Assembly (NCBI GenBank): GCA_031292145.1
Contig: JARLHR010000116.1
Span: 1-46,173, forward strand
Reading direction: 5' to 3'
DNA from: Clostridium sp.
GTDB taxonomy: Bacteria > Bacillota > Clostridia > Clostridiales > Clostridiaceae
DNA length: 46,173 bases
Position numbers and translations under genes: made by a program. A model generated the notes under the pieces. That model was not told where the DNA came from. It saw only the letters and a list, made by a program, of their open reading frames with translations, and did no database searches. Below are positions 1 to 46,173 of this stretch, piece after piece (the stretch's first letter is position 1; each line of letters opens with the position of its first letter).

Positions 1-137
1 AACCGAAATAAGTATAATATATGTACATGTTATTCTAAGTATAAGTTAAACTATAAATTGGAATATCTATTTTGAATCTAGTGTAGAACCATATTAAATA
101 GTACCATTTGTGGAAGAACTTGTTTAAATTCATAAGT

Positions 138-178
138 ATAACTAACTGAATTAATAGTTATTAAACTCAGTTAGTTAT
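138..178 (-). terminator. hairpin at the end of the RpiR gene
   Basis: A 12-bp inverted repeat (138-149 with 167-178, arm ATAACTAACTGA) overlaps the stop codon of the RpiR gene. The T-tract on the minus strand is poor, so it may be a weak terminator or only an mRNA end structure. Confidence 0.45.
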
Positions 179-914
179 TTTCATTATTTTCAACAAATTT
201 ATTATGTAATCTTCTCCCGATGCTTTCGATTATATATAATACTGGTATTTGAGTTGTTACATCACTAATGCCTATTCTTTCCTGCTGAACATAATAAGAT
301 ATATTAAGATCAGATATCTTTGCTATTGTACAATTTTCGCTATTAGTTATGCTTACAACTGAACTGTTTTCTCTTTTTAAATTACTTATATGATCTATAA
401 CAGTAGGTGTTTCTCCTGAAACCGATATTGCTATTATTACAGAATCCTCATATAATTTATAATTTCTCGGGAAATATGGATCATCAATGTACATAGCAAA
501 TTTACCTATGGATGAAAAATATCTTGCAGCATACTTACACAATATACCTGATGTTCCCGTTCCTATTAATATGACATTGCTTGCTTCTTTAATTAAATCA
601 CTAACAACATTCAGCTTCTTATCTAGTTCACTATTATCTAATTTTTTAAAAAAGTCCACTATTATGGAAGAATCATCATTTATCTTATTACTTTCATTAT
701 CATGTATATGCATTTTTAGCTTTATCTTAAACTCTGAATATCCTTCACAATTAACCTTTTTACAAAATCTTAATATTGTAGTTGTTGATACATGTGCCTC
801 ATCTGCTAACTCCCTAATCCTCATATAAACAACCTTTTCAGCATTTTTCATTATATATCTGTATAACGACAACTCTAAATCATTCAAGCTTTGGATAATT
901 TCATAACTAAACAT
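171..914 (-). CDS. MurR/RpiR-family transcriptional regulator
   Basis: A 247-residue sugar-phosphate-sensing regulator of usual family length. The N-terminal part (about residues 1-75) is an RpiR helix-turn-helix (HVSTTTILRFCKKVNCEGY). The C-terminal half is a SIS domain, with the glycine-rich start VILIGTGTSG and the second loop ISVSGETPT that bind phosphosugars. The ATG at 914 is preceded by GAGGT about 11 bases upstream. It lies downstream of the GH1 phospho-beta-glucosidase gene on the same strand, and such pairs usually make the regulator sense the phosphorylated beta-glucoside or its product. A terminator-like hairpin and 344 bases separate the two, so it probably has its own promoter. 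Family assignment is firm; the target is inferred. Confidence 0.9.
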   Translation of the reverse strand: MFSYEIIQSLNDLELSLYRYIMKNAEKVVYMRIRELADEAHVSTTTILRFCKKVNCEGYSEFKIKLKMHIHDNESNKINDDSSIIVDFFKKLDNSELDKKLNVVSDLIKEASNVILIGTGTSGILCKYAARYFSSIGKFAMYIDDPYFPRNYKLYEDSVIIAISVSGETPTVIDHISNLKRENSSVVSITNSENCTIAKISDLNISYYVQQERIGISDVTTQIPVLYIIESIGRRLHNKFVENNENN

Positions 915-1161
915 ATATTAATCAACCTCTATCTTTCATCAATATATTTCTTTAATATTAATATTGTCACTATTGAATGCTAATTAATAATCATACTACA
1001 TATACATAATATATCATTTCGTAAACATTTTCTATATTTTATAGATAAACAGCGTGTAATTTAGACTTATGTGGTAGTTCACCGAAATAAGTAACATATT
1101 ATGTAATCATTTCTCTGGAATTTTGAGATCCATGGATATAGATAAACAACTTACAAAAAAA
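915..1161. other. Intergenic stretch with repeat fragments
   Basis: AT-rich region between the RpiR gene and the GH1 gene with no ORF. TATAGATAAAC occurs as a direct repeat at 1040-1050 and 1137-1147. Between them, positions 1063-1088 hold a copy of a sequence also found inverted near 24060-24088 (core ACTTATGTGGTAGT, then ACCGAAAT). The ACCGAAATAAGTA part recurs at the very start of the window (2-14). It looks like debris of a dispersed repeat; no promoter is obvious enough to call. Confidence 0.5.
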
Positions 1162-1197
1162 TATATCAAAATGAACAATTTACTTCATTTTGATATA
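1155..1197 (-). terminator. Rho-independent terminator of the GH1 gene
   Basis: A perfect 14-bp stem (1162-1175 with 1184-1197, arm TATATCAAAATGAA) with an 8-base loop. On the minus strand it is followed by a run of seven T. It sits 60 bases after the stop codon of the 6-phospho-beta-glucosidase gene. Confidence 0.75.
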
Positions 1198-1258
1198 CTT
1201 TTAATATTCATATTAAATTTTGAGCTTATTATATTTTTATTATTTAATTTGAACCTAA

Positions 1259-2761
<1,503 letters not shown>

Positions 2762-2865
2762 TCAATATACCATATTACTAATTAACTTTATATTGTTTCT
2801 ACTATTTAGGAACACATGCTACTTTCTAGGTATTTGTTTTTTTTAGAAACATAGTGTTTTTTATA

Positions 2866-2914
2866 AAAAAAGTTGCTGCAAATATAGAAATATCTTTCCT
2901 ATTTGCAACAGCTT
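2866..2914 (-). terminator. Terminator after the transketolase gene
   Basis: On the minus strand a stem built from GCTGTTGCAAATAG and CTATATTTGCAGCAAC, with a small bulge, is followed by TTTTTTTATA. It starts a few bases after the transketolase stop and closes the seven-gene operon. Confidence 0.75.
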
Positions 2915-2920
2915 AGCTGT

Positions 2921-4912
2921 CTACTTATTTACTACTTTTATCGCTTTATCCACAACATTTTCTATAGTAAATCCAAATTGCTCAAATAAAATTTCTGCCT
3001 TACCTGATGCTCCAAATGTGTCTAAAGAAATAACTTCTCCATCAAGACCTACATATTTATGCCACCCAAATGATGTTAATGCTTCAACTGCTACTCTTGC
3101 ACGAACTTTATTTGGTATTACTGATTCTTTGTACACTTCATCTTGAGCATCAAATAATTCAAAACTTGGCATACTTATTACTCTTGCGTCTATTCCTTTT
3201 GCTGCAAGTTCATCTGCTGCTTTATATATTAGTTCTACTTCAGATCCTGATGCCATTAATAACACATCTGGAGTTTCTTTCTTAGAATTTTTTAAGATAT
3301 ATCCTCCCTTTAATGCTCTCTTTGGACATCCATCATATAATGGTAATTTTTGTCTTGTTAATACTAATGAAGTTGGTGTAGTTCCATTAGTTACTGCATA
3401 ATACCAAGCTGCTGCTGTTTCCTTTGAATCAGCTGGTCTAAATACTGTCATGTTTGGCATACTTCTAAGAGCTGCCAATTGTTCTATTGGTTCATGAGTT
3501 GGTCCATCTTCCCCAACTCCAATACTATCATGTGTTAATACATAAGTTACAGGAAGTTTCATAAGTGATGATAATCTCATTGCTCCCTTCATATAATCAC
3601 TGAATACGAAGAAAGTTGCACAGAATACTTTTAGTCCTCCATGGGCATACATTCCATTGGCTATAGCTGCCATAGCATGTTCTCTAACACCAAAGTGAAG
3701 GTTTCGTCCACTTCTATCTTCTGCTGAGAAATCTCCTTTTCCAGCCATGTAAGTTTTATTTGAAGGAGCTAAGTCTGCTGATCCTCCAATAAAGTTTGGA
3801 ATAAGTGCAGCTAATCTGTTTATTACTATTCCTGAAGATTCTCTTGTCGCTATTTCTTTGTCAAAGCTCCAGAATTCTTCATTATTTAACAATTCTTCTT
3901 TATCAATTTCACCACTCATCCACATAGTATATTCAGCTGCTGATTCTGGATAAGCTTTTTCATATACACTGAATAGTTCCTTCCAAGCAGCTTCTTTAGC
4001 TGCACCTTTTTCAATATATTCATTCATATTTGTGTACACTTCGTCTGGTACGTAAAATGCTGGTTCAGTCTTCCATCCTAAATTATCTTTCATAGCAATC
4101 ACGTTATCAGCACCTAATGGCTCACCATGAGCTGAAGCTTTTCCTTGTTTTGCTGGACATCCATAGCCTATTTGATTTTTTACTATTATAATTGATGGTT
4201 TTGAAGTTTCTGCTTTAGCTTCTTCTATTGCACTTTCAATTGAATCTATATCATTTCCATCAGCAATCTTTAACACTTGCCATCCATATGCTTCATATCT
4301 TTTTGCTACATCTTCTCTAAATGCTATATCTGTATTTCCTTCAATTGAAATATTATTTGAATCATATAGTACAATTAATTTTCCAAGACCTAAAGTTCCA
4401 GCAATGGATGATGCCTCCCCTGAAATTCCTTCCATAAGGCATCCATCTCCAACTATAGCATATGTATAGTGATCAACTACACTATAATCTGGTTTGTTAA
4501 ATTTTACACCAAGGTGTGCTTCTGCCATAGCCATACCTACTGCATTACAGATACCTTGTCCGAGTGGACCTGTTGTTATTTCAACGCCTTTAGTGTGACC
4601 ATACTCTGGATGTCCTGGTGTCAAGCTTCCTACTTGTCTAAAATTCTTTATATCTTCTATAGTTAGCCCATATCCAAATAAATGTAATAATGAATACTCT
4701 AACATTGAGCCATGTCCTGCTGATAATATAAATCTGTCTCTATTATCCCATTCAGGATTTTTTCCATTGTGATTCATTTTTGACCATAGCGTAAATGCCA
4801 TTGTAGCTGCCCCTAATGGCAGACCTGGGTGTCCTGAATTTGATTTTTGAATAGCATCTCCTGAAAGCACTCTAATTGCATTAATAGATAGTTTATCTAA
4901 TTCTCTACTCAT
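2921..4912 (-). CDS. tkt: Transketolase
   Basis: A full-length single-chain transketolase of 663 residues that moves two-carbon ketol units between pentose, hexose and triose phosphates using thiamine diphosphate. Visible are the N-terminal [10 protein letters not shown], the TPP/Mg motif starting GDGCLMEG and ending about 30 residues later in NN, the pyrimidine-domain GEDGPTHEP, and a C-terminal domain. A TTG start seven codons upstream is possible, but ATG 4912 has GAGGAG five bases before it, so that one is used. It is the last gene of the operon that also holds transaldolase and the hxlA-hxlB pair, 200 bases after tal. In this context it would recycle pentose phosphate made by, or needed for, the hexulose-phosphate branch. 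A housekeeping copy elsewhere is likely but cannot be seen. Confidence 0.96.
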
Positions 4913-5112
4913 TTTTCTCCTCACTTCACTCAATAGATTTCTAATATTATGGCTTAAAGCCCCATTATTACTATATATTTTTATATTGTTATCTTTTTTA
5001 TTTATTCCTTTTTAAATTGTTTTATGTTTTTATTGATATCTTTTTAAATTCTTAAATTTTTATATTTTTATATTCTTTTATTGTAATATTCTTAAGAATA
5101 TATATTCTTTAA

Positions 5113-5760
5113 TTATTTACCGAAAGCTACTGCCCAGTCTGCTTTGAATTTTTCAAGACCTTGATCAGTTAATGGGTGTTTTACCATTTGTAATACTAAA
5201 CTGTGAGGAACTGTTGCTATGTGCGCTCCTGCTTTAGCTGCTTCAATAACATGAATTGGATTTCTTACACTAGCTGCTATTATTTCTGTTTCTAGTCCAT
5301 GTATTTCAAATATTTCTGCTATATCTCTTACTAAATCCATTCCTACCATTGATATATCATCTACTCTTCCTAAGAATGGGCTTACATATGTTGCTCCTGC
5401 ATTTGCTGCAAGTAATGCTTGTGTTGCTGAAAATATTAAAGTCACATTTGTTTTAATTCCTTCGCTTGCTAAAACCTTAGTTGCTTTTAATCCTTCAGCT
5501 GTCATTGGAATTTTTACAATCATATTTTTATGAATTGCTGCAATTTCTCTTCCTTCTTTAATCATTCCTGCTGCATCTTCACTTACAACTTCACCGCTTA
5601 TTGGTCCATCAACTATTTCCGTTATTTCTTTTATTACTTCGTTAAAATCTCTTCCTTCTTTAGCTATTAATGATGGATTAGTCGTTACACCACATATTAC
5701 TCCCATTTCATTTGCTTCTTTAATATGTTCTACATTTGCTGTGTCTAAAAAAAATCTCAT
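5113..5760 (-). CDS. tal: Transaldolase (FSA/TalC-type)
   Basis: A 215-residue short transaldolase of the fructose-6-phosphate aldolase-like family, which transfers dihydroxyacetone units between sugar phosphates. The N-terminal strand [16 protein letters not shown], the [13 protein letters not shown] loop and the Schiff-base lysine in [11 protein letters not shown] (K83) are all present. An AGGGGAG ribosome site precedes the ATG. It lies 38 bases after hxlB and 200 bases before tkt. A 16-base perfect AT palindrome (5094-5109) lies just after its stop and may mark RNA processing. Small enzymes of this family can be transaldolase or fructose-6-phosphate aldolase; tkt next door favours transaldolase. 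Confidence 0.93.
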
Positions 5761-5798
5761 TGCACTCTCCCCTTTATTTACAATTATTTCAAGGCCTA

Positions 5799-6341
5799 TT
5801 ATTCTACGTTAATATGATTTTTTGCGGCTTCACTATCTGATAAATTATCTTTTTTACTTATTAATAAGCATAAATCATCTAATACTATATGGACAGATTG
5901 ATCAAATAATGAACTTAAGAGCTGAATTGATGCGACACCATTATCATTTTTTGTTTTTCCTGGAACCTCAAGTACTAGATCCGATACTTCTGCAAGAGGA
6001 GAATCCTTTTTACTTGTAACTCCAATTATAGTTAGTCCTAAATCTTTTGCCGCTTTTGCATTACTTAATGTATTTTTGGTTTTTCCAGAACCTGATATTG
6101 CAACATATATATCACCTTTTTTTAGAGCAGGTGTAATTGTTTCGCCCATTACATACGAGTTATAACCAATATGCATTAAACGCATTGCAAATCCTTTTGC
6201 TTGAAATCCGCTGCGCCCTTCTCCATCAACAAAAATTCTCATTTCCTTTTTAAAAATGCTTACTATTTTTTTTATTTCCTCTTCATCTACTTTTGCTATT
6301 ACATCCTTAATTTCCTCTAATATTTGATCTATTGTTCTCAT
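5799..6341 (-). CDS. hxlB: 6-phospho-3-hexuloisomerase-like SIS protein
   Basis: A 180-residue single-SIS-domain protein that matches 6-phospho-3-hexuloisomerase, which interconverts D-arabino-3-hexulose-6-phosphate and fructose-6-phosphate. Phosphosugar-binding loops are DGEGRSGF (about residues 39-46) and AISGSGKT. The C-terminal helix reads [14 protein letters not shown], where the enzymes I know usually have FEQ, so the putative catalytic Glu is Asp here. The ATG overlaps the hxlA stop by 4 bases (ATGA), showing translational coupling. The hxlA-hxlB pair is the known ribulose monophosphate module, but here it sits with a KdgK-like kinase and a TIM-barrel epimerase, so the real substrate may be a phosphorylated hexulose made inside the cell. 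Confidence 0.85.
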
Positions 6342-6961
6342 TTTCCTATTACCCCCTTAAATTGTTTTGCTTTTTCTACTGGATTTTCTGCACCAGTAAT
6401 TGCAGAACCTACTATAACTAATTCTATATTATGTTTATTTAACTCTGAGATGCAATCTAAAGTAATCCCACCCGCAACTGCAATTCTATTAACTTGGGGA
6501 TATCTTTCTTTAAATTCTTCCACTGTTTTACCTGGATTTAATAATTTCTCTCTATCAATAGACGCATGTATACAGTAAATAGCATTTTTAAAATGTGATA
6601 TTTCTTTAATCTTTTCATCTGAACATTCCAATAAATCTATCATCATTGTCCCATTACTTTGTTCAGAAACCTCATAGCATTTTTCTATAGTTTCCAATGA
6701 TGCACTTCCCATTACAGTTAAAATATCAAAGCCTTGTTTAAACCCTTGTTTAAACTCATAAGCGCCTTCGTCACTAGTCTTAATGTCCCCCAATAATTTT
6801 GATGTCTTTTTTTTACTACTTAACTCTTTTAGTTTAAAAAGTCCATAATCTTTTATTAACGATGTTCCAATTTCAATAACATCTGCTAATCCATCAAATA
6901 TTTTAACTAAGTTTTCTGCTTTCTCGAAAGGAACCCTATCTATAGCAACTTGTAACTTCAT
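6338..6961 (-). CDS. hxlA: 3-hexulose-6-phosphate synthase-like protein
   Basis: A 207-residue TIM barrel of the OMP-decarboxylase suprafamily. Known members are 3-hexulose-6-phosphate synthase (ribulose-5-phosphate plus formaldehyde) and 3-keto-L-gulonate-6-phosphate decarboxylase. The metal/catalytic motif DxKxxD is seen as GDIKTSD, the conserved Glu in VIEIGTS, and the C-terminal phosphate loop as VAGGI and IVGSAITG. The usual HxGxDxQ region is HASIDREKLL here, which is divergent. A GTG start six codons earlier is possible, but ATG 6961 has AAGGAGG in front and begins at the family N-terminus MKLQVAIDR. It follows kdgK by 17 bases. The pairing with hxlB supports synthase rather than decarboxylase, but the specificity is open. 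Confidence 0.82.
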   Translation of the reverse strand: MKLQVAIDRVPFEKAENLVKIFDGLADVIEIGTSLIKDYGLFKLKELSSKKKTSKLLGDIKTSDEGAYEFKQGFKQGFDILTVMGSASLETIEKCYEVSEQSNGTMMIDLLECSDEKIKEISHFKNAIYCIHASIDREKLLNPGKTVEEFKERYPQVNRIAVAGGITLDCISELNKHNIELVIVGSAITGAENPVEKAKQFKGVIGK

Positions 6962-6978
6962 TTTATCCTCCTTAATCA

Positions 6979-7944
6979 CTATGAAACTTTCCTCTTATAA
7001 TTTTTAAGGAAATTATCTAATTCTCCAACTGTTGGCAGCCCTTCATTATCACTTAAATTCATCACTTGAATACCGCCAATAGCATTTCCTCTTTCTAAAA
7101 TTTTAATACCATCAAGATTTTCTAAAATAGCACTAATAACACCTGCTGCAAACCCATCACCTGCTCCTACTGTATCTACAACGGGAACTTCAAAGCTTGG
7201 ACACTCAAATTCCTTTACTTGTCCGTTTTCTAGTTTTTCTCTAGAATATGAACCTGTAGTACCCATTTTTATAATTACTTTTTTCACTCCTTGCTTTAAA
7301 TAGAAGTCTGCAATTTCCTCTTTTGTATCTTTTCCTGTAAATAATTTTCCTTCTCTGAAACCTGGCAATACAATATCTGATTTAATAGCCAATTCATTAG
7401 TCACTCTAATCATGTTTTCTTGGCTTTCCCATAATACCGGTCTTGGATTAGGATCAAAGGTAACAAGCATTCCTTGTTCATGAGCTTTTTCTATAGCTTT
7501 AAATATTGTTTCTAAGGTAGTTTCACTTAATGCTGGAAAGATTCCTGTAATATGAAGAACCTTTGCATCTGAAAAACTTATCTTATCTAAAATATCTTTA
7601 GTTATCTTTGACGCTGCTGCTCCTTTTCTAAAATACAGTACCTCTGGATCTCCCTCATCAGTTCTATTTTTAAATTGAAATCCTGTTGGTGCCTTTTTAT
7701 ATGTCTTTACAAATGTTGCATCTATATTTTCATTTTCTAAATAGTTTTTTACGTATTGCCCAAATGGATCATCTCCAACTTGGCTTATATATGTTACAGT
7801 ATGCCCAAGTCTCCTAAGCCCCATAGCCACATTAAGTTCTGCTCCAGCTATAAACCTTGTAAAGTGTTCCACACTACTAAGATGTTCCTTTGTATCTGCT
7901 AAAAACATTACCATTGGCTCTCCAATTGTTATTATCTCACTCAT
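6979..7944 (-). CDS. kdgK: PfkB-family sugar kinase, 2-keto-3-deoxygluconate kinase-like
   Basis: A 321-residue ribokinase/PfkB kinase most like KDG kinases. The N-terminal GEPMVMF and GAELNVAMGLRRLG contact the sugar. The C-terminal DTVGAGDGFAAGV holds the anion hole and catalytic Asp (D263). A GTG start three codons upstream lies on top of the ribosome site, so ATG 7944 with AAGGGTG seven bases before it is used. It lies between the TIM-barrel isomerase gene and hxlA. No KDPG aldolase gene is in this operon, which is odd for a true KDG kinase; the kinase may act on another keto-sugar that HxlB then turns into fructose-6-phosphate. Fold assignment is firm, substrate inferred. Confidence 0.82.
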   Translation of the reverse strand: MSEIITIGEPMVMFLADTKEHLSSVEHFTRFIAGAELNVAMGLRRLGHTVTYISQVGDDPFGQYVKNYLENENIDATFVKTYKKAPTGFQFKNRTDEGDPEVLYFRKGAAASKITKDILDKISFSDAKVLHITGIFPALSETTLETIFKAIEKAHEQGMLVTFDPNPRPVLWESQENMIRVTNELAIKSDIVLPGFREGKLFTGKDTKEEIADFYLKQGVKKVIIKMGTTGSYSREKLENGQVKEFECPSFEVPVVDTVGAGDGFAAGVISAILENLDGIKILERGNAIGGIQVMNLSDNEGLPTVGELDNFLKNYKRKVS

Positions 7945-7964
7945 TTTTTTCACCCTTCCCCGTG

Positions 7965-8708
7965 TTAATGTGCTAAAACTTCTTTTATTTGCGCTATTTC
8001 TTCCAACATATCTTTCTTTTTGATTGGATATTCGATAATTACTGGTACATCCTTGAATAACTTATTTAACATTAGCTTCCAGTCAATTTTTCCTTCTGAA
8101 AGTAATGTAGTACTTGGATTACTGTCTAAAAAATTTACATTTTTCAAATGGAATACAGTAATATTAGAATTTAATATATCAAACGCATTTTTAGGATTTT
8201 CATTTTGCCAGTACCAATTACCTAAATCAAATGTGTAGCCAATTGACAATGAATTAGTATTTATAAAATCAATAGCGTTTGTTACACATTTTAAATTTCC
8301 ATTTTCAAGTGTTTGGTCATTTTCTATTGTGACTTTTATATTGAAATAACTAATAATATCTTCTAATTTTTTTCTTTCATCTACATCTAAATTTTCTAAG
8401 TCACCTATGTTAAATTTAATATGAGTTGAACCCATTTGCTTTGCTTCTTCAAAATAAATTTTTATATTAGAATTTATTCTTTTTTCAAAGGCTATTTTTT
8501 CAGGGACTGAATAGTAAATTTCTATGTTGAGTTCTTTAGCTAATTTATTTATTTCTTTTAATTCTTCATTAGAGCTTTTTAAATATTCTCTTCTTATTTC
8601 AGCAATAGAAACTCCTAATTTTCCTATATCACTTAATATTTTTTCTTGCTCTCTTCCGTTATCTAAGTCATTTTTAAAAACTAATAAATTTATACCTAGC
8701 TGATTCAT
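7965..8708 (-). CDS. Sugar phosphate isomerase/epimerase (xylose isomerase-like TIM barrel)
   Basis: A 247-residue protein of the AP-endonuclease-2/IolE-like TIM-barrel family, seen from metal-ligand-like positions in FNIGDLENL, VTIENDQTL, YTFDLGNWYW and VFHLKNV. Members isomerise or epimerise sugars, inosose or hydroxypyruvate in the cytoplasm. A GTG four codons earlier is possible, but ATG 8708 has GGTG at good spacing and starts at the family N-terminus MNQLGINLL. It lies between the regulator and the kinase, so it most likely converts the imported sugar acid or keto-sugar into the kinase substrate. The exact reaction cannot be read from the sequence. Confidence 0.75.
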   Translation of the reverse strand: MNQLGINLLVFKNDLDNGREQEKILSDIGKLGVSIAEIRREYLKSSNEELKEINKLAKELNIEIYYSVPEKIAFEKRINSNIKIYFEEAKQMGSTHIKFNIGDLENLDVDERKKLEDIISYFNIKVTIENDQTLENGNLKCVTNAIDFINTNSLSIGYTFDLGNWYWQNENPKNAFDILNSNITVFHLKNVNFLDSNPSTTLLSEGKIDWKLMLNKLFKDVPVIIEYPIKKKDMLEEIAQIKEVLAH

Positions 8709-8720
8709 AATTATCACCAC

Positions 8721-9770
8721 TTACTTTTTTATACTTTTTGTTGAGTAGTTTAAATGAATTTGAACTGGAATTTCTTCTAAAATAAACTCTTCTGTTCTAC
8801 CGCCTTCTATCCTTTCAAATAGCAACTTAGCAGCTTTTTCTCCCATTTCATATGGATTTTCATCTATTGATGTAATACCTGGGCCAATTAAACGCGCCCA
8901 TTTTTCATCAGCAAAACCAAATATGCCTATATCTATTCCAATTCTTATTTCTAAATCATATATGCACTCTACAAGAACTTTTAATATTTCATCATTGTTT
9001 GCAAAAAAGCAAATATTTTTATCCTTATTTTTATTTAAGATAGCTTTTATTTTCTCTTGTATCTCTCCTACCTCATTTTTTTTAATAATAGCAGTTTCTC
9101 CTGATACAAATGAATTTTGAGATAAAAATTCTTCCATTGTCTTTTTTCTGTCTAATCTAGAACTTATACCATTTATATCTTCTGTAAAATATACATAGTA
9201 ATCATAGTCGTTTTTTAGCAGTTCATTTAATATATTTCTTGTTACATCTGCATTATTTATAGTCACTGAATCATAAATTAATGGGGTCACAAATCTATCT
9301 AGCAGCACTATTGGTTTAAAATTATCTCTGCTTTTAAATTCCTCTAAATATTCATAGTTGTTACCTGTAGTATTAACTAGTAGTCCATCTACTTGACTAT
9401 CTAATAAAGATTCTATATTTTCTTTTTCCAGTGCAGCCATATTATCTGCATTTGTAACAAGTAATTGATAATTATTTGTTCGACATACATCGTTTATGCC
9501 TTTGATAAGTAATGAAGAAAAGGGATTTCCTATATCTGCAATTGTTACACCAATTATATTAGAATTTTTAGCTTTTAGTGTTTGTGCTATACGATTTGGT
9601 CTATATTTTAGTACTTTAATTGCCTCATCTATTTTTTCTTGGGTTTCCTGTGACATAAATTCAAAATTTTTATTTAAATATCTAGATATTGTTGTTTTAG
9701 AGACTCCTACATAAGCAGCAACATCTGCAATTGTGACATTTTTTTGTTTATCTGTAGAATTTTTTAGCAT
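8721..9770 (-). CDS. LacI-family regulator (KdgR-like)
   Basis: A 349-residue LacI/GalR repressor. The helix-turn-helix is at about residues 12-35 (VTIADVAAYVGVSKTTISRYL), the hinge at YRPNRIAQTLKAKN, and the rest is a periplasmic-binding-like effector domain. The sequence resembles the KdgR branch of Bacillus. It is the first gene of the operon, with GGAGG before its ATG, and the next start follows its stop by 12 bases. The promoter in front carries a CCGG palindrome repeated before the MFS transporter gene at 11456, so the protein probably represses both its own operon and the transporter. The inducer would be a keto-deoxy sugar or an intermediate of this pathway. Confidence 0.88.
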   Translation of the reverse strand: MLKNSTDKQKNVTIADVAAYVGVSKTTISRYLNKNFEFMSQETQEKIDEAIKVLKYRPNRIAQTLKAKNSNIIGVTIADIGNPFSSLLIKGINDVCRTNNYQLLVTNADNMAALEKENIESLLDSQVDGLLVNTTGNNYEYLEEFKSRDNFKPIVLLDRFVTPLIYDSVTINNADVTRNILNELLKNDYDYYVYFTEDINGISSRLDRKKTMEEFLSQNSFVSGETAIIKKNEVGEIQEKIKAILNKNKDKNICFFANNDEILKVLVECIYDLEIRIGIDIGIFGFADEKWARLIGPGITSIDENPYEMGEKAAKLLFERIEGGRTEEFILEEIPVQIHLNYSTKSIKK

Positions 9771-9915
9771 AACTTATTCCTCCATTCAATACTTTTATTA
9801 TCAATCTTAAATGTTAAAGATTCAATAATTTATGCTATTATTCTCTATTTTTCCTTAACATATTTATAAATTAATCTAATAAAACTAAATTGACTCTAAT
9901 AGTGTTATATTTATA

Positions 9916-9988
9916 TTAGTTTATCGTTTTAGTTAACCGGTTTCTAAAGTGACAATTTAATGTTAAGACTTTCACTAAAAAATGTCAA
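9916..9988 (-). promoter_or_regulatory. Promoter, cre-like site and CCGG operator of the kdg/hxl operon
   Basis: Read on the minus strand: TTGACA (9988-9983), a 17-base spacer, TAACAT (9965-9960), then a CCGG-centred palindrome GTTAACCGGTTT (9932-9943). A cre-like sequence (9961-9974, TGTTAAGACTTTCA on the plus strand) overlaps the spacer and -10. Positions 9916-9943 are identical to 11522-11549 in front of the MFS gene. This layout fits repression by the LacI-type protein and control by CcpA. Confidence 0.75.
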
Positions 9989-10163
9989 GCCTTAGTTCTC
10001 AAGATTAATTTATCTAAAAGCACTTCTTTATAAAATTAAATGCCTTACAAATATTTTAAGAATTTCATTCTAGATATCCTTTACATTAATTTTATTAAAA
10101 GGCTATCCCCATTCTCAATTTGTTTGTGTATACTTTTTAGTTAAATAAAAGATCTGGCATTAA
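9989..10163. other. Intergenic stretch after the MFS gene
   Basis: AT-rich non-coding sequence between the MFS stop and the operon promoter. I see no convincing terminator hairpin and no ORF with a ribosome site. Confidence 0.4.
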
Positions 10164-11456
10164 CTATAAAACCTCTGTATCTACTATATTTTTTGCTTTA
10201 TTTGAAGATTTAGAAGTTTTTACAGCAGCCATAAGGAATACTGATAATAGTAATGAACCTGACATAAATATATAAGATGCATTTACTGAGCCTGTTATAC
10301 CATTCAAATAGCCTACAATATATGCACCTACAAATGAACCTAATGCTCCCATACTATTAATTAAAGCACTTGCTCCTCCCGATACATTTTTAGGTAATAT
10401 TTCTGTAATTATTGCAAAGAATGGACCATAAGGTGCATACATTACTCCACCTGCTATTACGAGTAAAATATATGATAACCAGAAGTTTGAACTTCCAATT
10501 AGATAAGAACCAAAAAACGCTACAGTACCTATTAATAAATACACCCACACAACAGTCTTACGATTTCCTGTGCGATCAGAATAATAAGATGATGCTAACA
10601 TTAATATTATGGCTAAAGCATATGGTAATGAAGATAACCAGCCTGCTAAAACAATACCAATTTGTGGACTTGCTTTAAGAATTGATGGTAACCACATTAC
10701 GAATCCATAAACTCCTATACTCCAAAAGAAATATTGAAATGATAGAATTATTACAGTAGGCGATTTAAATGCTTCTCTATAATTTTTCACTGGTTTTATT
10801 CCCTTTTGTTCTTCTTCCATTACTATCTCAATATCTTTCTTTTCCTTATCTGTCAACCATTTTGCTTCTTTTGGCTTATTATCTGCAAGCTTTAACCAGA
10901 AAAATGCCCATATAATTGGTGGTATTCCTTCAAGTATAAACATCCAGCGCCATCCAACAGAGTTTACTAAATAACCAGATACGATTGACATCCATAAAAC
11001 AGTGGCTGGGTTGCCCAAAATTAAAAACGTATTAGCTCTTGAACGTTCTTTTTTGGTAAACCAATTACTTAAGAAAATTAACATTGCCGGCATAACAGCA
11101 CTCTCAATAATTCCAAGCATAAACCTAGTGACCATTAAAACTTTTACATTTGCTACCAAACCATTTGACGCTGCAAGCACGCCCCAAAGAATTAAACTCG
11201 AGAAAACTAATTTTTTGGCACTTTTCTTTTCTGCAAACCATGCTGCTGGTACTTGGAAAAAGAAATAACCCAAGAAAAATAATGCAGATAACAGTGAAGC
11301 TATTGATGCAGTAATGTGTAAAGACTCACCCATTCCCCCAGCAACACCAAAACTATAATTCGCACGATCTAAGTACGCTAAACTATAAGTAATAAATGCT
11401 ACTGGTATTAGTCTTTTCCATCTTTTAGAAGTTAATTGAATACTTGATTTATCCAT
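10164..11456 (-). CDS. MFS transporter, anion:cation symporter family (hexuronate/sugar acid type)
   Basis: A 430-residue, 12-helix permease of the ACS family, like ExuT and GudP, which bring hexuronates, glucarate or KDG into the cell with protons. Family marks are the start of helix 1 (YLDRANYSFG), the loop FFQVPAAWFAEKKSAKK, and GIIESAVMPAMLIFLSNWF. Three in-frame starts lie close together; the ATG at 11456 is chosen because GGGGGG lies seven bases upstream. It is transcribed alone, but its promoter carries the same cre and CCGG operator as the kdg/hxl operon. It should therefore import the substrate of that operon, which is then probably a sugar acid or a related anionic sugar. Confidence 0.88.
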   Translation of the reverse strand: MDKSSIQLTSKRWKRLIPVAFITYSLAYLDRANYSFGVAGGMGESLHITASIASLLSALFFLGYFFFQVPAAWFAEKKSAKKLVFSSLILWGVLAASNGLVANVKVLMVTRFMLGIIESAVMPAMLIFLSNWFTKKERSRANTFLILGNPATVLWMSIVSGYLVNSVGWRWMFILEGIPPIIWAFFWLKLADNKPKEAKWLTDKEKKDIEIVMEEEQKGIKPVKNYREAFKSPTVIILSFQYFFWSIGVYGFVMWLPSILKASPQIGIVLAGWLSSLPYALAIILMLASSYYSDRTGNRKTVVWVYLLIGTVAFFGSYLIGSSNFWLSYILLVIAGGVMYAPYGPFFAIITEILPKNVSGGASALINSMGALGSFVGAYIVGYLNGITGSVNASYIFMSGSLLLSVFLMAAVKTSKSSNKAKNIVDTEVL

Positions 11457-11521
11457 TTTATGTCCCCCCATAATAATCATTTTAATTTCTACCTAATTAT
11501 CAGTTAAAAACAATTCCATCT

Positions 11522-11594
11522 TTAGTTTATCGTTTTAGTTAACCGGTTTACTAACTTACAATTTAATGTAAACGCTTTCATGTTGAGATGTCAA
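11522..11594 (-). promoter_or_regulatory. Promoter, cre site and CCGG operator of the MFS transporter gene
   Basis: Minus-strand TTGACA (11594-11589) is followed by a cre site that fits the CcpA consensus very well (11567-11580, TGTAAACGCTTTCA) across the -10, then the CCGG palindrome (11538-11552). The 28 bases 11522-11549 match those before the kdg/hxl operon exactly. Glucose repression through CcpA and substrate induction through the LacI-type regulator are expected. Confidence 0.8.
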
Positions 11595-11652
11595 GTAGTA
11601 TTTGTAAAAAAATTTAACATTATAACGACTAACAATAAATAAAACCACCTTC

Positions 11653-11692
11653 TTCCAGCAGACTTTGGTTATAAGTCAATTCTCAGCTGGAA
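11653..11692. terminator. Two-part hairpin between the HAD and MFS genes
   Basis: Outer arms TTCCAGC/GCTGGAA (11653-11659, 11686-11692) and inner arms GACTT/AAGTC form a stem with an internal bulge. It lies after the HAD stop; there is no clear T-run, so the terminator role is tentative. Confidence 0.4.
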
Positions 11693-11746
11693 AAATAAGT
11701 GATTCTATATTATTTTTAATATTAAGTTATCTTTAAACATTTCATC

Positions 11747-12607
11747 TTATAAATTCAAAACCTTATAAATAGCTTTAGCAACACCTGCATTATCATTTGT
11801 ATCAGTTACATATTTTGCTATTTCCTTTATTTTTGAAACTGCATTTTCCATAGCAAATGATATTGGAAATTCAGTAAACATTGAATAATCATTAAAACTA
11901 TCCCCAATAACCATAACTTCATCCTTATTTATCCCCATTTTCTGTGCAACTTTAGTTAATATAAACCCCTTTTGTGCATCTTTATTATTGATTTCTATAT
12001 TTTTAGTAAAAGTTGAAGTTATAGCCAGTCCTTCTATAGCTTCTAATTTTCTTTTTACTTTTACAGTAGTCTCTTCATCATTATAGAATGCTACAAATTT
12101 TCCTATTTCAATATCACTATTTAAAAACTCATTTATATCAGTTATATAATTTAAATTTGTGAAATGATTATGCTCTTTAGCCAATACCAAAGCTTCTTCA
12201 AAACTTACTCCTGGATTAAATGCTTGAACTCTATATGCAATTTGTATTAATACTTTTTCTTTTGTATCAATAGTATATAAACCATTATTTGTATATATTT
12301 CTGATGAAATTTCATTTTGTTTTATCATATTAAATATTTCAGCTGCTTTATTTTTATCAATGTATACACTTTCTAATACATTTCCATCCTTACTTCGATA
12401 TTCTGCTCCATTCATCACTATACATTCACACTCTATTCCCATTTCTTTCAAAAATGGTTCAACATCACTATATATCCTTCCTGTTGCAATAGCAAAATGT
12501 ACTCCCAATTTTTGTGCTTTTTTAATAGCCTCTAAATTTTCTTCTGATATTTTATGTTCACTATTAAGTAATGTTCCATCCATATCTGATGCAATAAGTT
12601 TTATCAT
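11747..12607 (-). CDS. Cof-type HAD-superfamily phosphatase
   Basis: A 286-residue HAD IIB (Cof/YbjI-like) hydrolase that removes phosphate from small sugar phosphates or similar metabolites. Motif I is DMDGTLLNSE with nucleophile D8 and acid D10, motif II is IATGR, motif III the lysine in NKDAQKG, and motif IV GDSFNDYSM. A GGAGGAAA site precedes the ATG. It is monocistronic, with no clear link to either neighbour. Members of this group are promiscuous, so the substrate cannot be named. Confidence 0.9.
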   Translation of the reverse strand: MIKLIASDMDGTLLNSEHKISEENLEAIKKAQKLGVHFAIATGRIYSDVEPFLKEMGIECECIVMNGAEYRSKDGNVLESVYIDKNKAAEIFNMIKQNEISSEIYTNNGLYTIDTKEKVLIQIAYRVQAFNPGVSFEEALVLAKEHNHFTNLNYITDINEFLNSDIEIGKFVAFYNDEETTVKVKRKLEAIEGLAITSTFTKNIEINNKDAQKGFILTKVAQKMGINKDEVMVIGDSFNDYSMFTEFPISFAMENAVSKIKEIAKYVTDTNDNAGVAKAIYKVLNL

Positions 12608-12665
12608 TATTAATTTCCTCCATATTTATTTAGTTTATTTAAAATGCAATCACTTTCCTATAATG

Positions 12666-12746
12666 TTAGTATACATTATTTTTGTGATATGATTATAAAA
12701 AATATGTAAGGCATATGAAAGAAAATAACAAGTCCAAGATGCGATG
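12666..12746. repeat. Dispersed palindromic repeat, partial copy
   Basis: Positions 12707-12746 hold an end of the AAGGCA...AAATAACAAGTCC family seen again near 33056, 36240 and 41150. The 37 bases before it (12666-12702) resemble 32934-32970, which also precedes a copy of the same repeat. It sits between the start of the HAD gene and a small hypothetical gene. Confidence 0.6.
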
Positions 12747-12750
12747 TATA

Positions 12751-12957
12751 TTAAATCAATTCCCCATTATCATATATAAATCTTACCTTTAACCCCTCTA
12801 AATCAGCACCTTGAAGCTTACTATATACTAAATACCATCCTTCCCTGCTCAATTCTATAACGTCATTAATCCATTTATTATCAATGAATACTTCAATGGA
12901 TTTTCCAGAGTTTAATCCATTATCTATCCATAAATCCATCTTGTACATTATTCCCAT
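12751..12957 (-). CDS. Small DUF5348-like protein
   Basis: A 68-residue ORF whose product reads like the small DUF5348 family: a beta-rich fold with IEVFIDNKWINDVIEL, then GWYLVYSKLQGADLEGLKVRF. That pattern is too ordered to be a chance ORF. Three in-frame Met codons (residues 1, 4, 6) are possible starts and none has a strong ribosome site; GGGA before codon 4 or 6 is the best. No function is known for the family. It stands alone between a repeat and the decayed TetR gene. Confidence 0.55.
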   Translation of the reverse strand: MGIMYKMDLWIDNGLNSGKSIEVFIDNKWINDVIELSREGWYLVYSKLQGADLEGLKVRFIYDNGELI

Positions 12958-13102
12958 TTTTTTGTTATTGTAGTTATATCTTAATGTCCCTGTCTTTTTT
13001 TCTATGTTAATCCACTTCCTTTTACTATAAATTTGATTATTTTCTTATAACTTATTTTGTTCTTTAATACTTAAATCTAAATAAATATAACCGCACAACT
13101 CT

Positions 13103-13134
13103 TTTAAAAAAAGACAACTATTGTAGTTGTCTTT
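13103..13134 (-). terminator. Terminator of the MBL-TetR transcript
   Basis: Perfect 11-bp stem AAAGACAACTA/TAGTTGTCTTT with a 3-base loop (13110-13134), followed on the minus strand by seven T. It lies 35 bases after the second stop codon of the TetR reading frame, so the original gene reached 13169. Confidence 0.85.
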
Positions 13135-13168
13135 CCCCATAATTGTTTAGAAACATAATAAATTCAGT

Positions 13169-13744
13169 CTATTTCAAATTACGTAATCCTGCAAGGTATG
13201 TATCAATAAGCAGCTGATAACTTAAATTTATATCAAGTTGGACTCCAAATCCACCTTTTTGCTCTAACAAAGAAAATCCATGAAAAATACTTCGTAATCC
13301 TCTAGTTACATGAAGTGCTGCTTATTCTTCTAAGCCATAGGCACTTAATATTCTAATGGAAAGTTCTACTACTTTTCTTGCTGCTTTCTGAACCTCAATA
13401 TCATTTGCATCTGAAGAAAGAAAAGTTGAATCATATAGACCTGGATGGTTGCGAACAAATGTTATATAAGCTTTACCCAATGCACGAACTGCATCATCTC
13501 CAGCTTGCCCTGCTGTTGAATAAACTAAATCATTGTATAGCTTTTCCATGCTGTAAATCGCAAGTTCTTTCCGTAATTGCTGCAATCGGTTAATGTGATT
13601 ATATAAAGACGGACTAGCAATATTTAATTTATCAGCCAATGCAGCAAGAGTTACTTCATTTAGTCCATTTGTATCCGCAATTTCTGCCGCTGCTTCTATT
13701 ATAATTTCCAATGTTACTCTAGCTCTTCGAGCCATTTTGCTCAT
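13169..13744 (-). pseudogene. TetR-family regulator interrupted by an in-frame stop
   Basis: The first 140 codons encode a TetR/AcrR regulator with its helix-turn-helix in TLAALADKLNIASPSLYNHI. A TAA at 13324-13322 stops it. The same frame then continues without shift for 50 codons as AALHVTRGLRSIFHGFSLLE... and ends at TAG 13171-13169. That tail (HGF...GGFGVQLD) is the normal C-terminal part of WHG-type TetR regulators, so a single base change created the stop. The 140-residue product keeps the DNA-binding domain but loses part of the dimer/ligand domain. It follows the MBL gene by 11 bases and probably regulated it. A sequencing error or readthrough is also possible. Confidence 0.85.
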
Positions 13745-13755
13745 TCCTTTCTCTT

Positions 13756-14469
13756 TTAAGCATGTTTTAACTTATGTTCACATTCAATAATAGCACGATT
13801 CATTGCTTCCTTTGGTTCTTTTATCATATTTCCATGTCCTGCAGCTAGAAGAGTTGGTTCGTACTCCATTAATTTTTTCACACTTTTAAGTGTCATTTCC
13901 TTATTCCATGTAGCCATAGCAGGGAATGGGAATGTTGGTCTTACTTGACCACCAACAGCTGTTCCACCTCTTGTCTGCATTGTATCACCAACAATAACAG
14001 CCTTATTGCGTGTATCAAGGTAGCAAAAGGAGCCAGGGGTATGTCCCGGTGTAGATATGGCAATTAAAGAACCTATTTTATCCCCATCATTAACAAGTAC
14101 ATCAGCTCTTGTCTTTAACTTTTTTGGTATGCTTCCTTTTATAGGCATGTCAGGTTCTCCTTTATCTAATGAAACATCTCCAGACATTAACCTAGAATCT
14201 CTTTTAGAAACATAAACAATAACATTAGGAAGTAATTCTTTCAAAGCATCTAGTGCACCTACGTGATCATCATGAACATGTGTAAGAACAATACGGGTTA
14301 TTGGCTTTCCAATTTTATCAGCCATCTTAATAATCTTCTTATAACTATATGATAATGCGGCATCAATTAAAGTTAAGCTATCACTTTCTTCAACTAGATA
14401 GCAGTTAACAGGAAAAAGTGTTGGTAAAAAAGTTAATTGATATATTGTTTTTTCATGAATTACTCTCAT
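13756..14469 (-). CDS. MBL-fold metallo-hydrolase
   Basis: A 237-residue metallo-beta-lactamase-fold hydrolase. The zinc motif HVHDDH (H64, H66, D68, H69), the second ligand block STPGHTPGSFCYL, and VGDTMQ supply the dinuclear metal site; AAGHG near the C-terminus gives the last His. An ATG three codons upstream touches the AGGAG site, so ATG 14469 with nine-base spacing is preferred. The TetR gene follows 11 bases later, and two palindromes overlap the promoter. Enzymes of this group hydrolyse lactones, thioesters or similar; the substrate here is unknown, but the TetR link suggests detoxification or response to a small molecule. Confidence 0.88.
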   Translation of the reverse strand: MRVIHEKTIYQLTFLPTLFPVNCYLVEESDSLTLIDAALSYSYKKIIKMADKIGKPITRIVLTHVHDDHVGALDALKELLPNVIVYVSKRDSRLMSGDVSLDKGEPDMPIKGSIPKKLKTRADVLVNDGDKIGSLIAISTPGHTPGSFCYLDTRNKAVIVGDTMQTRGGTAVGGQVRPTFPFPAMATWNKEMTLKSVKKLMEYEPTLLAAGHGNMIKEPKEAMNRAIIECEHKLKHA

Positions 14470-14509
14470 AATATTCATCTCCTAATTAATAATACAACTT
14501 TAAAAATAA

Positions 14510-14553
14510 ACTAATCATATTAGTGTATTAACTAATACAATTAGTTTAGTCAA
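14510..14553 (-). promoter_or_regulatory. Promoter with two palindromic operators before the MBL-TetR operon
   Basis: Two short palindromes lie in tandem: ACTAATCATATTAGT (14510-14524) and AACTAATACAATTAGTT (14530-14546). Both have ACTAAT/ATTAGT arms with a 3-base centre, and their centres are 21 bases apart (two helical turns). A minus-strand -35 TTGACT (14553-14548) adjoins them. This is a typical TetR autoregulatory site. Confidence 0.7.
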
Positions 14554-14802
14554 GTAATTTATATATTTCTTATTATTAAATCAGTAACTGCTTAGCCATT
14601 ATACCTCTTTGCAATGATTTTTTTTAAATCCCCTTTTACTAGTATATGGATATTGTAAATTGTTAGAATTATAAGCCTTAACATTAATTCTATTTTGTAA
14701 TTAGGTTTTATTACTACAAAAAATATTAAGAACGTAAAGAAAAACATTAGTTTAATTTTATTCATATAAATTACCAAAATGAATCCAAACAAGAAAATAA
14801 AA

Positions 14803-16134
14803 TTAATTAGTTTCCGCTCCTCCCCATTCCACAGCTGCAAAACCTTTTCTATTAAAAGTTTCTAACTCCTGTTTTTGAACTTCTACCGGATTATCTAGTG
14901 GTTTAAACACCATAAATACTCTCAATATACTATCAGGAGATGGAGATATATTTAATTTCGCCAAATCAGTATATTCTTCTTTTTGAAAGCTTATTAAATT
15001 ATATTTATTTTGATTCATTCTTGGTAACCAATATGTTATGAAATCATCACTTTCTCTAGCATTTAATCCTAGGTATTCTAATTTTTCTTGTAAAAATTCT
15101 GCTGCGTCTTCCCCTTTTACTACAAAGCCTTTTGATAGATCAAATTTTTTATCAGACGTTCCTTCCCAATATAAATATGAGTATTCTCTATTATCAGATT
15201 TGTTTATTATTTTACCATCAGGATATGCAGTTACTTCCCAAGTATTATCTTTATAATATTTAGGATACAAACACGTTATCTCACCTTTATAATCTAAATT
15301 TACACTAATATCAGTTTTTTGTTTTGGATAAAGATATATAACAGGCTTGGCTACACATATCTTAGACATTTCTTCTACTTCTTTTGCAGTTTCTCCCTGA
15401 GCTGAATAGATTTCTTTAGTTGAGTCATTATTTGGAACTGAATATCCACCAATTTCTATTCCATCGCAGAACATAAAATAAACGTTAGTATCAACATTAT
15501 ACTTCTTTTCTAAAGGATGATTCTTAACTGTAAAACCATATGTTGTAATTTCTTTACCATAATAATTTTCTTTATCAATTCCCTGTACTGCCCATATTTG
15601 TGTATATAGTTTATTTGTAGTTTTTCCATCTTCAAACATACTTTTATCTAATGTAATTTTACTTATTAAGCCCAGACTCTTAATAATCTTATATCCATAA
15701 TCATTAATAGAATCTTCTGCTTGTTTTTCACAATCTTCTAAATTTGATGAATTATCTTCTGTAGCTTGAATCCATACACCATTGTAATCTAATGTATAAC
15801 CATTAATAGTAGTATTTATGGCCATATCACCACTATTATATAGGTGGTACCATCTATCTTTATCTTTTACCCACCCTTTCTTCATTGATCCTGATTCTCC
15901 TAAGTAGTACCATTTGCCTTCATCCTGCATCCAGCCTGTTTTCATGTATCCATTGCTATCAAAATAGTACCAGTCTCCATCAATCTCACGCCATCCCACT
16001 GACCATGAATTCCCTTCTGTATTCCACCAACCGTTAGAATTCTGTTTCCATTCAGCATTGGTCCCTATTGGATTCAATGCCAGTATTAAAGTTACTACTA
16101 ATGAACTTGTTATAATTTTAGTTAATTTTTGCAT
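14803..16134 (-). CDS. Secreted protein with cell-wall-binding repeats
   Basis: A 443-residue secreted protein. A signal peptide (residues 1-27, ending near GTNA) is followed by four aromatic/glycine cell-wall- or choline-binding-type repeats (about residues 30-125; for example GWREIDGDWYYFDSNGYMKT). A long C-terminal part has the motif KPVIYLYPKQ, which I recognise from uncharacterised clostridial surface proteins. AGGGGAG precedes the ATG. It should attach to the wall through the repeats; the function of the C-terminal domain is not known. A 29-base box upstream is shared with the membrane-peptide genes at 16522-17011, which suggests common control. Confidence 0.82.
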   Translation of the reverse strand: MQKLTKIITSSLVVTLILALNPIGTNAEWKQNSNGWWNTEGNSWSVGWREIDGDWYYFDSNGYMKTGWMQDEGKWYYLGESGSMKKGWVKDKDRWYHLYNSGDMAINTTINGYTLDYNGVWIQATEDNSSNLEDCEKQAEDSINDYGYKIIKSLGLISKITLDKSMFEDGKTTNKLYTQIWAVQGIDKENYYGKEITTYGFTVKNHPLEKKYNVDTNVYFMFCDGIEIGGYSVPNNDSTKEIYSAQGETAKEVEEMSKICVAKPVIYLYPKQKTDISVNLDYKGEITCLYPKYYKDNTWEVTAYPDGKIINKSDNREYSYLYWEGTSDKKFDLSKGFVVKGEDAAEFLQEKLEYLGLNARESDDFITYWLPRMNQNKYNLISFQKEEYTDLAKLNISPSPDSILRVFMVFKPLDNPVEVQKQELETFNRKGFAAVEWGGAETN

Positions 16135-16201
16135 CTTTAAATCTCCCCTACTTCATTTTTATACATCTATGAGTTTATAAAAATAAACACTATTTTTTAC
16201 C

Positions 16202-16230
16202 AAAAGTCAATACAACTTTCATAAAACGTA
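16202..16230 (-). promoter_or_regulatory. Shared promoter box, copy 1
   Basis: Twenty-six of 29 bases match positions 17076-17104. On the minus strand both read TACGTTTTATG, a variable part, then TTGTATTGACTTTT with a TTGACT -35. The box ends 68 bases before the ATG of the repeat protein (copy 2: 65 bases before its ATG). The -10 regions are poor, which points to an activator. Confidence 0.55.
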
Positions 16231-16234
16231 CATC

Positions 16235-16299
16235 TTAAGGCATGAAAAGAAAATTAAACTATAATATATTTATATAATCTTTTGATTGTGCCTTAGTAA
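16235..16299. repeat. Short copy of the dispersed palindromic repeat
   Basis: Only about 65 bases long: the left end reads TTAAGGCATGAAAAGAAAAT and the right end, inverted, TTACTAAGGCACAATCAAAA. The right end is identical over 20 bases to 41145-41164. It lies between two surface-protein transcription units. Confidence 0.65.
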
Positions 16300-16396
16300 T
16301 TAAAATTTAAATTTGCCACGATTTTGACATAATAGCAAGCTATAATAAACTCATAACATTGATAAAACTTTTTTTCATAAATATTTACCCCTATAA

Positions 16397-16463
16397 ATAT
16401 AAACATAATAAAGAGTAACATTCATATTCCCCTTATGTATGTTACTCTTTATTATGTTTATAT
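16397..16463. terminator. 25-bp perfect inverted repeat
   Basis: Arms at 16397-16421 and 16439-16463 are exact complements (core AACATAATAAAGAGTAACAT) with a 17-base loop. A GCTTTTTTAG tail follows on the plus strand only. It lies after the small membrane-protein gene at 16522. It could end that transcript, but the T-run points the other way, so its role is uncertain. Confidence 0.6.
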
Positions 16464-16521
16464 GCTTTTTTAGTTGTCTATCATTTAAGAATAAGACGAT
16501 ATCTTAGAAACATATTTATTA

Positions 16522-16770
16522 TCATTCGTTTTTTATATTTTTTATTGCACCCAATCCACCTAATATGGATAGGATAGAACCAATAGATTTATACTTTGTA
16601 ATAGACTGTTCTAAATAAATTACATAACTATTTGTGTCCATACTACCACCGTAATCATGCATTATTCTTGATACTTCCTTGTCACCTAAACTTACACTAT
16701 TCATTAGTATAAATATCCCTACCAAAAAGATAATAATAAAAAATATTATTATTAAATTACTTTTTCTCAT
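16522..16770 (-). CDS. Small membrane protein
   Basis: An 82-residue protein with one strong N-terminal membrane helix (SNLIIIFFIIIFLVGIFILM) followed by a short polar segment and a weakly hydrophobic C-terminal stretch (IGSILSILGGLGAIKN). ATG 16770 has AAGGAA close upstream; a GTG at 16800 with GGTGGG before it would add ten residues. I do not recognise the family. It lies downstream of a 44-residue membrane peptide gene and the second copy of the shared promoter box, so the two probably form one transcript expressed together with the wall-binding protein at 14803-16134. Confidence 0.55.
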   Translation of the reverse strand: MRKSNLIIIFFIIIFLVGIFILMNSVSLGDKEVSRIMHDYGGSMDTNSYVIYLEQSITKYKSIGSILSILGGLGAIKNIKNE

Positions 16771-16876
16771 GAATTTCCTTAGACAATTTAGTTTTATCAC
16801 TTTTACCCACCATCCTTCATATTAATTATAATAAAACGACCTATTTTAATTTTTATTCACTCCATAAATTTACAAT

Positions 16877-17011
16877 TCATCTAATAATATTTAACAGCAT
16901 TACAATCATCAATAAAGCAATTCCAATTTCATTGTTATTACCTTTCCATAAAAATATGATTGCGACTACCAATAGAAGAACTGATACAATTAAAATAAAT
17001 TTTGTTTTCAT
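16877..17011 (-). CDS. 44-residue membrane peptide
   Basis: A short gene with a good AAGGGTG ribosome site seven bases before ATG 17011. The product starts MKTKFILIVSVLLLVVAIIF and continues with WKGNNNEIGIALLMIVMLLNIIR, giving two short membrane segments joined by a polar turn. It ends at TGA 16877. The shared promoter box lies 65 bases upstream. I know no family for it; the ribosome site and its promoter-near position are the main reasons to believe it. Confidence 0.55.
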   Translation of the reverse strand: MKTKFILIVSVLLLVVAIIFLWKGNNNEIGIALLMIVMLLNIIR

Positions 17012-17075
17012 TATATCACCCTTCATTCTACTTGATAAATTTTAATTTCGAGTTGAATGGATACTATATTCTTCG

Positions 17076-17104
17076 AAAAGTCAATACAATTAGCATAAAA
17101 CGTA
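17076..17104 (-). promoter_or_regulatory. Shared promoter box, copy 2
   Basis: Second copy of the box at 16202-16230, with 26 of 29 identical bases and a nearly equal distance to the following start codon. It is expected to drive the 44-residue peptide gene and the small membrane protein gene. Confidence 0.55.
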
Positions 17105-17277
17105 TATTTTTGTGCATTAAAAGAATATTCTTAAAAAAATACTAAAATAAAAGGAAAATTTGCGTTTAATGCTCAATTTTATACGTTTAGAAGAAAAATG
17201 GTTTACTTTTATTTAGGTATCATGAGAATATATATTTCGTAAGTATCTGGATAGTTACAAATTATATAACTTTACTT

Positions 17278-17363
17278 TCTATAGACGAGCTTTTTAAGGC
17301 TGCATCGGTATCTCTTTAGCCCCTAATTGGAAATACTTGGTTGCATCTTCACTCGTCTATAGA
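17278..17363 (+). ncRNA. Structured leader upstream of the PPC-domain gene, type unknown
   Basis: A perfect 12-bp outer stem (17278-17289 with 17352-17363, arm TCTATAGACGAG) encloses 62 bases, with an inner helix GGCT/AGCC (17298-17301, 17318-17321) and a GC-richer core (GCATCGGTATCTC, CCCCTAATTGG, ACTTGGTTGCATC) than its surroundings. It ends 38 bases before the start codon of a secreted protein. The form, a closed stem around a compact core in a 5' leader, is like a riboswitch, but I could not match it to the c-di-GMP or other classes I know. Confidence 0.45.
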
Positions 17364-17400
17364 TATAATTAAAAACTATTTGAAAGAGGTAAGGATAATT

Positions 17401-18249
17401 ATGAATTTAAAGAAAATATTAATAAGCTTTTTAACTATGATTTTTTTAATAGCTAATTCGTCTATATTAGCTTTTGCAGGAACAACAGGTGATCCAGATT
17501 ATGCTGAAACTCATCATTCATTTGAAACAGCATATAATATTGGCACTTGGAATTACAAGAGTGCGATTGGTATTATGAGTTCTGAATCAGATACTGATTA
17601 TTACAGTTTTAATGCATACTCAGGTGATAGGTTAGCAATAGAACTTAAAGATATTCCATCTACTTGTGACTATAACTTGGAATTATATGATCAATATCAT
17701 GTAAAAATATACACATCTACAATAGGCCATAATTCGAATAGAGTTATTCGATATAATATGGTTAATAGTGGTGTTTATTATGTAAAAGTAAGTTTTAGTT
17801 CTGGAACTTTACCTAGTGGTACAAATACTTATACTATTAATTTTATTGATAGATATAAAACAACTACTTCAAGTTTTAACTTCATACCAAGTTCAATTTC
17901 ATGTTCAGGGAAAGGTGCATATTCTTCAACAGCTACTCTGAACTTACAAAATAATTCATCAGTTCCAAATACTGCAACAGTAAAAAGTGTTAAAGTAACA
18001 GGTTCTATGTCAAAGAGTCTTGGTAATACTTCAATAGAATTGCAAAACTCTAGTGAAGGGACATGGTATTCAAGTAAAATAGCTACTACTTCTGTAAATT
18101 CGTATTTTAAAGAAATAACTATCGCTAAAAAAATGCCATTAAAATCTATTTGGAATGCAAGATATACAACTATGGCGTATTCATCATCTAATATAAGTCA
18201 ATTAAAATTAGAAGTTACTTATGAATATGATTCAACAGATAATCTATAA
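17401..18249 (+). CDS. Secreted protein with PPC domain
   Basis: A 282-residue exported protein. The signal peptide covers residues 1-26 (MNLKKILISFLTMIF... cut after LAFA). Next comes a bacterial pre-peptidase C-terminal (PPC) domain at about residues 35-135, seen in DTDYYSFNAYSGDRLAIEL, CDYNLELYDQ and GVYYVKVSF. The rest is a Ser/Thr-rich beta domain of unknown type. ATG 17401 is chosen because AAGGAT lies just upstream and the signal peptide begins there; an upstream Met at 17341 would start inside the structured leader. PPC domains usually accompany secreted proteases, but no protease domain is present, so it may be a binding or surface protein. Confidence 0.75.
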   Translation: MNLKKILISFLTMIFLIANSSILAFAGTTGDPDYAETHHSFETAYNIGTWNYKSAIGIMSSESDTDYYSFNAYSGDRLAIELKDIPSTCDYNLELYDQYHVKIYTSTIGHNSNRVIRYNMVNSGVYYVKVSFSSGTLPSGTNTYTINFIDRYKTTTSSFNFIPSSISCSGKGAYSSTATLNLQNNSSVPNTATVKSVKVTGSMSKSLGNTSIELQNSSEGTWYSSKIATTSVNSYFKEITIAKKMPLKSIWNARYTTMAYSSSNISQLKLEVTYEYDSTDNL

Positions 18250-18323
18250 TCTACTTAACTAATATTAAATATAAAAATTAAATTTTGTTACAATCTAAAA
18301 TATACAGAAAAGGATGGAAAACA

Positions 18324-19217
18324 ATGTCTGTTTCATTTAGCATTTTAAGAGCACAAACCTACAAAAATGTTCAAACATTTAATAATCTTTTTAATCATCA
18401 TCCCAAGGATGTTGTAGATTCTAAAAGAGCTAGCGGCGAAGGTTTTTCAAAAAAAGATATGATAGAGCTACAAGAAATGCAGACAAAAGCAGAACATGAT
18501 GCTGGAAATACAAATTATAACGTTGGTTATGGTGATAAGCCCTGTATAACTTCTGAAGGTGGATATTCATGGAGTAATGGGCTACAAGATGAGGCTTATC
18601 ATGTATATAAATGGAGAAATTATGAAAATGATAGGTTAAACAATGTATTAAAAGACAATCATATAGAACTTTCTCCTAATGAAAAAATATCTATAAGTAT
18701 AGATAAGGATTTAAACATATCAGTTTCAGGACTTAATGATAGTGAAAAAGAGAAATCAATTGAAGATACTTTAAATAACCACAGTGTTTCAGGCAGAAAA
18801 TATGCTTGGGCGTTATTGGATCAAGTAAATGGTGCAAAAAGATTTAATGGACTTGAAGATCCATTAGAAGAAGAAAAATATGTTCTTTACAATGAAGTAA
18901 AAAAAAGAACTGGAGTAAACATAAATGATTTAAAGCTGGATAAGAATGGCGAAATCACTGGAGGGAATGAAGAATTTCAAAAACTTATAAGTGGGTCAGG
19001 CCCTATTGGGTTACAATCAACAAAATCCTTTGTATCAGATTTAAAGAAGTTATTAACTTATGGAGTTGATAAAGTAAATGATATGAATAGAACAATTGAT
19101 TTTCAAAATGGTGAATTAATTGATAGAGATGTTCAATATGGATTTGGTAAAGATCAGTTAAAATCATGGTTTGATTCTTTCATGAAAGGTAAATCTACCA
19201 TAAATACATTTTTTTAG
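18324..19217 (+). CDS. Uncharacterised protein, possibly DUF4885-like
   Basis: A 297-residue soluble protein with no signal peptide or membrane helix. ATG 18324 has GGATGG nearby; a Met 13 codons earlier lacks a ribosome site. The central part (LSPNEKISISIDKDLNISV, then a short acidic helix and a shorter loop) resembles a repeat in poorly studied Firmicute proteins of the DUF4885 type, but this is only an impression. The C-terminal half is helical and charged. It follows the PPC gene by 74 bases on the same strand and ends before a strong terminator, so the two are likely co-transcribed. The lack of an export signal is notable for a gene next to a secreted protein. Confidence 0.6.
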   Translation: MSVSFSILRAQTYKNVQTFNNLFNHHPKDVVDSKRASGEGFSKKDMIELQEMQTKAEHDAGNTNYNVGYGDKPCITSEGGYSWSNGLQDEAYHVYKWRNYENDRLNNVLKDNHIELSPNEKISISIDKDLNISVSGLNDSEKEKSIEDTLNNHSVSGRKYAWALLDQVNGAKRFNGLEDPLEEEKYVLYNEVKKRTGVNINDLKLDKNGEITGGNEEFQKLISGSGPIGLQSTKSFVSDLKKLLTYGVDKVNDMNRTIDFQNGELIDRDVQYGFGKDQLKSWFDSFMKGKSTINTFF

Positions 19218-19252
19218 TGCATCTATTGTAACCTTAAAACAAACAAAAGTTA

Positions 19253-19295
19253 AAAAGGGGAGGTCGCGCTAAAAAGTGATGCGACCTCCCCTTTT
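19253..19295. terminator. Strong bidirectional terminator
   Basis: A perfect 15-bp stem (19253-19267 with 19281-19295, core GGGGAGGTCGC) flanked by A-runs and T-runs on both sides, with a 13-base loop. It lies between the plus-strand gene ending at 19217 and the minus-strand alginate lyase remnant, whose reading frame runs into it. Confidence 0.9.
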
Positions 19296-19890
19296 AATAT
19301 TCAACAAATCCGTTGTCATATCTAAATATGCGGATGAATTATTTATTATACTGTTTCTTCCAGCATAATAGGAAAAAGAAGCAATTTGAGCTTCATACCA
19401 TACTTTCTGATTATTTGAAGCTTTAGCTTCCTTTTGCCCCAAAGTACTTTGTTCAAGCCAATCCACATAATCAGAAAACCATTTTTTTAGCCCTGTGCTA
19501 TTTTCTTAAGTCCAGGATTGCGATTTTTCAATCATTCGAACTGAATCAATCATTGGTATAAGTTGTACTGTATCAATTATACCACCAGCACTTCCTTTAG
19601 ACTTACCTGGTATACCTTGTCCATAATCTAGGTTAGGATTTATTTTTGTATCTGGATTAAGAAACCATACACGTAATAATTCTGCTGATTTCTTAGCATA
19701 ATCTTCCTTGCCCGTTAAAAAGTAAGCTGAACTTAATGCATTTACAGCATTAATCATTTTTGCAAGCCTGGATGCATCCTATTTATCATCATCATTTTTT
19801 TCTGGATTTATCTGACCATCTTTAAGAATGTATGGTTTGCCATCAGCCTTAGCTAAATCAGGCCAATAATATATTGCCATACTAGCATAT
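19269..19890 (-). pseudogene. Decayed alginate lyase-family gene
   Basis: One reading frame on the minus strand carries alginate lyase (PF05426-like) sequence from AIYYWPDLAKADGKPYI through TGKEDYAKKSAELLRVWFL, DTKINPNLDYGQ and GIIDTVQLIPMID to NNQKVWYEAQIASF. It is broken by TAG near 19780 and TAA at 19508-19506, both in frame. The N-terminal third is missing (an in-frame TAA lies just upstream of the homology). The C-terminus is lost into the terminator at 19253-19295. The intact family would be about 350-400 residues. This is clearly a dead polysaccharide-lyase gene; there is no alginate gene context around it. Confidence 0.85.
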
Positions 19891-20201
19891 ATCACCTCAT
19901 CTTATTCTATTTTTTTAATTATAATACATAATGGCCAATACCTGTTCCGAAAGTTGCTGTAAAATAAAATATTTTCATAGTTATTCTCCAATGTTTTTTT
20001 TATCTATTCTTAAATTCACCTATATAAAAATAAAAGATGATTTCTATTTATTATTGTAGAAACCATCTTTGTACTGTTGCATCTTAATTTAATTTCACAT
20101 TTTTTTGAATGTGCCTTATGAAAACTTACTTCTGACAACTAAAGCATCAGTAAATTAGTTTTTTAACTTCACCTTCCATAAACATCTAATATTTATTGTT
20201 A
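19891..20201. other. Intergenic stretch with a terminator hairpin
   Basis: It holds a hairpin at 20033-20071 (AAGATG and TTTCTA arms with one mismatch) that on the minus strand is followed by T-rich sequence and probably ends the wall-binding protein transcript. A fragment of the dispersed repeat end lies at 20106-20124 (TTTTTTTGAATGTGCCTTA). No gene is seen. Confidence 0.6.
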
Positions 20202-21998
20202 TTAAATCCAAGCTCCATTATCACTTAAAACATATCCATCAACAGTTGTATTAGCAAGCATTACCCCAAACTCATCACAGTAGTACCAAGTTCCTCCGTC
20301 ATTAATCCAACCAGTTTGCATCGCTCCTGATGAATTTAAATAGTACCAGCTGTCTCTAATATTTTGCCATCCTGTAGCCATGGTTCCACCATCTTTAAAG
20401 TAATACCAATAGCCTCCATCTTTTAACCATCCAGTAGCTTTAGTTCCATCAGTTTTACTATAAGTCCAACTTCCGTCAGTTGCTTTTGCCCAACCAACTA
20501 TTGTTGTGATTGCAGCTCCTGTTGTTGTAGCAGCTACTCCTCCTGTAGTTACTACTATATCCTTTTGCCCTGCATCAGAAGCCTTGTTATATAAAATTGA
20601 ATAAATCTCCTTATCTTCATCCCACACAATTGCATTGTCATCATTACTAGCAGATAAAGCTGACATGCCGCTATCCACTCTATATATGTCTTCAAATTTA
20701 TTATCCTTATTAATCCATTTTTTTACGTATCCATCTCCTAAGCAATAAAGATTTCCTCCTCCGATAGTCCAAGCATCAGCATCAGTTTCATCATATTTAC
20801 CTATGTCTGTATAATAGTAGCCTTTATCTAATTTCAACTCAACATCTTGAGCATAATACTTTTTCTCACTATTATCATAAAAATGGCTGGCAATACCGGT
20901 CATACTGCCTGTAATCAAAGCCACATCTCCTCCAGCCCAGTCTACGGAAGTACCTAAGTCAGAAACATCTCCCAATCCAAATACATGTGCTTCATTGCCA
21001 TCGGAATCCGTAATAAAACAAGTCATTACATCTTTAGCATACTTTATTCCATCTATGGTATCTGAAGCTTGAGCTTTCGAAATTTTTTGCATGACTCTTA
21101 CCCCATCACCATAAGAAATTTGACTATGATGATTATTTTTTCCTCCAAATTCTACTTTATCTGTTATATTCTCATACGTATCATCAGAAGCACCTTTTTC
21201 TTTTCTCCATATTGTAAGTACTGCTGTTCTATATATAGCATCAGGTTCCTCATCAAATGCATTGTCATTTTTAATTTGTGATTTTAACTCATATTCCTTT
21301 CCATTCTCCTCTATTTCACTAGTATCCCTTGTATTTGTGAAAGTAACGCTCGAACCAGAAGTTGTGTATACAGGAACCTTTCCTAAATTATAATCTGCAT
21401 CTATATAGTTTCCATTGATATCAGAAAGAATTGTAGATGTTGTCTCTCCATTTGTATTAGCTGTCTTTAAGTTATATGTGAATTTACTCCATATTCCCGT
21501 TGCACCTGCTATATATACATTTAAAGGATCACTACCCATAGCATCAGCTTTAATAGTATTATTAGTATAATCTGATTCCTTAAATCTTCCATCATTATCT
21601 TCTTTAATATTATTCCTTACCTTTCTATCCATATTGTCTAGTTGAGTTTGGCAATCATATTCCTCCGTCTGTTTACCAGTTGACACATTGACGTAATAAT
21701 AATTTCCATTACTATCTTTAAATCCTGCATACTTATTTTCATAAAAACCACTTAATGTATAATTTGCATCAATATCTAATTTAGTATATTTACCATCTGC
21801 TAAAAAATAAAAAGCTTCATCTTGGTTACTTAGCTCTGCATCAATAATGTATCTATTATTTCCCTCGGCTGTAGCACTATAAATAGTACCTTCCACGGTA
21901 TTGGCCTCTTTTAAATCAACTGCCATAGCTGGAACCAATGATACAATAGAAGCAGTTGCTGCTAATAAACTTGTAATCTTTGTAACTCTTTTTAACAT
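20202..21998 (-). CDS. Large secreted protein with cell-wall-binding repeats
   Basis: A 598-residue exported protein: a signal peptide (MLKRVTKITSLLAATASIVS, cut near AMA), then a long region of about 450 residues with several short YYY/WYY-containing beta segments (for example GNYYYVNVSTGKQ, KGYYYTDIGKYDE). The last 95 residues hold four wall-binding repeats such as GWLKDGGYWYYFKDGGTMAT, ending in ANTTVDGYVLSDNGAWI. The other repeat protein in this window ends its repeats the same way. ATG 21998 has AGGGGGAA before it. The middle region matches no enzyme I know. It is probably a wall-anchored surface protein transcribed alone. Confidence 0.8.
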   Translation of the reverse strand: MLKRVTKITSLLAATASIVSLVPAMAVDLKEANTVEGTIYSATAEGNNRYIIDAELSNQDEAFYFLADGKYTKLDIDANYTLSGFYENKYAGFKDSNGNYYYVNVSTGKQTEEYDCQTQLDNMDRKVRNNIKEDNDGRFKESDYTNNTIKADAMGSDPLNVYIAGATGIWSKFTYNLKTANTNGETTSTILSDINGNYIDADYNLGKVPVYTTSGSSVTFTNTRDTSEIEENGKEYELKSQIKNDNAFDEEPDAIYRTAVLTIWRKEKGASDDTYENITDKVEFGGKNNHHSQISYGDGVRVMQKISKAQASDTIDGIKYAKDVMTCFITDSDGNEAHVFGLGDVSDLGTSVDWAGGDVALITGSMTGIASHFYDNSEKKYYAQDVELKLDKGYYYTDIGKYDETDADAWTIGGGNLYCLGDGYVKKWINKDNKFEDIYRVDSGMSALSASNDDNAIVWDEDKEIYSILYNKASDAGQKDIVVTTGGVAATTTGAAITTIVGWAKATDGSWTYSKTDGTKATGWLKDGGYWYYFKDGGTMATGWQNIRDSWYYLNSSGAMQTGWINDGGTWYYCDEFGVMLANTTVDGYVLSDNGAWI

Positions 21999-22030
21999 AG
22001 TTATTCCCCCTGTTAACATTTTATTTGTTT

Positions 22031-22057
22031 TAAGACACTATCAAAAAATAACAAGTC
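22031..22057. repeat. Dispersed repeat end upstream of the surface protein gene
   Basis: Reads TAAGACACTATCAAAAAATA followed by ACAAGTC, a slightly diverged copy of the AAGGCACAATCAAAAAAATA end. It lies directly in front of the start region of the 598-residue surface protein. Confidence 0.5.
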
Positions 22058-22112
22058 AGTATACTAGTCTATTTTACATAATATCCCTTGACTAATTATT
22101 TTTTAATAGATT

Positions 22113-22135
22113 CTAATAACATATTCTGTTATTAG
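22113..22135 (-). terminator. Weak hairpin after the symporter gene
   Basis: CTAATAACA and TGTTATTAG pair with a 5-base loop just after the symporter stop. The sequence that follows on the minus strand has no long T-run. Confidence 0.4.
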
Positions 22136-22138
22136 CAA

Positions 22139-23485
22139 TTATTTATGTCTCTCAGCTAAATCTGCAAGCATCTTATCTTTCATATTATCAATTCTATAAA
22201 GCAACATTAATCCAATACTAATAACTAAAGTAATTATTGGCAGCCCTACATAACAAAATGAAATTGCACTCAATGAACGTGCTGTTTGTTCCACATTAGG
22301 TACGAAACCGCCAATTGATAAAATTAATGACATTACTACTGCTGCAATTCCTGCACCACAATTAACCCCCATTGTTCCAAATGTTGTAAGCAATCCTTGT
22401 GCGCGAACACCAGTCTTCCATTCACCATAATCAACTACATCTGCAAACATTACAAAGACAACACTTTGTCCTCCACCTAATCCAGCTGCCGCAACTGCAA
22501 TACCTACAAATGTTAATACCAAAGATTGATTGGTAGTAGCTAAGTATAAAATTCCTTGACCAATTATACTTATTACAAATCCTAATATAGCTATGTTTCT
22601 ATTTTTCATCCTTTTTGCAAGCATAGGAATAAATGCTATGGCAACTATCATAGACACAGAATATAATGCATTTGCTGCTGATGCAATATTTACATTACCA
22701 ATATTGTATTTAAAGAAATACACAGTTGCTTGCATTTTTACAACTATTCCAATAAATATAACCAAATTCATAATAGTTAATATCCAACATGGGAAATTAC
22801 GCACCAATGATTTTAAGCTTTCTTTTAAATGTGGTTCCTGTGCCTTTTCTAACACTACTCTTTCTCTTGTATTTTTAAATGTAGTCATTAATAGAGCAAA
22901 AGAAATTATTGCAAATACTACCATAGTCAACATAAATCCTCTTCTAGGATTTCCTTGTCCTAAAATACTTACTAGTGGTAATGTAAGTGCTCCTGCTATT
23001 ATAACTGCTACTTGCCCTGCAATAGTTCTAAAAGAGTTAGCTTTAAATCTTTCTTCAGAATTAGTTGTTAAACTTGGCAACATTGCTGTTATAGGAGAAC
23101 CAACAGCTAAAGCTAAAAAATTAAATACAATATAAGTAAAGTACATGTATGCTATCTTCCCCATATTATTTAACTCTGGTACAGCAACTGTCATTACAGC
23201 AATTACAGCATATGGTCCAGCAAACCATAAAAACCAAGGTCTACACTTTCCCCATCTTGTATTAGTTTTATCAATTAATACACCAATAACTGGCCCTGAA
23301 ACACCATCCAAAATACGAACAATTAAGAAAAGTGTTCCAACTGTTGCTACATCCATTCCAATTACATCTGTGTAATAAAACATTAAGAAAGAAGCAATAG
23401 CAGTAAAAATAATATTATATCCCGAATCTGATACACCGTAACTTAATTTTTCTTTTAGCGATAGTTTAACATTTGAATCTGACAT
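22139..23485 (-). CDS. GPH-family sugar:cation symporter
   Basis: A 448-residue, 12-helix transporter of the glycoside-pentoside-hexuronide:cation family (like UidB, XylP, YicJ). It shows the N-terminal YGVSDSGYNIIF, the family core RILDGVSGPVIGVLIDKT followed by RWGKCRPWFLW, and the central cytoplasmic loop. It imports a glycoside without phosphorylating it. GGGGGAA precedes the ATG. It is transcribed alone from a promoter with two TGTCAACCGGTT operators, the same sites found before the esterase operon and the fructokinase/sucrose phosphorylase operon. It is therefore the likely entry route for their common substrate. Confidence 0.9.
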   Translation of the reverse strand: MSDSNVKLSLKEKLSYGVSDSGYNIIFTAIASFLMFYYTDVIGMDVATVGTLFLIVRILDGVSGPVIGVLIDKTNTRWGKCRPWFLWFAGPYAVIAVMTVAVPELNNMGKIAYMYFTYIVFNFLALAVGSPITAMLPSLTTNSEERFKANSFRTIAGQVAVIIAGALTLPLVSILGQGNPRRGFMLTMVVFAIISFALLMTTFKNTRERVVLEKAQEPHLKESLKSLVRNFPCWILTIMNLVIFIGIVVKMQATVYFFKYNIGNVNIASAANALYSVSMIVAIAFIPMLAKRMKNRNIAILGFVISIIGQGILYLATTNQSLVLTFVGIAVAAAGLGGGQSVVFVMFADVVDYGEWKTGVRAQGLLTTFGTMGVNCGAGIAAVVMSLILSIGGFVPNVEQTARSLSAISFCYVGLPIITLVISIGLMLLYRIDNMKDKMLADLAERHK

Positions 23486-23556
23486 TTATAAATTCCCCCT
23501 TATAAATTTAGTAAAAGATAATTTAATTAAAACGATTTCTTTTTGTATACATTTTG

Positions 23557-23616
23557 TGTCAACCGGTTACATATTTATATTGTATACTCTTTTTTCAAAT
23601 ATGTCAACCGGTTACA
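23557..23616 (-). promoter_or_regulatory. Promoter with two LacI-type operators before the symporter gene
   Basis: TGTCAACCGGTTACA occurs at 23557-23571 and at 23602-23616, with centres 45 bases apart. On the minus strand the upstream copy contains the -35 TTGACA (23607-23602), followed by a 17-base spacer and -10 TACAAT (23584-23579). The second copy lies at or just after the start of transcription. A partial cre (TGAAAACGCTCTG) lies just upstream. Repressor binding would block the promoter directly. Confidence 0.85.
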
Positions 23617-23739
23617 CAGAGCGTTTTCATATTTTTATATATTAATAAATATCTTAAAAATATGAAACTTACTTATCCAATTGTAGTAATTTTTTATTAA
23701 GGATAATGTATTTAATTAGTTAAGAGTTAATAGTGAGAC

Positions 23740-24147
23740 TTAACGACGAAGTATGATGCAAAATAGACTATAGATATCCAATTTAAGACTTATACTTATA
23801 ATTAGAATATGTTTCCATACTAGAAATTCCATACATCTTTGTGAAACAGGCATTTGAAATTGAGCTGTGAAGGTTCTTAGTACAAGGTTGTACCATTTAC
23901 TGCTTGTCAAAAAGTGAGAGTCCAAATTTTATATTTGGCTACTCGAACTTTCTCCATGGAGCAATTTATATTTGGAGCATGCAGAAATGGGCACAACCTT
24001 GTGCTTAGAACCTTCCAATGAAAATTTCATAGTCCTGTGGAACAAAAATGTATGGAATTTCGGTAGACTACCACATAAGTCTAAGTCCATGTTTGGATAT
24101 CTATAGCATCTTTGGTCTATTATTTTCTTTCATGTGCCTTATTTACA
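23740..24147. repeat. Large imperfect fold-back element
   Basis: Arms beginning CTATAGATATCCAA at 23768 and 24106 (inverted) run inward for well over 100 bases with many matches, such as AAATTCCATACAT and AAGGTTCT..CACAAGGTTGT, enclosing the centre near 23940. The outer right end (24104-24146) has the GAAAGAAAATAA and GGCACATGAAAG parts of the dispersed repeat family. A 61-codon ORF inside is a by-product of the palindrome. No transposase is present, so this is a non-autonomous element or its remains. Confidence 0.65.
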
Positions 24148-25344
24148 ACATGAACTTAAAATAATATTTCTTAACTTTCTAGTAAGTGTAGTAGTTCCTG
24201 CATCAGTCTTTTGAATCATGAATAAAAATGTTAAATCATCCTTTGGACAATTGCAGAAGTATGGACCAAGCCAGCCATCCCATCCATATTCTCCAAGACT
24301 TCCTATATCTCCAGCCATACTGCACTCTGTCATTACACGCATTAGGTTTCCATAACTATGCCCACATAGTGTCCCCCAATTATCAAAACCCTTCTGCTGC
24401 ACGACATTTAAAGTTCCTGATATTAGATATTTCACTGTGTGAGGTCGCAAAATTTGAACCCCCTCTAAACTTCCATTATTCATAAGCATCTTAGCAAATC
24501 TCGCATAATCATCTACAGTAGAAACTAAACCTGCTCCGCCAGATTCAAATTCTGGATTCCTATCCATCTTATGAACTATGCCTAGGTGATTTCCAGTGTA
24601 AAGTTCTAAATCTCCCTTACTATTGTCAGCATAAGTTTTTACAAGGCGATCTCTTTTTTCATCTGACAGCCAAAATCCAGTATCTTTCATGCCTAGGGGT
24701 TCAAATAACTCTTCTTTTAAAAATTCTCCAAACCTTTTGCCACTAACTATTTCAACAATAGCCCCTAATACATCAGCTGAGGTACCGTAAGTCCAAGAAG
24801 TCCCTGGTTGAAAGGCTAGAGCACATCTTCCTAACTTATTCATAGCTTCTATAGTATTCATTGGTTTATCACCTAGCAACCTACTATCTATCTCCTGAAA
24901 TAAAGCTTCAGTATCCTTCCCAGCTCTATGTTCTCCACCATAAACTAAACCAGATGTCATAGAAAGTAAATCTTTAAGGGTTACTTCCCTTTCGACCGGA
25001 ATCAAGCAATCACCTGCGTCAACCATCTGATCTTTAAATCCTGGAAGATACTTGCTTACTGGCTCATATAAATCAATTTCTCCACGTTCAAGCAGAATCA
25101 TCACTGCAGTTGCTGTAATAGGTTTAGTCATGGAATATAATCTAAAAATAGAATCTCTTTTGATTGGAGCTCCACTTTTCCTATCTGCTAAGCCGTCTTC
25201 GTGATATAAAATTTCTTCTCCATCTTTTATTATCATTAAATTTGCGCCCGCTGTAAAATTATTGTCTATGTGATTTTTTAATATTTTTTTTATCTGATTT
25301 AATTCTGTATTTCCAAACACTGTTATCTGCTCCTCTGTTAACAT
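24139..25344 (-). CDS. Serine esterase of the beta-lactamase fold (family VIII)
   Basis: A 401-residue serine hydrolase of the class C beta-lactamase/EstB family. The nucleophile motif SMTK (S71, K74) follows FRLY, the tyrosine motif is YGTS (Y186) in WTYGTSADVLGAIVE, and GGAGLVSTVDDYARF is typical of the esterase branch. There is no signal peptide, so it acts in the cytoplasm on esters of small molecules rather than on wall peptides. Its ATG overlaps the stop of the deacetylase gene (ATGTTAA, 7 bases shared), so translation is coupled. It is the last gene of the five-gene operon. The substrate is inferred to be an acylated sugar or glycoside. Confidence 0.88.
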   Translation of the reverse strand: MLTEEQITVFGNTELNQIKKILKNHIDNNFTAGANLMIIKDGEEILYHEDGLADRKSGAPIKRDSIFRLYSMTKPITATAVMILLERGEIDLYEPVSKYLPGFKDQMVDAGDCLIPVEREVTLKDLLSMTSGLVYGGEHRAGKDTEALFQEIDSRLLGDKPMNTIEAMNKLGRCALAFQPGTSWTYGTSADVLGAIVEIVSGKRFGEFLKEELFEPLGMKDTGFWLSDEKRDRLVKTYADNSKGDLELYTGNHLGIVHKMDRNPEFESGGAGLVSTVDDYARFAKMLMNNGSLEGVQILRPHTVKYLISGTLNVVQQKGFDNWGTLCGHSYGNLMRVMTECSMAGDIGSLGEYGWDGWLGPYFCNCPKDDLTFLFMIQKTDAGTTTLTRKLRNIILSSCCK

Positions 25345-26168
25345 ATTTTTATAGTTTTCCTTGATTTTATCTCAACTGGTATTCCATTGAATTCTATCCA
25401 AGTTGAAATTGCAGATGGATTATGCACAAGCGAAAAATCGGTAGAGAGCTGTAATCTGTCTAGAGCATCAAGATAATCTACTATTTGAATATTTGTTGCA
25501 TACCAGACATCATTCCTATTGCCTATATATTCGCAAAACTTCTCTATGCTACGCCAATTATTATCTAAATCAAATTCATAGCTATGTCCCCATAAATAGA
25601 AAAGCCCTAAACCATGAAATTCTCCTTCAATAAACTTTTCCGCTATCTCCATCAAATGTGGATCATTATGATGAGCTGTAGGATTCCATTCCAAATAGTT
25701 TGAAGGTAAAGTGAAATTCCCATGATTGTTTACTGTTCTTGAATAAACCACTCCAAGAGCTTCTAATACCTGAAAAACTGTTTTATTATAAGTGCCGAAT
25801 GCATAAGCCATTCCCCTTACAGGATACCCCAGCATCTTCTCATGATTTTTTCTATCTTGCAGAATTTCCTCAATCATAAGTTCCTTAGGTATATCTGTTA
25901 GTGAAAGGTGTTTTAATCCATGAATAGCAACCTCATGTCCTTTATATAAATCAGCCACCTCATTGTTGTTTATTCTTTCTATAACTAAATCCTTTATTAC
26001 ACAAGTCCCATCTTCTCCTTGAAGTCCTGAATTTAGGTTAAAGGTAGCTTTTAGATCATATCTATTAAAGATTTCAACTAGTTTTTTATCCTGAATAACA
26101 CCATCATCATAGCTTAAAGTAAATGCTTTTCTTTTTCCCTCTGGAAAAAGTTTAGTTATTCTAGACAT
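25338..26168 (-). CDS. Polysaccharide deacetylase (CE4-like)
   Basis: A 276-residue NodB-homology protein that removes acyl groups, usually N- or O-acetyl, from sugars with a bound metal. The first motif is TLSYDDG (D21, D22), the metal histidines are in AIHGLKHLSL, and later motifs include GMAYAFGTYN and FYLWGHSYEFD. No signal peptide is present, unlike most wall-acting members, so a cytoplasmic, small substrate is likely. A GTG two codons upstream touches the GGAGG, so ATG 26168 with seven-base spacing is used. It sits 17 bases after the CE1-like esterase and overlaps the next gene. Confidence 0.87.
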   Translation of the reverse strand: MSRITKLFPEGKRKAFTLSYDDGVIQDKKLVEIFNRYDLKATFNLNSGLQGEDGTCVIKDLVIERINNNEVADLYKGHEVAIHGLKHLSLTDIPKELMIEEILQDRKNHEKMLGYPVRGMAYAFGTYNKTVFQVLEALGVVYSRTVNNHGNFTLPSNYLEWNPTAHHNDPHLMEIAEKFIEGEFHGLGLFYLWGHSYEFDLDNNWRSIEKFCEYIGNRNDVWYATNIQIVDYLDALDRLQLSTDFSLVHNPSAISTWIEFNGIPVEIKSRKTIKIC

Positions 26169-26185
26169 ATTCACACCTCCACATT

Positions 26186-26977
26186 TTATTCGTTAGTCCA
26201 AAGTATTGCTTTTTCTATATATTCATTCCAGAAATCCCAATTGTGAATACCTGGTCCTTCTGTATAAGTATGCTCTATTCCCTCTGAAACTAGGAAATCA
26301 TGATAGCTTTGATTTTCTTTGATCAGGAAATCCTCTGTTCCGCAAGCCATATATATTTTAGGAATATATTTATTTTCTTTTTTTGATTTAAGAATAAGCG
26401 CCTCTGGATCTTTATCGCTTCCTAATAATTGATTCAAATCTCCGAAAACCCTATTGTAATATTTATAATCAGCCATCATATCCTTATGATCAACTGGAAT
26501 TCCTGCAATATTACGAATTATAAGAGCTGAAGATAATGCAATAATGCAGCTGAAATTGTGAGAATATTTTAATCCATTCCTTATTGCTCCATACCCTCCC
26601 ATGGAATATCCGCCTATAAATGTATCTTCTCTTTTATCTGATAAATGGAACATCTTTCGTGTGAACTCAACTAACTCATTTCCAACAAATTCTCCAAATA
26701 ACTCTCCTCTATCAGTATCATCTAGATAGAAGCTATTTTCACCTGAAGGCATAAACACTGCAACATTATGCTTTAGAGACAACTCCTGAATCTTACTTCC
26801 ACAAACCCAATCATGATGATTTCCAGAGTAACCATGTAAAAGATAAATAGCCTTCATAGGTCCTTTCGGAGCTTCACTCATTCCTGGTATCTCAATAGTA
26901 TCTATTGGTAAAAGAGCATTAAAATTAACAAGTTTTTTTAATGTCTTTGAATAAAAATTTATTTGTAAAAATGCCAT
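26186..26977 (-). CDS. EstA-like alpha/beta-hydrolase esterase (CE1-related)
   Basis: A 263-residue alpha/beta-hydrolase like the tributyrin/aryl esterases EstA of Lactococcus and Streptococcus, related to CE1 carbohydrate esterases. The N-terminus MAFLQINFYSKTLKKLVNFN with ALLP is the family start. The oxyanion region is LLHGYSG, the nucleophile GGYSMGG (S125), the acid in CGTEDFL (D216) and the histidine in GPGIHNWDFW (H245), so the triad is complete. GGAGGA precedes the ATG. It has no signal peptide. It is the third gene of the operon, 16 bases after the HSL esterase, and probably removes short acyl or aromatic acyl groups. Confidence 0.9.
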   Translation of the reverse strand: MAFLQINFYSKTLKKLVNFNALLPIDTIEIPGMSEAPKGPMKAIYLLHGYSGNHHDWVCGSKIQELSLKHNVAVFMPSGENSFYLDDTDRGELFGEFVGNELVEFTRKMFHLSDKREDTFIGGYSMGGYGAIRNGLKYSHNFSCIIALSSALIIRNIAGIPVDHKDMMADYKYYNRVFGDLNQLLGSDKDPEALILKSKKENKYIPKIYMACGTEDFLIKENQSYHDFLVSEGIEHTYTEGPGIHNWDFWNEYIEKAILWTNE

Positions 26978-26993
26978 TTTTTTATCCTCCTCA

Positions 26994-27015
26994 TTATTTT
27001 TTTGATTGTGCCTTA
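26994..27015. repeat. Dispersed repeat end inside an esterase gene
   Basis: On the minus strand it reads TAAGGCACAATCAAAAAAAT followed by AA, the same as the repeat end at 41149-41169 over 21 bases. It encodes the final codons and stop of the HSL esterase. Confidence 0.6.
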
Positions 27016-27950
27016 ATATTTAACGCCTCCGACAGTGCATTTATACACTCACTTCTAGCTCGCCTGCTGATCTTTGCATTATTAAAATTTGAATCAAAGC
27101 CATGAAAACATCCTGGGTATAAATGAAATTCAACAGGAACACCTGCCTGAGCTAATCGTGCAACATACTCTAAGGTTTCATCCCTGAAAGGATCCAGTTG
27201 TCCTATAAATGTATATGCGGGCGGAAGCCCTTTCAAATCCTTAGCTCTGCTCGGAGCAGCATAGTAAGGAATTTGATCTGAAGTGTTATTACCTAAATAC
27301 ATTTTCCATGCAATCTTATTAGCTTCTCTATTCCACGCTTTCGGTAAGTTTTCTTCGTTGATTTCATAACTTGAAGGGGTTACATTTCGATCGTCTAGCA
27401 TTGGATACAAAGGCATCTGAAATGCAATTTTTATTTCACCTCTATCACGAGCCATCAAGGCCAGTGCTGCTGTCAAGCCACCTCCAGCACTGGCTCCTGC
27501 AATTGCAATTCTTGAAGTATCTATTTTTAGTTCTTCTGCATTATCAACTGTCCATTTAAGTCCCGCATAACAATCTTCTATTGCCGCCGGATATGGATGC
27601 TCTGGTGCCAGCCTATAATCAATTGACACTACAACACAATTGACTTCCTCAACAAAACACTCACATAAACCATCATCTCCATCAGGATTACCAAGTATAT
27701 AGCCACCACCATGAATCCAAACTACTACGGGCAATTTTGCCTTTTGTCTATCCTTAGGTTCATAAATTTTAATCAATAGTTCTGATTCTAATCCCTTAAT
27801 CCTACGAGTGGTTGTGAGTACATTAACAGACTTTTCTATAGGTGGTACCGTGAAGTTCCTCATCTCCTTCAAATCCTTATTTAAATCAATTTTTTCATTA
27901 CTTTGCAATATTGGCAATAATTCTGGTAAAACCTTTTCTTCGTAAGACAT
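26994..27950 (-). CDS. HSL-family alpha/beta-hydrolase esterase
   Basis: A 318-residue hormone-sensitive-lipase-type esterase. The oxyanion motif HGGG is at residues 80-83, the nucleophile in AGASAGG (S154), the acid in GQLDPFRDE (D253) and the histidine in CFHGFD (H283). AGGGAGA precedes the ATG. There is no signal peptide. The last residues (ALNIKAQSKK) and the stop are encoded by a 22-base stretch that equals the end of the dispersed repeat seen at 33239-33260 and 41149-41169. The gene tail was therefore probably replaced or extended by repeat insertion without loss of the catalytic part. Second gene of the five-gene operon. Confidence 0.9.
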   Translation of the reverse strand: MSYEEKVLPELLPILQSNEKIDLNKDLKEMRNFTVPPIEKSVNVLTTTRRIKGLESELLIKIYEPKDRQKAKLPVVVWIHGGGYILGNPDGDDGLCECFVEEVNCVVVSIDYRLAPEHPYPAAIEDCYAGLKWTVDNAEELKIDTSRIAIAGASAGGGLTAALALMARDRGEIKIAFQMPLYPMLDDRNVTPSSYEINEENLPKAWNREANKIAWKMYLGNNTSDQIPYYAAPSRAKDLKGLPPAYTFIGQLDPFRDETLEYVARLAQAGVPVEFHLYPGCFHGFDSNFNNAKISRRARSECINALSEALNIKAQSKK

Positions 27951-28006
27951 AAATCTCCCTCCTATAAAATATTTATTTATTCAATAAACTCTTCTTTGCA
28001 TTAAGT

Positions 28007-28813
28007 TTACAAATATATAAATGGTTCTTTTGCATCTATAAAATGTACAGATGTTCCTTCCAGCATTGGCTCCAGCCATTCAGCCATATATTTCATACCT
28101 GCTTCTTCACTACGCTCATGTCCTAATACAAGCATAGCTTTATTCATACCTAATGCAGCAGCATCACGAATATAAGGACATAAAGTCCATTCTGTAATAT
28201 CACCACATATCATAACATCTAAATTTTGTTCTTTCATTAGAATCATAGGCATTTCTTCTACACCAAGTCCTAAGCTTCCTCCGCCAACTAAAAGTCCTGC
28301 TCTTTTACATCTAGTATCTGGGGAACCAACAATTTGGATAACCTCCATTTCTAATTTTTCTTTAAAAAACTCTGCTAACTCTCTTAAAGACATCTCTGGT
28401 ATCTCATAGCAATGTGGAAATTGCAGTCCCTTTATCAAATAATCTTTCCATCCAATTTCTTTTAGCATTCCCTCATAAATCAAATCAAAAGGTGCAGCAT
28501 GCATATGATCGTGAAAGCGCCAAATTGCAATACCATGTTCATCAAGAATTTTTTTCTTTTCTAAGTATATTGGATCATCTTTTATCCATTCCATTTTATC
28601 CACACCTGTGTAATAAGTTGGTTCATGAGTAATAATAAAGTTTGCTCCACAATCAATAGCTTGTCTGATTACGTCTACAGTGGCCATAAAAGTAGTTACA
28701 ACACCTGTTACTTCCGTATCAAAACTACCACTTATAAGTTGATCACAAGTTTGTTCAAATTTAACACCACCAAACTTGTTCATAATTCTATCAATAATTT
28801 CTTTTACTTTCAC
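28007..28813 (-). CDS. NIF3-like dinuclear metal protein
   Basis: A 268-residue member of the NIF3/DUF34 (GTP cyclohydrolase I type 2-like) family, with metal ligands in THEPTYYTG (H63) and in LGHERSEEAGMKY near the C-terminus. The start is GTG 28813 with AAGGAA upstream; the protein begins MKVKEIIDRIM as in relatives, and no better ATG exists. It is the first gene of the operon that goes on with three esterases and a deacetylase. NIF3 proteins have no settled function; placement first in a sugar-ester operon with its own LacI operator is unusual and hints at a hydrolase role for this subgroup. Confidence 0.85.
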   Translation of the reverse strand: MKVKEIIDRIMNKFGGVKFEQTCDQLISGSFDTEVTGVVTTFMATVDVIRQAIDCGANFIITHEPTYYTGVDKMEWIKDDPIYLEKKKILDEHGIAIWRFHDHMHAAPFDLIYEGMLKEIGWKDYLIKGLQFPHCYEIPEMSLRELAEFFKEKLEMEVIQIVGSPDTRCKRAGLLVGGGSLGLGVEEMPMILMKEQNLDVMICGDITEWTLCPYIRDAAALGMNKAMLVLGHERSEEAGMKYMAEWLEPMLEGTSVHFIDAKEPFIYL

Positions 28814-28867
28814 TACCTATTCCTTCTTTCTTATTATCTACAAATTATAATTTAGTGAATAAATAAA

Positions 28868-28942
28868 AGTTAAGAGCTAATAGATAAGAAGTATACTTGT
28901 AAAAACTCGAAGAGTTTTATCCTTAACTCTTACCTCTTAACT
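28868..28942 (-). promoter_or_regulatory. Folded leader of the esterase operon
   Basis: In the transcribed leader, AGTTAAGAG pairs with CTCTTAACT (28868-28876, 28934-28942), and an inner hairpin AAAACTC/GAGTTTT is followed by T-rich sequence. Both hairpins could act as weak terminators, so attenuation is possible. The AGTTAAGAG..TAATAG part also occurs near 23718, so it may just be repeat sequence. Confidence 0.35.
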
Positions 28943-28967
28943 CATTCACAAATTCCTATTTATACAC

Positions 28968-29006
28968 ATTATATACCGATTACATTCGTGTGTCAAACGG
29001 ATGACA
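28968..29006 (-). promoter_or_regulatory. Promoter and LacI-type operator of the esterase operon
   Basis: The palindrome TGTCAAACGGATGACA (28991-29006) contains the minus-strand -35 TTGACA (28996-28991). A 17-base spacer leads to a perfect -10 TATAAT (28973-28968). A half site (CCGATTACA, 28977-28985) lies in the spacer. This is the same arrangement as before the symporter and fructokinase genes. Confidence 0.88.
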
Positions 29007-29159
29007 TACATATGAATTAATTTTTTATAGGTTTTATATCATTATATATTTTGCGAAAATCTATAATTATTTTTTACTATAGAATAATTCATATATACTA
29101 GATTAGCTATTTATAATACATTTATATAATAAATTTTGGAAAACCATTTTATTTTTCTA

Positions 29160-29198
29160 TGTTAATCGGTTGACATAGTTATTAAATCTAATTATACT
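29160..29198 (+). promoter_or_regulatory. Promoter and LacI-type operator of the fructokinase/sucrose phosphorylase operon
   Basis: The palindrome TGTTAATCGGTTGACA (29160-29175) ends in the -35 TTGACA, followed by a 17-base spacer and -10 TATACT (29193-29198). It is the third promoter in this region with the -35 embedded in the operator. Confidence 0.88.
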
Positions 29199-29259
29199 GA
29201 AAATATAAAAAAGCACTTTGAAATTATTAACTTTAAATATATAAATAGGAGGAATAAAA

Positions 29260-30216
29260 ATGTTTCACTTTAACGATACTTTTAATTTAAAAAATAACGC
29301 TATTGATGTATTTACAATAGGAGAATTGTTAATAGATATGATATCTACTGATTATGGCGATAATTTTAATTGCAATAATTATACTAAATACTTTGGCGGT
29401 TCACCTGCTAATATTGCTATGAATATCAAAAGATTAGGAGGAAATTCCACTATTGCAGCATGCGTAGGCAAAGATGGCCTTGGTGAATTCCTAATCCAAC
29501 ATTTAAAAGATAATACTATAGATACTAGTTATATCAGTAGAGTTGACTACTCTACCAGCATGGTACTTGTTACTAAAAGTAAAACAACACCTATACCAAT
29601 ATTTTATCGTGGTGCAGATTACAACTTAGAATATAATACAAGCATTAATTTAGCATTAAAAAATTCTAAAATAGTTCATTTTTCATGCTGGCCTATCTCT
29701 CAAAAGAATTCAAGAAATACCATTGAAAAAGTACTTGAAAAAGCTAGAAAAAATAATGTTCTCATCGGATTTGATCCTAATTATCATGATATGATTTGGG
29801 AACGTGGTCACGATGGAATAGAATACATCAAAAATCTTGTAAGCAAGATTGATATCATTAAACCTTCTGAAGTTGATGCTGAAAGAATATTTGGACCAGA
29901 TACACCTGAAAACCAAGTCAAGAAATTTATAGATTTAGGTGCAAAACTTGTAATAATGACTCTTGGCAAAGATGGTGCAATAGTTACCAATGGCATGGAA
30001 ACTATTACCTTTGAAACTCTTGCAACAGAAATAGTTGATACTACTGGTGCTGGAGATGCATTTTGGTCAGGATTTTATACTGGAATAATTAAAGGCTATA
30101 CTCTAAAAGATGCTTTAAATCTTGGCTTTGGAGTAAGTGCCTTTAAACTAAAATATGTAGGTGCTGTTGCGAAGTTACCAACTATTGAAGAAGTTAAAAC
30201 TATTTATAATATATAA
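29260..30216 (+). CDS. scrK: Fructokinase (PfkB family)
   Basis: A 318-residue ribokinase-family kinase that phosphorylates fructose released in the cytoplasm. The sugar-binding GGSPANIAMN is at residues 46-55 and the catalytic DTTGAGDAFWSGF near the C-terminus (D266). About 15 residues precede the usual start (DVFTIGELLIDM), but AGGAGGA is correctly placed before this ATG. Sucrose phosphorylase follows 21 bases later in the same operon. Together they turn sucrose into glucose-1-phosphate and fructose-6-phosphate. Confidence 0.92.
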   Translation: MFHFNDTFNLKNNAIDVFTIGELLIDMISTDYGDNFNCNNYTKYFGGSPANIAMNIKRLGGNSTIAACVGKDGLGEFLIQHLKDNTIDTSYISRVDYSTSMVLVTKSKTTPIPIFYRGADYNLEYNTSINLALKNSKIVHFSCWPISQKNSRNTIEKVLEKARKNNVLIGFDPNYHDMIWERGHDGIEYIKNLVSKIDIIKPSEVDAERIFGPDTPENQVKKFIDLGAKLVIMTLGKDGAIVTNGMETITFETLATEIVDTTGAGDAFWSGFYTGIIKGYTLKDALNLGFGVSAFKLKYVGAVAKLPTIEEVKTIYNI

Positions 30217-30236
30217 ACATAGAGGAGGATTTTAAA

Positions 30237-31706
30237 ATGGCAATTAAAAATCAAGTACAACTTATTACTTATCCTGATTCTCTTGGTGGAGATTTAAAGA
30301 CTCTTAATGATATACTTTTAAAACATTTTTCTGATATATTTAAAGGTGGCGTTCATATACTTCCTCCATTCCCTTCTTCAGGAGACAGAGGATTTGCACC
30401 TTTAACTTACTTTGAAATTGAGCCAAAATTCGGTACTTGGGAAGATATCAGACGCATTGGTGAAAATTTTGATGTCCTCTTAGACTTAATGGTAAACCAT
30501 ATTTCTAAAAAATCCGAATTTTTTCAGGATTTTTTAAAATATGGACGAAAATCAGAATATGCTGATCTTTTCCTTACCTTAGATAAAATTTGGAGTGACG
30601 GAAAGCCTGCTCAAGAAGATATTTCTAAGATGTTCTTACGTAGAACACAGCCTTACTCAACTTTTACTATAAGTGAAACTGGTGAAGAGGAAACTGTTTG
30701 GACTACCTTTGGAAAAGAAAATCCATCTGAACAAATAGATTTTGATATTAATTCCCAAAAAGTTAAAGATTTATTAAAGGATTTTCTTACAAACTTCAGC
30801 AAACAAAATGTTAAAATAGTTAGATTAGATGCTGTTGGCTATGTAATTAAAAAATTAGGGACTAGCTGTTTCTTCGTTGAACCAGAAATTTATAAATTTA
30901 TAGACTGGATTACAGAACTAGCTGCTTCTTTAGGACTTGAACTGCTTCCTGAAGTCCATGCTCATTACACAACTCAATTTAAGTTAGCACAACATGGAAG
31001 CTGGATATATGATTTTATACTTCCATATAGAATTCTTGATACGCTAATACACAAATCTAGCTCAGAACTTTACAAATATTTAAAGGTTCGTCCTCATAAA
31101 CAATTTACAATGCTAGATTGCCATGATGGTATTCCTGTTAAGCCTGACTTAGATGACTTAATAAATACTAAAGACGCTAGAAATTTAGTTGATATCTGTA
31201 TAGAAAGAGGTTCAAACTTAAGTCTTATTTACTCTGATGCACATAAGGCTGAGGATGGCTTTGATGTTCACCAAATAAGATGTTCTTATTATTCAGTTTT
31301 AAACTGTGATGATGATGCTTATCTTGCCGCAAGAGCAATTCAATTTTTTACCCCTGGTATCCCTCAAGTATACTACGTAGGCCTACTCGCAGGAAAAAAT
31401 GATGAAGAAAATGTAAACCTGACTGGTGAAGGCCGTGAAATAAATAGACACAACTTTACAGTTAAAGAAATTGAACAAGAAATACAAAAAGAAGTTGTTC
31501 AAAGACTTCTTAAGCTCATAAGATTTAGAAATGAATATCCAGCATTTAATGGCGAATTCAATATTATAAATTCTGAAAATGATGAAGTAATTCTCTCATG
31601 GAAAAAAGATAAAAAATTCTGTACATTAAACATATGTCTTCAGACAAACAAATCAGTTATTGAATATGTAGATCATAATGGGGATATATTAATATACAAT
31701 ATTTAA
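30237..31706 (+). CDS. gtfA: Sucrose phosphorylase (GH13_18)
   Basis: A 489-residue GH13 enzyme of the sucrose phosphorylase type, of the usual length. It splits sucrose with phosphate into alpha-glucose-1-phosphate and fructose. The N-terminus NQVQLITYPDSLGGDL and the acceptor-site region GFAPLTYFEIEPKFG are typical. The catalytic residues are D198 in RLDAVGY, E239 in LLPEVHAHY, and D297 in LDCHDGIPVKPDL. AGGAGGA precedes the ATG. It follows fructokinase and precedes the LacI gene. Related enzymes act on glucosylglycerate or sucrose-6-phosphate, but fructokinase next door supports free sucrose. Confidence 0.93.
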   Translation: MAIKNQVQLITYPDSLGGDLKTLNDILLKHFSDIFKGGVHILPPFPSSGDRGFAPLTYFEIEPKFGTWEDIRRIGENFDVLLDLMVNHISKKSEFFQDFLKYGRKSEYADLFLTLDKIWSDGKPAQEDISKMFLRRTQPYSTFTISETGEEETVWTTFGKENPSEQIDFDINSQKVKDLLKDFLTNFSKQNVKIVRLDAVGYVIKKLGTSCFFVEPEIYKFIDWITELAASLGLELLPEVHAHYTTQFKLAQHGSWIYDFILPYRILDTLIHKSSSELYKYLKVRPHKQFTMLDCHDGIPVKPDLDDLINTKDARNLVDICIERGSNLSLIYSDAHKAEDGFDVHQIRCSYYSVLNCDDDAYLAARAIQFFTPGIPQVYYVGLLAGKNDEENVNLTGEGREINRHNFTVKEIEQEIQKEVVQRLLKLIRFRNEYPAFNGEFNIINSENDEVILSWKKDKKFCTLNICLQTNKSVIEYVDHNGDILIYNI

Positions 31707-31750
31707 TAATATAAGTAGCTATTCCAGATTAATAGCTACTTATATTATTA
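31704..31750 (+). terminator. Perfect 20-bp hairpin after sucrose phosphorylase
   Basis: Arms 31704-31723 and 31731-31750 are exact complements (ending GTAGCTATT and AATAGCTAC) with a 7-base loop. The left arm begins at the stop codon. The sequence after it is AT-rich without a long T-run. Confidence 0.7.
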
Positions 31751-31786
31751 TTGTACTAAAAATCTCATTGGTGTATTATTTAATTG

Positions 31787-31854
31787 ATATGAAAAATATA
31801 AAATGAATAATACACAATGTAGTACAGTATACTGCACTTTATTATTTTTCATAT
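31787..31854. other. Inverted repeat before the LacI gene
   Basis: ATATGAAAAATA at 31787-31798 pairs with TATTTTTCATAT at 31843-31854, and a small palindrome CAGTATACTG lies between. It is in the likely promoter region of the LacI gene, which lacks the CCGG operator found at the three target promoters. Confidence 0.35.
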
Positions 31855-31890
31855 TAAATGATAAAATTCATATTTGTAAAGGGTGTTTTT

Positions 31891-32862
31891 ATGGCAACAA
31901 TTAAAGATGTCGCTAAAATAGCTGGAGTTACAGTTACTACTGTATCCAGAGTTTTAAATGATAGAGGATATATAAGTGATGCTACAAGAAAAAAGGTTCA
32001 TGATGCTATGGAAGAGCTTGATTATAAGCCAAATGAATTGGCTAGATCTTTGTTTAGAAAAAAATCTAATATTATAGGTCTTATAATTCCAAATGTATCA
32101 CATCCTTTTTTTGCTGAATTAAGCAATTATATAGAATATTATGCTTATAAAGAAGGATATAAAATTTTACTATGCAATTCTTACCAAGATAGCGTCAAAG
32201 AAAAAGATTATATAGAAATGTTAAAAAGAAATCAAGTTGATGGAATCATAATGGGGAGCCATACTTTAGAAACTTCAGAATATATTAATACAGATCTGCC
32301 TATTGTAGCAATTGATAGAAACTTATCAGATAAAATTCCATTTATCACATGTGATAATTACCATGGTGGAGTTTTAGCCACAAACCTGTTAATAAATAAA
32401 GGCTGCAAAAAATTAGCACATATAAGTGGTCCTTTAGAAATAAATACTCCAGTAACTAAAAGATATCAAGCCTTCATTGATGTTACTAGAGAAAAAAATA
32501 TTGAAGGTATTGTTATTGAAGCAAAATTAGATACCTTTGAAGGATATAAGAAAATAGTCTTTAAATTATTTCAGGATCACCCTGATATAGATGGAATATT
32601 TGCCAGCAGTGATATAATCGCTGCTTCAATTATTAACGTTGCTCATTATCTTGGTAAAAAAATAACAGAAGACTTAAAAATAGTAGGCTATGATGACATT
32701 AGTACTGCTTCACTAGTAGTTCCTTCTCTTACTACAATAAAGCAGCCTATTGAATATATGGGGAAATTAGCTATTGAAATTTTAATAAAACAAATGGAAA
32801 AAAAGCAAGTAAATATAGAAAATATTTTACCTATAAATTTGATAGAAAGAATGACTACTTAA
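31891..32862 (+). CDS. LacI-family regulator of the sucrose/esterase regulon
   Basis: A 323-residue LacI/GalR repressor. The helix-turn-helix covers residues 4-25 (IKDVAKIAGVTVTTVSRVLN), followed by the hinge YKPNELARSLFRKKSN and an effector domain (IIGLIIPNVSHPFFAEL). ATG 31891 has AAGGGTG six bases upstream; the earlier Met 11 codons before gives an unnatural N-terminus. It follows sucrose phosphorylase. The three palindromes of the form TGTCAACCGGTTGACA nearby are typical LacI-family operators, and this is the only LacI gene next to them, so it is their likely repressor. Confidence 0.9.
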   Translation: MATIKDVAKIAGVTVTTVSRVLNDRGYISDATRKKVHDAMEELDYKPNELARSLFRKKSNIIGLIIPNVSHPFFAELSNYIEYYAYKEGYKILLCNSYQDSVKEKDYIEMLKRNQVDGIIMGSHTLETSEYINTDLPIVAIDRNLSDKIPFITCDNYHGGVLATNLLINKGCKKLAHISGPLEINTPVTKRYQAFIDVTREKNIEGIVIEAKLDTFEGYKKIVFKLFQDHPDIDGIFASSDIIAASIINVAHYLGKKITEDLKIVGYDDISTASLVVPSLTTIKQPIEYMGKLAIEILIKQMEKKQVNIENILPINLIERMTT

Positions 32863-32978
32863 TTTACTTTAAAACAATATGGCAAACTGTTAATCTAAGG
32901 TAGTATTATTAATTTCTATATTTTTAGTATACATTATTTTGGAAATATGATTTATAAAAATTATATACTTACAAAAAC

Positions 32979-33008
32979 AGGACTAGAGAGTTACCACTTT
33001 CTAGTCCT
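32979..33008 (+). terminator. Hairpin after the LacI gene
   Basis: AGGACTAGA and TCTAGTCCT pair (32979-32987, 33000-33008) with a 12-base loop, about 115 bases after the LacI stop. There is no T-run, so the call is weak. Confidence 0.4.
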
Positions 33009-33055
33009 TAGATAAATTATAATTAAATATATTTTACTTCATTAATTTGATATAT

Positions 33056-33260
33056 AAGGCACATGAAAATAAATAACAAGTCCAAAGCTGCCATGATTAT
33101 TTTTCATCAGGCAAGGAAGTAAAGTGCCATCATAGCGGGCCTATTATGGCATTTTGCTAACGCAGGATGATGGAAAATAGGCACATTAGAAAAGAGCAGC
33201 TATGCTGCAATACGGAACTTTTCTGGCAGATGGACTTGTTATTTTTTTGATTGTGCCTAA
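33056..33260. repeat. Complete MITE-like palindromic element
   Basis: About 205 bases with inverted ends: left AAGGCACATGAAAATAAATA (continuing ACAAGTCCA) and right, inverted, TTAGGCACAATCAAAAAAAT (continuing AACAAGTCCA). Inside is a second hairpin GCCATCATAG/CTATTATGGC (33126-33151). A 32-base stretch (33194-33225) occurs again, identical, at 41206-41237. Its right end stops one base before the stop codon of the GH1 gene. It has no coding capacity. Confidence 0.75.
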
Positions 33261-33261
33261 T

Positions 33262-34737
<1,476 letters not shown>

Positions 34738-34767
34738 TCATATTAATGAATAATTAATCATTCATCA

Positions 34768-36129
34768 TTAATCTCTTTCTAATTCTTCTATCTTATCCTC
34801 AAATTGTGGTAAATGTTTCTTATGTGCTATTAGCATTTCATCTAATAAGTCTTTTGCAATTGTTCCACTTGGAACTAATGGATTTATTGTAAATGCATGA
34901 AGGGCCTTATTATAATTTCCTGTAACTGCAGCTGAAATTGTTGTTTCTTCCATTCCCTTCATTATTTGAACCATTCCTCTTGGTGCTGGATCAAATTTTC
35001 CCCAATTTAATGGTTGTGGTCCATTTGATGTTATAATACTTGAAACTTCTACAATGCAATCATATGGCAAATCGCTTATAGCTCCATTATTCTTTGTACT
35101 GACTACCATATTAGTTTTCTTATCATTATATATTGAAGCAATTAATTCACAAGCAGCGTCACTATAATGGGTTCCACCTCTTTTAGTTAATTGTTCTGGT
35201 TTGTAATCTAATTTAGGATCTTTATATAACTCAAACAATTCTGCTTCTGTTTTCTTTACAACTTGTGCTCTAGTTTCATCTTTTCTATATTCTTCAATTT
35301 CATCTCTTAACATATCATCTGTAATGTAGTAATATCGGTGATATGGACAAGGTAATATTCCTAAATCTTGAATTTGTTCATAAACAAACTTAATATCTTT
35401 AATATTCGCAACACCAGAATCTTTTTTCTCTTCTTTCTTTTGTGCCGGATCATAAAGCTTGCCTATTAATTCTTCAGTTCTTTCATTACCTTCTTTATCC
35501 CATACTCTATGCCAATGGAAATGATTTAATCCTGCAAATTTAAATGTCAATTCATCTGCTGGAATTCCTAAAGCTTCACTACATCTATGTATACAATTAA
35601 TTGGAACATTACATAAACCAACTGTTTTATCCCATCCACCGTATTTAATTGCTGCCTCTGTCACCATTCCTGATGGATTTGTGAAGTTAACTAACCATGC
35701 ATTTGGGCATAAATCCCTCATATCATCGATTATATCTAATATTACTGGAATTGTTCTAAAAGCTTTAAACATACCTCCAGCACCATTGGTCTCTTGTCCA
35801 ATTATTCCATGACTTAAAGGAATTCTTTCATCTTTTATCCTAGCATCTAAAAGCCCAACTCTAAATTGAGTTGATACAAAATCTGCGTCCTTAAGTGCTT
35901 TTCTTCTATCTAAAGTTAGGTTTACTTTCCAATCAAGTCCTGCCGCCTTAACCATTCTTTGAGCCATAGCTCCAACTATCTCTAATTTTTCTTTTCCATC
36001 TTCAATATCAACAAGCCATATTTCTTTAATTGGTAATTCATCTTTTCTTTTTATAAAACCTTCAATTAATTCAGGAGTATAACTTGATCCTCCACCAATA
36101 GTAACTATTTTGATTTCTTTCTTTTCCAT
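34768..36129 (-). CDS. 6-phospho-beta-glucosidase (GH4, NAD/Mn dependent)
   Basis: A 453-residue GH4 glycosidase that uses NAD+ and a divalent metal in a redox-elimination mechanism on 6-phospho-beta-glucosides. The Rossmann start IVTIGGGSSYTPELI, the substrate/metal motif GLCNVPI (C173), and GLNHFHW (H203) are all present. GGGAGG lies about 12 bases before the ATG. It heads a two-gene unit with the GH1 enzyme downstream. Together with the PTS genes at 38.7-40.9 kb it makes a complete cellobiose or beta-glucoside pathway with two mechanistically different hydrolases. Confidence 0.93.
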   Translation of the reverse strand: MEKKEIKIVTIGGGSSYTPELIEGFIKRKDELPIKEIWLVDIEDGKEKLEIVGAMAQRMVKAAGLDWKVNLTLDRRKALKDADFVSTQFRVGLLDARIKDERIPLSHGIIGQETNGAGGMFKAFRTIPVILDIIDDMRDLCPNAWLVNFTNPSGMVTEAAIKYGGWDKTVGLCNVPINCIHRCSEALGIPADELTFKFAGLNHFHWHRVWDKEGNERTEELIGKLYDPAQKKEEKKDSGVANIKDIKFVYEQIQDLGILPCPYHRYYYITDDMLRDEIEEYRKDETRAQVVKKTEAELFELYKDPKLDYKPEQLTKRGGTHYSDAACELIASIYNDKKTNMVVSTKNNGAISDLPYDCIVEVSSIITSNGPQPLNWGKFDPAPRGMVQIMKGMEETTISAAVTGNYNKALHAFTINPLVPSGTIAKDLLDEMLIAHKKHLPQFEDKIEELERD

Positions 36130-36234
36130 AGCTCTTATTTCCTCCCTTATTTTTATCTTAAATAAATTTTTTTAATATGCTCATATTTGTAAAACTAAAA
36201 AATAATTTTACTTAAAGAGTTATAAGATTACTTA

Positions 36235-36472
36235 GGGACGTGAAAGAAAATAACAAGCCAAATTGAATGTCCCTTATGAAGGTATAGTTTTGAGAACTAT
36301 TTTTAAGTAATCCCTTACCTAAAACATATCATAAAAAAAATATAATTACTTCATTTTTACAGAATTAGTGACACGTATAACTTTTTAGTTATTTGTTTTT
36401 TTATAAAACAAGTCGTTTTATACCCTTCATAAAGCATATATCAGTTGAAATTATTTTCTTTCATGTACATTA
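36235..36472. repeat. Diverged copy of the palindromic element
   Basis: The left end has GTGAAAGAAAATAACAAGCC and the right end, inverted, CATGAAAGAAAATAATTTCA; the inner parts CTTATGAAGG and CTTTATGAAGG also match as an inverted pair. The element lies in the upstream region of the GH4 gene, so its promoter must be within or near it. Confidence 0.55.
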
Positions 36473-36540
36473 AATACAGTGTATCTATATTGGGAGCGAT
36501 CCTAATATAGATTTATACTTTGAAAGATACAACATACTAG

Positions 36541-36605
36541 AAAGAGCGGGTACTCAATTGTGCAGTGTTACATTCGTAACCGAAACAATTGAGTACCCGC
36601 CCTTT
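36541..36605. terminator. Compound hairpin after the GH1 remnant
   Basis: A 16-bp perfect stem (36546-36561 with 36585-36600, arm GCGGGTACTCAATTGT) holds a second small hairpin GTTAC/GTAAC in its loop, and AAAG/CTTT extends the outer stem past one mismatch. It is unusually GC-rich for this DNA. No T-run follows, so it may be a repeat rather than a terminator. Confidence 0.5.
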
Positions 36606-36635
36606 CGGTTGGCTATCTCTTAAGTCGATATTTAC

Positions 36636-37015
<380 letters not shown>

Positions 37016-37084
37016 ATAATAGCTTTTTTCTATTTAAATTGTCAATATCTTTAGCATATACCTTTTATTCAATATTATTAATCA

Positions 37085-38482
37085 TTATTTTGAAGATACA
37101 GTCATAGTTTGAGTTACAGTTATTGGTGTAATATTACTTTGTAATTTACCTGAATTATTTAATTCTTGATTAGCTAACCATTCCATGATTGTTGTTACTT
37201 TTCCATTAATTATTGCTGCACATTGATTATTGTACACATATATCCAGGACCAATGTCCCATATATTCATATGGTGTACCATCTGCCTTTTTATATAATCC
37301 TGTAATATCAATTACGTTATCAAAAAATGAAAAATGAGCATTTGTTGCTCCAGCTTGTACCAAACGATTATAAGTTGGAACTACATAATTATCAGGAGGT
37401 ACTACTGTATCTGTCTTTGCAGCAGTAAACCATATAGGAATATTCTTCATTTTTTGTATATCTTGATTTGTAATTAATTTATCACTTAGAGCTTCACATG
37501 TTGGAAATGCAGCGGCAAAATAATCAGTATAATCTCTCGCCATAAGCATTGTCATATAGCCACCGTTAGAATCTCCCCCTATATAAATTCTATTTGTATC
37601 AATATCACTATTTTTAGAAACATAATCCTTTATTAGTGACATAAGAGCTTTTTCATATTTTGAAGTTCCATCTCCAAAACCTGTAAACCCATCCATCCAA
37701 TAAGTTGGTGCTTGAGGTGCTAAAACATATGCTCCATTAAAATATGATTGCATATCTTTTGATGCAAAGTTTACAGCTTTATTACCTGCTATTGGAAGCA
37801 GTCCATCTGTTCCACCCTCACCTATTCCATGTAACCAAATAATTAGTGGCTTTTTAGTATAATCCCTTTCTGGTGTAAAGCTTGCATATTTTAATGTGAC
37901 ATTATCATAAGTTCCACTTCCAACTTTAAAATCATCAACAAGCTTTTTAATTTCTCCTTCAAATGTATTTACAACTAATCCAGAAATTTTTCCATCATTA
38001 GTTAGAATATCTTTTTGCTGAGTAACTGTAAATTCACAATTAACCCATCCATTAAGATTAGTAGTTAAATTAAAATTTATTGGTGAAGTTAAAGATACGT
38101 CAGGTCCAATTTCTAATTCAAGAGTTACGTAATTTCCTTTACTTTGAACGTTTCCATCCTTATCAGAAGTATATGCTTTTTTTATTTTACAATCCCCTTC
38201 TGATTGTCCTAATATTGGAGTGTTTGCCCTATTTTCAGACCTTACTACATGTACATTAAAAGTATCAGTATTTATACAATCTTCTGATACTGTCGTGTCT
38301 AAATCAACAATTATTTTTGTAATTGATGGACCCCAGTCAAATATTTCTGTAACAGTTTGATAAGATGTTTGCGGTGTCTTCGTTTCTTCAGCAAAAGCGC
38401 TAATGCGGCAAGGAATCAGCATAGAAATTGCCATAACAAATGATAAGAGAATTTTTCCGTGTTTTTTAATACTATTTTTCAT
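37085..38482 (-). CDS. Secreted esterase with N-terminal Ig-like domain
   Basis: A 465-residue exported esterase. A signal peptide (residues 1-31, MKNSIKKHGKILLSFVMAIS.., cut near AFA) is followed by a beta-rich N-terminal domain (about 40-165) like that of the Thermotoga esterase EstA. The alpha/beta-hydrolase domain has WLHGIGEGG and the nucleophile GGDSNGG (S305); a later GHWSW offers the histidine. AGGAGG precedes the ATG. It lies between the PTS IIC gene and the GH1 remnant, but hairpins separate it from IIC. It could strip acyl or feruloyl-like groups outside the cell so that beta-glucosides fit the PTS. The substrate is not known. Confidence 0.85.
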   Translation of the reverse strand: MKNSIKKHGKILLSFVMAISMLIPCRISAFAEETKTPQTSYQTVTEIFDWGPSITKIIVDLDTTVSEDCINTDTFNVHVVRSENRANTPILGQSEGDCKIKKAYTSDKDGNVQSKGNYVTLELEIGPDVSLTSPINFNLTTNLNGWVNCEFTVTQQKDILTNDGKISGLVVNTFEGEIKKLVDDFKVGSGTYDNVTLKYASFTPERDYTKKPLIIWLHGIGEGGTDGLLPIAGNKAVNFASKDMQSYFNGAYVLAPQAPTYWMDGFTGFGDGTSKYEKALMSLIKDYVSKNSDIDTNRIYIGGDSNGGYMTMLMARDYTDYFAAAFPTCEALSDKLITNQDIQKMKNIPIWFTAAKTDTVVPPDNYVVPTYNRLVQAGATNAHFSFFDNVIDITGLYKKADGTPYEYMGHWSWIYVYNNQCAAIINGKVTTIMEWLANQELNNSGKLQSNITPITVTQTMTVSSK

Positions 38483-38592
38483 TTTCTACCTCCTATATTT
38501 TCATGTAACTAAAAAGATACATTTATGCTATTATCTTATATTCCCATTAATCATCTACAAATCATTATTTTTCCATTCAATGTCTTTTAATA

Positions 38593-38630
38593 AACTCAAT
38601 GTTTACACTATACAGCGTAAACATTGAGTT
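38593..38630 (-). terminator. Hairpin between PTS IIC and the secreted esterase
   Basis: Perfect 14-bp stem AACTCAATGTTTAC/GTAAACATTGAGTT (38593-38606, 38617-38630) with a 10-base loop, followed on the minus strand by TTTATT. It probably ends the PTS transcript. Confidence 0.65.
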
Positions 38631-38679
38631 CCATTTTGATATATTTTTAAATTGTTAATAAAAGGGCAATTAGCTAAAA

Positions 38680-40008
38680 CTAAGCTTGAATACCTTCTCC
38701 ACTTTGCGCTGCTTGTTCATTCACAAAATTTATAGCATCTTGTTTCTTAAAGAATGGGAAGTAGATACAGAATGACATTGCCATAATTACAACTTGTAAT
38801 AAAGCCATTCTCCACCCACCTAATATAAATCCAGCGATTATTGGTGGAGTTGTCCATGGAAGCATTACTCCTGTAAATAATGGAACTAATCCTGTAGCAA
38901 GTGCAAAATAAGTAACTATACCTGTTGCCATTGGAGTCGCTATAAATGGTATTGCCATAAATGGATTCATTACAATCGGTGTTCCAAATGTAACTGGTTC
39001 ATTTATATTGAAACATCCTGGTAGTATAGCTAATTTACCCAATTCTTTACTTTGTGCTGATTTTGCAAAGAATAACATGCATATTACAAGTCCTATTGTT
39101 ACTCCTGAGCCTGTCATACCAACCATATTATCTAAAAATTGTTGTGTTACTATATGACCACCATTTGCTACTGTAAGTGCTTTTCCACTGTCAAGTATCG
39201 CTTGATTTTCTAATGCATTTGATGTTAATATTCCTGTCATTACTCCACTTATAATTGATGAACCATGTACACCAAACCACCATAAAAATGGGATTATAAA
39301 AGTCATAACCAAAACTCCACCTAAAGAATCTGTCATTCCTTGTAATGGCGTTTGAATTACTTTGTATATTAATTCAATAAATGTTGTATTCATTCCATAT
39401 TTTAAAATAGTATAAAGTATTGTTGCACCTGTAATTATAACTGCTGCTGGTATTAATGCTGCAAATGAATTTGCAACTCCTTGAGGTACACCTGCTGGCA
39501 TTTTAATTGTAATTTTCTTCTTCATAAACCATGAATATATTGCACCTACAATTAAACCTATAATTATAGCTGTAACCATACCTTTTCCACCAGCGAGATC
39601 TTTATTAATAACGCCACTTACTACTTCTCCACCTTTAGTTACAACAAAAGAGTTCTGTGTTAATAAAAATACTACAAGTGCTATTATCCCTGCTGATAAA
39701 GGTTCATGTCCTTCATTTTTAGCATATGTATATGCTATACCTACTACTGCAATTAATGCAATTATTTGAAATGAAGAACCATAAGCCTGCATTAATGGTT
39801 CTGTCCATGATGGTCCTAAAATGCTAGTCACCCAGTCATTAAATGCTGGGGAAGGTATTTGTGCAAGTAATAAGAATACTGATCCTACCATAATTAATGG
39901 TAATGCAAATAAAATACCATCTTTTAAAGCAGTAACGCCTTTCATCCCAACGAATTTCATAATTACTGGTATTACTTTTTCGTTTAGAGTTTTCTGAAAT
40001 GATGACAT
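38680..40008 (-). CDS. celB: PTS cellobiose/beta-glucoside-type IIC component
   Basis: A 442-residue membrane permease of the lactose/cellobiose/lichenan PTS family. It starts with the cytoplasmic SSFQKTLNEKVIPVIMKFVG, followed by about ten membrane helices. The conserved loop around ILPGCFNINEPVTFGTPIVM is the substrate-binding and phosphotransfer region of this family. AGGGGGAA precedes the ATG. It is the third gene of the IIA-IIB-IIC operon and takes up cellobiose or similar diglucosides as 6-phosphates. A hairpin lies between it and IIB and may adjust the ratio of soluble to membrane parts. Confidence 0.93.
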   Translation of the reverse strand: MSSFQKTLNEKVIPVIMKFVGMKGVTALKDGILFALPLIMVGSVFLLLAQIPSPAFNDWVTSILGPSWTEPLMQAYGSSFQIIALIAVVGIAYTYAKNEGHEPLSAGIIALVVFLLTQNSFVVTKGGEVVSGVINKDLAGGKGMVTAIIIGLIVGAIYSWFMKKKITIKMPAGVPQGVANSFAALIPAAVIITGATILYTILKYGMNTTFIELIYKVIQTPLQGMTDSLGGVLVMTFIIPFLWWFGVHGSSIISGVMTGILTSNALENQAILDSGKALTVANGGHIVTQQFLDNMVGMTGSGVTIGLVICMLFFAKSAQSKELGKLAILPGCFNINEPVTFGTPIVMNPFMAIPFIATPMATGIVTYFALATGLVPLFTGVMLPWTTPPIIAGFILGGWRMALLQVVIMAMSFCIYFPFFKKQDAINFVNEQAAQSGEGIQA

Positions 40009-40120
40009 AATTATTCCCCCTTAAATATTAATATAGATGTAAAATATAATATTGAATATGATATAATATATAAAGTAATAATAAATGTAAGCTATTTATT
40101 ATTATTTTTTAACTTAACTC

Positions 40121-40162
40121 TTCCATGTGGTTTTGCTATTCTCTTAAATAAGCCACATGGAA
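40121..40162 (-). promoter_or_regulatory. Intercistronic hairpin between IIB and IIC
   Basis: TTCCATGTGG pairs with CCACATGGAA (40121-40130, 40153-40162) around a 22-base loop. The T-run lies on the plus-strand side only, so in the operon direction it is more likely an RNA-stability or partial-termination structure than a full terminator. Confidence 0.5.
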
Positions 40163-40171
40163 CTTTTTTTG

Positions 40172-40480
40172 CTATTTATTAGCTAATTTTAATGCAAAAT
40201 CTAATACTTTTTGCCCATTCATCATTCCATAGTCAACCATTGGTATTACATCTACTGGAATTCCCTTAGGTTCACATGTCTTTTTAGCCTTTGATAATGT
40301 ATAACCAACTTGTGGCCCTAATAATGCAACATCTACATTATCCAAATGTTTATCCATTTGACCTTCTGGGAAAGCTTCAATATCTACTTCCAAACCCTTA
40401 GCTTTAGCTGCATCCTTCATTTTATTAACTAAAAGGCTTGTTGACATTCCTGCTGCACAAAATAATCTAATTGTTATCAT
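40172..40480 (-). CDS. celA: PTS cellobiose-type IIB component
   Basis: A 102-residue phosphocarrier. The phosphorylated cysteine is C8 in IRLFCAAGMSTSLLV, and LLGPQVGYTLSKAKK is the typical later loop. GAGGAGGAA lies before the ATG. It accepts phosphate from IIA and passes it to the sugar in IIC. Second gene of the operon, 104 bases after IIA. Confidence 0.94.
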   Translation of the reverse strand: MITIRLFCAAGMSTSLLVNKMKDAAKAKGLEVDIEAFPEGQMDKHLDNVDVALLGPQVGYTLSKAKKTCEPKGIPVDVIPMVDYGMMNGQKVLDFALKLANK

Positions 40481-40584
40481 AATTTATTCCTCCTCAAAAT
40501 CTATACTAATTTTTATAAATTTTAAATATATATTTATATATATTGTTAGCGAAAATTTAAAATCTACTATAAGTTACATTTCTA

Positions 40585-40905
40585 TCACTTGATTAAAGTG
40601 TTTATAACTTTTCTTAATTCAATTATTTGTTCTATTAAATTCTTTTCTGTTATTGCTGTCATTAAATGGTCTTGTGCATGTACAAATAATACTGATATAT
40701 CTATTTTTTCACCATTTGCTTCTTTATGAAGAAACATTGTTTGGCCATCATGAGCTTTTGCTAATGCATCATTTGCTAATTCCAATTCTTTATCAGCTTC
40801 CTCATAGTTTCCATCGTTTACATTGTTAAGAGCCATATAAGCGTGATTCTTGCAATCTCCAGCATTGATTATAATATTCATAATTGCCATTTCTAATTCT
40901 TCCAT
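40585..40905 (-). CDS. celC: PTS lactose/cellobiose-type IIA component
   Basis: A 106-residue helical phosphocarrier, trimeric in the family. The active histidine is H76 in LFVHAQDHLMTAI; the N-terminus MEELEMAIMNIIINAGDCKN is standard. GAGGAG lies before the ATG. It is the first gene of the operon and is preceded by a sigma-54 promoter at 40985-41001, about 80 bases upstream. Expression should depend on RpoN and on the LevR-type activator encoded next to it. Confidence 0.94.
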   Translation of the reverse strand: MEELEMAIMNIIINAGDCKNHAYMALNNVNDGNYEEADKELELANDALAKAHDGQTMFLHKEANGEKIDISVLFVHAQDHLMTAITEKNLIEQIIELRKVINTLIK

Positions 40906-40984
40906 ATTTAACTCCTCACTTCGCTTCGTATTTTTTAATATGTGAAAATATTAATTTTTTTATTTCTCTTATGCTTATTTATAT

Positions 40985-41001
40985 AGCAATAACCATGCCA
41001 A
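40985..41001 (-). promoter_or_regulatory. Sigma-54 (-24/-12) promoter of the PTS operon
   Basis: On the minus strand the sequence TTGGCATGGTTATTGCT matches the RpoN consensus TGGCACG-N4-TTGCW, with GG and GC exactly ten bases apart. It lies 80 bases before the IIA start. The neighbouring gene encodes a sigma-54 activator. Confidence 0.88.
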
Positions 41002-41048
41002 AACAATAATAGCATATAGAATGATATTATTATTATCCAGCTTAGTAT

Positions 41049-41062
41049 TTTAAACGTTTTCT
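41049..41062 (-). promoter_or_regulatory. Possible cre site upstream of the sigma-54 promoter
   Basis: AGAAAACGTTTAAA (minus strand) fits 12 of 14 positions of the CcpA site TGWAANCGNTNWCA. It lies about 50 bases upstream of the -24 element, where an activator would bind, so CcpA could block activation. Confidence 0.45.
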
Positions 41063-41108
41063 TCATAAAGAAAAGCTCTTCGTAAAGGTTTAATGTGTTT
41101 TACTTTAT

Positions 41109-41145
41109 AAAAAAATAATAAAACACATTATGCATGTGTTTTATT
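41109..41145 (-). terminator. Terminator of the sigma-54 activator gene
   Basis: AATAAAACACA pairs with TGTGTTTTATT (41117-41127, 41135-41145) around a 7-base loop, followed on the minus strand by ATTTTTTTATA. It stands between the activator gene and the PTS promoter. Confidence 0.7.
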
Positions 41146-41148
41146 ACT

Positions 41149-41287
41149 AAGGCACAATCAAAAAAATATACACATAAAAAAAGAGTAGCTATGCACTTAT
41201 GAACAGAGCAGCTATGCTGCAATACGGAACTTTTCTGCATATAAGAACATCTCATCGCATCTTTAATCTATTATTTTTTCATGTGCT
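41149..41287. repeat. MITE-like palindromic element
   Basis: The left end is AAGGCACAATCAAAAAAATA and the right end, inverted, AGCACATGAAAAAATAATAG. The 32 bases 41206-41237 (starting GAGCAGCTATGCTGCAATAC) are identical to 33194-33225. Length is about 139 bases. It lies between the terminator and the stop codon of the activator gene. Confidence 0.7.
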
Positions 41288-41349
41288 AAAACTGATAATT
41301 GAGAACTTGTTAATAAAATCTGCAAAATATACTCAGAATCTTTAATTTG

Positions 41350-44022
41350 TTATTTTCTTTCAGATCCCTTAAAATAATTCATTAAATAGCATATTTCTTC
41401 ATCTGTAATATTAATTGAATACTTAGTATTTATAGATGCAAATGCATTTTTTACTATTCTATATAAATTCAAATTATCTTTAATATATTCTTCTTTTCCT
41501 TCAAATTCCACTATACCTTTCTTCTCATCAGACATTTCTATCATAGCTGCTATATGTAATGTAATTCCAATAAGAATATTGGTACTTATATTAATATTCA
41601 ATTCTTCAGCAACTGTTTTGTTAAATTTTTTTATATATTTTAATACGATTCTTCCATCAATATTTTTTAATTCACGATTTAAGGTTTCTTCCATTTTCAA
41701 GTAAGTTTCTTCAATATCAATAAGCTTCTGTATATCTTCAATACATGTACCCTCTATAATTTTATCTAGCATAAATTGTGGACTACTTACCTCCAATTCA
41801 AATGGACTTACAAAACAAATCAGAGCATATTGTCTTTTTAGTTTTTCTATTCTTTCATATATATTTTCTTTTCCTATAAAATTTATTGGGACAACTTCTA
41901 CTATTTTTTTATCAAAAGTCAAATTTCGTTCTAATAATCTCTTAATAGTTTTAGCTCCACCTTCACCAGTTGTACATACTGTAACTATTGCAAACCGTCT
42001 TTCCTCTTTCTCTGGTTCATAATCTAAAATGTTCTCTTCATACAGACTATTAACTTCTAATGTTTCCCTATATATTTCATCTAAAGAATATCCCATCATA
42101 GACTTTCTAGTTGCTTCCAAGGCATGTAAAGTACTAACCAATGGTATTGTTCTAGTTTTTATGTCAAATATATTTTCTATTTCCTTCCCAAACGTTGTAA
42201 GCGAGCCCATGTCCACTAAAAATAGTATATCTGACTTAATTTCATTTTTTCTAATATATTCTATGGTTTTTTCTAATATATTTTCTGGCTTTTCTTCTAT
42301 AGGTGCATTAATGCCAACGATATTTTTAGTTCCAAGGAGACTATTCACTGCATCTGCCATTGAAGTTGCTGTGCTTACCCCATGAGCAATTACGATTATC
42401 ATAACATCATTTTGTTTGTATTTTAAACTGCCATAACTATAGCTTAAAAACATAGCTATAAAACCTGCTTCGTCAACTGGCATATTTACATCAATTGCTC
42501 TATCTATTATCTTTAAAGCATCTACTGCCACATTAAATTCTTTTCTGTGCTCATCTTTTATACTAGTTAATTTAGGATTTATAATTTTTTTATTTCTTCT
42601 TATTCTATCTATTGAATTGCTAATATGAACTGCTAAACCATAATTAATTTTTTTATCTAACTTAATCTCTAATTCTTCTTCACAAAATGCAATAACCTCT
42701 TCTATTACATTTATAACATCTTTCTCTATAATATTTTTTATATTAGTCATATCAACTTTACTAATATATTTCTTGAAGTAATCCTCTATATCTCTTTCAA
42801 TTTCCTCTTCAAGTTTTATGCCTTTTATTCCTTTTGCTTTAAGCTCATTTGTTCTTAAGTCCAACATTTCATAAATGTTATCATCGCTTGTACTTTCTTC
42901 AAATATTTCTCTATCTTCATTTTTATCAAATATAAAATACCTTTTGTTTATGTCAATTAATTTATTCCACAATTGTCTGTGCTCTATTTCTTTGTATAAA
43001 CCTTCTCTTATATATGCAGGCAAATCTAAACTATTTATTTTTATGGCATCTTTTCTATTAGAAAGAAAATCAGCATATGCTTTGGCACAAGCAAGTTGTA
43101 TATCAGACTTTAATTGTCCTATGTTATTTTCACAATTATAAGATAAAAATGCTTTTATAGAATTTATTGAGACTGTAATACTTTTTCCAAGTCTTCCAGA
43201 CTCCTCAAGTAGGAACTGTTTTATAAGATTAAATCTTTCCTCCATTCCTCTATTTTTTAAAGATGGTATTGTTATGACCATTGGGATTCTTCTGGTAAAA
43301 GTTTTAAGCAACGTAGTGTTTGGATCTTCCGTAGTTGCAGTTATTATAAGTACATTGGCACTTCTTTCGCTATCAGTTTCGCCAAGTCTTCTATATACAC
43401 CTCTATCCATAAATGTAAAGAACATTTCTTGACCTTCTGCTGGTAATCTATGAACTTCATCTAAAAATAAAATTCCCCCATCAGCTTTTTCAATAAGCCC
43501 TGATTTATCACACTCTGCACCTGTATAGGCTCCTTTTTTTACTCCAAATAATTGCCCAAGTAATAGCTGAGGATTATTGGCATAATCTGCGCAGTTAAAT
43601 GTTATAAATGGACTATTCTCCGGTTTTACTTTCATTTCAATTGCATATCTATATATTAAACCTGCAAAAGTTGATTTACCAACACCAGTTTCCCCTAGCA
43701 ATAAAATATTCATTCCATTTGGTGGATATAATATGGCTGCTTTAGCTTGTTCCACTGCTGCATATAAACTAGGATTAGCTTCGGAAAATTTATTTATGAC
43801 TGATATATTCAAGGAAACGTTTTCTTCATCTACAGCCATAAATAATGTTGGTTTTCCTTTTGACTTAACAGCCTTTCCTTCACTTACTAATTTATTTAAA
43901 TCATTACTTACATTTGCCCTGTTAAGGTTTAACTCATCTGCAATCTCTGATGCTGAAATTCCCTTTGAATCGAAATTCTTTTTCTCTTTGAGTTTCATAA
44001 GAATTAATTCAATTCTCTTCAT
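41350..44022 (-). CDS. LevR/CelR-type sigma-54 activator with PRD domains
   Basis: An 890-residue transcription activator for RpoN promoters. The N-terminal winged helix-turn-helix (residues about 1-60) precedes an AAA+ domain with Walker A GETGVGKST (110-118), sigma-54 contact loop GAYTGA (164-169, in place of GAFTGA) and Walker B ILFLDE. Next come a first PRD (YGLAVHISNSIDRIRR), an EIIA-Man-like domain with VIAHGVSTATSMADAVN, a IIB-like part, and a second PRD at the C-terminus (ITLHIAAMIEM). Phosphorylation by PTS proteins sets its activity. AGGAGG precedes the ATG. It lies beside the cellobiose PTS operon with its -24/-12 promoter, its certain target. Confidence 0.94.
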   Translation of the reverse strand: MKRIELILMKLKEKKNFDSKGISASEIADELNLNRANVSNDLNKLVSEGKAVKSKGKPTLFMAVDEENVSLNISVINKFSEANPSLYAAVEQAKAAILYPPNGMNILLLGETGVGKSTFAGLIYRYAIEMKVKPENSPFITFNCADYANNPQLLLGQLFGVKKGAYTGAECDKSGLIEKADGGILFLDEVHRLPAEGQEMFFTFMDRGVYRRLGETDSERSANVLIITATTEDPNTTLLKTFTRRIPMVITIPSLKNRGMEERFNLIKQFLLEESGRLGKSITVSINSIKAFLSYNCENNIGQLKSDIQLACAKAYADFLSNRKDAIKINSLDLPAYIREGLYKEIEHRQLWNKLIDINKRYFIFDKNEDREIFEESTSDDNIYEMLDLRTNELKAKGIKGIKLEEEIERDIEDYFKKYISKVDMTNIKNIIEKDVINVIEEVIAFCEEELEIKLDKKINYGLAVHISNSIDRIRRNKKIINPKLTSIKDEHRKEFNVAVDALKIIDRAIDVNMPVDEAGFIAMFLSYSYGSLKYKQNDVMIIVIAHGVSTATSMADAVNSLLGTKNIVGINAPIEEKPENILEKTIEYIRKNEIKSDILFLVDMGSLTTFGKEIENIFDIKTRTIPLVSTLHALEATRKSMMGYSLDEIYRETLEVNSLYEENILDYEPEKEERRFAIVTVCTTGEGGAKTIKRLLERNLTFDKKIVEVVPINFIGKENIYERIEKLKRQYALICFVSPFELEVSSPQFMLDKIIEGTCIEDIQKLIDIEETYLKMEETLNRELKNIDGRIVLKYIKKFNKTVAEELNINISTNILIGITLHIAAMIEMSDEKKGIVEFEGKEEYIKDNLNLYRIVKNAFASINTKYSINITDEEICYLMNYFKGSERK

Positions 44023-44186
44023 AAATTTATTACCTCCTTTTGTCCGTATCTTACTGTAACACTCTAATTTATGCCTTTATCTCATATATTTAATTTTTCA
44101 TAATTAAATACTAACACATTCCTAGATTTTTATCCATTTCAAACTTATTTTGTAATTTATATACTGAATTATTTTTTAATCTTAAA

Positions 44187-44231
44187 TAAAAAAGATGTTC
44201 ACTTCATAAAGTATCCTGAAGCAAACATCCT
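44187..44231 (-). terminator. Terminator of the response regulator gene
   Basis: GATGTTTGCTTC and GAAGTGAACATC pair with two central mismatches (about 44194-44229), then TTTTTTATT follows on the minus strand. It lies 20 bases after the stop codon. Confidence 0.7.
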
Positions 44232-44251
44232 AATTTAGCTTTTAAAATCAT

Positions 44252-45844
44252 CTAGCCAAAAAACTGTTTTCTATATTGTAATGGTGTTTTTCCTTTTAAT
44301 TGAACGAATTTATTTATAAAATAATCAGTATTATTATAACCAACCATCTCCGCAATTTTATAAATTTTGTCATCATTTCGCTTTAATAACTCTGAAGCTT
44401 TTTCAATTCTATATGCATTTAGATAATCCTTAAATGACACATTATATTGTTTCTTAAATATTTGTCCTAAATATGCACTGTTAATATAATATTTTTCACT
44501 AAAATACTTTAAACTTAATTTCTCCATATAATGTTCTGAAATTTCTTTATCAATTCGATTTAAAATACCTTGGGATAAATTTTGTCTTAATTGACTTAAA
44601 TATTTTCCGAATTCTAAAGAAAAATTTTTCAAATGCTTTGCACTTCCCCTGCTTATCATTTGTTCAAAAGAAACTGAACTAATATATTGCATTACCTCTT
44701 CTTGATCAACTTCTGAATCCAACTCTTTTGCAATATTAATAAGATTACATAATAAATAATTAATATTTATCTTTATGATTTCTAAATTAATCTTATATTC
44801 CTTAAAGCTATTGTAAATTTTATCAACACATTCTATAATTCCATCTTCATTATTTTCCTCAATCTCATGAATTAAATAATCCATGTATTGTTTTTCTATA
44901 TTATAACTAAGCTCTTTTTTCTTCGCCATTTCATCATAGTATGCAATATTATTTTCATTTGAAAAATCAGAAAATAATTTTGCAACCGTTGCAGATTTAT
45001 ATGATACTGATAATTCCTCAAGACAATTTACTTCTTGCCCTATATAAATATAAAAATCATATTTCTGAATTTTTTTTAAGTTTGTTTTTAAGTTCAAGAT
45101 ATATTCTTTTTCATTCATTCCTTTTTCTTTGGCTACTCTCTTGGTATAAATAAATCCAATTTCATAGCAGTCTTTATATTTATCCATATCAATAATCACG
45201 TTATAATAATTTTCACCTAGCAGCCCAATCATATTTTGATAGAATATTTGCTGCTCTTCTCTTTTTTCCTCTTCTGAAATCTTGATATCTTGATCATCAC
45301 AAAAATTAATTTCAATTATTAAATATCGTAAATCACAAGAAAAATTATTATACCTTTTAATATATTGTAAATTAGTAGTATCACATTTGCCGTGTATAAT
45401 TTCATTTAAATATCTATCATAAACTACTTTGTCTTTTATTTTTTCTAAAGTATATTGCTGTTCCTGTTTAATATAGTCTTCTTTAAAAGATTGTAATACC
45501 TTAATCAGTTCATCTTTTTGAATTGGTTTCAAAATATAATCTGTCACGTTATATTTTATTGCTTTCTTTGCATATTCAAATTCATAAAAACCACTTAGTA
45601 TTATAAATTTTGCTTTAGTAGATATATTATTATGCACATATTCTACTAATTCAAGACCATTCATTTCTGGCATCTTTATATCTGCAATTATTAAATCAAT
45701 TTCTTTCTTTTCTAATTCTTTTATTGCTTCAATACCATTTGCTGCCTCTCCAGCAATTTCATAACCATATTGCTCCCAATTAATCAGAATCTTTAATCCT
45801 TGTCTTATAAATGGTTCATCATCTACTATTAGGATTTTAATCAT
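44252..45844 (-). CDS. YesN-like response regulator with AraC-type DNA-binding domain
   Basis: A 530-residue response regulator. The receiver domain (1-120) has acidic D8-D9, phosphoacceptor D55 in LIIADIKMPE, and K106 in YILKPI. A long middle part of about 300 residues follows. The C-terminal AraC domain has both helix-turn-helix units (KYFSEKYYINSAYLGQIFKK and IYKIAEMVGYNNTDYFINKF). ATG 45844 is chosen because GGGGGA lies before it and the receiver starts MIKILIVDDE; another ATG is five codons earlier. It follows the sensor kinase gene. Such pairs in clostridia usually control sugar ABC transporters, probably just outside the window. Confidence 0.92.
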   Translation of the reverse strand: MIKILIVDDEPFIRQGLKILINWEQYGYEIAGEAANGIEAIKELEKKEIDLIIADIKMPEMNGLELVEYVHNNISTKAKFIILSGFYEFEYAKKAIKYNVTDYILKPIQKDELIKVLQSFKEDYIKQEQQYTLEKIKDKVVYDRYLNEIIHGKCDTTNLQYIKRYNNFSCDLRYLIIEINFCDDQDIKISEEEKREEQQIFYQNMIGLLGENYYNVIIDMDKYKDCYEIGFIYTKRVAKEKGMNEKEYILNLKTNLKKIQKYDFYIYIGQEVNCLEELSVSYKSATVAKLFSDFSNENNIAYYDEMAKKKELSYNIEKQYMDYLIHEIEENNEDGIIECVDKIYNSFKEYKINLEIIKININYLLCNLINIAKELDSEVDQEEVMQYISSVSFEQMISRGSAKHLKNFSLEFGKYLSQLRQNLSQGILNRIDKEISEHYMEKLSLKYFSEKYYINSAYLGQIFKKQYNVSFKDYLNAYRIEKASELLKRNDDKIYKIAEMVGYNNTDYFINKFVQLKGKTPLQYRKQFFG

Positions 45845-45881
45845 AATACAATCCCCCATTAAAAACTTTATTTCCCTTATT

Positions 45882-46173
45882 TCATAGTAATCCCTTAAGA
45901 TAAATCTGTATTATAACTTCTGTTCCCTCCCTTAATTTACTATCAATTTCAAATTTCATATTATCATTGCAATACATATTTAAACGCATATACGTATTAA
46001 GAATGCCGATGCTCTTGCTTTTACCAATAGTTTCCATTTGCACATTCTTTAATTTGTCTCTAATTAAATTTAGTTCCTCATTATTCATTCCAATTCCTGT
46101 ATCTATAATTTCTATAAATAAATTATGTTCATCTTTAATTACATTAACATTGATACTTGCATTATAAGATACC
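45882..46173 (-). CDS. Sensor histidine kinase, C-terminal fragment (cut by window edge)
   Basis: The last 96 residues of a YesM-type sensor kinase; the gene continues beyond 46173. The ATP-binding G1 box is IIDTGIGM, followed by SIGILNTYMRLNMY (the second G box, usually GIGLxN) and a final IDSKLREGTEVIIQIYLKG. The stop at 45882 is 37 bases before the response regulator start, so the two form one operon. The sensor part is outside the window, so the signal is unknown. Confidence 0.88.
   Translation of the reverse strand, partial: VSYNASINVNVIKDEHNLFIEIIDTGIGMNNEELNLIRDKLKNVQMETIGKSKSIGILNTYMRLNMYCNDNMKFEIDSKLREGTEVIIQIYLKGLL

Follow-up and report, generated by a model that had tools for sequence, protein, structure and literature searches.

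The available part of PMC7178133 describes several specificities within GH13_18 and two motifs that go with them: GFDVHQ in loop A defines the type of TtSPP, a sucrose 6F-phosphate phosphorylase (SPP) of Thermoanaerobacterium thermosaccharolyticum for which plain sucrose is also a substrate, and KNxYYQ belongs to enzymes with a strict specificity for sucrose 6F-phosphate. Phosphate-binding roles are assigned to Arg134 and His344 of TtSPP in the accessible portion of PMC6720575. On the origin of the phosphorylated sugar, the same part of PMC7178133 offers two possibilities: a PTS phosphorylates sucrose as it enters, or the sucrose 6F-phosphate has a 'currently unknown' source.

The window (the whole stretch of DNA that was analysed, 46,173 nucleotides from a Clostridium sp.) contains a phosphorylase with the sequence marks of the TtSPP type. 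A sequence-only reading of this DNA had listed a symporter, five clustered genes, a kinase, a phosphorylase and a LacI regulator, and all nine genes were found at the positions it gave by an open reading frame check and by family profiles:

22139..23485, minus strand: GPH-family sugar:cation symporter with its own promoter (TIGR00792, 366 bits, cut-off 231; PF13347)
23769..24105, minus strand: dispersed hairpin repeat, outside the regulon, separating the GPH promoter from the end of the operon
24139..25344, minus strand: family VIII-like putative esterase (beta-lactamase fold; PF00144, 205 bits; SMTK motif read)
25338..26174, minus strand: CE4-like polysaccharide/sugar deacetylase (PF01522, 62.7 bits; D23 D24 H85 H89)
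26186..26977, minus strand: CE1-like esterase of EstA/FphF type (PF00756; Ser125-Asp216-His245; PDB 4rgy, 6vh9, 2uz0)
26994..27950, minus strand: hormone-sensitive-lipase (HSL) type esterase (PF07859, 234 bits; PDB 7b4q, 4e-103)
28007..28813, minus strand: divergent DUF34/NIF3 protein whose gene opens the esterase operon (PF01784; PDB 9g9u, 8e-55)
29260..30216, plus strand: PfkB-family sugar kinase (PF00294; nearest PDB 3hj6, 'Fructokinase', 7e-80)
30237..31706, plus strand: GH13_18 phosphorylase, TtSPP-like (PDB 6s9v, 5e-239; GFDVHQ loop)
31858..32862 (open reading frame; likely start 31891), plus strand: LacI-family regulator of the regulon (PF00356, PF13377)

The five minus-strand genes from NIF3 to family VIII are likely to form one operon because they are spaced by only 56, 16, 11 and -7 bases, and by family profiles the GH13_18 protein is the sole glycoside-cleaving enzyme among the nine. 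In anatomy, the locus combines the elements of acylated-oligosaccharide utilisation, namely an importer, cytosolic esterases, a phosphorylase and shared control. The best available reading, with a probability of roughly 0.55, is a LacI-controlled regulon for the uptake and breakdown of acyl-bearing sucrose, which is the substrate we infer. Sucrose esters are made by plants, as phenylpropanoid and acetyl sucroses. When no inducer is present, LacI would occupy the operators seen at three promoters, those of the importer, the esterase operon and the kinase-phosphorylase pair, where they cover the -35 boxes. An intact sucrose ester would enter through the GPH symporter. Different acyl or acetyl groups would then be stripped off in the cytosol by four enzymes whose active-site residues are present, namely the CE4-like deacetylase and the esterases of CE1-like, HSL and family VIII type. 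The PfkB kinase would then phosphorylate the freed sucrose at fructose C6, and the GH13_18 enzyme, judging from its TtSPP motif, would convert sucrose 6F-phosphate by phosphorolysis into glucose 1-phosphate and fructose 6-phosphate; in an alternative order, sucrose would be cleaved first and fructose phosphorylated later.

Evidence for common control comes from the promoters, where the following elements were found:

23557 (minus), 23602 (minus) and 29164 (plus): core operator word AAYCGGTTGACA
23557-23568 and 23602-23613, minus strand: LacI-type operator pair AACCGGTTGACA of the GPH promoter; the upstream copy overlaps the -35 box
23607-23579, minus strand: GPH promoter (11/12)
28991..29006, minus strand: NIF3-operon operator TGTCATCCGTTTGACA, 14/16 to the palindrome, covering the -35 box
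28996-28968, minus strand: NIF3-operon promoter (12/12)
29160..29175, plus strand: kinase-promoter operator TGTTAATCGGTTGACA, covering the -35 box
29170-29198, plus strand: kinase promoter (11/12)

In the whole 6.34 Mb genome the core word has three exact matches, all of them inside the regulon; with one mismatch allowed, 0.16 matches are expected in the window, and none of 100 shuffles gave three. The best three promoter matches in 22100-33300 (12/12, 11/12, 11/12), each with TTGACA and a 17-base spacer, coincide exactly with the operators. Chance matches are ruled out by the shuffles, the genome-wide count and this fit to the best promoters. The sequence-only reading had proposed matching operators at three promoters and one shared regulon; a LacI-type operator does lie over the -35 box of each, and the genome-wide count and promoter positions support the regulon. 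The NIF3-operon and kinase operators are conserved in three related loci (L010, L011 and L017), and the GPH-promoter operators in the copy of the locus in genome G023 (L107), the second with one change. For LacI itself, 31891 is the more likely start than 31858, because the DNA-binding domain starts at residue 14 and the G023 copy has 323 amino acids. A regulon RNA in the gap between the operon and GPH was considered and rejected: the region 23755-24140 folds at -141 kcal/mol (z -11.8), and what lies there is a dispersed hairpin repeat with 29 matches in its own genome, present in 53 of 68 genus genomes (9 candidate places scored per genome), with no match in Rfam and with different DNA at its position in G023.

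The identity of the phosphorylase is the point at which the sequence-only reading, which had called it a plain sucrose phosphorylase, has to be revised. The enzyme passes the cut-off of the 'sucrose phosphorylase' profile TIGR03852 (500 vs 334 bits). The loop A motif of sucrose phosphorylase (EC 2.4.1.7), N(L/V)D(I/L/V)YQ, is absent; residues 341-346 are GFDVHQ, and alignment with PDB 6s9v makes Arg135 and His345 the equivalents of Arg134/His344. The best PDB match is 6s9v, an SPP, at 5e-239, with the runner-up at 9e-130. These three observations rule out an ordinary sucrose phosphorylase, and the enzyme carries the sequence marks of a TtSPP-like SPP. Because it groups with TtSPP, the sugar route probably passes through sucrose 6F-phosphate, and given the GFDVHQ loop with its phosphate-binding Arg and His, the neighbouring kinase may phosphorylate sucrose itself. 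This kinase scores 133 bits against the fructokinase equivalog NF006957, below the cut-off of 450, and belongs to a group tied to GFDVHQ phosphorylases (split 24 vs 6 rows, 100/100); it is proposed to be a sucrose 6F-kinase or a fructokinase. In the loci of relatives, phosphorylase and kinase types are exchanged as matched pairs, GFDVHQ with PfkB and KNxYYQ with a P-loop kinase. The latter matched 2 of 398 sampled phylum genomes, each time in an open reading frame similar to it in length. Its only tie to the Ruminococcus gnavus kinase AgaSK is L157, where GH36, the P-loop kinase and a KNVYYQ phosphorylase adjoin; by sequence, PDB gave only weak signal-recognition-particle matches and Pfam none.

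Active-site residues of the putative deacylating enzymes are in place. The CE1-like triad is invariant in 63 rows, and D23, D24, H85 and H89 of the CE4-like protein are conserved in 7 of 7, with Asp-His-His residues that presumably serve as its metal triad. The HSL protein has HGGG and GxSxG motifs within PF07859, and the family VIII protein, a putative esterase, has the SxxK motif of PF00144. (CE1-like, HSL and family VIII are broad esterase families, which is counted against acyl-sucrose as the substrate.) A simple hydropathy check of the first 50 residues found no strongly hydrophobic stretch in any of the five operon products, in keeping with the earlier claim that they have no signal peptide.

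The first gene of the operon encodes a member of NIF3, a widespread family whose function, to our knowledge, is unsettled. The protein matches PF01784 at 68.5-70.6 bits (cut-off 23.4) and falls under the cut-off of the housekeeping equivalog TIGR00486 (YbgI/SA1388; 58.1 vs 130.55 bits); another NIF3 in the same genome matches PF01784 far better (266 vs 68.5 bits). The regulon type, found in only 2 of 68 genus genomes, looks like a constant partner of the cluster that keeps an apparent metal site, and at a guess it performs a metal-dependent hydrolysis step in the deacylation line. The literature search found no paper on PDB 9g9u and, among the matches listed in the open-licence literature, none that combines NIF3 with sucrose phosphorylase.

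A search with the NIF3 protein gave 94 related stretches, of which the 80 used here lie in contigs of Clostridium, Paenibacillus, Cohnella, Lachnospiraceae and Anaerolineales. A CE1-like esterase is present in 63 of the 80 and a GH13_18 phosphorylase in 49, with only a partial GH13_18 gene at the contig end in L030, L062, L028 and L074. The sequence-only reading would have been refuted by a lack of conserved linkage in relatives, but the linkage of esterases with GH13_18 is conserved: an esterase accompanies 48 of these 49 by tblastn (the exception is L052); by protein HMMs it is missing from three (L034, L041 and L052). The esterase set varies (HSL, GDSL, a second CE1 type, family VIII, SASA, CE2, S33, BD-FAE-like) and the sugar end is constant. 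The proposed GPH importer is upheld in the window and does not carry over to relatives, most of which have an ABC permease (36, vs GPH in 2, of 47 loci, that is, the 49 minus L030 and L062). Counted against the acyl-sucrose reading are 31 of the 80 loci that have no GH13_18, some being cut by contig ends, and 10 with none of the searched esterase kinds. Because such loci as L053 and L057, CE1-GPH-NIF3 trios, have no GH13_18, the role of the esterase-NIF3 unit may extend to other sugars.

It is unlikely that the locus is instead a plain sucrose regulon with hitch-hiking esterases, in which sucrose or fructose as inducer would signal plant matter and the esterases would act on unrelated plant esters. 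The kinase-phosphorylase pair is indeed often found without esterases in the genus sample and the controls, and TtSPP accepts sucrose (PMC7178133, available part). Also counted against acyl-sucrose are 6 of 8 full-length GFDVHQ copies in the genus sample that have no NIF3-esterase operon, the presence of this NIF3 type in no more than 2 of 68 genomes, a control (L167) in which a GH13_18 of sucrose-phosphorylase type and a NIF3 relative occur with none of these esterase kinds, and two controls with an HSL esterase near PfkB-GH13_18 and no NIF3. However, NIF3, GH13_18 and esterases recur together in Bacillota and Anaerolineales, and with no signal peptide visible, the esterases would need esters brought into the cell. 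In addition, protein HMMs found at least two esterase kinds in 26 of the 49 NIF3 plus GH13_18 loci vs 0 of 32 other GH13_18 loci, a comparison in which the case loci themselves supplied the sequences for the HMMs, related loci are non-independent, and the controls (17 from the window's genus and 13 from the phylum sample, by GH13_18-first searches, and 2 from the P-loop-kinase search) are unmatched by phylogeny and include short contigs (L161 is 4.3 kb). A by-eye screen for esterase-like motifs covered 18 of the 32 controls (35 proteins listed), with L156 and L157 also given an initial inspection; Pfam scans of two of these proteins confirmed the HSL in L129 and, in L132, showed a further beta-lactamase-family protein roughly 3.7 kb away from the fragment of GH13_18. 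G023 holds two GFDVHQ copies, and the esterase-linked one (L107) looks specialised because the other (L126) pairs with a PTS permease and GH4.

Import of another acylated glycoside, or of an acylated phosphorylated sugar, from which GH13_18 would cleave a different alpha-glucoside, is improbable: the subfamily spans several specificities (PMC7178133, as far as available) and NIF3 with CE1 also occurs beside importers without GH13_18, but the phosphorylase combines a GFDVHQ loop A with both phosphate-binding residues, Arg and His, and swapped clusters carry KNxYYQ, the motif of the strictly sucrose 6F-phosphate-specific enzymes in that source. Detoxification, in which acyl-sugars or phenolic sucrose esters from plants would be harmful, the operon would disarm them and the sugar would be used incidentally, would suit several esterases in one operon and the related clusters in the plant-named species C. 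rhizosphaerae, C. zeae and P. phytohabitans, but is very improbable, since importer, kinase and phosphorylase under a common operator indicate carbon use.

For the acyl-sucrose reading, a wider version is tentative: a conserved, undescribed route of import, exchangeable esterases with a dedicated NIF3 metalloprotein, a kinase of one of two unrelated types that phosphorylates sucrose itself on its fructose C6, and phosphorolysis by the matching SPP. Among the matches listed in the open-licence literature there was no described bacterial pathway for sucrose-ester use and no description of this gene combination. If the route is real, it places the NIF3 subfamily in a pathway and accounts for the substrate of the SPP enzymes; the matched kinase-phosphorylase pairs propose another origin for sucrose 6F-phosphate, and the constant tie to a divergent NIF3 offers a testable setting for a widespread family.

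The TtSPP locus resembles the regulon in its GFDVHQ loop A, Arg134/His344 and adjoining sugar kinase (available parts of PMC7178133 and PMC6720575), and the TtSPP-type loci L105 and L106 likewise have a LacI gene nearby. Unlike the regulon, these two have ABC permease genes and neither NIF3 nor any searched esterase kind, L105 has GH32, and the T. thermosaccharolyticum operon has a PTS (PMC7178133, same part). The AgaSK-RgSPP system of R. gnavus also pairs a kinase with an SPP; however, it serves raffinose and sucrose use, and 'esterase' and 'NIF3' are absent from the main text of PMC6521584 as available. The acetylated beta-mannan loci of Roseburia intestinalis differ in their polysaccharide substrate, outer endo-mannanase and GH130 enzymes, and GH13_18, a sucrose kinase and NIF3 are not mentioned in the available part of PMC6385246. 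Like the regulon, however, these loci, as that part describes them, combine an importer with two unlike cytosolic acetyl esterases, followed by phosphorolysis.

The window is part of contig C278 in a draft genome (6.34 Mb, 282 contigs); the closest named relatives of its NIF3 protein are from Clostridium species. The nine genes that the sequence-only reading had placed in a sugar-ester regulon are all real, each being an open reading frame with a family match. Five genes on the minus strand, encoding a divergent DUF34/NIF3 protein (NIF3), HSL, CE1-like, CE4-like and family VIII-like proteins, are separated by 56, 16, 11 and -7 bases. Downstream of this operon, the gene for the GPH symporter has a separate promoter, and the genes for the PfkB kinase, the GH13_18 phosphorylase and LacI run opposite to the esterase operon. 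Adjoining the GPH gene is a large protein with choline-binding-type repeats at its C-terminus (20202-22019); an ORF with a similar start occupies the matching position in L107, a locus of genus genome G023. A long hairpin of about 337 nt (23769-24105; fold -141 kcal/mol, z -11.8) is a dispersed repeat: 29 matches were counted in its own genome, 53 of 68 genus genomes have matches as well, and it matches no Rfam family. In several genomes its central 43-70 nt recur by themselves, which gives the look of a small hairpin set inside a larger one.

A sigma-70-type promoter scan of 22100-33300 gave 59 matches, close to the 61.6 of shuffled sequence. The top three (12/12, 11/12 and 11/12) precede NIF3, PfkB and GPH; each consists of TTGACA, a 17-base spacer, and TATAAT, TATACT or TACAAT, and in all three the TTGACA doubles as the right arm of a LacI-type operator. 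The sequence AAYCGGTTGACA has three exact matches genome-wide, two before GPH and one before PfkB, and its backward control has none; the operator of the NIF3 promoter is TGTCATCCGTTTGACA. L010 (G023), L011 (C. acidisoli) and L017 retain both divergent operators with 13 or 14 matching positions out of 16, and L107 retains the GPH operators, with one change in the second. Because the operators lie on the top promoters, are rare in the genome and are conserved in relatives, co-control of the regulon by a single LacI protein, which would bind them, is well supported. A GH1 6-phospho-beta-glucosidase gene and an ORF that by eye resembles a GH4 protein (33262-36129) probably form a separate unit, since the exact whole-genome search found no AAYCGGTTGACA there.

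A search of genome contigs with the NIF3 protein matched 95 stretches, 94 of which encode a relative, and the best 80 of these were kept. A recurring block comprises YesM-YesN, an ABC binding protein, two permeases, NIF3, esterases, a kinase and GH13_18. By tblastn, these 80 loci contain the CE1-like esterase in 63, the two permeases in 66 and 60, GPH in 7, a PfkB kinase in 25 and a P-loop kinase in 20; HSL (14), GDSL (11), a second CE1 type (7), CE4 (6) and family VIII (4) members also occur. Individual loci carry further esterase kinds:

L016: SASA and S33 esterases
L090: CE2 esterase
L063: family VIII esterase
L077: BD-FAE-like esterase

GH13_18 is present in 49 of the 80 and not seen in 31, and 10 show no esterase of the kinds searched, contig ends cutting some in both cases. 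The linkage is conserved in relatives: 48 of the 49 loci with GH13_18 have an esterase (CE1-like in 45), L052 being the one without any. A small DUF3237 protein joins the block in 20 of the 80 loci by tblastn, and a shorter DUF3237 relative replaces it in seven more, Butyrivibrio ones among them; L013, L015, L018, L040, L049, L055, L063 and L069 are among the loci concerned. A minimal CE1-GPH-NIF3 trio, with neither phosphorylase nor kinase, occurs in L053 (7733-10813) and L057 (7586-10662), which suggests that NIF3 acts together with esterase and importer.

In length-filtered alignments that include the window, and possibly its own copy L009 as well, CE1-like Ser125, Asp216 and His245 (63 rows), HSL His80-Gly-Gly-Gly, Ser154, Asp253 and His283 (13 rows) and CE4-like Asp23, Asp24, His85 and His89 (7 rows) are invariant. 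NIF3 retains His63, Glu64, His101, His105, His232 and Glu236 in 71 rows, a set compatible with a metal site of which these residues are putative ligands. This NIF3 does not reach the housekeeping NIF3 model's cut-off; another NIF3 in the genome has a much stronger family match.

Thirty-two control GH13_18 loci were obtained without the NIF3 query: 17 genus regions (the window's own genome supplied one), 13 phylum-sample regions and two found via the P-loop kinase. Protein HMMs detect at least one esterase kind in 46 of the 49 NIF3-linked loci and at least two in 26; among the controls, two have one kind (HSL, L129 and L130) and none has two. The comparison carries biases: NIF3 served to find the cases, the esterase HMMs derive from those case loci, and the controls, some of them short contigs, are phylogenetically unmatched. 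Control L167 combines a GH13_18 of the sucrose phosphorylase type with a NIF3 relative (58% to a reference) a few genes away, and it shows no esterase of the kinds searched. NIF3 of the regulon type is found in 2 of 68 genus genomes, and of the 8 full-length GFDVHQ copies in the genus, 6 lack the NIF3-esterase operon. Kinase and phosphorylase thus form a sucrose module that stands by itself, the NIF3-esterase block being an addition to it. G023 has one GFDVHQ copy with the block (L107) and another adjoining a PTS permease and GH4 (L126).

The best solved structure for the window's GH13_18 is 6s9v, a sucrose 6F-phosphate phosphorylase (SPP; E 5e-239, next best 9e-130). Loop A of the window protein reads GFDVHQ (residues 341-346), the motif reported for the Thermoanaerobacterium thermosaccharolyticum enzyme (TtSPP), N(L/V)D(I/L/V)YQ being that of sucrose phosphorylases (PMC7178133), and Arg135 and His345 correspond to the phosphate-binding Arg134 and His344 reported for TtSPP (PMC6720575). 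TtSPP is promiscuous and also accepts sucrose, so the assignment narrows the substrate without settling the choice. A second GH13_18 in the genome (L140) is of the sucrose phosphorylase type (NLDIYQ).

Loop A typing, which covered 47 locus proteins and the window (L062 and L074 left out), matches phosphorylase to kinase. GFDVHQ occurs in 24 of 25 PfkB loci, L016 (NLDVYQ) being the exception, and KNxYYQ in 17 of 18 P-loop kinase loci, the remaining one (L030) ending before the loop. Five loci were scored kinase-less, yet L038 and L088 show a kinase by tblastn; L069 (GFDVHQ) has none by tblastn either, and in L055 and L084 the motif is that of sucrose phosphorylases. An unrooted PfkB tree of 30 rows, which left out 11 of 26 NIF3-locus members (250 aa or shorter) and took in the window's and G023's genes twice each, splits 24 neighbours of GFDVHQ phosphorylases from six others with 100/100 support; the six are from four sucrose phosphorylase loci plus the second PfkB of L105 and L106. 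In these two loci different PfkB kinases lie adjacent, with a GFDVHQ phosphorylase (and GH32 in L105), which suggests different substrates for them. PfkB is occasionally found in sucrose phosphorylase loci too (L134, L138 and L140 among nine in the genus). The P-loop kinase/KNxYYQ pair also occurs outside the NIF3 block, in L156 and in L157, where it adjoins a GH36 alpha-galactosidase; in R. gnavus, AgaSK is described as an alpha-galactosidase fused to a sucrose kinase, with SPP alongside (PMC6521584). Given the matched pairs, L156/L157 and this precedent, the P-loop kinase likely phosphorylates sucrose itself, and it is plausible that the PfkB-type kinase (nearest solved structure labelled fructokinase) does the same.

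Three points argue for acylated sucrose as the substrate: the sucrose-type phosphorylase is the only glycosidic-bond enzyme of the nine genes, the esterases appear cytosolic, and the esterase set differs among loci as the sucrose end stays constant. Esters would be imported and then deacylated, presumably in that order; phosphorylated sucrose would be the kinase product, and any role of NIF3 is putative. In the open-licence literature, no paper was found among the matches listed on a pathway of acyl- or acetylated sucrose catabolism, nor any on sucrose phosphorylase with NIF3; among the matches listed for sucrose esters with microbiota and for NIF3 with sugar gene clusters, there was no such pathway. 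In how it operates, the best known analogue is the route for acetylated mannan in R. intestinalis, described as combining two cytosolic esterases with phosphorolysis (PMC6385246).
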